Position numbers and translations under genes: made by a program. The notes beneath the pieces were generated by a model. The model saw only the letters and a program-made list of their open reading frames with translations, was not told where the DNA came from and made no database searches. Below are positions 1 through 36,827 of a DNA stretch of 36,827 bases, one piece after another (position 1 is the first letter of the stretch; every line of letters begins with the position of its first letter). The stretch comes from Clostridia bacterium (lineage in GTDB: Bacteria > Bacillota > Clostridia > Oscillospirales > Acutalibacteraceae): contig JAFSAC010000045.1 of assembly GCA_017442265.1 (NCBI GenBank), positions 1-36,827 on the forward strand, read 5' to 3'.

Positions 1-508
1 ATACACGGTACAACGTTCTGGTGCATACGGTCATCGGGTTGGTATAGTTGATCACCCAGGCATTCGGGCAATACTCACGAACCGCGTTACCGATCTCTTC
101 AAACATCGGGATGGTACGCAGTGCGCGGATAATACCGCCGGGGCCAACCGTATCGCCCACCGGTTGATAAATGCCGTATTTTTCGGGCGTATGGACGTCG
201 GAACCCATTTCTTTAAACGTACCGGGAAGAATGGAAACCACCACAAAATTCGCATCGGTCAAGGCTTCTTTAAGGGTCTTAACCGCTTTGTAAGACCATT
301 GCGACGCTTCCGGAAAATCCTCGCGGATCTTATTACCGATAATCTCGTTATCTTGCGCCGCTTTGTAATCGATATCGTACAGCGCAACTTCACCCTCAAA
401 GTTTTCGGCAAGTGCCAGATCTTTCATCAGCGTCCATGCCCAACCGCGGGAACCGCCGCCGATATACGCGATTTTTACGCCGCTGACACCGTTGTCATGA
501 TATTGCAT
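1..508 (-). CDS. Glycoside hydrolase family 4 enzyme, N-terminal part (runs off the left edge)
   Basis: About 169 N-terminal residues are visible. A Rossmann nucleotide-binding motif GGGSRGW lies at residues 17-23 and the family-typical NYTNPM near residue 154-159. GH4 enzymes hydrolyse alpha- or beta-glycosides by an NAD+- and Mn2+-dependent redox mechanism, in the cytoplasm. The GGGSRGW start resembles the LplD/alpha-galactosidase-like branch more than the phospho-glucosidases, but substrate cannot be fixed from this fragment. ATG at 508 is chosen because GGAG lies 8 nt upstream. There is no signal peptide. The gene is divergent from an AraC-type regulator with 123 bp between the starts, which suggests that the regulator controls it in response to a sugar. 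Confidence 0.88.
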   Translation of the reverse strand, partial: MQYHDNGVSGVKIAYIGGGSRGWAWTLMKDLALAENFEGEVALYDIDYKAAQDNEIIGNKIREDFPEASQWSYKAVKTLKEALTDANFVVVSILPGTFKEMGSDVHTPEKYGIYQPVGDTVGPGGIIRALRTIPMFEEIGNAVREYCPNAWVINYTNPMTVCTRTLYRV

Positions 509-561
509 GATTACCACTCCGTTCATTCATTCTGTTGAGACCACTGTATCACATTTTTTTA

Positions 562-591
562 TTGACTTCCTTTGTATTTTTATGATAAAAT
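562..591 (+). promoter_or_regulatory. Sigma-A promoter for the AraC-type regulator
   Basis: TTGACT (562-567), an 18-nt spacer and TAAAAT (586-591) preceded by TG, giving an extended -10. It sits 40 nt before the regulator start, in the divergent region shared with the GH4 gene, so an operator for both genes probably lies here. Confidence 0.65.
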
Positions 592-631
592 GCGAAAAAC
601 ACGAAATTTTTAAGATAAATAGAGGGATTTC

Positions 632-1447
632 ATGGAAAGAACGCTAAAAACAAAGGAACCGAACTTGTTTCATTACAACCGCGCCCTTTCGGTTACCATG
701 TCGAACATGCACTATCACGATTCTTATGAGATCTATTATCTTCTCAGCGGCAAGCGCCGCTATTTTATCAACCATAAAATTTTCGATCTGATACCGGGCG
801 ATATTATTCTCATTCCCAAAAACGTGATCCATAATGTGCTCAACTCCCCCGGTACCGAGGAAGGCGAGTATCACGAACGGTATCTGGTCACACCGCATGA
901 AGAACAGATCCCGGAAAATTTGCGCCATTGTTTTCAGCAGAATTTCTATCGGTTGCCGCCCAGTATTTCCGCGCACATCAAAGAAGAAATTCAAGAAATG
1001 GAAAAGAACTTCGCCCTCAACGATGAGTATACTTTACAAGCCTACAACGCACATTTGGTAAACATGTTGATTCTTCTTTCACGGTTCGGCAACAGCACTG
1101 CTTCACACGAACCGGAACTGTCCCACATGAGTTATATCATGCAAGAAGCCGCCTCATATATCGACCGTAATTTCCACCGCAATCTCACTCTTTCGGAACT
1201 GGCAGAAAAGTACTCTTATTCCAAAGAATACTTTTCCGGTGAATTTAAAAAATCCACCGGACGCGGTTTTGCGGAATATCTCAATCATGTTCGCATTGTG
1301 CACGCACTGGAACTGCTCGGTGACAAATCACTGCACATTTCCGACATCTCTGCAAAATGCGGTTTCAACGACAGCAACTATTTCTCGTCAGTCTTCAAAA
1401 AAGCACTCGGCATTTCACCGTTGCAGTATCGGCAAAAGCAATATTAA
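632..1447 (+). CDS. AraC family transcriptional regulator with cupin sensor domain
   Basis: 271 residues. The N-terminal ~100 residues form a cupin-like sugar-sensing domain: a histidine-rich stretch (MHYHDSYEIYYL) near residue 26, then a PGDIILIP turn near 60. The C-terminal ~100 residues carry two helix-turn-helix motifs, with SELAEKYSYSKEYFSGEFKK and the second-HTH hallmark CGFNDSNYFSSVFKKALGIS. Such proteins usually activate sugar-use genes when ligand binds the cupin. An AGAGGG ribosome site precedes the ATG. Divergent arrangement with the GH4 glycosidase makes that gene the likely target. A strong hairpin terminator follows the stop. Confidence 0.92.
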   Translation: MERTLKTKEPNLFHYNRALSVTMSNMHYHDSYEIYYLLSGKRRYFINHKIFDLIPGDIILIPKNVIHNVLNSPGTEEGEYHERYLVTPHEEQIPENLRHCFQQNFYRLPPSISAHIKEEIQEMEKNFALNDEYTLQAYNAHLVNMLILLSRFGNSTASHEPELSHMSYIMQEAASYIDRNFHRNLTLSELAEKYSYSKEYFSGEFKKSTGRGFAEYLNHVRIVHALELLGDKSLHISDISAKCGFNDSNYFSSVFKKALGISPLQYRQKQY

Positions 1448-1497
1448 GCGTACATCCATTCACCATCCGCGTCCCGAGGATAGAACCACTACTTTGC

Positions 1498-1537
1498 CAA
1501 AACAAAACACCACCCTGTTGGGTGGTGTTTTGTTTTG
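1498..1537. terminator. Bidirectional intrinsic terminator between araC-type gene and GH25 gene
   Basis: Perfect 18-bp stem (1498-1515 with 1520-1537) and a 4-nt loop, flanked by A-rich and T-rich ends, so it can stop transcription from both convergent genes. Confidence 0.85.
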
Positions 1538-1542
1538 TCTAT

Positions 1543-1560
1543 GGGCTACAAAAAAGATAT
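1543..1560 (+). repeat. 18-bp inverted repeat, left copy flanking the GH25 unit
   Basis: GGGCTACAAAAAAGATAT. Its exact reverse complement is at 2556-2573. The pair bounds the GH25 gene with its promoter and the tRNA-Leu terminator. Homology stops abruptly on both sides. Confidence 0.7.
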
Positions 1561-1576
1561 TTAAAAAAACAAATAA

Positions 1577-2359
1577 TTATGGGTTTTCTCCTTCGTTAGC
1601 AGTAGTTTTGTAAGCCTTGTTTTCTAAGTATGCAGAAAACTCCTGGGGACTCCCGTTAAAAACATTTACATCAATGTATTTTTCTTTTCCGTTATACCCT
1701 TTGATGCTTTCACGATTCGTATATTGCCAAAATGTCCATACCCTATCGTCAGATGTTTTAGGTTTTGAAATAACGTTTCTAATCCAAATATCGTATTCTT
1801 TATAGTCGTTGGATAAATACAGCTCATAAGACTTTTCTGTAGCATAAATAATAGGTTTTTGATTGTAATGCTCTTCCAACAAAACGAGCATTACCTTTAA
1901 TTGTTTTTCCACATCTGCTCTGTTAGGTGGATTTTTTTCTTTTTCACCGTAAAACTCTAAATCAATAACGGGTGGCAACATTCCTTCAAATGGAACAACT
2001 GTATTTATGAAGTTTTCCGCCTGCGTCTTTCCTTCACTGTCATAGCTAAAAAAATGATAAGCTCCCACGGAAAGCGAAGTTTTTTGTGCCTCTTGAAAAT
2101 TATAAGCAAAGTATTTATCCACAAAAGAACTTCCCTCGGTTGCCTTTATAAATGCAAAAGAAATTTTTTGTGACGATAGAACATTCCAATCTATCTCTCC
2201 CTGATATGATGAAACATCGACACCTTTTATATCGTATTGGTAACTGGATATACCATTTAAAATGATTACGCCGTTCCAAACCAAAGCAAAAATAACAAAA
2301 CCAACGACTAATAATGCGGAAACCGCAATTATCGTTATTTTAAGAAGTCTATTTTTCAA
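1577..2359 (-). CDS. GH25 family lysozyme (N-acetylmuramidase), membrane anchored
   Basis: 260 residues. One transmembrane segment at ~7-30 with no obvious cleavage site suggests a signal anchor. The GH25 domain follows: GVDVSSYQG with Asp48, FIKATEG near 70, the catalytic pair in VIDLEFYGE (Asp133, Glu135), and a C-terminal FWQYTN strand. GH25 enzymes cut the MurNAc-GlcNAc bond of peptidoglycan, so the enzyme should face the cell wall. The start is a TTG, chosen because AAGGTGGTGAT lies just upstream and matches the 16S tail. The gene is AT-rich compared with neighbours, has its own promoter and terminator, and is bounded by an 18-bp inverted repeat, all pointing to acquired DNA. Its 5' module matches the units at 26669-31445. 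Confidence 0.92.
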   Translation of the reverse strand: MKNRLLKITIIAVSALLVVGFVIFALVWNGVIILNGISSYQYDIKGVDVSSYQGEIDWNVLSSQKISFAFIKATEGSSFVDKYFAYNFQEAQKTSLSVGAYHFFSYDSEGKTQAENFINTVVPFEGMLPPVIDLEFYGEKEKNPPNRADVEKQLKVMLVLLEEHYNQKPIIYATEKSYELYLSNDYKEYDIWIRNVISKPKTSDDRVWTFWQYTNRESIKGYNGKEKYIDVNVFNGSPQEFSAYLENKAYKTTANEGENP

Positions 2360-2379
2360 AATATCACCACCTTTTATTT

Positions 2380-2408
2380 ATTATACCATACTTTTGTTTG
2401 TGTTTCAA
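2380..2408 (-). promoter_or_regulatory. Sigma-A promoter of the GH25 gene
   Basis: TTGAAA (complement of 2403-2408), 17-nt spacer, TATAAT (complement of 2380-2385) preceded by TGG. The -10 is only 20 nt from the start codon, so the leader is little more than the ribosome site. Confidence 0.8.
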
Positions 2409-2516
2409 TTCTTCGCCACAGATATGTTTCTTTTTTCGTGGGAGTTCAAATCTAACTTGAGAAAAATATCTTTTTTGTACGTTCTATCCGACAACCGAAA
2501 CTTTGCCTATAAAAAC

Positions 2517-2545
2517 AGAAAAAACTCTGATAAAATCAGAGTCTT
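2517..2545 (-). terminator. Intrinsic terminator downstream of tRNA-Leu
   Basis: ACTCTGAT/ATCAGAGT hairpin (8 bp) followed on the minus strand by TTTTTT. Confidence 0.75.
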
Positions 2546-2555
2546 TTCTGTGGCT

Positions 2556-2573
2556 ATATCTTTTTTGTAGCCC
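2556..2573 (-). repeat. 18-bp inverted repeat, right copy
   Basis: Exact reverse complement of 1543-1560. It lies 5 bp past the CCA end of tRNA-Leu on the minus strand. Confidence 0.7.
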
Positions 2574-2578
2574 TTTGA

Positions 2579-2663
2579 TGGTGCGGGCAGTGGGACTTGA
2601 ACCCACACGGAATACTCCACAGGATCCTAAATCCTGCGTGTCTGCCAATTCCACCATGCCCGC
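2579..2663 (-). tRNA. tRNA-Leu (anticodon UAG)
   Basis: 85 nt including encoded CCA. The acceptor GCGGGCA pairs with TGCCCGC. The anticodon stem CAGGA/TCCTG encloses TTTAGGA, giving anticodon UAG. A long variable arm typical of tRNA-Leu and the T-loop GTTCAAG are present. Confidence 0.96.
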
Positions 2664-2676
2664 AAACACAATCAAC

Positions 2677-2705
2677 ATTTTAAATCAAGATGCCCCGATT
2701 GTCAA
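2677..2705 (-). promoter_or_regulatory. Promoter of tRNA-Leu
   Basis: TTGACA (complement of 2700-2705), 17-nt spacer, TAAAAT (complement of 2677-2682), just upstream of the tRNA 5' end. The + strand of 2664-2783, which should carry the feoA promoter, shows no comparable pair and no clear Fur box. Confidence 0.8.
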
Positions 2706-2783
2706 GAACCTCCGTGTGGAACCAATCCTCTCGATCACGAATACCCTGACAGTAGACAACTCTATTCAGAAAGGCCTGAGCTT

Positions 2784-3032
2784 ATGACCCCTCCCCGTAC
2801 ATTGGATCAACTGTCCCCCGGTGAAGAGGGGCAAATTGAAGCGCTTCTATGCACCGGCAGTATGCGCCGGCGGTTACTGGATATCGGATTGACCGAAAAT
2901 ACCCGAGTCACCTGTCTTCATCGGGCACCGGGCGGCGATCCGTCGGCTTATCTCATCCGCGGGGCGGTCATCGCAATCCGTGCCATAGACGGAAAAGACA
3001 TTTTACTAAAGGAGACACGAGTATGGGACTGA
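2784..3032 (+). CDS. feoA: FeoA ferrous iron transport protein A
   Basis: 82 residues, the usual size of a single-domain FeoA with SH3-like fold. The pattern LSPGEEGQIEALLCTGSMRRRLLDIGLT followed by DPSAYLIRGAVIAIR is typical (first stretch paraphrased from residues ~9-37). FeoA is a small cytoplasmic partner thought to help FeoB import Fe2+. Its last 10 nt overlap the start of feoB, so the two are translationally coupled. The ATG at 2784 is preceded by AAAGGC. Confidence 0.9.
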   Translation: MTPPRTLDQLSPGEEGQIEALLCTGSMRRRLLDIGLTENTRVTCLHRAPGGDPSAYLIRGAVIAIRAIDGKDILLKETRVWD

Positions 3033-5167
3033 CTCATCATTCGGTCGGCATCCGGGCAATCGATTCCGGCCTTACCATACATAAACAATTTAAAAACGAT
3101 CGGGTGATAGCACTCGCCGGCAACCCCAACGTCGGGAAAAGCACCATTTTCAACGGACTCACCGGCTTGAAACAGCATACCGGCAACTGGCCCGGAAAAA
3201 CGGTAGCAAGCGCTGAGGGGTATTACGCTACCGCCAAAAATCGCTACGTGTTAGTGGACATCCCGGGCACCTATTCACTCATGGCACATTCCGCCGAAGA
3301 AGAGGTGGCCCGCAATTTCCTCTGCTTCGGACAACCGGATGCGGTCATTGTGGTGTGTGATGCCACCTGTCTGGAACGGCATTTAAATTTAGTGTTGCAA
3401 ACCTTGGAAATCTGTTCTAACGTGGTCGTTTGTGTCAATCTCATGGACGAAGCCGCCCGAAAGCATATCCGCATTGATCTGAAAGCCATTTCACAGCGGC
3501 TGGGGGTCCCGGTGGTCAGCACCGTCGCCCGAAAAAAGCGGGACCTTTCCGCCCTCATGGAACAGGTAGATCAACTGATTGAAAAAAACCCTTCCTCCCC
3601 GCTCACCGTTCACTACCCACCGGAGATCGAAGCGGCGATCGCCGTGATTCAGCCGCATCTGCCAAATAGCTGTGCCGATCCCAAACGCCGGCGGTGGCTA
3701 TCCTTAAAATTACTCGACCGGGACCCGTCCCTCCTATCCGAGATCGCCGGCTGTTACGGCGACGACTTTTTAGAAAATGCCGATCTCAAAGCCGCTATTG
3801 AGGATGCCGAAGCGGGGCTTCTTGCCGCCGGGTTTCCTCCTGAAAAGCGAGAGGATGCGATCGTATCCTCCCTTACCAAAGAAGCGGAACGAATCTGTGC
3901 CGGAGCGGTCACCTTTCAAATCGAAAAGGTCAGCGCCGCCGATCACCGGGTGGATCGGATCCTCACCAGCCGAGTTGCCGGCTATCCCCTTATGCTCCTA
4001 CTACTGGCGGTTATCTTCTGGATTACCATTGTCGGCGCCAACTACCCTTCCTCGCTATTGTCCCAAGGATTATTTTTTGTGGAAGATCGCTTGACCGAGC
4101 TGTTTATTTACCTGCACGCACCAGACTGGCTACACGGCGCGTTGGTACTTGGGGTGTATCGGGTACTGGCGTGGGTGGTGTCCGTCATGCTCCCGCCTAT
4201 GGCGATCTTTTTCCCGCTTTTCACCCTGCTGGAGGACTCCGGGTATCTGCCCCGCATCGCCTACAACCTCGACCGCCCATTCCAGCGATGTTGTGCCTGC
4301 GGAAAACAAGCGCTCACCATGTGTATGGGGTTCGGGTGCAATGCCGCCGGCATCGTCGGCTGTCGCATCATCGATTCACCGCGGGAACGTCTGCTCGCGA
4401 TCCTCACCAACAATTTCGTCCCCTGTAACGGACGGTTTCCCACCCTGATTGCTTTACTCACCATGTTTTTTATCGGTACGGCGGGCGGGGCTTTGTCCTC
4501 TCTCTACTCCGCTTTGCTACTTACCGCGGTCATTCTCTTTGGCATTCTCACCACCTTGGGAGCGACCTGGTTATTATCAAAAACCGTGTTGCGCGGGGTC
4601 CCCTCCTCCTTCACCTTAGAACTGCCTCCCTACCGCCGCCCGCAGATCGGAAAGGTGATCTGGCGATCGCTCTGTGACCGTACCGTGTTTGTACTCGGGC
4701 GGGCGGCGGCGGTCGCCGCCCCGGCAGGACTGATTCTCTGGCTTATAGCCAACATCACCGTCGGCGGAAACACCTTACTCAACCACGGAGCAGAGTTTTT
4801 AGACCCCTTTGCCCGATTAATGGGATTAGACGGGGTGATCCTCATCGGCTTTATTCTCGGATTTCCGGCGAATGAAATCGTGCTACCGATCATTCTCATG
4901 GCCTATATGGCGCAAGGAAGTTTAGCGGAACTGCCCGATCTTATGATGATGAAAACGCTGCTGACCGATCACGGTTGGACTGTACACACCGCAATCAACG
5001 TGATGCTGTTTTCCCTCTTACACTGGCCCTGTTCCACCGCCCTCATCACCGTCAAAAAGGAAACCGGGTCACTGAAATGGACTGCACTGGCGGCGGTGCT
5101 GCCCACCGCGATCGGGGTGCTGATCTGTATGCTCACCACCTTCCTTTTCGGTCTGTTCACACCTTGA
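3023..5167 (+). CDS. feoB: FeoB ferrous iron transporter
   Basis: 714 residues from ATG 3023. This start is chosen over upstream in-frame codons because AAAGGAGA precedes it and an earlier start would sit inside feoA. The N-terminal G-domain carries G1 GNPNVGKS (33-40), the HTGNWPGKT switch (~52-60), G3 DIPG (79-82) and G4 NLMD (139-142). A helical GDI-like region (~185-300) is followed by about eight membrane helices with two Gate motifs, including CCACGKQALTMCMGFGCNA and NNFVPCNGRFPTL. FeoB imports Fe2+ across the inner membrane, gated by GTP hydrolysis. It is co-transcribed with feoA. No FeoC-like gene follows. Confidence 0.95.
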   Translation: MGLTHHSVGIRAIDSGLTIHKQFKNDRVIALAGNPNVGKSTIFNGLTGLKQHTGNWPGKTVASAEGYYATAKNRYVLVDIPGTYSLMAHSAEEEVARNFLCFGQPDAVIVVCDATCLERHLNLVLQTLEICSNVVVCVNLMDEAARKHIRIDLKAISQRLGVPVVSTVARKKRDLSALMEQVDQLIEKNPSSPLTVHYPPEIEAAIAVIQPHLPNSCADPKRRRWLSLKLLDRDPSLLSEIAGCYGDDFLENADLKAAIEDAEAGLLAAGFPPEKREDAIVSSLTKEAERICAGAVTFQIEKVSAADHRVDRILTSRVAGYPLMLLLLAVIFWITIVGANYPSSLLSQGLFFVEDRLTELFIYLHAPDWLHGALVLGVYRVLAWVVSVMLPPMAIFFPLFTLLEDSGYLPRIAYNLDRPFQRCCACGKQALTMCMGFGCNAAGIVGCRIIDSPRERLLAILTNNFVPCNGRFPTLIALLTMFFIGTAGGALSSLYSALLLTAVILFGILTTLGATWLLSKTVLRGVPSSFTLELPPYRRPQIGKVIWRSLCDRTVFVLGRAAAVAAPAGLILWLIANITVGGNTLLNHGAEFLDPFARLMGLDGVILIGFILGFPANEIVLPIILMAYMAQGSLAELPDLMMMKTLLTDHGWTVHTAINVMLFSLLHWPCSTALITVKKETGSLKWTALAAVLPTAIGVLICMLTTFLFGLFTP

Positions 5168-5192
5168 CAGGTATGCTATACTGGAATAAAAT
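5164..5192 (+). promoter_or_regulatory. Consensus promoter for mtaB overlapping the feoB stop
   Basis: TTGACA (5164-5169) contains the feoB TGA stop. A 17-nt spacer and TAAAAT (5187-5192) follow, so mtaB can be transcribed independently of iron-responsive feoAB. Confidence 0.75.
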
Positions 5193-5216
5193 CAATCAAC
5201 AATAAAGGAATGGACC

Positions 5217-6512
5217 ATGAAAGCTTGCTTTTACACACTGGGATGCAAGGTCAATCAATATGAAACCCACGCAATGCGGCATCATTTAGAGCAAAACGGC
5301 TTTGAAACCGCCGATTATCTGCCGGGGGAAACCGGGAAATGTGATCTCCTTATCATCAACTCCTGTACCGTCACCGGAGAATCGGATCGCAAGCTCCGTC
5401 AGCTTCTGCGCCGCTGTCGGCGGGAACAGCCGGAAGCGGTATTGGTGCTGTCCGGTTGTATGCCGCAGGCATTCCCCGACAAGGCCGCCGAGTTCAAAGA
5501 GGCGGATATCATCGTCGGAAATGCCGCCCGGCGAAAGCTTGCTGATCTTGTTCTGCAGTTTTTCAATACCCACCAGCCGATCGTGGAGATCCCCAAGCAC
5601 GACAGCACCTTTGAGGAACTGCCGATCGGGGATATGGAAGGGCACACCCGGGCGTTTGTCAAGATCGAGGACGGATGCAACCGGTTTTGCAGTTACTGCA
5701 TCATCCCCTACGCCCGCGGGCGGGTGCGTTCCCGGTCGCTTGAATCGTTGCGACAAGAGGTGACGACGCTGGCCGCCAAAGGATACCGCGAGATCGTACT
5801 GGTCGGCATCAATCTGACCGCTTTCGGGCAGGATTGCGGCCTCACCCTCGCCGATGCGGTGGATACCGTTTGTGCCATTGACGGTATTGAGCGGGTACGG
5901 CTCGGTTCAATCGAGCCGGATTATCTCACCCCGCCGATCATTAAGCGGTTAGCATCACAACCGAAATTATGTCCCCAATTTCATTTGGCTCTGCAAAGCG
6001 GATGCGATGCCACCCTAAAACGAATGAACCGGCATTACACCACCGCCGAGTATGCGGCACTGTGCAAAGCCCTGCGGGCGCAGTTTCCCGGTTGTGCTAT
6101 CACCACCGATTTTATGGTGGGCTTCCCCGGCGAGACCGAGGAGGAGTTCGAAAGCTCCCTTTCCTTTGTAAAGGAGATCGCCTTTGCACGCGTTCACATC
6201 TTTGCGTATTCCCGCCGGCCGGGCACTCCGGCGGACAGAGCGCCGGATCAGGTGCAAAGCCGGGTAAAAGCCGAAAGAAGCCGCAAAACCGCCGACCTGT
6301 GTCAGCGGCTGGCGAGTGAATATGCCGCCGGATTGATCGGAAAAACGGTGCCGGTGTTACTGGAAACGAAACTCACCGACGGGACGGTTCACGGGTATTC
6401 CCCCGAATACGTCAGCGTGAAGGTGAAAACCGATGCGCCCGCCGGAACCGTTCTCCCGGTGCTCATCACCGGGGAGGAAAACGGCGAATGTATTGCAGTC
6501 CCCGCTGAATAA
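5217..6512 (+). CDS. mtaB: tRNA t6A37 methylthiotransferase MtaB
   Basis: 431 residues. The UPF0004 domain has cluster cysteines Cys10 (LGCKVNQ), Cys50 (NSCTVT) and Cys81 (SGC). The radical-SAM core has CNRFCSYC (Cys154, Cys158, Cys161), and a C-terminal TRAM-like domain starts near 370. MtaB converts t6A at position 37 of ANN-decoding tRNAs to ms2t6A, using two [4Fe-4S] clusters. CKVNQYE at the N-terminus separates MtaB from MiaB and RimO. An AAAGGAA ribosome site precedes the ATG. A bidirectional terminator separates it from convergent groEL. Confidence 0.94.
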   Translation: MKACFYTLGCKVNQYETHAMRHHLEQNGFETADYLPGETGKCDLLIINSCTVTGESDRKLRQLLRRCRREQPEAVLVLSGCMPQAFPDKAAEFKEADIIVGNAARRKLADLVLQFFNTHQPIVEIPKHDSTFEELPIGDMEGHTRAFVKIEDGCNRFCSYCIIPYARGRVRSRSLESLRQEVTTLAAKGYREIVLVGINLTAFGQDCGLTLADAVDTVCAIDGIERVRLGSIEPDYLTPPIIKRLASQPKLCPQFHLALQSGCDATLKRMNRHYTTAEYAALCKALRAQFPGCAITTDFMVGFPGETEEEFESSLSFVKEIAFARVHIFAYSRRPGTPADRAPDQVQSRVKAERSRKTADLCQRLASEYAAGLIGKTVPVLLETKLTDGTVHGYSPEYVSVKVKTDAPAGTVLPVLITGEENGECIAVPAE

Positions 6513-6515
6513 AAA

Positions 6516-6557
6516 AGAAAACCGGCTGTTCCCATTAGCGGGAACAGCCGGTTTTTT
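6516..6557. terminator. Bidirectional terminator between mtaB and groEL
   Basis: 16-bp perfect stem (6518-6533 with 6540-6555) and 6-nt loop, with A-tract on one side and T-tract on the other. Confidence 0.92.
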
Positions 6558-6564
6558 ATGACAA

Positions 6565-8205
<1,641 letters not shown>

Positions 8206-8222
8206 CTACTGCGCTCCGTCGC

Positions 8223-8565
<343 letters not shown>

Positions 8566-8570
8566 AACCT

Positions 8571-8598
8571 ATTGTAACCCTTTTTCAGAAAAAATCAA
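8571..8598 (-). promoter_or_regulatory. groESL promoter
   Basis: TTGATT (complement of 8593-8598), 16-nt spacer, TACAAT (complement of 8571-8576), with CIRCE immediately downstream. Confidence 0.85.
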
Positions 8599-8623
8599 TA
8601 GAAAACCGGAAAAATTTTCTATT
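8587..8623 (-). terminator. Weak AT-rich terminator-like hairpin after the THUMP methyltransferase gene
   Basis: 9-bp stem (8597-8605 with 8615-8623) and 9-nt loop, then GATTTTTTC on the minus strand. It overlaps the groESL -35. The stem is weak, so some read-through into groES is possible. Confidence 0.5.
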
Positions 8624-8644
8624 CTTCATATATTTTTTACAAAC

Positions 8645-9763
8645 TCACTTGAAATACATATACAGCTGGCATTTCAGCATGCCGTTATACAGCTTACGCC
8701 GTTTATCCGCGCGGCGACCGAACAGGGTCTCAAAATCCTCGTGCGGGCTAATAATAGCGTAACTGAATCCCTTTTTCGGAACAAACACCCGTCCCATTTG
8801 ACGGTACAATTCTTCAGCCGCTTTCACGTCCAGCAACCGTTCGCCGTACGGCGGGTTACACAGCACCACACCGCTCTCCCCTTCCGGGCGGAAATCCTTC
8901 AAATCACCCGGCGTGGCGGAAACGAGCGGACCGATCCCCGCTTTCATCGCATTGTCAAGGGTAAGCTTCACCGCCTGCGGATCAATATCGCTTCCCACCG
9001 CCGTAAATAAACGGTCGGGGCGTTCAAAGCTGCGGGCACGGTCCCGTTCGGAGCGCCAAATATCCGCCGGTACTGCCTCCCAATCCATCGCCGAAAAGCG
9101 ACGGAAACGACCCGGAGCAATCCCCTTAGCCGCGAGTGCCGATTCGATCAGCATAGTACCGGAACCACAGCAGGGGTCCAGCACCCGATCGGCTTTCCGC
9201 ACCCGCATCAGGTCGGCAATCGCCGCTGCGAGCGTTTCTTTGATCGGGGCGCCGCCGGATTCCCGACGGTAGCCGCGTTTGTGCAGACCGGCACCGCTGG
9301 TGTCCAACAGCAAGGTGGCGGTATCCTGCAAAATGGTAAACTGAATCTGATGCACGCTACCGGTTTCCTCCAGCCAGTTCAGTCCATACCGGGCGCTCAA
9401 ACGATCGGCGACCGCTTTTTTAATGATCGACTGGCAATCGGGAATGCTATGGAGCGCCGAATTCAGCGCCCAGCCCTTCACCGGGAAGGCGGCCGATTTA
9501 TCAATCCAGCGTTCCCATGGGAGCGCTTTCACCCCTTCAAACAACTCGTCAAAGGTGCGGGCGGGAAAACTACCGACCAAAATCTGAATCCGCTCGGCAT
9601 ACCGGGAACCGATATTCGCCCGCGCCAGCATCGCCATATCGCCGGAGAATTTCACCCGGCCGTTTTCGGCAATCACGTCTTGTGCACCCATTCGGCGCAT
9701 CTCATCCGCTAAAACCCCTTCAATGCCAAACAAACACGGGGCACAAAATTGAATCTTTTCCAT
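8645..9763 (-). CDS. THUMP domain class I SAM-dependent RNA N2-guanine methyltransferase (RlmL/YpsC type)
   Basis: 372 residues from ATG 9763, chosen because GGAAG lies 6 nt upstream; an upstream TTG at 9796 has no ribosome site. The THUMP RNA-binding region spans ~50-160. The Rossmann methyltransferase domain follows, with the SAM motif DPCCGSGT near 180 and the catalytic NPPYGER near 300, typical of N2-methylguanine formation. The family modifies 23S rRNA m2G2445 in Escherichia coli RlmL; YpsC is the Bacillus relative. It sits between the S1 protein and groESL, in the place where spoIIE/tilS occur in Bacillus. Confidence 0.9.
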   Translation of the reverse strand: MEKIQFCAPCLFGIEGVLADEMRRMGAQDVIAENGRVKFSGDMAMLARANIGSRYAERIQILVGSFPARTFDELFEGVKALPWERWIDKSAAFPVKGWALNSALHSIPDCQSIIKKAVADRLSARYGLNWLEETGSVHQIQFTILQDTATLLLDTSGAGLHKRGYRRESGGAPIKETLAAAIADLMRVRKADRVLDPCCGSGTMLIESALAAKGIAPGRFRRFSAMDWEAVPADIWRSERDRARSFERPDRLFTAVGSDIDPQAVKLTLDNAMKAGIGPLVSATPGDLKDFRPEGESGVVLCNPPYGERLLDVKAAEELYRQMGRVFVPKKGFSYAIISPHEDFETLFGRRADKRRKLYNGMLKCQLYMYFK

Positions 9764-9799
9764 TTTTACTTCCATTTCTGTCGTTACGTTATCCAAACA

Positions 9800-9845
9800 A
9801 AAATACAGGGAACTGCCCAGCCGAGAGGCGGCCGCCGCGTTCCCC
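9800..9845 (-). terminator. Terminator-like hairpin after the S1-domain gene
   Basis: Outer stem GGGAAC/GTTCCC (9808-9813 with 9839-9844) enclosing a GC-rich inner hairpin, followed on the minus strand by a T-rich run. Confidence 0.55.
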
Positions 9846-9858
9846 GTAATCTGTTTAT

Positions 9859-10299
9859 TTATCCCTGACGGTTCGGCTTTTTGGAAAAGCCGCCGTGCTT
9901 GCTGTCCAGCGAACGTTTCAGATCCGAGATCTTTTCATCGCTGGTCTGTTTAAAACGAGACATCATATCCTCAAAGCTGTCTGCAGTACGGCTGGCGGGC
10001 TTCCACTCAAACTCGCCCGGCCGACCGGGAGAGGCCGCCGGTTGACGCGGGGTGCGCGGGGCCGGGGGCGCCGCCTTCTTAATCGACAAACTGATTTTGC
10101 CGTCTTCACCAACGGTCAAGACCTTCACCTTTACCGTTTGACCCTCCTGAAGAAAATCACGGATCTCCTTCACGTAGGTTGCGGCCACCTCCGAAATATG
10201 TACCATACCGGTCGTTCCCTCGCCTAAATCCACGAAGGCGCCGAATTTAGTAATCCCGGTGACCTTTCCTTCCACAACTGCTCCGACTTCCACCTGCAT
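9859..10299 (-). CDS. S1 RNA-binding domain protein (YabR-like)
   Basis: 146 residues from ATG 10299; a GTG 21 nt upstream is an alternative. A single S1 OB-fold spans residues ~1-72 (EVGAVVEGKVTGITKFGAFV, GMVHISEVA, VKVKVLTVG). A proline-rich low-complexity stretch and a basic tail follow. Such proteins bind RNA and associate with ribosomes. Location straight after divIC matches yabR in Bacillus subtilis. The true function is unknown. Confidence 0.85.
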   Translation of the reverse strand: MQVEVGAVVEGKVTGITKFGAFVDLGEGTTGMVHISEVAATYVKEIRDFLQEGQTVKVKVLTVGEDGKISLSIKKAAPPAPRTPRQPAASPGRPGEFEWKPASRTADSFEDMMSRFKQTSDEKISDLKRSLDSKHGGFSKKPNRQG

Positions 10300-10320
10300 A
10301 GACCCTTTGTTTCCTCCCAC

Positions 10321-10614
10321 TTAGTTTCCAGGAACCACCTGAAAGATCTGTTCACCCGGCAGAGAAAAGCCCTGATCACGAGCTTCATCATTCAGGTATT
10401 TCTCCGGATTCTCATTTTTGTCCTTGAGTGATTCGTTGATCAACTGCTGCTGACGCTCGGCTTCCTCCAGAAATTCGAGCTCACGGCTCTTGTTCCACAG
10501 CTGAACCCGCACCGATACCACCTGCACCACCACGTACACCGCAAAAGCCGCGCACGCAAGCCGCAGGAAAATATTCTTTTTTTTCTTTTGCTTTTTCCCT
10601 TTAGCGGCCACCAT
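10321..10614 (-). CDS. divIC: Septum formation initiator DivIC/FtsB family protein
   Basis: 97 residues. A very lysine-rich cytoplasmic N-terminus (~1-14), one membrane helix (~15-35), then a periplasm-side coiled coil (~38-70) with the NPEKYLNDEARDQGF pattern typical of the family. DivIC works with DivIB and FtsL in the divisome to activate septal wall synthesis. It lies between yabQ and the S1 gene, as in Bacillus, with its own promoter. Confidence 0.9.
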   Translation of the reverse strand: MVAAKGKKQKKKKNIFLRLACAAFAVYVVVQVVSVRVQLWNKSRELEFLEEAERQQQLINESLKDKNENPEKYLNDEARDQGFSLPGEQIFQVVPGN

Positions 10615-10664
10615 GGCAGGCAGGACTCCTTTCGTTCAAAAATAAGAACTTCCTATACAGATTA

Positions 10665-10694
10665 ACTATACTATAATTAATATTACAATTTCAA
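10665..10694 (-). promoter_or_regulatory. Promoter upstream of divIC
   Basis: TTGAAA (complement of 10689-10694), 18-nt spacer, TATAGT (complement of 10665-10670). It overlaps the yabQ stop, and would free vegetative divIC from sporulation-controlled yabPQ. Confidence 0.6.
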
Positions 10695-11158
10695 GGTTTT
10701 TTTGAAAAAAAGATACCTTTTTTACAGGATTTCATCATTTTTTTAAGCGGGCGGATGCAAAGGTTCCCTATTTTTTGCCAGATTCGGGATAGGAACGCCT
10801 TTATCGGGCGGTATGCACCGTACAAAAGAGGGCGGAGCATCCGGGATGCCGTTCGTACAATAACCGCTAAAAACCGATGAACGACCCGGCCGAGCGTTTG
10901 GTTGAAAACAAGAAAGCCCAATCCTTCCCCCACAAACAGATACAGCGGCATCTCTCCGTCCGCCATGGCCAAAAAGACGAAAAAGGTGATAAAAGCAGAG
11001 GAAAGACAGAAAAAAACGTCCTGAAAAAAACAGCTTTTAGCGGTGGGCCTATTCAGCAGGCGCCAGGTGCGAAACAGTTCATAATATATCCCTATCCAGC
11101 ATCCCAGTCCCACGGCATACAGCAGATGCAAAAGCTGGGTTTCTCCGCTAATTCCCAC
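10691..11158 (-). CDS. yabQ: Spore cortex biosynthesis protein YabQ
   Basis: 155 residues. At least three membrane segments lie in the first ~95 residues, including LLYAVGLGCWIGIYYELFR near the start and FFVFLAMADGEMPLYLFVGEG in the middle (residues ~56-77), then a basic tail. YabQ sits in the membrane around the forespore and is needed for cortex formation. It starts 1 nt after yabP and shares its transcript. Confidence 0.88.
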   Translation of the reverse strand: MGISGETQLLHLLYAVGLGCWIGIYYELFRTWRLLNRPTAKSCFFQDVFFCLSSAFITFFVFLAMADGEMPLYLFVGEGLGFLVFNQTLGRVVHRFLAVIVRTASRMLRPLLYGAYRPIKAFLSRIWQKIGNLCIRPLKKMMKSCKKGIFFSKKP

Positions 11159-11159
11159 G

Positions 11160-11438
11160 TCAGCGGAACAACCGCCCCAGTAAACTGCGGCGCGGCTGTT
11201 GATCGGTATACTGAAGCGAATCTACCCGTCCGGACAAGCGCAGGTCTCCCGTTTCCAACTGCAGTTGTTCGATATGCAAGCCCCGACCGCTAACAGTCAG
11301 CGCACCGCAGGTGGTGAGAAGCTGTACCGTTTGCTCATCAAAACTTTCCACCTCGGTCACCCCACCGACCGTCATTCTCTCCCTGTCATCCAGCATCAAC
11401 CGGTGCGGTATCCGATCCGCCGTCAGGTTGCTTTCCAT
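11160..11438 (-). CDS. yabP: Sporulation protein YabP
   Basis: 92 residues from ATG 11438, chosen for the GGGGGAG site 5 nt upstream; a further start at 11486 lies upstream of the likely promoter. PHRLMLDDRERMTVGGVTEV and the repeating beta pattern up to LSGRVDSLQY are typical of the YabP/YqfC family. In Bacillus it is made in the mother cell under sigma-E. It is directly followed by yabQ. Confidence 0.88.
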   Translation of the reverse strand: MESNLTADRIPHRLMLDDRERMTVGGVTEVESFDEQTVQLLTTCGALTVSGRGLHIEQLQLETGDLRLSGRVDSLQYTDQQPRRSLLGRLFR

Positions 11439-11474
11439 GGCATCTCCCCCGTCCCATACAAATCCTTTGAAAAT

Positions 11475-11500
11475 ATTGTATGCCAAGCGACCATAAAAAA
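11475..11500 (-). promoter_or_regulatory. Possible sigma-E-type sporulation promoter for yabPQ
   Basis: CATACAAT (complement of 11475-11482) matches the sigma-E -10 consensus CATACA-T, 36 nt before yabP. The -35 (around TTTTTT at 11495-11500) is a poor match. Supported by the known sigma-E control of yabPQ in Bacillus and by a terminator just upstream. Confidence 0.5.
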
Positions 11501-11527
11501 GAACGCGGTGGGGTATCCCATCGCGTT
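11495..11527 (-). terminator. Terminator at the end of rqcP
   Basis: 11-bp stem with one mismatch (11502-11512 with 11517-11527), then CTTTTTT on the minus strand. It overlaps the rqcP stop and separates it from yabP. Confidence 0.8.
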
Positions 11528-11765
11528 ACTGAATCTCGTACATATTGGCGGCATCGTTTTTGGCGACCGTTTCCTGCACCGACACTACCTTCACGGTCAG
11601 TTCCCGGGCGCCGAGGGTGACGGTCAAGAGATCCCCCTCCTTGACGTCGTAAGAGGCACGGGCCACCTTTCCGTTTACCGTGACCCGACCGGCGTCGCAC
11701 GCTTCGTTAGCGACCGTCCGCCGTTTGATGATACGGGACACCTTCAAATATTTATCTAAGCGCAT
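11526..11765 (-). CDS. rqcP: S4 domain protein RqcP (YabO)
   Basis: 79 residues, almost all a single S4 RNA-binding domain: MRLDKYLKVSRIIKRRTVAN, then GRVTVNGKVARASYDVKEGD. RqcP binds stalled 50S subunits with RqcH and helps add alanine tails in ribosome quality control. The site GGGAGG precedes the ATG. It lies downstream of hup, whose terminator is in between with little room for a promoter, so it probably depends on read-through. Confidence 0.9.
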   Translation of the reverse strand: MRLDKYLKVSRIIKRRTVANEACDAGRVTVNGKVARASYDVKEGDLLTVTLGARELTVKVVSVQETVAKNDAANMYEIQ

Positions 11766-11779
11766 ACCGTTTCCTCCCA

Positions 11780-11811
11780 GAAAAAAGAAAAGCCGTCCGT
11801 GTGGACGGCGT
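11780..11811 (-). terminator. Terminator after hup
   Basis: GCCGTCC/GGACGGC stem (11792-11798 with 11803-11809), 4-nt loop, then TTTTCTTTTTT on the minus strand. Confidence 0.88.
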
Positions 11812-11831
11812 TTCTCACTTTTTGGCTTTGC

Positions 11832-12107
11832 TTATTTCGCAACAGCGTCTTTGAACGCCTTACCGGCCTTGAACACCGGCTGCTTGGAAGCGGCGATCTT
11901 GATCTCCGCACCAGTCTGCGGGTTACGGCCAACGCGAGCCGCGCGAGCGCGAGTCTCAAAAGTACCGAAACCAACGAGCTGTACTTTGCCGCCAGCGGCA
12001 ACAGTTTCTTCGATAGCGCACAGGACAGCCGCAACCGCCTTTTCCGCGTCTTTCTTGGACAGTTCAGCCTTCTCGGCAACCGCCGCAACGAGTTCTACCT
12101 TGTTCAT
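11832..12107 (-). CDS. hup: HU family DNA-binding protein
   Basis: 91 residues, the usual HU size. The start MNKVELV is chosen for GGAGG 8 nt upstream. The signature [20 protein letters not shown] covers the DNA-binding arm (~46-65), ending in [14 protein letters not shown]-like sequence (here QPVFKAG). HU bends and compacts DNA. It sits between mazG and rqcP, an arrangement common in Clostridia. Confidence 0.96.
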
Positions 12108-12162
12108 GTTCTTTACCTCCAAAAGTTTTATACTCCAGCGGAAACCCCGCTGATGACCGTAA

Positions 12163-12960
12163 TTATGGGGCGGTGGTTTGTTCCCACAGCCGCTTCCAGG
12201 TTTCTTCCGGGACCGAAGCGATATCCAGTCCCTCTTCGGTCAACCGACCCTCCATTTGCTCAAAACGGGCGATAAACCGATTGGTAACGTCGGTCAGTTC
12301 CTGTTCGGCATCGATCTTCAGATGCCGGGCAACCGCCGCCGCTTGAAACAACAATTCTCCCAATACCGATCCGATTTCCGGATCCTCTTTTTCCGCCGCG
12401 CCTCTCAGTTTTTCGGTGGCGACAGTCAGGTCCGCAATCGCCGTTTTCGCATCCGGGGCGGTCTGGAAACCCACCCGGCCGGCGCGTTTATTCACCTTCT
12501 CGGCACGGAGTAGCGCCGGTAAAGCGTGAGGCACGTTATCGAGTAAGCGGGTCTGCCGTTGATCGGGTTTGGATTGCCGTTTCACGGCATCCCAATTTTC
12601 CAGCGCCTGTTCCGTATCGGATGCGCTTTTATCCCCGAACACGTGCGGGTGTCTCATAATGAGCTTGTTGCAAAGACCGTTTACCACCTCGTCAAAGGTG
12701 AAGCCGCCGAGTTCCTCCTCAATGCAGGAGTGAAACACCACCTGCAACAGGACGTCGCCGAGCTCCTCTTTCAGAAGTTCCCGATCCTCGCGGTCGATCG
12801 CTTCGATCGCTTCATAGGTCTCTTCCAAAAAATCGCCGCGGATCGACCGATGAGTCTGCGCGCGATCCCACGGGCAGCCCTCGGGAGTCCGCAGCAAACG
12901 CATGATGGTCAACAGGTCGTCGACCGTATACTTTTCTTTACGCTTGTATTCAATAGCCAT
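12163..12960 (-). CDS. mazG: Nucleoside triphosphate pyrophosphohydrolase MazG
   Basis: 265 residues from ATG 12960; the longer reading from 13002 starts upstream of the promoter and lacks a ribosome site. It has two MazG domains: [15 protein letters not shown] at ~15-35, the metal-binding [10 protein letters not shown] and [13 protein letters not shown] helices, then [13 protein letters not shown] and a second [12 protein letters not shown] helix. MazG hydrolyses NTPs to NMP and PPi and helps clear damaged nucleotides. The Bacillus counterpart YabN carries an extra methylase domain that is absent here. Confidence 0.93.
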
Positions 12961-12990
12961 TGGTCTCACCGCTTTATTTACGCTGTATTC

Positions 12991-13019
12991 ATCATACCGC
13001 ATAAAAAATGAGATTGCAA
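12991..13019 (-). promoter_or_regulatory. Promoter of the mazG-hup cluster
   Basis: TTGCAA (complement of 13014-13019), 17-nt spacer, TATGAT (complement of 12991-12996). The predicted transcript starts about 24 nt before ATG 12960. Confidence 0.75.
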
Positions 13020-13078
13020 GAGTTTTTTGACAAATAAATCAAAAACATTGCCTATTTTCCGCAGATTTTGTCAATATT

Positions 13079-13435
13079 TCAGAGCTTTTCCCCACAATTT
13101 TGACAATAAGCGGCATTAGCAGCATTATTTTGCCCGCAAGCATTACAATGCTTGGTGCAACGGAGCTCATCCATGGCGTCGTTAATTTGCGCCAATTTCT
13201 GCTCTAACTGCTCCAAAGCGGCATACGGCTCACCCAGCTGTTCCTCCACCGATTCCCCGCTTTTATGGGCGGCGTACACCAGCCGGCCGATCTTCTCAAG
13301 CTGCAACGAAATAGCGCGTTCGGTCTCGCTCGCTTCCAGTTTCAGTTTACCGAGCTGCACCAGATCCCCGGTCTTTTTTCCGGCGGCATCCGCCAGATCC
13401 TTCGCTTTCAAAATGACCTCTTCTACCGTCGTCAT
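13079..13435 (-). CDS. Coiled-coil zinc-ribbon protein, unknown function
   Basis: 118 residues. A helical, probably coiled-coil region (~1-88) is followed by a C-terminal zinc ribbon with CNACG and CQNCG pairs. There are no membrane segments. ATG 13435 is preceded by AGGTGA at 7 nt; TTG 13441 is the alternative. Its own promoter lies upstream, so it is separate from the kinase operon. Similar small proteins are common in Clostridia without known role. Confidence 0.8.
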   Translation of the reverse strand: MTTVEEVILKAKDLADAAGKKTGDLVQLGKLKLEASETERAISLQLEKIGRLVYAAHKSGESVEEQLGEPYAALEQLEQKLAQINDAMDELRCTKHCNACGQNNAANAAYCQNCGEKL

Positions 13436-13469
13436 AGTCAAATCACCTCGTCATCATTGGTTCAATATT

Positions 13470-13498
13470 AGTATACATCCTTTTTATCCAAAAAACAA
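13470..13498 (-). promoter_or_regulatory. Promoter of the zinc-ribbon gene
   Basis: TTGTTT (complement of 13493-13498), 17-nt spacer, TATACT (complement of 13470-13475). Confidence 0.6.
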
Positions 13499-13506
13499 GA
13501 AAAACC

Positions 13507-14442
13507 TCAACCGGTAAATTCCCGGAGCATCGAATCGGCGGGCAACAGAGAAAGCGGCAGATCGCAAAATACCGACAGCCGTTCGATGAGATACCGGGCG
13601 GTATCATAATCGGGAGTGTTCCTTTCCACCTTTGCCAACCGGGGCAACAACAGAGATTTAATAATACACGGCTCAAACGCAAAGGTGGTATCGATCACGC
13701 AATCGGCGGCATCGGCATACGGGAACAGATACAATTCCTCCCCACGCACCACCTGCGGCCACATTTTCATGGTATTGGCAAACGGACTGCCGCGAAACTG
13801 TTCATCCCGCAAAATGCGGCGAATAAGCCGCATATCCCGGCGTTTCAGCCAGGTCTCCCCGTCCTTTTCAAAGCGGGACAGCGCATTGATAAACAACCGG
13901 GTGATGTTTTCCGGCGGCAGGCAGGCGGAGATCTTCGGGTTAAATGCGTGTATCCCCTCTAAAATCACCGCCGCATCCTCTTCCAGCACCAGCATCCGTT
14001 CTTCCGGGAGCGGTCCGTGGGTGACAAAATCAAACACCGGCAAGGAGGTCTTACCGTCCCGCACCAATTCCTGCAGGCAGGTCATCAACCGATCCACGTC
14101 CAGCGCATCGATCGTTTCATAATCGGGACTGCCGTCCGGGAGAAGGGGTGCTTTTCCCTCTCCGAGATAAAAATCATCCAGCGATATCACGTGCGCCGCC
14201 GTGCCCCGCGCCTCCAGTTCCTTTTCTAAACGGGAGGCGGTGGTGGTCTTACCCGCCGAAGAGGGGCCGGTCAGCAGTACGATATGGCGATTGGTACGCT
14301 CATTATGAATCCGATCCGCCACCTGCTCGATTTCGGTTTGATATCGTGTTTCTTCCTGCCGGATAAGCGAAATCGGATCCGCCGTCGCTTCTGCACAAAC
14401 CGAGGACACCGATAAGATGCGGCCGTTAACGATACTGTTCAT
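13507..14442 (-). CDS. Nucleoside kinase, uridine kinase/phosphoribulokinase family
   Basis: 311 residues. Walker A GPSSAGKTT at 59-67, then a DDFY substrate motif in VISLDDFYLG and the EGIHAFNP strand. These are hallmarks of the uridine kinase-like P-loop family that phosphorylates nucleosides with ATP or GTP. Many Clostridia relatives are ~550 residues with an N-terminal TGS-like region; that region is missing here. The start overlaps the end of hemZ by 17 bp, so translation is coupled. Exact substrate unknown. Confidence 0.85.
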   Translation of the reverse strand: MNSIVNGRILSVSSVCAEATADPISLIRQEETRYQTEIEQVADRIHNERTNRHIVLLTGPSSAGKTTTASRLEKELEARGTAAHVISLDDFYLGEGKAPLLPDGSPDYETIDALDVDRLMTCLQELVRDGKTSLPVFDFVTHGPLPEERMLVLEEDAAVILEGIHAFNPKISACLPPENITRLFINALSRFEKDGETWLKRRDMRLIRRILRDEQFRGSPFANTMKMWPQVVRGEELYLFPYADAADCVIDTTFAFEPCIIKSLLLPRLAKVERNTPDYDTARYLIERLSVFCDLPLSLLPADSMLREFTG

Positions 14443-15898
14443 AAAATGAGATCACCCGTTCCTTTCGCGCCAGCATTTCATCAAAGCGCGCAATGTATTC
14501 ATAGGGAAACTTAAAATTAAACAACCGTTCCAGATAATCACTTCCCGGCTGTTTGAGCTTGGTTACCGCCCCCGCTCCACAGCCGAAAATAGTATGGGTC
14601 TCATCCATAATATACACATTATACAGTCCGGATTTTCCCGGAACCGACCAGCCAATATTTTCCTGATTCCCGATCGCCCGGCTCTGCCGATACAGATAGT
14701 ACGGCTGATAGCCGCTCTCGGTCAGCCGATCGCCGGCATAGGCGATCATCCCGGCGGTATCCGCCGCTTTTTGCACGTCCTCCCGCCGCCGGATCACCAG
14801 ATTGGATGCCCGCTTGAGGCACAGGGTATGCACCGTGACGTTCTCGGGTTTCAGCGCCACGATCCCCTCCAGCGACCGGGCAAATCCGTCGGCGGTATCC
14901 CCCGGTAAACCGGCGATCAGATCGGTATTGATATTATTCATCCCGCACCGGCGGGCAAGATGAAAGGCGTTATAAAAATCCTCCACCGTATGCCGGCGGC
15001 CGATCGCTTGCAACACCGGGTCCTGCAGAGTCTGCGGATTGATGCTGATGCGGTCAATACCCGCCGCCGCGATCGCACGGAATTTTTCTTCGGTCACCGT
15101 GTCCGGGCGACCGGCTTCCACCGTATATTCCCGCACATGGGACAGATCAAAATGCCGTTCGATCACCTGAAACAACTCGGACAGCATCTCGGCCGACAGG
15201 GTGGTCGGGGTGCCACCGCCGAAATAAACCGTTTCCAGCCGCAAGCCCAATTTCCGTTGCATATCCCCGACCGCCGCCAGCTCCTCTTTCAGCTTTTCCA
15301 CGTATTCGGGGATCAAAGAGGCCGCCCGCTGTACCGTTTGGGACACGAAGGAGCAATAGTCACACCGGGTCGGGCAAAACGGAATGGATACGTACAAGCT
15401 ACAGGAATCCGGGCGGGACAGCGCTAACAGTTCATTTTCGGTATGTAACACGGTATGCAGGCGTTTGAGTTTCGGTTCGGATACCAGCAGGCGATCCCGG
15501 AAATGAGAAAGCGCCGCCTCTTCCCCGTGAAGTGCCGTCAGCCGACGGAGCAGTTTGACCGGGCGCACCCCGGTCACCAATCCCCACGGCTGAGAGGTTT
15601 GAAGCCAATCGCAAAGCAACCGGTACAAGAGGGTGGTCATCCCGAGTTCACAGGTATCCTTATCCGCCGTTTCGGGCAGGGTATCGGTCAAGGTGTTATC
15701 GGTATCTCCGATATGCAGGCGCACCGATAAATGCACCTTTCCCCCTTCGTTTGTCAAGGTGCCGGTCACCGTCAATCCCGGAAAGCTACCGTCGTCCTCG
15801 GTGTCATACAAGGTGACGATCTTCTCGTCCGGCAAAAACAGACGGCAGATATTCTCCATTTCAAAATGAAAATCCTGTCCACGTAACAAGAGATGCAT
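14426..15898 (-). CDS. hemZ: Coproporphyrinogen dehydrogenase HemZ (radical SAM)
   Basis: 490 residues. An N-terminal ~160-residue region is typical of HemZ and absent in HemN. The radical-SAM core starts with CPTRCDYC (Cys175, Cys179, Cys182), then the GGGTPTTL SAM-binding motif near 230. HemZ-type proteins are annotated as oxygen-independent coproporphyrinogen III oxidases, though several HemN-like proteins act otherwise and no other haem genes are in the window. It lies in a compact operon with the MBL hydrolase and the kinase. Confidence 0.9.
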   Translation of the reverse strand: MHLLLRGQDFHFEMENICRLFLPDEKIVTLYDTEDDGSFPGLTVTGTLTNEGGKVHLSVRLHIGDTDNTLTDTLPETADKDTCELGMTTLLYRLLCDWLQTSQPWGLVTGVRPVKLLRRLTALHGEEAALSHFRDRLLVSEPKLKRLHTVLHTENELLALSRPDSCSLYVSIPFCPTRCDYCSFVSQTVQRAASLIPEYVEKLKEELAAVGDMQRKLGLRLETVYFGGGTPTTLSAEMLSELFQVIERHFDLSHVREYTVEAGRPDTVTEEKFRAIAAAGIDRISINPQTLQDPVLQAIGRRHTVEDFYNAFHLARRCGMNNINTDLIAGLPGDTADGFARSLEGIVALKPENVTVHTLCLKRASNLVIRRREDVQKAADTAGMIAYAGDRLTESGYQPYYLYRQSRAIGNQENIGWSVPGKSGLYNVYIMDETHTIFGCGAGAVTKLKQPGSDYLERLFNFKFPYEYIARFDEMLARKERVISFYEQYR

Positions 15899-15908
15899 AC
15901 ATCCGCTC

Positions 15909-16520
15909 CTACCTCATATACGGATTATTGTTTCGTTCTTCTGAAAGGGTGGTAGCCGGACCGTGACCCGGCAGTACCGCACAGGGGGTATAAAGCGCCG
16001 CCAGCTTTTGCAGGGACAACTGTAACGCCACTCCGTCCCCGGTGGGGAAATCCGCCCGACCGATCGAGCCGGCAAACAGGGTGTCCCCCGTGAAAAGATA
16101 ATCGCCGATACGGTAACAGCAACTGCCGGAAGTATGACCCGGTGTGTGCAACACCTCCACCGTTTCTCCGGCAAAATCAAAGGTGTCCCCGTCGGCATAC
16201 AAAAGATCCGCTTGTATCGAAATTTCCTTTTTATCAAAGGTTCGGCTTAAATTCTGATACGGGTCAACAAGCAGATTTTTCTCGGCCAGGCAAGCGATAA
16301 TCGGTGCACCGCTTATTTCACGCAACCTCTCCGCCGCCCCGACGTGGTCGAAATGACCGTGGGTCAGCCAAATCTGCTGTAAGGTCAATCCGGCATCCTG
16401 CAAAACACGGAAAATCCGATCCGGCTCATCACCGGGGTCGATCACCGCCGCCTTAGTGCCGGCATACAGCAGGTAACAATTCGCCTGCAAAGGACCGACC
16501 GGAAGGGTGATCACCTTCAT
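15909..16520 (-). CDS. MBL-fold metallohydrolase (glyoxalase II-like)
   Basis: 203 residues. Metal motif THGHFDH at 53-59 (His54, His56, Asp58, His59), then [10 protein letters not shown] and [13 protein letters not shown], and a final LPGHGPAT. This pattern is typical of small hydroxyacylglutathione hydrolase-like proteins (YqgX/YcbL), which hydrolyse thioesters with two metal ions. The start overlaps the dtd stop by 4 nt. Substrate is not determined. Confidence 0.9.
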
Positions 16521-16981
16521 CCCTTGCCGCCTTTCTGCCAGACGTCGGTATCCATTAAAATGGTGACCGGTCCGTCGTTTACAAGCTTCACCTGCATATC
16601 GGCGCCAAACACCCCGGTTTCAACCGGGATGCCGAAGCCGGCCAGTGACTTACAAAAGCTATCAAAGAGCGGCTGTGCCACCTTATACTGAGCCGCACCG
16701 AAAAAGTCGGGACGGCGGCCGTGAGAGAGGTTAGCACACAAGGTAAACTGGGATACCGCCAAAGCACTGCCGCCAATATCCAGCAGCGACAGGTTCATTT
16801 TATCGTTTTCGTCGGTAAACACCCGCAATTCTGCGATCTTTTTCGCAAGCAGGGCGGCGGTTTTATCGGTATCCTCCGGGGTAACCCCGATTAAAAGCAT
16901 AGCGCCTTTCCCGATCTGTCCGACAATTTGATCATCCACCGTGACCGACGCTTCGGTCACCCGTTGAAATACTGCCTTCAT
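16517..16981 (-). CDS. dtd: D-aminoacyl-tRNA deacylase
   Basis: 154 residues, near the family's ~145-150. Both catalytic-pocket motifs are present: SQFTLCA at 77-83 and the cross-subunit GPVT at 137-140. Dtd removes D-amino acids (and glycine from tRNA-Ala) from mischarged tRNA. Clustering with relA and recJ is common in Firmicutes. Confidence 0.95.
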
Positions 16982-16993
16982 TCTGTTTCTCCT

Positions 16994-19192
16994 TTATATG
17001 CCGGCACGTTCGATCCGTTCCACACCGGGAATCTGCAGCAGGCGGGCAATCACGGTATTCAGGTGTTCCACGTCGCTGACCCCGAGGGTGAGCAGTACCG
17101 TCGCTTCGTCCAGTTGAGAGTCGCGGGCGTTGATCGCGTGGATCATCACCTTCATCTGGGCCAGCACGGTGGTAATATCCACCAAAAGACCCTGACGGTT
17201 CACCGCAAAGATCTGCAGTCCGGCTTTAAAGTCGCCGTCCTGCGAAGTACCCCAATGCGCCTGCACCCACCGTTCGGGTTCGGCGGCAGTCTCCAGCGTT
17301 TCGGGGACGTTCGCGCAATCCCGTTTATGGATCGAAACACCGTATCCGCGGGTGATAAAGCCGATAATCGGGTCGCCCGGAACCGGATTACAGCAACGGG
17401 CGAATTTCACGAGACAATTATCCATGCCCTCGACCATCACGCCGCCGCTGTTATGCTTATGCCGCGGAGACAGACGAACCGGCGTCGGTTGGGTCGCCGC
17501 CGAATCGGTCTTGACCATTTTCTGGTATTCATCCCGCATACGGGGAATCAAATGGGATAACAACACCCCACCGTACCCGATCGCGGCCTCAAAATCCTCG
17601 ATGGTGGCAAAATGCTGTTTTGCCGCTTGCGCCAGCAGGAATTTTTCCATTTCCGCTTCAGGGAGACGGATAAAGTTGCGGGACAGTTCCCGCATCAGTT
17701 CCAGATGACCCTGCTCGATATTCTCTTCCCGGCGTTCCTTCTTGAACCAATTTCGAATTTTCGTACGTGCCTCGCCGGTACGCACAATCTGCAACCAATC
17801 GCGGCTGGGTCCGTGACCGGGGGACGAGGTGGTCAGCACCTCCACGATCTCGCCGATCTTTACTTTATAATCCAGCGGTACGATACGGCCGTCCACCTTC
17901 GCGCCTACCATACGGTTACCGACCGCGGTATGGATCGCGTATGCAAAGTCAATAACCGTCGCACCGGTCGGCAGGGCGATCACGTCCCCTTTGGGGGTGA
18001 ACACGAACACCTCTTCCGCCGAGAGGTCGGTTTTAATATTCCGGACGATATCCTCCGCATCGTCCACGTCCTTCTGGTTTTCGATAAACTGCCGCATCCA
18101 CGCCAGTTTTTCGTCCAGCTTATCCTTCTTTTGCAGACCGATCTTATACTTCCAGTGAGCGGCAACACCGTATTCCGCCGTATAATGCATCTCCCAGGTG
18201 CGGATCTGCACCTCAAACGGAATCTTATCCTTACTGATGACGGTGGTGTGCAGCGACTGATACATATTCGGTTTCGGGGTGGAGATATAATCCTTAAACC
18301 GATTCGGCAGCGGACGGAACATATCGTGCACGATACCGAGCACGTTATAACAATCGTTATCGCTATTCACGATCACCCGCACCGCGTAAATGTCGTAGAT
18401 CTCCTCCAGCGTTTTCCCCTGAACGTACATCTTCCGATAGATACCGGGAATGCTCTTGATTCGACCGGACACCCGACACTCAATGCCGTACTGCTCCATA
18501 TGCTTGGCAATACGCTGTTGAATCTCCTCCAAAAACGCATCCCGCTCGTTTTTACGCAGTAACAACGCTTCCTCGATCTCATGATACGCCACCGGATCGA
18601 GTACCCGAAGGGACAGGTCCTCCAGCTCCTCTTTGGCGGCACGGATACCGAGTCGGTGAGCGAGCGGTGCGTAAATATCCATGGTTTCTCTGGCTTTATC
18701 CCGGCGCTTTTGTTCGCTCCAGCCGTCGCTGGTGCGCATATTATGCAGGCGGTCGGCCAGCTTGATGATCATTACCCGGATATCCTCCGACATAGCAAGC
18801 AGCATCTTACGGACGTTCTCCGCCTGCTGTTCCTCGCGGGTGGAAAAGGACATCTTGGTGATCTTGGTCACCCCGTCCACCAGGTTCGCAATATTTTCAC
18901 CAAACGCACGGCTAAGGTCCGAAAGCTCTACCCCGGTATCCTCCACCACGTCGTGCAGGATAGCGGCGGCGATGGTTTCGCTGTCCATGCCCATTTCTAC
19001 CAAAATGGCGGCTACCGCCAGCGGATGACAGATATAATCCTCACCTAAGGCGCGCTTTTGTCCCTCGTGCGCCGAACCGGCCAAGACCATAGCACGGTCA
19101 ATAAGATCGATATCATACGACCGTTCACTGCGCATAATCAGGTCTTTGAGCTGATTGATCGCTTCTTCTTTTGTACGCGGAATATTGGTCAT
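16994..19192 (-). CDS. relA: Bifunctional (p)ppGpp synthetase/hydrolase RelA/SpoT
   Basis: 732 residues from ATG 19192, preceded by GGAG; upstream in-frame starts lack a site. Domains: HD hydrolase (~30-180, with His42, His56 and HD at 80-81 in HDVVEDT), synthetase (~225-360, with RFKDYISTPKPNMYQSLHTT), TGS (~395-455), a helical/zinc-finger region with CCNPVPGD near 575, and C-terminal ACT (~655-730). It makes and degrades the alarmone (p)ppGpp. The intact HD motif argues that hydrolase activity is kept. It starts 17 nt after recJ. Confidence 0.96.
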   Translation of the reverse strand: MTNIPRTKEEAINQLKDLIMRSERSYDIDLIDRAMVLAGSAHEGQKRALGEDYICHPLAVAAILVEMGMDSETIAAAILHDVVEDTGVELSDLSRAFGENIANLVDGVTKITKMSFSTREEQQAENVRKMLLAMSEDIRVMIIKLADRLHNMRTSDGWSEQKRRDKARETMDIYAPLAHRLGIRAAKEELEDLSLRVLDPVAYHEIEEALLLRKNERDAFLEEIQQRIAKHMEQYGIECRVSGRIKSIPGIYRKMYVQGKTLEEIYDIYAVRVIVNSDNDCYNVLGIVHDMFRPLPNRFKDYISTPKPNMYQSLHTTVISKDKIPFEVQIRTWEMHYTAEYGVAAHWKYKIGLQKKDKLDEKLAWMRQFIENQKDVDDAEDIVRNIKTDLSAEEVFVFTPKGDVIALPTGATVIDFAYAIHTAVGNRMVGAKVDGRIVPLDYKVKIGEIVEVLTTSSPGHGPSRDWLQIVRTGEARTKIRNWFKKERREENIEQGHLELMRELSRNFIRLPEAEMEKFLLAQAAKQHFATIEDFEAAIGYGGVLLSHLIPRMRDEYQKMVKTDSAATQPTPVRLSPRHKHNSGGVMVEGMDNCLVKFARCCNPVPGDPIIGFITRGYGVSIHKRDCANVPETLETAAEPERWVQAHWGTSQDGDFKAGLQIFAVNRQGLLVDITTVLAQMKVMIHAINARDSQLDEATVLLTLGVSDVEHLNTVIARLLQIPGVERIERAGI

Positions 19193-19209
19193 ACGTGGAA
19201 GCTCCTTCA

Positions 19210-21246
19210 TCAAGATTGCGCTAAGTATTGCCACAGCGGGGTGGCGGTAAGATCGCTTTTGCCGGTGGCCGGCAATACCGCTATCTGCAACCGGTCACCG
19301 TAATCGGCAAGTGAAATTAATCCGGCTTCCCGCCAGATCTCTAATAACACACGAATGGACAGCATCGAAAAGGCCGGGTCATCAAGGGTGCGAAATAGCT
19401 GCTCCAACGTACCGCAGAATTCCTGTTTTTGCAGTAAATAACGGTACAACCGACCCATACGGTCGCGGTCGGGCAACAGCCCCTTCCCCGCATCCCGAGT
19501 ATCCCGCCGCATAATGGCGTCAAACCGGCGAGAAGTCTCGATCAGTTCGGTTTCATCCGAGGCGGCGTACCGCATATCCTTGAGCAGAACGGTGGGAGAA
19601 ACCACCCCTTTATACTCATTCTTCTCCAAACTGACAGCGAGATTCATCACCGCCCCGCAGGCGATCGGGAATTTCTGATAGTCGGTATTGAATTTCAACA
19701 CGCTCAAGGACGTGCCGTTTTTGGAAAAGGACAGTCGCAGATGTTTCCCGCCGCCCAGCGGGGTGATATTGTCCAGCCGCATCCCGAAAAGCCCGAAAAT
19801 CGGGGCGGGATTACCGGCGCCAAACGGCTCCATAGCCGCGATCTGCGCTAATTTTTCGTTATCGATACTCTCCGGACGGAGTTTGAAGTCCAGCCGCAAT
19901 TCCGGCACCGGCATCTGCGGATACCGGGAGGCGGCATACTCATTGATCGCCGCGCGGAATTGATCGATCCGGGCGGCATCCAAGGTGACACCCGCCGCCA
20001 GTTCATGTCCCCCGAAGGTGATCAGCCGATCACTGCACGCCGACAGCGCATCAAACAGCGAAAAACCGGCAATACTGCGACCCGAACCCTTGGCAACCCC
20101 GTCGGCAACCGACAGCAACACGGTCGGTTTACCGTACCGTTCGGTCAGGCGGGCGGCTAAAATTCCGATGATACCGGGCGCCCAATCGGTCCCGGCCAGC
20201 ACCAGCACCCGATCGGACAAGCGGGCGGGATTTTCACCGAGCATACCGTCAATTTCTGTGAGTATCTTGGTTTCGGCGGCTTGCCGTTCGGCGTTCAAGG
20301 CGTGCACCTTTTGCGCCAAGATACCGGCTGTCGCCGGATCGGTTTCCATTAACAACCGGGCCGCAATGGTGGGGTCCTCCATTCGTCCGGCGGCATTCAA
20401 CCGCGGTGAAATAGAAAACACCACCCGGGTAGCGGTCAGTTCTTTATCCAGCATCCCGGACAACTCAGCCAGTGCTTTCAATCCCGGGCGGCGCAGGTGG
20501 TTCATAACCCCCAGTCCCCGGCGCACCAGCGAGCGGACCGAACCAGTAAGCGGCATCACGTCAGCGAGCATACCGAGGGCGAGCAGGTCGCCGTACCGTT
20601 CCATAATCGGCTCGTCGTCCCCCTCCAAAGCGCAGGCGAGCATATACGCCACCCCGACACCGGCATAGTCGGTGCATCCGCTCGGGCAATCTGCCCGGTG
20701 AGGGTCAATAACAGCGACGGCTTTGGGCAACTGTTCCTGCGGTTGGTGGTGATCGGTGATGACCACGTCGATCCCCTTTTCGGTCGCATAAGCGATCTCT
20801 TCCACCGCCGTAATACCGTTATCCACCGTCACGATGAGGGATACCTGCTGTTCATGAAATTCGTCGATTACCGATTTGTGCAGACCGTAGCCGTCCCCTT
20901 CCCGATTGGGAAGTCGGAACAGGATGTTCGCTCCACGATCCCGCAGGTAGGTGAAAAGCAAGGTGGTGGCGGTGATGCCGTCCACGTCGTAATCGCCGTA
21001 CACCGCGATCTTTTCACCGCGGTCCAGTGCCAGTTCAATCCGCTGGACCGCAAGGTCCATATCCGCAAAGCTGAACGGATCGTCCGGCTCCTCATCCCCC
21101 AACAGGAACGAAAACACCTCTTCCGGAGTTTCGATGCCTCGGGTGGTCAAAAGCAGAGCGAGAAAAGGATTGATTTCACATTCTTCTGCAAGAGTGGCCG
21201 CAAGCCCGGTATCAATCTCCGGCAAGATCCATTTCCGTATCGCCAT
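19210..21246 (-). CDS. recJ: Single-stranded-DNA-specific exonuclease RecJ
   Basis: 678 residues from ATG 21246, with GAGGAAGG just upstream. The DHH phosphoesterase core has YGDYDVDG (83-90) and DHH (165-167); DHHA1 follows with GSGRSIAGF and GGHELAAG motifs (~385-430), then an OB-fold and a C-terminal Firmicutes extension with helical character. RecJ digests 5'-ended ssDNA in recombination and mismatch repair, using Mn2+ or Mg2+. It heads the operon recJ-relA-dtd-MBL-hemZ-kinase. Confidence 0.94.
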   Translation of the reverse strand: MAIRKWILPEIDTGLAATLAEECEINPFLALLLTTRGIETPEEVFSFLLGDEEPDDPFSFADMDLAVQRIELALDRGEKIAVYGDYDVDGITATTLLFTYLRDRGANILFRLPNREGDGYGLHKSVIDEFHEQQVSLIVTVDNGITAVEEIAYATEKGIDVVITDHHQPQEQLPKAVAVIDPHRADCPSGCTDYAGVGVAYMLACALEGDDEPIMERYGDLLALGMLADVMPLTGSVRSLVRRGLGVMNHLRRPGLKALAELSGMLDKELTATRVVFSISPRLNAAGRMEDPTIAARLLMETDPATAGILAQKVHALNAERQAAETKILTEIDGMLGENPARLSDRVLVLAGTDWAPGIIGILAARLTERYGKPTVLLSVADGVAKGSGRSIAGFSLFDALSACSDRLITFGGHELAAGVTLDAARIDQFRAAINEYAASRYPQMPVPELRLDFKLRPESIDNEKLAQIAAMEPFGAGNPAPIFGLFGMRLDNITPLGGGKHLRLSFSKNGTSLSVLKFNTDYQKFPIACGAVMNLAVSLEKNEYKGVVSPTVLLKDMRYAASDETELIETSRRFDAIMRRDTRDAGKGLLPDRDRMGRLYRYLLQKQEFCGTLEQLFRTLDDPAFSMLSIRVLLEIWREAGLISLADYGDRLQIAVLPATGKSDLTATPLWQYLAQS

Positions 21247-21284
21247 AGTCCTTCCTCGCTCCTTTCGTTTAAGATTAATAATTA

Positions 21285-21313
21285 ATTTTACCATTATTTT
21301 ATGGGCTTTTCAA
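21285..21313 (-). promoter_or_regulatory. Promoter of the recJ-relA operon
   Basis: TTGAAA (complement of 21308-21313), 17-nt spacer, TAAAAT (complement of 21285-21290), about 40 nt before recJ. Confidence 0.75.
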
Positions 21314-21331
21314 TATATATTTTTCAGCAGC

Positions 21332-21366
21332 AAAAAGAATGCCCGAACCTTCTCGGTTCGGGCATT
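21332..21366 (-). terminator. Terminator after the DUF6514-like gene
   Basis: 12-bp perfect stem (21338-21349 with 21355-21366), 5-nt loop, T-rich run on the minus strand. Confidence 0.88.
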
Positions 21367-21369
21367 CCT

Positions 21370-21606
21370 TTATGACTGACACAGAAAATCGTCAATCACA
21401 TCTTTCAGATGAATCGGGGCGAGTTGCCCCTTCGTGCAACGCTCGGCTAAAGCGGTCACCTGCTCCCGTGAGAGGGAAATATCCGACACGGTCAACACCG
21501 CTTCCGGGCAATCTGCCGTTTGGCGGTAGGCCCGGATACCGTAGCCGATATACCACCCGGTATCGGGACTGTATAACCGCTCCTCGATCGCCTCATACCG
21601 TATCAT
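21370..21606 (-). CDS. Small DUF6514-like protein
   Basis: 78 residues, unknown function. The N-terminal strand YEAIEERLYSPDTGWYIGYGI and the closing HLKDVIDDFLCQS resemble the DUF6514 family found in Clostridia. No membrane segment, signal or metal motif. It is a single gene between two hairpins. The family call rests on memory of the pattern only. Confidence 0.65.
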   Translation of the reverse strand: MIRYEAIEERLYSPDTGWYIGYGIRAYRQTADCPEAVLTVSDISLSREQVTALAERCTKGQLAPIHLKDVIDDFLCQS

Positions 21607-21666
21607 CCGGATTGTCCCCTTTCCGCCCCGTTTTGTGAATAATTTTCACTATGTCGGGTAAATAAA

Positions 21667-21711
21667 TTGCCGTGAAACAGCGGGCGCTTTTTCGCCCGTT
21701 TTCACGGCAAA
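21667..21711 (-). terminator. Long imperfect hairpin between acetyltransferase and DUF6514-like gene
   Basis: Outer stem of 11-12 bp (TTGCCGTGAAA with its complement) and inner CGGGCG/CGCCCG with a small bulge, then TTTATTTA on the minus strand. Probable terminator of the sulP-acetyltransferase transcript. Confidence 0.65.
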
Positions 21712-21781
21712 GCCGTTTCTTCTCACCCACAGTATACCGCAAGCAAGACAGAATGTCAATCCTTATTTTTACTTTTTGTGA

Positions 21782-22228
21782 TTATTTTTTACAAATTTCC
21801 CGTTCCATGGTGACGTGCACCACGCCGGCTTCTAAAAATTCATCCGATACGGTATGAAAACCGCATTTTTGATAAAACCCTTCCGCATGTTTCTGGGAGT
21901 GAAGGGTCAGCTTCCGGCAAGGGAGGTTATAAGCGATATCCTCCATACTCTTTTGCATCAGCAAACGGCCGATCCCCCGGTGATGAACCAGACTGAGCGC
22001 CCGACCGATCTGCACGGTGGTGCGTTCCTCGTCGGTGTAAAAGGCGCGAAGGTACCCGACCACCCGGCCGTCCTCTTCCAAAAAGCAATGACGGCTTTGG
22101 TAATCAACACCATCCATGTCCTGACAACGGATATCCTGTTCCAGCATAAAAATTTCCGACCGGGAGCGCAGAATTTCATACAGCTCAGCCGGGGTCAATT
22201 CATCAAAAAATTTAGCTTTGAAGGTCAT
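21782..22228 (-). CDS. GNAT family N-acetyltransferase, ElaA-like
   Basis: 148 residues from ATG 22228, preceded by a G-rich site. The N-terminal LRSRSEIFMLEQDIRCQDMD pattern resembles ElaA. The acetyl-CoA loop is in VHHRGIGRLLM, then the GFYQKCGF strand near 120. GNAT enzymes acetylate amines; the substrate is unknown. It starts 24 nt after the sulP stop, so the two probably share a transcript. Confidence 0.88.
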   Translation of the reverse strand: MTFKAKFFDELTPAELYEILRSRSEIFMLEQDIRCQDMDGVDYQSRHCFLEEDGRVVGYLRAFYTDEERTTVQIGRALSLVHHRGIGRLLMQKSMEDIAYNLPCRKLTLHSQKHAEGFYQKCGFHTVSDEFLEAGVVHVTMEREICKK

Positions 22229-22251
22229 ATCCCCCACCCCGATCATCCGTT

Positions 22252-23532
22252 TTATTGAGATTTTTTGGTCAGTTTCCCGATCAGCACGAAAAGAAGGTGC
22301 AAAGCGACCCCCACGGCGATCGCCACCACCAAATCAAAAATGACGGTAAGCAGGAAGGTGACCACCAGTACCGCGATATCGGTCACCCGTTTTTCTTTAA
22401 AAATCTTCACAAACGAGCGCCACTCGCTCATATTGTACGCTACCATAAAGAGGATAGCAGCAATGGTGGGCATCGGGATCAGCGCCGCATACGGCATCAA
22501 AAACAGCAGAACCAGCAACAGAACCAGTGCGTGAACCATACCGGCCACCGGGGTGCGGCCGCCGTTTTTGGCGTTGGCCGAGGTTCTCGCAATCGCACCG
22601 GTAGCGGGGATACCGCCAAACAGCACCGAGGCGATATTACCGACACCCTGTGCCACCAGTTCCGCATTCGGGTTATGCTTGGAATTCACCATACCGTCAG
22701 CGACCACACAGGAAAGCAACGATTCGATCGCGGCTAAAATCGCAATGGTGATCGCATTTGGGATCACAGCGATCATCTTCTCCATACTGAAATCCATACC
22801 GGCAAAATCCACCTTCGGGAGACCGGTCGGAATAGTATACAGATCGCCAATAGTATAAACCTCTTGACCCAGCGCCGGGATCACCGCCACCAAGACGGCG
22901 CTCACCACCACCGCAATCAGCGATGGCGGAATCCGTTTTTCCAGTTTCGGATAAACAATCAGAATAATGAGACTCACCCCGCCGATCAGAAGCGCCCACG
23001 GGCTGAAGGTGGCGATCGCGTGAAGATTGGCTTCCACCTTTTCCAGCGTTTCGATCGGGCGAATGCCGTCAGCATAGGTAAGACCGAGAAAATCCTTGAT
23101 CTGACCGAGTAAAATGGTTACCGCGATACCGCCGGTGAAACCAACGGTAATGGTATGCGGCATATACCGAATGAAGGAGCCGAGCTTCAAAACCCCCATG
23201 AAAAGGAGCAGGATACCCGCCATAACGGTGGCGAGGAACAAGCCGTCCATTCCCTGGGTCGCCACCACACCGGCAACGATCGTCGCAAACGCCGCAGTCG
23301 GGCCGGCGATCTGCACCCGGCTGCCGCCGAGCAGCGATACCACAAAGCCGGCGGCAATGGCGGTATACACCCCGCACGCCGGTTCCACACCGGAGGCCAG
23401 CGCCAGCGCAATGGACAGCGGCAGCGCAATGATCGCCACGATAATGCCGGCGATAAGGTCCTTCACAAACTGTTCTTTTGAATATCCACGCAAAGCGGAG
23501 ATGAGTTTCGGTTGCAGATAACATTCTTTCAT
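22252..23532 (-). CDS. SulP family anion permease lacking a STAS domain
   Basis: 426 residues with about 12-14 hydrophobic segments. The SulP signature is near the start (DLIAGIIVAIIALPLSIALA, residues ~25-44), then GSRVQIAGPTAAF and SLLSCVVADGMVNSKHNPN, and the IPATGAIARTSANAKNGGRTP stretch near 308-328. SulP proteins move sulfate, bicarbonate or other anions. The protein ends at FVLIGKLTKKSQ directly after the last helix, so the usual ~130-residue cytoplasmic STAS domain is absent. AAGGGGTG precedes the ATG. Substrate is undetermined. Confidence 0.92.
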   Translation of the reverse strand: MKECYLQPKLISALRGYSKEQFVKDLIAGIIVAIIALPLSIALALASGVEPACGVYTAIAAGFVVSLLGGSRVQIAGPTAAFATIVAGVVATQGMDGLFLATVMAGILLLFMGVLKLGSFIRYMPHTITVGFTGGIAVTILLGQIKDFLGLTYADGIRPIETLEKVEANLHAIATFSPWALLIGGVSLIILIVYPKLEKRIPPSLIAVVVSAVLVAVIPALGQEVYTIGDLYTIPTGLPKVDFAGMDFSMEKMIAVIPNAITIAILAAIESLLSCVVADGMVNSKHNPNAELVAQGVGNIASVLFGGIPATGAIARTSANAKNGGRTPVAGMVHALVLLLVLLFLMPYAALIPMPTIAAILFMVAYNMSEWRSFVKIFKEKRVTDIAVLVVTFLLTVIFDLVVAIAVGVALHLLFVLIGKLTKKSQ

Positions 23533-23558
23533 AGATATTTACACCCCTTATCCTGTTG

Positions 23559-23587
23559 ATTATAGCACCGTTGACAAGATTGTCAAC
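23559..23587 (-). promoter_or_regulatory. sulP promoter with an inverted repeat over the -35
   Basis: TTGACA (complement of 23581-23586), 16-nt spacer, TATAAT (complement of 23559-23564) preceded by TGC. GTTGACAA-GA-TTGTCAAC (23570-23587) is a perfect 8-bp palindrome covering the -35, a plausible operator. Confidence 0.75.
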
Positions 23588-23589
23588 AA

Positions 23590-23621
23590 AAGAATCCCCC
23601 TTTGCCACAGCAAAGGGGGAT
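23590..23621 (-). terminator. Terminator after the MFS-GH2 gene
   Basis: 11-bp stem (23594-23604 with 23611-23621), 6-nt loop, then TTCTTTTG on the minus strand. Confidence 0.85.
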
Positions 23622-23633
23622 CATTAAAAATGT

Positions 23634-26630
23634 TTATTCCGCAAGTTGGCGATCAAATTGGTCAAAAAGGCGTTTCTTGATCTCCTGCATCGCTTGTTCC
23701 TGCACCTTCATTACCTGCCGGTCGTAGGTGACAAGACCGTTGGTTTCATCCTCCACGTCGCTGACCTGGGTCAGCACAGCCGCACAAAGACCGTCCTTTA
23801 TTGCCGGGATCACCTCATGGAGATACAGGTCGGTAAGCGCTTTTTCAAAATCCGCAAGGGTGGTGAAAAAGCGATAGCCGTAAGTTTTATCGAGGTTGAA
23901 GGAATGCTCCGGCACCTTACAGGAATAGCCGCCGAATTCGGAAAGCACCGCCGGGCGGTCGGGGCGGGTGTGTAAGCGAATCTTTTTGAAATAGATATGC
24001 TCACTGGTAACGTCGCTGTTTTTCTCGGTAAACCAACCGGAGGTCGCATCAAATACCCGGGTGGGATCAAGTGCTTTCAGCTTTTCATACATCCGATCGG
24101 CATCGTACTGCCCCCACCCCTCATTAAAAACGGTGTAGTAGCAGACCGACGGATGATTATAGAGAAGATCGAGCGTTTGTGCCGCCGTTTGCTCAAAAAG
24201 TTCCCGGCGGCGATCGGTCGCCGAATGGGTGATGCCCTTTTTCAGTCCCACAGTGGGCAGGACGGTATCAAGGAGATAGTGATACCGCCCGGAATTGACC
24301 ATATCCTGGAACACGATCATACCGTATTTATCGCAGTAGTAATAAAACAGTTCCGGCTCCACTTTGATATGCTTGCGAAGCATATTAAAGCCGAGTTTTT
24401 TCATCTCTAAAATATCAAAGAGGTACCCGTCGGGGGTGGCGGGGGTATAAATGCCGTCGCTGAAATATCCCTGGTCCAGCAGCCCGTGGAAAAAGGTGGG
24501 CTTGCCGTTCAGACAGAGGTAAGCCCGGCCGTTTTTCGCTTCCACCGACACGGTGCGAAGCGCAAAATAGGAATCGACCACATCCTCACCGGAGGACAGA
24601 GAAAATTCGTACAAATGCGGGTTTTCAGGCGACCACCACACCGGGTTTTCGATCGGAACGGTGACCGTGTCACCTGTAAAGTCAACCACCTTGTCACCGT
24701 CTTGTCCCTTGATTTTCAAGGTTTTTTGCGGTTCGCCGCCGGTTACCTGAAGGGTCACCGAATGAAGCGTGGAGGTGATCTTCAAAGCGGAAATATACCG
24801 CTTTGGAACGCTTTCCAGCCACACCGTTTGCCAGATTCCGCTAACGGGGGTGTACCACATGCCGCCGCGATCGCGCCGTTGTTTCCCATACGGGAAATCA
24901 AAATCCAGCGTATCGGTCACCAACACCTCCAACCGGTTTTCTCCGGCAGAAAGGAAGGCGGTTATATCCCATTCAAAGGGGGTATACCCGCCGTGGTGGA
25001 CACCGACCGGGTGCCCGTTTATGGACACCTCCGCCACCTGATCCACCGCGCCGAAATGAAGCAATACACGCTCCTTTTGGAAACCGTCCGGGAGCGAAAA
25101 CAGACGGGTGTAGCGATACTTCTCGCCCGGTTTCAGCTCCCGCTGAATACCGGACAGGCGGGATTCGGGCGGAAACGGAACGGTGATCTCACCGAGCGAG
25201 GTCTCCTCCCCTTCCCGCTCGACCGACAACTCCCATTGTCCATTCAGGTTGAAAAAGGAATCCCGGCGCAGTTGCGGGCGGGGATATTCGGTCTGCCAGT
25301 CGGTTTTAGAATCGGTTTCAAACGGGGTTTTCAAGGTGTGGTTTAACCGAGGGGATTTGCGGGGACGGATAAGGAGTAACAATACCGCCAGCACCGCCAC
25401 TGCAATCAAGGCGGCTAAAAAGATGTTTTGGTTCGGGATAAACGACTGGGTGCCGTCGTTGTTCACAATCATTTCAGCATTTTTCAGCACCGTTTTTCCG
25501 ATGAAGGGGCCGACCATACCGGGAATCAACACCTGCGAGAAGATGCGAACCCCCTGGAACATACCGGCGCGATCCTCCGGGATAAGGTCACGAATTTTCG
25601 CGCCAAACACCGCCATACCCGACAGATACCCGCTCATCATCAGCAGCGACCCGACAAACACCAAAGCGGTGGAGCGGAACAGGTACAGCATCACGTAACC
25701 GACCGACAGCCACAAAAGAGAGATAGCGGCCGAAAAATCGAACTGCTTTTTATCGTACACCTTTCCCCAAAAGGCGGTGACCACCGATGCTAAAATAATG
25801 GCCGGTGCCATAACAAACACGTAGTTGGTCATTTTGAGGGATACCTCATAATACAAAATGAGGTACGGCATAAAGATCTGAATGGAAATATTAAAAAGGA
25901 TAAAGGCGAAAAGATAAAAATACAGCGAACGGTTGTCTTTTACGGTCGAAGGGCGAAAACCGTGGATCACCGCAGAAAGGTAGCTTTGCTCCGATTTTTG
26001 GATCGGCGGTTCTTTGATCAGAAAACAACCGATAATACCGATCAGGGTAACCACCGCACCGATGACGGTGAAGATAACGCTCCAGCTTTCGGCTTTTTCC
26101 AGATCAAATGCCATAAAGCCGCCAAACACCACCAAAATCGCCACCAGCGGCATCATCGCGTTGATGCCCTCGGCTGCGCCGCGGTTGGTGCTGTCGGTGC
26201 TGTCGGTCAGCCACGCATTAAAAGCGGCATCATTCGCACTCGAGCCGAAAAAGGTCATAATACAATCCAGCGCGATCACCAAAGAGGCACCAAGAGAGGC
26301 GGCGGATGCCACCGATGGGAACCAGCTCCCCAGCAGGTCGGTGCGGATAAACACGAAACCGAAAATGGAGATGCCCCATAAAATATAACCGCCGCAGATG
26401 AACAGCTTACGCTTGCCGATCTTGTCAGACAGCGCACCGATCAGGACGGTGGTGAGGGTCGCCGCCACGGCGCTGGCCGCCACCATAAGCGAAATGTCCG
26501 CCGCCGAGGCGTTAAACATTTTATAGATAAACACGTTGAGATACATATTCTCGACCACCCATGCGACCTGCCCGATCAGGCCAAACAGGGTGAGTACCGA
26601 CCAAAACCGCGGGGACAGTTTGGTTTTCAT
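23634..26630 (-). CDS. Fusion of an MFS sugar transporter with a GH2 glycosidase
   Basis: 998 residues in one uninterrupted frame from ATG 26630 (GGAGG 7 nt upstream). Residues ~1-423 are an MFS permease with 12 predicted membrane helices and the loop motif GALSDKIGKRK (~65-75). A charged linker spans ~424-455. Residues ~456-998 are a GH2 enzyme: jelly-roll domain with FNLNGQWELS, Ig-like domain, then a TIM barrel with acid/base Glu837 in NEGWG and nucleophile Glu898 in SEFGG. With 12 helices and a cytoplasmic N-terminus, the GH2 part should be cytoplasmic, placed to cut a beta-linked sugar as it enters. GH2 includes beta-galactosidases, glucuronidases and mannosidases; specificity is not clear. 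Such MFS and GH2 proteins are normally separate. Confidence 0.9.
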   Translation of the reverse strand: MKTKLSPRFWSVLTLFGLIGQVAWVVENMYLNVFIYKMFNASAADISLMVAASAVAATLTTVLIGALSDKIGKRKLFICGGYILWGISIFGFVFIRTDLLGSWFPSVASAASLGASLVIALDCIMTFFGSSANDAAFNAWLTDSTDSTNRGAAEGINAMMPLVAILVVFGGFMAFDLEKAESWSVIFTVIGAVVTLIGIIGCFLIKEPPIQKSEQSYLSAVIHGFRPSTVKDNRSLYFYLFAFILFNISIQIFMPYLILYYEVSLKMTNYVFVMAPAIILASVVTAFWGKVYDKKQFDFSAAISLLWLSVGYVMLYLFRSTALVFVGSLLMMSGYLSGMAVFGAKIRDLIPEDRAGMFQGVRIFSQVLIPGMVGPFIGKTVLKNAEMIVNNDGTQSFIPNQNIFLAALIAVAVLAVLLLLIRPRKSPRLNHTLKTPFETDSKTDWQTEYPRPQLRRDSFFNLNGQWELSVEREGEETSLGEITVPFPPESRLSGIQRELKPGEKYRYTRLFSLPDGFQKERVLLHFGAVDQVAEVSINGHPVGVHHGGYTPFEWDITAFLSAGENRLEVLVTDTLDFDFPYGKQRRDRGGMWYTPVSGIWQTVWLESVPKRYISALKITSTLHSVTLQVTGGEPQKTLKIKGQDGDKVVDFTGDTVTVPIENPVWWSPENPHLYEFSLSSGEDVVDSYFALRTVSVEAKNGRAYLCLNGKPTFFHGLLDQGYFSDGIYTPATPDGYLFDILEMKKLGFNMLRKHIKVEPELFYYYCDKYGMIVFQDMVNSGRYHYLLDTVLPTVGLKKGITHSATDRRRELFEQTAAQTLDLLYNHPSVCYYTVFNEGWGQYDADRMYEKLKALDPTRVFDATSGWFTEKNSDVTSEHIYFKKIRLHTRPDRPAVLSEFGGYSCKVPEHSFNLDKTYGYRFFTTLADFEKALTDLYLHEVIPAIKDGLCAAVLTQVSDVEDETNGLVTYDRQVMKVQEQAMQEIKKRLFDQFDRQLAE

Positions 26631-26668
26631 CGTGATTCCTCCCATACTTCATCGGATTATATTTTATA

Positions 26669-27163
26669 CTATTTCCAGTAATCGAATTGACAATAAGGAC
26701 ATTTGGGATAATCTATATCGTGGAACTGACCGCATTTCGGACAGGTTCGTTGCCACAGCTTATCTTCCCTCGTTTGATCTACCGGCTCACGATCCATAGC
26801 GGCTTTTTGTCTATAATACCTCTTGGCCTTTTTCACATAGGAAAACCCCATAATGGATAAAAACAACGATATTCCCACCATAGTCATTAAAGCGATCACT
26901 TTATTTGCCATAGGAGATTTTATCAACCCGCCCGAAGTAACCTGGGCATCCGAAAAGAATAAAAATAAACCAAACGCCAAAACCAGTGCCGCCATGATAA
27001 AATAGGCAATCGCGAGCGGTGTGGCATTTCCCGGCGCCGAAACGGTGGGAGGCACCCTGCCGGTGCCTATATAGTGTCCCGGGTTGTACATATTTTTTTG
27101 AAACTCCACAACGTCTTTCAAGGAGTCGTATTCGTCATCAAACACTTTCTTGTTATCGGGCAT
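26669..27163 (-). CDS. Two-TM membrane protein with C-terminal zinc ribbon, unknown function
   Basis: 164 residues. A soluble N-terminal ~48 residues with FDDEYDSLKDVVEFQKNMY, two membrane helices (~50-70 and ~90-109), and a C-terminal zinc ribbon CPKC-CPYC (~142-159). The start is preceded by GAGGTGGTGAT. It has the same promoter and ribosome-site module as the genes at 27511-31445. There is no terminator before the MFS-GH2 gene, 38 nt downstream, so that gene may be co-transcribed. Confidence 0.82.
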   Translation of the reverse strand: MPDNKKVFDDEYDSLKDVVEFQKNMYNPGHYIGTGRVPPTVSAPGNATPLAIAYFIMAALVLAFGLFLFFSDAQVTSGGLIKSPMANKVIALMTMVGISLFLSIMGFSYVKKAKRYYRQKAAMDREPVDQTREDKLWQRTCPKCGQFHDIDYPKCPYCQFDYWK

Positions 27164-27183
27164 ATCATCACCACCTCGACCCT

Positions 27184-27212
27184 ATTATAGCATAATGACG
27201 GCGGAGGGGCAA
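27184..27212 (-). promoter_or_regulatory. Shared-type promoter, unit 26669-27163
   Basis: TTGCCC (complement of 27207-27212), 17-nt spacer, TGC then TATAAT (complement of 27184-27189). The -10 is 20 nt from the ATG. Confidence 0.8.
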
Positions 27213-27235
27213 GAACAAGCGAAATGTTTGGCGAT

Positions 27236-27310
27236 ACCGAATGTGAAATAATGACCTAAAGGTCATTGTGAAATTTCACGCTATAGCATTCGGTGAAATA
27301 AAATTCACCG
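27236..27310. repeat. Nested palindromes in a 347-bp intergenic region
   Basis: ACCGAATG (27236-27243) pairs with CATTCGGT (27287-27294), enclosing AATGACCT/AGGTCATT (27250-27267) and the 12-bp palindrome GTGAAATTTCAC (27268-27279). The right arm also pairs as CGGTGAA/TTCACCG (27291-27310), so two alternative folds exist. The rest of 27164-27510 holds a promoter and two hairpins, and no gene. Confidence 0.6.
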
Positions 27311-27366
27311 CCGAGAAAATACTTCACCCGGCATAACCGTTCTTCACTTGCCGCAACCGCTTTTTA

Positions 27367-27410
27367 CTAAAAAGCTTCCCCTTCGGAACACTCCGAAGGG
27401 GAAGTCTTTT
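27367..27410. terminator. Strong hairpin terminator downstream of the esterase
   Basis: 13-bp perfect stem (27375-27387 with 27392-27404), 4-nt loop, T-rich on both strands. Confidence 0.85.
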
Positions 27411-27480
27411 TTGTGAGACAAATATAAAACCCAATCGTCTTTCGTCGCTTTGCCATGCAATAAAACTCGCCGATTTTTGT

Positions 27481-27505
27481 CTTTTGCCGGGTTATCCGGC
27501 AAAAG
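27481..27505 (-). other. Hairpin right after the esterase stop
   Basis: CTTTTGCCGG/CCGGCAAAAG stem with a 5-nt loop, but no T-tract on the minus strand. It may protect the mRNA 3' end. Confidence 0.5.
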
Positions 27506-27510
27506 GCGTA

Positions 27511-28185
27511 TCAAAACATATCCTCACAGATTTCAGGCACGTGTGAAAAATCAAGTTTTCTATATGACAACAGCTGCTGTATAAGATCTGTCTCACGGTA
27601 TGCATAATCGATACCGTCATTATGGTCTTTATCCTTTAAAATGTTGAGTTTGGCCGTGCCTCCACCGGCGTTTGTAAAATCCACCATTATTTCGGACTGC
27701 GAAGCCGGAACGGCCGAATCCTTCTCTCCGTGATACGCAATCACGGGCGTTTTGATCAGTTTTCCCGTTCGCCACACAACACCGCCGCCGGCCACAGGAG
27801 CAATGGCAGCGAACATTTCAGGATAACACATGGCCATTTCCCAGGTTCCATAACCGCCCATGCTGGAACCTGTTAAAACAATTCTATCCTTTGATATGCC
27901 GTATTCAGTCACCACAGCATCAATGATCAATTTGAGTTCTTTAACCATATTGTTCCAAATAAACTCACCGGGGCATTGCGGAAACAGAACAACCGCCGGA
28001 ATGTCCCGGCCCTCTTTGATGAGTTTCGGGATACCGTGGCGGTATATATGATCAAAATTTTTCCCTCTTTCTCCCGCTCCGTGAAGATAGATCAATAGCG
28101 GTAGATCTGTACAGTCATCACCAAAAGCCACTCCGTAGTTCATTTGATGTTCATCGTTTGAAATATACGTCTTAATTCTCATCAT
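27511..28185 (-). CDS. Alpha/beta hydrolase, PHB depolymerase/carboxylesterase-like
   Basis: 224 residues from ATG 28185 (GAGGTGAT just upstream). The oxyanion strand LIYLHGAGERG is near 31-41, the nucleophile elbow GSSMGG holds Ser108, and Asp156 (GEKDSAVP) and His188 (DKDHND) complete the triad. No signal peptide, so it is cytoplasmic. Relatives are often carbohydrate or acetyl esterases, but the substrate is unknown. It is an independent unit with its own promoter and terminator. Confidence 0.88.
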   Translation of the reverse strand: MMRIKTYISNDEHQMNYGVAFGDDCTDLPLLIYLHGAGERGKNFDHIYRHGIPKLIKEGRDIPAVVLFPQCPGEFIWNNMVKELKLIIDAVVTEYGISKDRIVLTGSSMGGYGTWEMAMCYPEMFAAIAPVAGGGVVWRTGKLIKTPVIAYHGEKDSAVPASQSEIMVDFTNAGGGTAKLNILKDKDHNDGIDYAYRETDLIQQLLSYRKLDFSHVPEICEDMF

Positions 28186-28206
28186 AATTATCACCTCTGC
28201 ACCTGT

Positions 28207-28236
28207 ATTATAGCAAAAAAGTGGAGGGTGTGTCAA
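28207..28236 (-). promoter_or_regulatory. Shared-type promoter, esterase unit
   Basis: TTGACA (complement of 28231-28236), 18-nt spacer, TGC then TATAAT (complement of 28207-28212). Confidence 0.85.
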
Positions 28237-28241
28237 CACTG

Positions 28242-28345
28242 CTTCACCATTCACTATTTCCTCTTACTTTCTGAAAATCCCGTTAAATTTTTTAGTGAAA
28301 AGTGAAAAAGTAAAAATCCGTCCACTTTCGTGAACGGAATTTTTA
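28242..28345 (-). repeat. Intergenic module: inverted heptamers plus terminator (copy A)
   Basis: 28242-28271 holds reverse heptamers of the ATTCACT type. After a GAAAATCC spacer, 28292-28312 holds AGTGAAA AGTGAAA AAGTAAA. The hairpin AAATCCGTCCAC-TTTC-GTGAACGGA at 28313-28345 is the terminator of the 28405 gene. A degenerate conserved 3' block follows to about 28400. Confidence 0.7.
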
Positions 28346-28404
28346 AGTGGATTGAACCGAATGACACGAGTTAAAAGTGCCTGAAAACCGAGAAGTTTTA
28401 ACAG

Positions 28405-28809
28405 TTACGCATATGGTATCACAAGAGAAAATAACACGGCAAAAACTCCTAACATAATCTTTGCCTCACTCGACTTAAATACGGAATATTCCTTTGAATA
28501 TTTCCATTGTATGTGTTTTGTTATCTTCCTCTGAAAAATTGAATACACCAGAGAAAGTACCGCAAGAAAAACCGAAAAAATGCAAAACAGAAGCGAATGC
28601 GTTTGTACCAAAAGTATTCTGACAACCACAAAAATCAAGCAGAGCGTCGAGAACCAACTTTGCTTTATTAAGTGCCCAATATAGTATTTATTATAAATAT
28701 ACTTTTCGCTATCACTATTAACAATCGGTTCATAGGTTATCGTAGTATAACAAAAAGGACATTCGTTATCTGCGTCTACTATCATTTTGCAATTTGGACA
28801 TTTTTTCAT
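28405..28809 (-). CDS. Small zinc-ribbon membrane protein, unknown function
   Basis: 134 residues. N-terminal zinc ribbon CPNC-CPFC (~4-20), then membrane segments at ~53-68, ~71-90 and ~115-132. AAGGCGGTGAT precedes the start. It is AT-rich compared with flanking housekeeping genes. It resembles the 26669 protein in design (zinc ribbon plus membrane helices), though the order is reversed and no clear sequence similarity is visible. Confidence 0.78.
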   Translation of the reverse strand: MKKCPNCKMIVDADNECPFCYTTITYEPIVNSDSEKYIYNKYYIGHLIKQSWFSTLCLIFVVVRILLVQTHSLLFCIFSVFLAVLSLVYSIFQRKITKHIQWKYSKEYSVFKSSEAKIMLGVFAVLFSLVIPYA

Positions 28810-28829
28810 CTCATCACCGCCTTGAGTGT

Positions 28830-28858
28830 ATTATAACATAAAAGCGGTAAAGGGGCAA
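28830..28858 (-). promoter_or_regulatory. Shared-type promoter, unit 28405-28809
   Basis: TTGCCC (complement of 28853-28858), 17-nt spacer, TGT then TATAAT (complement of 28830-28835). Confidence 0.8.
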
Positions 28859-29027
28859 TCGTTATTCGTTATTCATCAGCCACAGGTGGCCTCATTCTTC
28901 ATTATTCGTTTGAAAATCCGTTTCCTGTTAATGAATACTACAAACAAAAAAATCCGTCCACTTTCGTGAACGGATTTTCGTTTGTCATTCGTGTCCGAAA
29001 AAGAACTAGGCAAAAACCGAGGATTTT
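28859..29027 (-). repeat. Intergenic module (copy B), followed by an empty stretch to 29131
   Basis: Reverse heptamers at 28859-28912, interrupted by a GCCAC/GTGGC hairpin, the GAAAATCCGTT spacer, one forward AATGAAT, the terminator hairpin at 28949-28978 (13-bp stem, one mismatch), then the conserved 3' block with TCGTGTCCGAAAAAGAACT at 28989-29007. In 29028-29131 I see no gene; it may be a decayed unit. Confidence 0.75.
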
Positions 29028-29131
29028 TCAATTTTTACTCTTTAAGCCACATCCTATTGGCTTTAGAAACATTTTATTCTCACCCACAAGAAGTTTTTAT
29101 GAAATTTCACATAACCATTGTACTACGGTTC

Positions 29132-30268
29132 TCATTGCCACCACAACTCATTATAACATAGTTCCGGTGGTGTATTATGCCAACCAACCGAATAGGCAGT
29201 TAGATCTCCTACAGAGTATGTTAATATAGATAAATCCGGTGAAAGCAGCATTATATCATTATAATAAAATTGTGTCGCTAATACCTCTCTGCTAAATGTT
29301 GTATACATATCTTCTGCACCAAAGAGATGTAATATTTCATGCGCAACTGTTGATGCCCTGTCTTTTGGAACTGCTTCACCCAAATATCTTCTAAAGATAA
29401 CGGCATGCTCAGCATAAGCTGCATATCCGATAGAATTGCTATGTCGTGCATATGAGATACCATCTTTATTTAGCAGATTCAAAAAAATCAAATCATTTTC
29501 TCCCTGTTGATTTTTATAATAAGAATATATATCCCAGTTATTCTCAAACCCTAATTTTTGTGCAGCTTGGTCTAATACGTCCTTTGAAGAACCGCCCACG
29601 TTTAAATTTTTATTCACCGTGCCCTCATATTTTAAAGACTTGTTTGTATTATATTTTGATAAGCTTTCAATTTTGAATTTCAGGTTGTTGTTGTGTTTTT
29701 TTGCTTCTTCTTCAAGAAAAGCTAACGCCGGTTTAATGGCTGTTTGAGTAAAATCATCAATTTCTTGTTTTTCCCAATGACTCTCATTATCATCAATAAA
29801 TAATATAACAACCAGAACATCACCCGAAAGTTTTTTATTGTTTCCCAACCCAAAATTAGGTCTTAATTCTTCTTGTGTCATATCTGTTATTCCGGGCAAA
29901 ATTTGATACGATTCTGAACTGTTTGTTTCGGTAGTATTTGACGATGACACATCACTGTCGATGTTGGGCTTTTGTGTACTGCTGTCAAAAGGCGTTTCAT
30001 TTAATGATACTGAATTTGATGATGAATCGCTGTTCGTCTTGCTATGTGTTTCTGTATTACTTGACGTTACCGTATCAGTTGACGTTACCGTATCAGTTGA
30101 CGTTACCGTATCGCTTGACGTTACCGTATCGCTTGACGTTACTGTATCGCTTGACGTTACCGTATCGCTTGTCGCTTCCGTATCGCTTGTCGGCTTTTCC
30201 TCAATACTACAAGCAGAAAAACTGAACGCAAGAACTGCAGCCAACAATAAACATACCAATTTTTTCAT
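29132..30268 (-). CDS. Lipoprotein zinc metalloprotease (zincin) with repeat-rich linker
   Basis: 378 residues from ATG 30268 (AAGGCGGTGAT upstream). Signal peptide with lipobox FSAC, Cys20. A low-complexity Ser/Thr/Asp stretch follows (~25-120) with tandem SDTVTS hexapeptides, a spacer that could hold the enzyme off the membrane or be glycosylated. The catalytic domain spans ~130-378, with AHEILHLFGAED: zinc ligands His310 and His314, Glu311 as base and Asp320 as likely third ligand, then a NDIM Met-turn-like motif near 337. It should act outside the cell. The last ~10 codons coincide with a promoter-like TATGTTATAAT, so the C-terminus may have been extended into a neighbouring unit. Target unknown. 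Confidence 0.85.
   Translation of the reverse strand: MKKLVCLLLAAVLAFSFSACSIEEKPTSDTEATSDTVTSSDTVTSSDTVTSSDTVTSTDTVTSTDTVTSSNTETHSKTNSDSSSNSVSLNETPFDSSTQKPNIDSDVSSSNTTETNSSESYQILPGITDMTQEELRPNFGLGNNKKLSGDVLVVILFIDDNESHWEKQEIDDFTQTAIKPALAFLEEEAKKHNNNLKFKIESLSKYNTNKSLKYEGTVNKNLNVGGSSKDVLDQAAQKLGFENNWDIYSYYKNQQGENDLIFLNLLNKDGISYARHSNSIGYAAYAEHAVIFRRYLGEAVPKDRASTVAHEILHLFGAEDMYTTFSREVLATQFYYNDIMLLSPDLSILTYSVGDLTAYSVGWHNTPPELCYNELWWQ
30061..30186 (+). repeat. 18-bp tandem repeat inside the metalloprotease gene
   Basis: Seven 18-bp units, the first six nearly identical (TTGACGTTACCGTATCRN on the plus strand), encoding repeated Ser-Asp-Thr-Val-Thr-Ser. Unit number could change by slippage without a frameshift, altering linker length. 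Confidence 0.9.
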
Positions 30269-30289
30269 ATCGATCACCGCCTTAGGTGT

Positions 30290-30319
30290 ATTATAGCATA
30301 AAAGCGGCAGAGGGCGCAA
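30290..30319 (-). promoter_or_regulatory. Shared-type promoter, metalloprotease unit
   Basis: TTGCGC (complement of 30314-30319), 18-nt spacer, TGC then TATAAT (complement of 30290-30295). Confidence 0.8.
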
Positions 30320-30321
30320 TA

Positions 30322-30515
30322 ATTATTCATTATTCATCAGCGAAGCGACTTCACTATTCATTATTCATTCGAAAATCCGTTCTTCTTTAATGAATAATGA
30401 ATGATGAAAAATGAATAGTGAATAATACAAACAAAAAATCCGTCCACTTTCGTGAACGGATTTTCGTTTGTCATTCGTGTCCGAAAAAGAACTGGGTGAA
30501 AACCGAGAATTTTCT
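30322..30515 (-). repeat. Intergenic module (copy C)
   Basis: Reverse heptamers (ATTATTC, ATTCATT) at 30322-30369, the spacer GAAAATCCGTTC, forward heptamers (AATGAAT, GATGAAA, AGTGAAT) at 30389-30423, terminator hairpin at 30435-30464, and the 3' block at 30475-30515. Almost identical to copy E over about 100 bp. It serves as terminator for the 30520 gene. Confidence 0.85.
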
Positions 30516-30519
30516 TTGA

Positions 30520-30825
30520 TTATCCAAGAAAACTAACAATCATAATTACAACAATATAACAAAATAAAGCTATAGAAACAAAGTTTAGCACTTTATAAAT
30601 ATTCTGCCAAACTCCTGATTTACTTTTTAGAAGTTGTCCTAAGAAGAAAAGACTAGCAACTAACGGGAAAAATACAATAGAAGCTAAAATCCCTTGCATC
30701 GAAGAAGTAAACTCAACAATAGGAATAACACCATTTTGTATCAAAGCACTCGCTACAAAAAAGCATACTAAAAACAAAGCAAAAACACTTAAAAAGATTA
30801 TAAAAAACAACTTACTTTTTTTCAC
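30520..30825 (-). CDS. Small three-TM membrane protein, unknown function
   Basis: 101 residues with a GTG start at 30825, chosen because GGCGGTGAT is just upstream and an ATG further up would lie before the promoter. Three membrane helices (~5-27, ~42-62 and ~78-99), short loops, no catalytic motif. AT-rich. Confidence 0.75.
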   Translation of the reverse strand: MKKSKLFFIIFLSVFALFLVCFFVASALIQNGVIPIVEFTSSMQGILASIVFFPLVASLFFLGQLLKSKSGVWQNIYKVLNFVSIALFCYIVVIMIVSFLG

Positions 30826-30846
30826 ACTATCACCGCCTATGAGTGT

Positions 30847-30875
30847 ATTATAGCATAAACGGTGCAAAGCCGCAA
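30847..30875 (-). promoter_or_regulatory. Shared-type promoter, unit 30520-30825
   Basis: TTGCGG (complement of 30870-30875), 17-nt spacer, TGC then TATAAT (complement of 30847-30852). Confidence 0.8.
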
Positions 30876-31045
30876 TACTTCTTCACTATTCACTATTACT
30901 TATTACTTCCCAAAAATCCTGTCCACAAATCATTTAGTGAAAAGTGAAGAGCGAAAAGGTAATAAATAAAAATCCCGAATGCTTTCGCATTCGGGATTTT
31001 TGTCTCTCGTGTCCGAAAAAGAACTGGAAGAAAACCGAGGATTTC
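30876..31045 (-). repeat. Intergenic module (copy D, variant terminator)
   Basis: Reverse heptamers (CTTCACT, ATTCACT, ATTACTT) at about 30879-30910, an AAAAATCCTGTCC spacer, and forward heptamers (AGTGAAA, AGTGAAG, AGCGAAA) at 30934-30967. A different 15-bp perfect hairpin with the same TTTC loop follows at 30968-31001, then the conserved 3' block at 31007-31045. Confidence 0.8.
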
Positions 31046-31046
31046 T

Positions 31047-31445
31047 TTAAACTAAAAATATATGATACCAATAAGGCCAAATATAATCATCTGCCGACCC
31101 AGCACCTGACCACAAAATGCTATCTACCATATCAGTATGCTGCCAACCGTTAGGTGTTTTACTGAAAACCATCTCTCCGCCCACTTTATATTCTCCATCC
31201 GTCCATTTTCCTAGTGTGTTTACAAAATAGATCACAATTTCTTCCTCCGAATAGGAAGTGATTCTATACCAGTCAAACTCAGAAAGCGGTTCTTCGGTTT
31301 CAGCAAATTTTATGCTGTTAAATTGATCTTTATAAATTGCCGTAACCAAACAGTCTTTTACCAATGCGCCACACCAAAACAAAAGAGGAATAACAAAGGC
31401 ACAAAGGCATATCCATATCACAACTTTTTTGGTTTTATTTTTCAT
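31047..31445 (-). CDS. Membrane-anchored protein with a compact extracytoplasmic domain, unknown function
   Basis: 132 residues. Lys-rich start, one membrane helix (~7-30), then ~100 residues rich in Trp, Tyr and acidic residues (YRITSYSEEEIVIYFVNTLG, WQHTDMVDSILWSGAGS) that look like a small beta-rich domain. No family recognised. It is the first unit after tRNA-Thr, with an AAGGTCGGTGAT ribosome site. Confidence 0.75.
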   Translation of the reverse strand: MKNKTKKVVIWICLCAFVIPLLFWCGALVKDCLVTAIYKDQFNSIKFAETEEPLSEFDWYRITSYSEEEIVIYFVNTLGKWTDGEYKVGGEMVFSKTPNGWQHTDMVDSILWSGAGSADDYIWPYWYHIFLV

Positions 31446-31466
31446 ATTATCACCGACCTTGGGTTG

Positions 31467-31495
31467 AGTATAGCATAAAAGTGGTTGCGGTGCAA
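31467..31495 (-). promoter_or_regulatory. Shared-type promoter, unit 31047-31445
   Basis: TTGCAC (complement of 31490-31495), 17-nt spacer, TGC then TATACT (complement of 31467-31472). Confidence 0.78.
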
Positions 31496-31497
31496 TA

Positions 31498-31642
31498 ATT
31501 ATTCATTATTCATCAGCGAAGCGACTTCATTTTTCATTATTCATTCGAAAATCCGTTCTGTTAATGAATAATGAATTATGAAAAATGAATAGTGAATAAT
31601 ACAAACAAAAAATCCGTCCACTTTCGTGAACGGATTTTCGTT
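31498..31642 (-). repeat. Intergenic module (copy E) abutting tRNA-Thr
   Basis: Heptamer arrays at 31498-31600 nearly identical to copy C, then the same terminator hairpin at 31609-31638. The tRNA-Thr CCA end begins 4 nt further on, so here the repeat is the tRNA terminator and the conserved 3' block is absent. Confidence 0.85.
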
Positions 31643-31718
<76 letters not shown>

Positions 31719-31721
31719 AAA

Positions 31722-31798
31722 TGGCGACCCGGAACGGGCTCGAACCGTCGACCTCTAGCGTGACAGGCTAGCGTTCTAACCAGCTGAACTACCGGGCC
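31722..31798 (-). tRNA. tRNA-Asp (anticodon GUC)
   Basis: 77 nt including CCA. Anticodon stem CTAGC/GCTAG encloses CTGTCAC, anticodon GUC. T-loop GTTCGAGCC. 3 nt upstream of tRNA-Thr, same transcript. Confidence 0.97.
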
Positions 31799-31841
31799 AT
31801 CCCCGTGCAGCGGAATCGCTTGCCCGCGTGCAACGTCCTTA

Positions 31842-31870
31842 ATTATACGAAACAAAACACCATTTGTCAA
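31842..31870 (-). promoter_or_regulatory. Promoter of tRNA-Asp/tRNA-Thr
   Basis: Perfect TTGACA (complement of 31865-31870), 17-nt spacer, perfect TATAAT (complement of 31842-31847). Confidence 0.92.
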
Positions 31871-31923
31871 GTTCCTTTTTTGATTTTTTTCGCCGTAATA
31901 AATCAAAAACAAAAACCGATACA

Positions 31924-31949
31924 AAAAACGACCCTTTCGGGTCGTTTTT
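31924..31949. terminator. Terminator after the lipoprotein gene
   Basis: 11-bp perfect stem with TTTC loop and A/T tracts on both sides. Confidence 0.9.
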
Positions 31950-31954
31950 CCGCT

Positions 31955-32458
31955 TTATATCGCACGCAGATTACTGAAATGAATCGAAAGATCGGTGTCC
32001 GGGATCTGCAAAGAAAGCAACGTTCCTGTTTCGGGTTCACAGGTGAGCTGATATTCATACTGTCCCACCCGGCCGGACACCTGCGCGCCGGCGGCGGTAA
32101 GGGTACTCTCCCCCGGGCTGCAAAACGCCGCATCCAACGTATCCAGCAACAACTGTCCGAAGCCGGACGGCGGCAAGGCGGAATCCACCGTAAAATGAAG
32201 CATGCCGAGTGACACCCGCTTCGTCTCCCCGTCCCAGGTGAGGGTCATCCCATTCAGCGCATCGGGAGCGGTGAGCGACACCTTCAGCATCCCGGCCGAA
32301 GCACGCTCCAAACTCCCGGCAAATTCCAGTTCCCGGTAGGTAGCGGTAAAATCGCAGGTGAAATTCACCGTTTTGGGCGGTTCGGCGGATTTTGACGAAC
32401 CGCAACCGGCTGTTCCGATCAACAAAATACACAAAAGAAGTGCCGTGCATTTTCGCAT
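31955..32458 (-). CDS. Predicted lipoprotein, unknown function
   Basis: 167 residues from ATG 32458 (GAGG 9 nt upstream). Signal peptide with lipobox GTAGC, Cys19, then a Ser-rich linker. The rest is beta-rich (FTCDFTATYRELEFAGSLER, MTLTWDGETKRVSLGMLHF, YEYQLTCEPETGTLLSLQI), a pattern resembling lipid- or envelope-associated lipoproteins. It starts 11 nt after the nnr stop, so is likely co-transcribed with it. Confidence 0.82.
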   Translation of the reverse strand: MRKCTALLLCILLIGTAGCGSSKSAEPPKTVNFTCDFTATYRELEFAGSLERASAGMLKVSLTAPDALNGMTLTWDGETKRVSLGMLHFTVDSALPPSGFGQLLLDTLDAAFCSPGESTLTAAGAQVSGRVGQYEYQLTCEPETGTLLSLQIPDTDLSIHFSNLRAI

Positions 32459-32469
32459 CAACAAGAACC

Positions 32470-33993
32470 TCAATTCTGTTCCAAACTCAGAAACAGACCT
32501 CCCAGCTCCGCAATCATATCCGACGGCAACATACTATGCTGGGACAACCGCTCGGCGGCGCGGTCCCCGGCCAGCCCGTGCAGATACACCCCGGCGATCG
32601 CCGCCTTATCGGGAGAGATCCCTTGAGCAAGCAGTGAACCGATCATCCCGGACAGCACGTCTCCGCTCCCGCCGGTCGCCATACCGGGATTGCCAGTAGG
32701 ATTTTCCCGAAGGGTGTGTGGGGTGGCAACCAGGGTGCGGTGTCCTTTAAGCACCAGGGTCACCCCGAAACGTCTGGCAAAAGAGCCGGCAACTCCGGCT
32801 CGGTCGGCTTGCACCGCCACCGTGTCGGTACCGACAAGCCGCGCCATTTCGCCCGGATGCGGGGTGAGTACACAAGGAGCGTTGGTCGTTTCCAACATAT
32901 CTATATGCTGTGCCAGCGCATTTAGACCATCCGCATCCATAAGCACCGGGCAATTCGCCGCTTTGAGCAAAGCACCGACCAACCGACGGACACTCTCTCC
33001 CCGACCGAGACCGGGACCGATCACCAGAGCGGTTTTCCCGTTCAGCGCCCGACGAAGGGTGGACAGTGCCGCCATAGAGAGAACCCCCTCTTCGGTTTCC
33101 GGCAACGGCAGAAACACCGCTTCCGGAACCGCACCGGCGACCAGCGGATAGATCGATTTCGGCAACGCGACGGTCAGCAAACCAACCCCACATCGCAGAG
33201 CGGCTCTCGCCGCCAGTATCGCCGCTCCCGCCATACCGTAACTACCGCAGATCATCATAAGATGACCGAAACTCCCCTTATGAGTGTCCGGCAGCCGGGA
33301 CGGGAAACAGCATTTGACCTCCTGCCAGGTAATCGGGTCGATCGACAGTATCGCCTCCACGTCCTCCGGCAGAATGCCGATATCCAGCACCTTAATTTCC
33401 CCACACGCCGCTATCCCGTCGGGGGACACCAGCGCCGGTTTCAAGGCGGTAAAGGTAAGGGTCATTTCGGCGGGGAAAGTATGACTGTCTTTGGCACCGG
33501 TATCGCACGCAAGACCGCTCGGAATATCGATCGCAAAGGTGCGGTGTTCCCCGGGGCGAACCAGCGAAAAAAGGTGCGCGACCGGTTGCGGTAACAGTCC
33601 GTGAAAACCGATACCGTATACCGCATCCACCACCACGGCGGCATTCGTCACCGCCGCGGCCGCCCGGTAGGGTTCCGCATCAAAGCGGATAACCGGGATA
33701 TCCCCCAGGCGAGCAAACGCCTCCCGGGCAATAGCGGTATCCGGCTCCCCTTGCGGGAGGATCACCGTCACCGGGTAGCCGTTTTCACTCAGTTTCCGGG
33801 CGATCACAAACCCGTCCCCGCCGTTATTCCCTGTTCCGCAAAGAATCACCGTATCTCGCGGTGTCCCCACCGCCCGGCGGATCGCATGAGCGGCGGCGGT
33901 ACCGGCATTTTCCATTAACCGTTGAGCCGAAAGCCCGCCGGCAATCGCCCGGGCTTCAATCTGCCGCATTTCCAGTTTGGTGGCTGTACGCAT
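32470..33993 (-). CDS. nnr: Bifunctional NAD(P)H-hydrate epimerase / ADP-dependent dehydratase
   Basis: 507 residues. N-terminal YjeF_N epimerase (~1-210), with LMENAG near 27 and CGTGNNGGDGFVIARKL near 51-67. C-terminal ribokinase-like dehydratase (~225-500), with GSYGMAGAAILAARAALR, VLTPHPGEMARL and the GGSGDVLSGMIG motif near 440. It repairs hydrated NADH and NADPH, in the cytoplasm. Fused forms like this are common in bacteria. GGGAGGG precedes the ATG. Confidence 0.95.
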   Translation of the reverse strand: MRTATKLEMRQIEARAIAGGLSAQRLMENAGTAAAHAIRRAVGTPRDTVILCGTGNNGGDGFVIARKLSENGYPVTVILPQGEPDTAIAREAFARLGDIPVIRFDAEPYRAAAAVTNAAVVVDAVYGIGFHGLLPQPVAHLFSLVRPGEHRTFAIDIPSGLACDTGAKDSHTFPAEMTLTFTALKPALVSPDGIAACGEIKVLDIGILPEDVEAILSIDPITWQEVKCCFPSRLPDTHKGSFGHLMMICGSYGMAGAAILAARAALRCGVGLLTVALPKSIYPLVAGAVPEAVFLPLPETEEGVLSMAALSTLRRALNGKTALVIGPGLGRGESVRRLVGALLKAANCPVLMDADGLNALAQHIDMLETTNAPCVLTPHPGEMARLVGTDTVAVQADRAGVAGSFARRFGVTLVLKGHRTLVATPHTLRENPTGNPGMATGGSGDVLSGMIGSLLAQGISPDKAAIAGVYLHGLAGDRAAERLSQHSMLPSDMIAELGGLFLSLEQN

Positions 33994-34020
33994 AAACCAT
34001 TCCCTCCCCTTACAAACAAA

Positions 34021-34050
34021 AAAACGGCGCCTATTAAAAGCCGCCGTTTT
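34021..34050 (-). terminator. Terminator at the end of the DUF6106-like gene
   Basis: AAAACGGC/GCCGTTTT stem (34021-34028 with 34043-34050) containing the stop codon, with an A-rich plus strand beyond it giving T's on the minus strand. Confidence 0.6.
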
Positions 34051-34558
34051 TCTGTGCTTTTTCCAGTTCGATCTGCTTCAAACGCGGCAAGGAGGCGAAA
34101 AACGCCTGTTGAACCCGCTCGTCGGGATGAAACACCACCAGGGTGCTTCCGTATTTCTTACTGCGATAGGTGAAGTAGAAGTTCCCCTGCATATTCATTT
34201 CGGGGGCGGCCATTAAGGTATGATCAAACTTACGACCGATCAGTTTTTCGGCGTTCAAAGGACCGTATTCGTCCACCTTGCCGCAGGTGACCGAGGCAAG
34301 ATGTTTCCGACGGCGGCGAGCCACAATGCAGTCAATGTCCATTTCCCCGTTGGTAATGCTATATTCGAACTCACGGTTGCGGCCGGTGATCACCCACCAG
34401 GCGCCCCACAAGATCAGTACAACGGTCGGCATCAGCCACAAGGCATATTTGATAATGACAAAGGACAACAGTAGCGCCCCGGCCGCCGTTGCCGCCATAA
34501 TCAAAAAGTCGATCGGCTGTTTTTTCTTCTGTACGATCTGTTCCACAAAGGTATCCAT
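34034..34558 (-). CDS. DUF6106-like membrane protein
   Basis: 174 residues. Two adjacent membrane helices (~20-38 and ~42-58), then a cytoplasmic ~110-residue domain starting EFEYSITNGEMDIDCIVARRRRK. A YGS-type strand and a basic tail end the protein. The pattern resembles DUF6106, a Clostridia family of unknown function. GGAGAGG precedes the ATG. Confidence 0.7.
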   Translation of the reverse strand: MDTFVEQIVQKKKQPIDFLIMAATAAGALLLSFVIIKYALWLMPTVVLILWGAWWVITGRNREFEYSITNGEMDIDCIVARRRRKHLASVTCGKVDEYGPLNAEKLIGRKFDHTLMAAPEMNMQGNFYFTYRSKKYGSTLVVFHPDERVQQAFFASLPRLKQIELEKAQKNGGF

Positions 34559-34628
34559 TCGGTTTTCCTCTCCTTTTGGTTCGGTTCTCCTTCAGTTTAC
34601 CACATATTTCAAGAAACGGCAAGTCCGG

Positions 34629-35039
34629 TTACAAAAAAGTTACAAATGAACCGGCGGATTTCCCTCGTAAAATCTGCAGAACCCGAAATGTGTGCAGAAG
34701 TTTAAAGGATTTAAACACCTTAAAAGAGAGCGGCACCGCGCAGAAAAACGGCAGAACCCCCAAAATATCCAGTATCGGTTCCAGCGCAAACGGATACCAC
34801 AAAAACGACCGAAAACCCTGGCGAAAATGCAGATCGGCGGTAAAAAAATGCAACAGATAATCCGCCAAAAACAACCAAACAGTCCCCGCCTCCAGCAGAG
34901 AGGAGACCCGATCGGTCGGGTGATAAAGAATGAAAAAAAGATTGAAAAGAATGGAAAGAGCCAAAGCACTATGATAAAAAACGGCAAGCTTATCCCCGGC
35001 CCCCCTCGGTTCCAGCAAACGATACAACCGTTTCCGCAT
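34629..35039 (-). CDS. Voltage-sensor-like membrane protein lacking a pore
   Basis: 136 residues. Four hydrophobic segments resemble S1-S4 of an ion channel: ~18-40, ~52-70, ~85-102, and an S4-like helix ~105-125 with regularly spaced basic residues (FKVFKSFKLLHTFRVLQILRG). The protein stops right after this, so the S5-pore-S6 region of channels is absent, and the ~70 bp before the next gene cannot encode it. It is either a truncated channel or a stand-alone voltage-sensor domain. GAGGG precedes the ATG. Confidence 0.7.
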   Translation of the reverse strand: MRKRLYRLLEPRGAGDKLAVFYHSALALSILFNLFFILYHPTDRVSSLLEAGTVWLFLADYLLHFFTADLHFRQGFRSFLWYPFALEPILDILGVLPFFCAVPLSFKVFKSFKLLHTFRVLQILRGKSAGSFVTFL

Positions 35040-35084
35040 GCCCTCTTCGCCCCCTTTTTTTCTTTATGATGGGACAAATGACAG

Positions 35085-35116
35085 AAAAAATACAGCGCCC
35101 ATCAAAGGGCGCTGTA
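35085..35116 (-). terminator. Terminator after the GH43 gene
   Basis: 10-bp perfect stem (35091-35100 with 35107-35116), 6-nt loop, TTTTTTC on the minus strand. Confidence 0.88.
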
Positions 35117-35123
35117 AAAGCCG

Positions 35124-36044
35124 TTATGGATTAATGACCGGAACCGGTTCAGAGGTGGGACCGTGGATCACCAGAATATCTTCTCCGTCGTTCAGTGCGG
35201 GAACGAACTCCGCACGGTCGATGCAGGTCATTCGCGGATCGATTTTCTCGGCACTATGATGACAATGGTATACACAAACCAGCTGTTTGCCGTCCTTGGA
35301 GGTGGTAAAGCTATGGTGTCCGGTGCCGTACACCCGATCAGAGCGGCAAAGGATCGGATTTCCTTCATATTTTTTATATTCCCCGAGCGGATGATCGGAT
35401 ACCGCATAACCGACCGCATAATCCACGTTGCGATAATCATTAGCGGAATAGGATAAATAATACTTATCCTTGTGTTTGAGTAAGAAGGGGCCTTCCGCCG
35501 TCATCTGATTCTCAACGGTGTGCTCCCACGGGAATTCACCGGGGCTAAGCAACAGAGTGTCGGTGCTTTCGTCAACCGAGTTCATATCAGGGTTCATCTT
35601 CACCCCGGCGATGCGGTTCGTTTTTCGGCAGCGGTAGATGAGATACACCGTATCGTCATCATCCACGAAGAAATGACCGTCGATCGCATTTTTCTCAAAA
35701 ATCCATTTTTTCTCCTGCTGAACAAAGGGGCCAAGCGGACTATCCGACACCGCCACCCCCAAATGGATATTAACGGTGTAAATCATATAAAATTTGCCGT
35801 GGTAATGAATGACTTCCGGTGCCCAGAAGCCGAAAATTCGGCCGTTTTCCTCTTTGATCTCGCCTTTCACGTCCCCGAGTTTCAGGCAAAAGCCGCAGTC
35901 TTCCCAAAAAACCAGATCGTCCGACCGAAACACCTTATACCCTTCCGTAAGAGCGTTGGTGGCATAGAGGTAATAGGTGCCGTCGTACAACAGGATATAC
36001 GGGTCAGCACCCGCGCAAACGGGGTTTTGGTAGGTCTTGTTCAC
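35124..36044 (-). CDS. GH43 family glycosidase
   Basis: 306 residues, GTG start at 36044 (GGGAGGGG 5 nt upstream). Five-bladed propeller enzyme with catalytic triad Asp14 (GADPYI), Asp122 (AIDGHFF) and Glu184 (TAEGP). GH43 enzymes remove arabinose or xylose from plant polysaccharide fragments. With no signal peptide it should act on imported oligosaccharides. No CBM is attached. Specificity (arabinofuranosidase, xylosidase or arabinanase) is not clear. Confidence 0.92.
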   Translation of the reverse strand: MNKTYQNPVCAGADPYILLYDGTYYLYATNALTEGYKVFRSDDLVFWEDCGFCLKLGDVKGEIKEENGRIFGFWAPEVIHYHGKFYMIYTVNIHLGVAVSDSPLGPFVQQEKKWIFEKNAIDGHFFVDDDDTVYLIYRCRKTNRIAGVKMNPDMNSVDESTDTLLLSPGEFPWEHTVENQMTAEGPFLLKHKDKYYLSYSANDYRNVDYAVGYAVSDHPLGEYKKYEGNPILCRSDRVYGTGHHSFTTSKDGKQLVCVYHCHHSAEKIDPRMTCIDRAEFVPALNDGEDILVIHGPTSEPVPVINP

Positions 36045-36079
36045 AAAAGCCCCTCCCTGAACGCAAGATAAATCAACTG

Positions 36080-36256
36080 TTAGGATCGGACCGAGGCAAT
36101 CAAAGGTTTTCCGTCACGGTCGAGCAACACGGTCATTCCGCCGGCATACCCGGACTGTCGGCACAGATACTGAACCCCGGTTTCTTTATCAACCCAGATC
36201 TCAACAGTGCCCATACCCTGCGTGTATACCTTTTCAAAGCGTTTTTCTTTCGCCAT
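36080..36256 (-). CDS. DUF6440 family small protein
   Basis: 58 residues. The block KETGVQYLCRQSGYAGGMTV followed by LLDRDGKPLI is the hallmark of DUF6440, a small family common in Firmicutes. ATG 36256 is favoured because GGAGG lies 9 nt upstream; ATG 36262 is too close to that site. Function unknown. Confidence 0.85.
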   Translation of the reverse strand: MAKEKRFEKVYTQGMGTVEIWVDKETGVQYLCRQSGYAGGMTVLLDRDGKPLIASVRS

Positions 36257-36295
36257 ATCCATTAACCTCCGTCAAACTCTTCGTTATCTAAGTTC

Positions 36296-36323
36296 ATTAT
36301 AGCAAAAAGCAATTACTTTTCAA
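36296..36323 (-). promoter_or_regulatory. Promoter of the DUF6440-GH43 transcript
   Basis: TTGAAA (complement of 36318-36323), 16-nt spacer, TGC then TATAAT (complement of 36296-36301). Confidence 0.78.
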
Positions 36324-36363
36324 CTTAAAATGAAGATTTTGCAAAAATCTTTTAGCTGAATTT

Positions 36364-36425
36364 AGTGAAAAGTGAAGAGTGAAGAGTGAAAAAGTAAAAA
36401 TCCCGCGCTGATGCGCGGGATTTTT
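36364..36425 (-). repeat. Heptamer array and terminator, lone copy
   Basis: Five forward heptamers in perfect 7-nt period (AGTGAAA, AGTGAAG, AGTGAAG, AGTGAAA, AAGTAAA; 36364-36398), then a 13-bp perfect hairpin at 36396-36425 with loop TGAT. Same type of module as at 28242-31642. Confidence 0.8.
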
Positions 36426-36445
36426 GGCTGGGATGGCTGGAATCG
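36425..36445 (-). repeat. Duplicated 3' end of tRNA-Gln
   Basis: 21 bp identical to 36571-36591 (CCA, acceptor 3' strand and part of the T arm of tRNA-Gln), in the same orientation, 146 bp apart. No complete tRNA can be formed here. Between the copies (36446-36529) I see no gene, only an AAATTCC/GGAATTT hairpin. Confidence 0.85.
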
Positions 36446-36529
36446 TAACCGCTCGATATTCGCCGCTTACGCGCCGAAATCGGCAAATTCCTTAAGGGAA
36501 TTTGCGGTGCCGCTCCTCATCCAAACCTT

Positions 36530-36577
36530 CCAGCCAACACAAAAGGCACCCCAAAGGGTGCCTTTTGTGTTGGCTGG
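36530..36577 (-). terminator. Long hairpin at the 3' end of tRNA-Gln
   Basis: 22-bp perfect stem (36530-36551 with 36556-36577), 4-nt loop. The right arm includes the tRNA CCA end, so the left arm is an inverted partial copy of the tRNA tail. The core with its internal TTTT run probably ends tRNA transcription. Confidence 0.75.
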
Positions 36578-36644
36578 GATGGCTGGAATCGAACCAGCAC
36601 GGGCAGAGTCAAAGTCTGCTGTCCTACCACTAGACTACACCCCA
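36571..36644 (-). tRNA. tRNA-Gln (anticodon UUG)
   Basis: 74 nt including CCA. Acceptor TGGGGTG/CATCCCA. Anticodon stem GCAGA/TCTGC encloses CTTTGAC, anticodon UUG. T-loop GTTCGATTC. Confidence 0.96.
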
Positions 36645-36663
36645 ATATATTCCATATAATCAG

Positions 36664-36704
36664 AAACAGACCTGTCTTACGACGCGAAGGCAGATCTGTT
36701 TTTT
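36664..36704 (-). terminator. Hairpin between tRNA-His and tRNA-Gln
   Basis: 11-bp stem with one G-U pair (AAACAGATCTG with CAGGTCTGTTT on the minus strand) and a long loop, followed by TTTC. Modest as a terminator, so tRNA-Gln may still be read from the same transcript. Confidence 0.5.
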
Positions 36705-36710
36705 GTAAAG

Positions 36711-36788
36711 TGGGGTGGAAGATGGGACTCGAACCCACGGTCTCCAGAGCCACAATCTGGCGCTTTAACCAACTAAGCTACGTCCACC
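36711..36788 (-). tRNA. tRNA-His (anticodon GUG)
   Basis: 78 nt including G(-1) and CCA. Anticodon stem CCAGA/TCTGG encloses TTGTGGC, anticodon GUG. The extra 5' G paired with C73 is the histidine identity element. Confidence 0.96.
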
Positions 36789-36802
36789 AGATATCGCAAA
36801 AA

Positions 36803-36827
36803 TGGCACGCCAGAAGGGACTCGAACC
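36803..36827 (-). tRNA. 3' end of a further tRNA, cut by the window edge
   Basis: GGTTCGAGTCCC T arm, acceptor 3' strand and encoded CCA are visible. The anticodon lies outside, so its identity is unknown. Confidence 0.75.

Follow-up and report, generated by a model that had tools for sequence, protein, structure and literature searches.

A gene in the window (the whole stretch of 36,827 nucleotides of Clostridia DNA that was analyzed) encodes an MFS transporter and a GH2 glycosidase as one polypeptide, and this transporter-enzyme fusion is real and conserved. It forms one uninterrupted frame on the minus strand (26630..23634) of 998 codons and a single terminal stop; a preliminary description had already reported a single MFS and GH2 frame of 998 residues, with the strand left unstated, and both the open reading frame and the Pfam matches bear this out. 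The longest open reading frame (26645..23634) starts at an in-frame ATG at 26645 and is five residues longer (1003 aa), and the ATG at 26630 is preceded by the Shine-Dalgarno-like GGGAGGA. In the Pfam search, the first half of the frame matched MFS_1 (E 2.9e-28; PF07690 score, 98.6 bits) and the second half matched Glyco_hydro_2_N, Glyco_hydro_2, and Glyco_hydro_2_C, all above the gathering score. AlphaFold2 gave a mean pLDDT of 89.2 for the whole protein and of 91.3 for the MFS half, with a pTM of 0.71 for the whole protein, a value that does not fix the mutual placement of the MFS and GH2 domains. The features are compiled in Table 1.

Table 1. Features of the fused gene, with positions in the window
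Feature	Position	Strand	Basis
Fused MFS-GH2 gene, 998 aa, ATG at 26630	23634..26630	-	Open reading frame; homologues joined in the same frame
MFS transporter domain, residues 1-423, 12 predicted TM helices, both termini predicted inside	25362..26630	-	Pfam PF07690; hydropathy and positive-inside pattern; AlphaFold2 MFS fold
Short polar linker, residues 424-449, without methionine	25284..25361	-	Linker comparison with homologues
Predicted group III furanosidase-type GH2 domain, residues 443-998, comprising sugar-binding, Ig-like, and TIM-barrel parts	23637..25304	-	Pfam; profile and fold comparison
E837 codon, predicted acid/base (N836-E837 motif)	24120..24122	-	Conservation; alignment to 9j6n
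E898 codon, predicted nucleophile	23937..23939	-	Conservation; alignment to 9j6n
T954 codon, loop-8 Thr replacing the Trp in group III GH2	23769..23771	-	Conservation; alignment

We propose that the protein imports small furanosides and carries its own hydrolase, that is, a unit of uptake and hydrolysis in one protein, and we consider this reading moderately probable. The N-terminal MFS half would bring a small glycoside into the cell, the linker of about 20 residues would keep the GH2 half at the inner surface of the membrane, and the GH2 half would cleave off the terminal furanose (beta-D-galactofuranose or alpha-L-arabinofuranose) by a retaining mechanism with two glutamates. The released sugar would then enter galactose or arabinose catabolism. 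We infer the direction of transport, the substrate, and any gain from the tether, such as equal dosage or local capture of the substrate. That a cytoplasmic furanosidase catches the substrate as it leaves the carrier, that hydrolysis thereby drives net furanoside uptake, and that such a system is widespread in hindgut Clostridia seems rather unlikely to us; if true, the capture-coupled furanosidase would be an undescribed route for these bacteria to galactofuranosides or arabinofuranosides.

Fused, adjacent, and dispersed relatives

The same domain order was looked for in relatives, as the preliminary description had proposed, and fused, conserved homologues were found. When one genome was scanned for each species, the 80 best loci matching both halves comprised 74 with a single frame open across the junction and 6 that were split. 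Hence, neither of the two doubts raised at the outset, an artefact at the junction and homologues that are always two genes, is borne out, since many relatives are fused. The list of 80 loci favors full-length matches, and therefore, 394 genomes sampled evenly across the order were also examined. The transporter of the clade, defined at ≥60% identity, was present in 36 of them. In 11 of these, the gene was fused (in one case truncated where the contig ends); in another 11, GH2 was the next gene; in 12, the GH2 of the clade lay at a different place in the genome; and 2 (G218 and G393) were without a GH2 of the clade. Both parts were found together in 34 of the 36 transporter genomes versus approximately 6 expected (Fisher; kinship ignored). 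A class-wide sample added five further genomes that are clearly fused.

The fused copies derive mostly from herbivore-gut MAGs labeled Clostridia, Oscillospiraceae, and Lachnospiraceae, with single fused MAGs labeled Erysipelotrichales and Treponemataceae (MAG labels taken as given), and one is from an isolate, Acetatifactor muris DSM 23669, whose fused homologue is 49% identical to the window protein over the best segment. Two fused copies (L098, 896-3809; G523, C64:1616-2894) are frameshifted inside the MFS half, with the junction apparently open; they are either sequencing errors or decaying genes. At another locus (L144, 4930-9304, minus strand), the gene after an unfused transporter from the clade encodes a GH3 enzyme with F5/8 type C domains, not a GH2, and the GH2 of the clade is on a different contig.

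The split pairs indicate how the fusion may have arisen. In three of them (L047 and L071 with TAA-ATG, L077 with TAG-ATG), an in-frame ATG comes immediately after the stop codon, four others have overlaps of four bases of the ATGA type (L146, L157, L160, and L165), and in most of the rest, 1 to 11 bases lie between the genes. A single substitution or indel would fuse such pairs. The fusion may thus have originated from a translationally coupled MFS-then-GH2 pair by loss of the stop codon or joining of the frames, and changes between the fused and the split state have occurred several times, probably in both directions. Recoding of a stop codon between the halves was considered and rejected: the same-frame split pairs have TAA, TAG, or TGA, and an ATG follows immediately or a few codons later, an arrangement that looks like ordinary coupled genes. 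A distant relative (L166, 4226-7298, plus strand) has the reversed order, with the GH2 gene first and overlapping the MFS gene; the operon link therefore occurs in both orders.

Whether joined or not, the two halves travel together, as follows from the pairwise distances of MFS and GH2, which are correlated with an r of 0.835 (largest value in 500 permutations, 0.22). This co-inheritance fits the uptake and hydrolysis of one substrate. On the other hand, split and dispersed relatives exist, and therefore, the fusion is not essential. It may even be a neutral by-product, with both halves acting independently on the same substrate and a tether without effect, a possibility that we take seriously while leaning against it. 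Consistent with neutrality, the concatenated tree (80 rows) has at least eight changes between fused and split, the split genes touch or share a few bases, with the stop directly before an ATG of the same frame in three pairs, and the parts lie apart in 12 genomes. However, next to a mostly split group (10/12 rows), the tree contains a wholly fused clade (18/18 rows) and a mostly fused clade (42/47 rows), big clades that have stayed fused across much divergence. Lone split members nested within the mostly fused clade look like fissions, and the long-lasting fused clades suggest long-term tolerance of the joined form at the least and perhaps selection in its favor.

The transporter half and its topology

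The MFS half is a member of the superfamily by its profile, its 12 TM segments, and its fold, which matches many MFS structures with Z scores of 33 to 38. Hydropathy averaged over 67 fused homologues placed all 12 TM segments within residues 1-440 and none beyond. In the same 67 sequences, the loops predicted to be inside carry 1.3 to 4.7 Lys/Arg per loop and those predicted to be outside 0.5 to 1.2; the inside loops are richer in positive charge, and the predicted location of the C terminus, and with it of the GH2 half, is therefore the cytoplasm. This positive-inside pattern supports, at the level of prediction, the earlier claim that the glycosidase is on the cytoplasmic side.

NorA, VMAT2, MCT1, and MelB are matched alike (Z 33-38; MelB, 33.9), and the fold fixes neither the substrate nor the direction of transport. 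A sequence search of the PDB for the substrate, with the protein and with profiles as queries, gave zero matches up to E 1. Likewise, the window protein had no match to the Pfam sugar-transport model MFS_2 at E up to 1, so that by this profile it falls outside the GPH symporters, but two unfused sister transporters exceed the curated cut-off of that model (27 bits), namely, L165, which lies in an operon with GH2 (47.9 bits), and L164 (33.0 bits). We infer that the MFS half is related to the GPH sugar symporters but has diverged from them.

An opposite direction of transport is conceivable: the GH2 half could make a product inside the cell, for instance by trimming galactofuranose glycans of the cell itself, and the MFS half could export this product or another compound. 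Efflux pumps such as NorA are at the top of the fold matches, and the UDP-galactopyranose mutase homologue of the source genome suggests that the organism may make galactofuranose itself. The rank of a fold match, however, says nothing about direction, and the sister transporter in an operon with GH2 exceeds the MFS_2 cut-off. We therefore regard export as improbable.

The GH2 half resembles group III furanosidases

Sequence, fold, and active-site markers all assign the GH2 half to the furanosidase type of group III (GH2_18/19). A profile search against solved structures ranked 7sf2 first (478 bits), followed by 9j6m/9j6n (429-431 bits) and 7xyr (287 bits), while the classical glucuronidases and LacZ fell far behind (at most 136 bits for glucuronidases and beta-galactosidases among the matches listed). 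The fold comparison agrees with the ranking by sequence (TMt 0.87-0.89 to 7sf2 and 9j6m/9j6n). 7sf2 is from Bacteroides cellulosilyticus and was deposited as a beta-galactosidase; a published assay for it was not found in the open-access literature. The closest functionally characterized structure is thus the beta-D-galactofuranosidase 9j6m/9j6n. 9J6M is of GH2_18 and 7XYR of GH2_19, which together form group III, with beta-D-galactofuranosidase and alpha-L-arabinofuranosidase as known activities (Lebreton et al. 2025, PMC12243196). The mark of this group is a Thr in loop 8 where others have a Trp, and an NxK motif in loop 8 marks the group I beta-hexuronidases (PMC12243196). Indeed, T954 is conserved in at least 90% of the 67 fused homologues and aligns with the Thr of 9j6n, and the NxK motif is absent from loop 8 of the window protein, which reads TQVSDVEDETNGLVTYDR.

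The two catalytic glutamates (837 and 898) pointed out in the preliminary description are in place. R752 (the Arg of strand 2), N836-E837, and E898, as expected for the GH2 family as a whole, are invariant in the 67 fused homologues, and so are H754 and Y880 of the active site. The substrates suggested there (galactosides, glucuronides, or mannosides) are probably wrong: with a GH2_18-like half in the furanosidase group III and without NxK, that list misses the likely substrate. The intact active site also bears on the idea that the GH2 half performs no catalysis but serves the transporter as a sensor or regulator. Sugar transporters with cytoplasmic regulatory domains do exist, LacS with its IIA domain being an example, but with both Glu and the Arg, His, and Tyr of the site invariant in 67 sequences, such a role is very unlikely here.

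Linker and junction

In the homologues, a median of about 21 aa separates the position of residue 427 from the YPRP motif. A second product from an internal start in the linker was considered and is not general, with no Met in the linker of the window protein and a Met in only 17 of 58 linkers. The MAG that contains the window is 84% complete and consists of 68 contigs, but a merger of two genes by assembly or sequencing error has a negligible probability because the junction is equally open in many independent MAGs and in the genome of the isolate A. muris DSM 23669.

Comparison with known systems

ORF1110 of Streptomyces sp. JHA19 (beta-D-galactofuranosidase of GH2_18, 9J6M/9J6N) shares the GH2 fold, both glutamates, and the loop-8 Thr with the GH2 half, at about 36% identity in the fold alignment; unlike the window protein, it stands alone, without a transporter. 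Approximately 80% of the GH2_18 members carry secretion signals (PMC12243196), whereas the GH2 half described here is predicted to be cytoplasmic. GH2_19, the second nearest subfamily (287 bits for 7XYR versus 429-431 bits for GH2_18), is mostly non-secreted, but 7XYR is without the NE motif (PMC12243196) that the window protein has. With GPH symporters of the MelB type, the protein has the MFS fold in common; it differs by reaching MFS_1 only and by its C-terminal enzyme.

Descriptions of MFS-glycosidase fusions were not found in the open-access PMC literature, although domain-architecture databases may already list the MFS-GH2 architecture. The nearest precedent is LplT-Aas, an MFS lysophospholipid transporter and an acyltransferase/acyl-ACP synthetase that are encoded in an operon in some bacteria and by a single open reading frame in others (PMC11416262). 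Both systems combine an MFS carrier with a cytoplasmic enzyme, in an operon or in one open reading frame; in LplT-Aas, the enzyme acts on the cargo of the carrier, and the co-inheritance of the MFS and GH2 halves is consistent with such a match here. They differ in that LplT-Aas has a lipid cargo and an acyltransferase rather than a glycosidase, from an unrelated enzyme family.

The fusion points to a furanoside carrier in uncultured hindgut Clostridia, and to our knowledge, few furanoside carriers have been characterized. It also indicates a cytoplasmic role for an enzyme subfamily whose members mostly bear secretion signals. The fused, coupled, and dispersed versions amount to a natural experiment on the benefit of tethering an enzyme to a transporter. 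Automatic names, either MFS transporter or beta-galactosidase/beta-glucuronidase, would fail to capture one of its halves or the substrate on which it probably acts.

Genomic surroundings

The genes around the fusion are unrelated to it. A SulP transporter gene is adjoining, and recJ, relA/spoT, and hemZ are farther off. The SulP-family protein (426 aa, 22252-23532, minus strand) covers the Sulfate_transp domain, and a STAS domain was not found in it; a 395-aa open reading frame (29132-30319, minus strand) had zero Pfam or NCBIfam matches. The neighbors of fused homologues (thioesterase, EamA, kinase, MatE, CBAH, and others) gave no lead to the substrate, and none is generally conserved; the fused gene is therefore a self-contained unit. 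Galactokinase, L-arabinose isomerase, and UDP-galactopyranose mutase all have homologues in the source genome. Either product, galactose or arabinose, could thus be used, and galactofuranose and arabinofuranose are both candidates for the sugar released by the importer-hydrolase that we propose.
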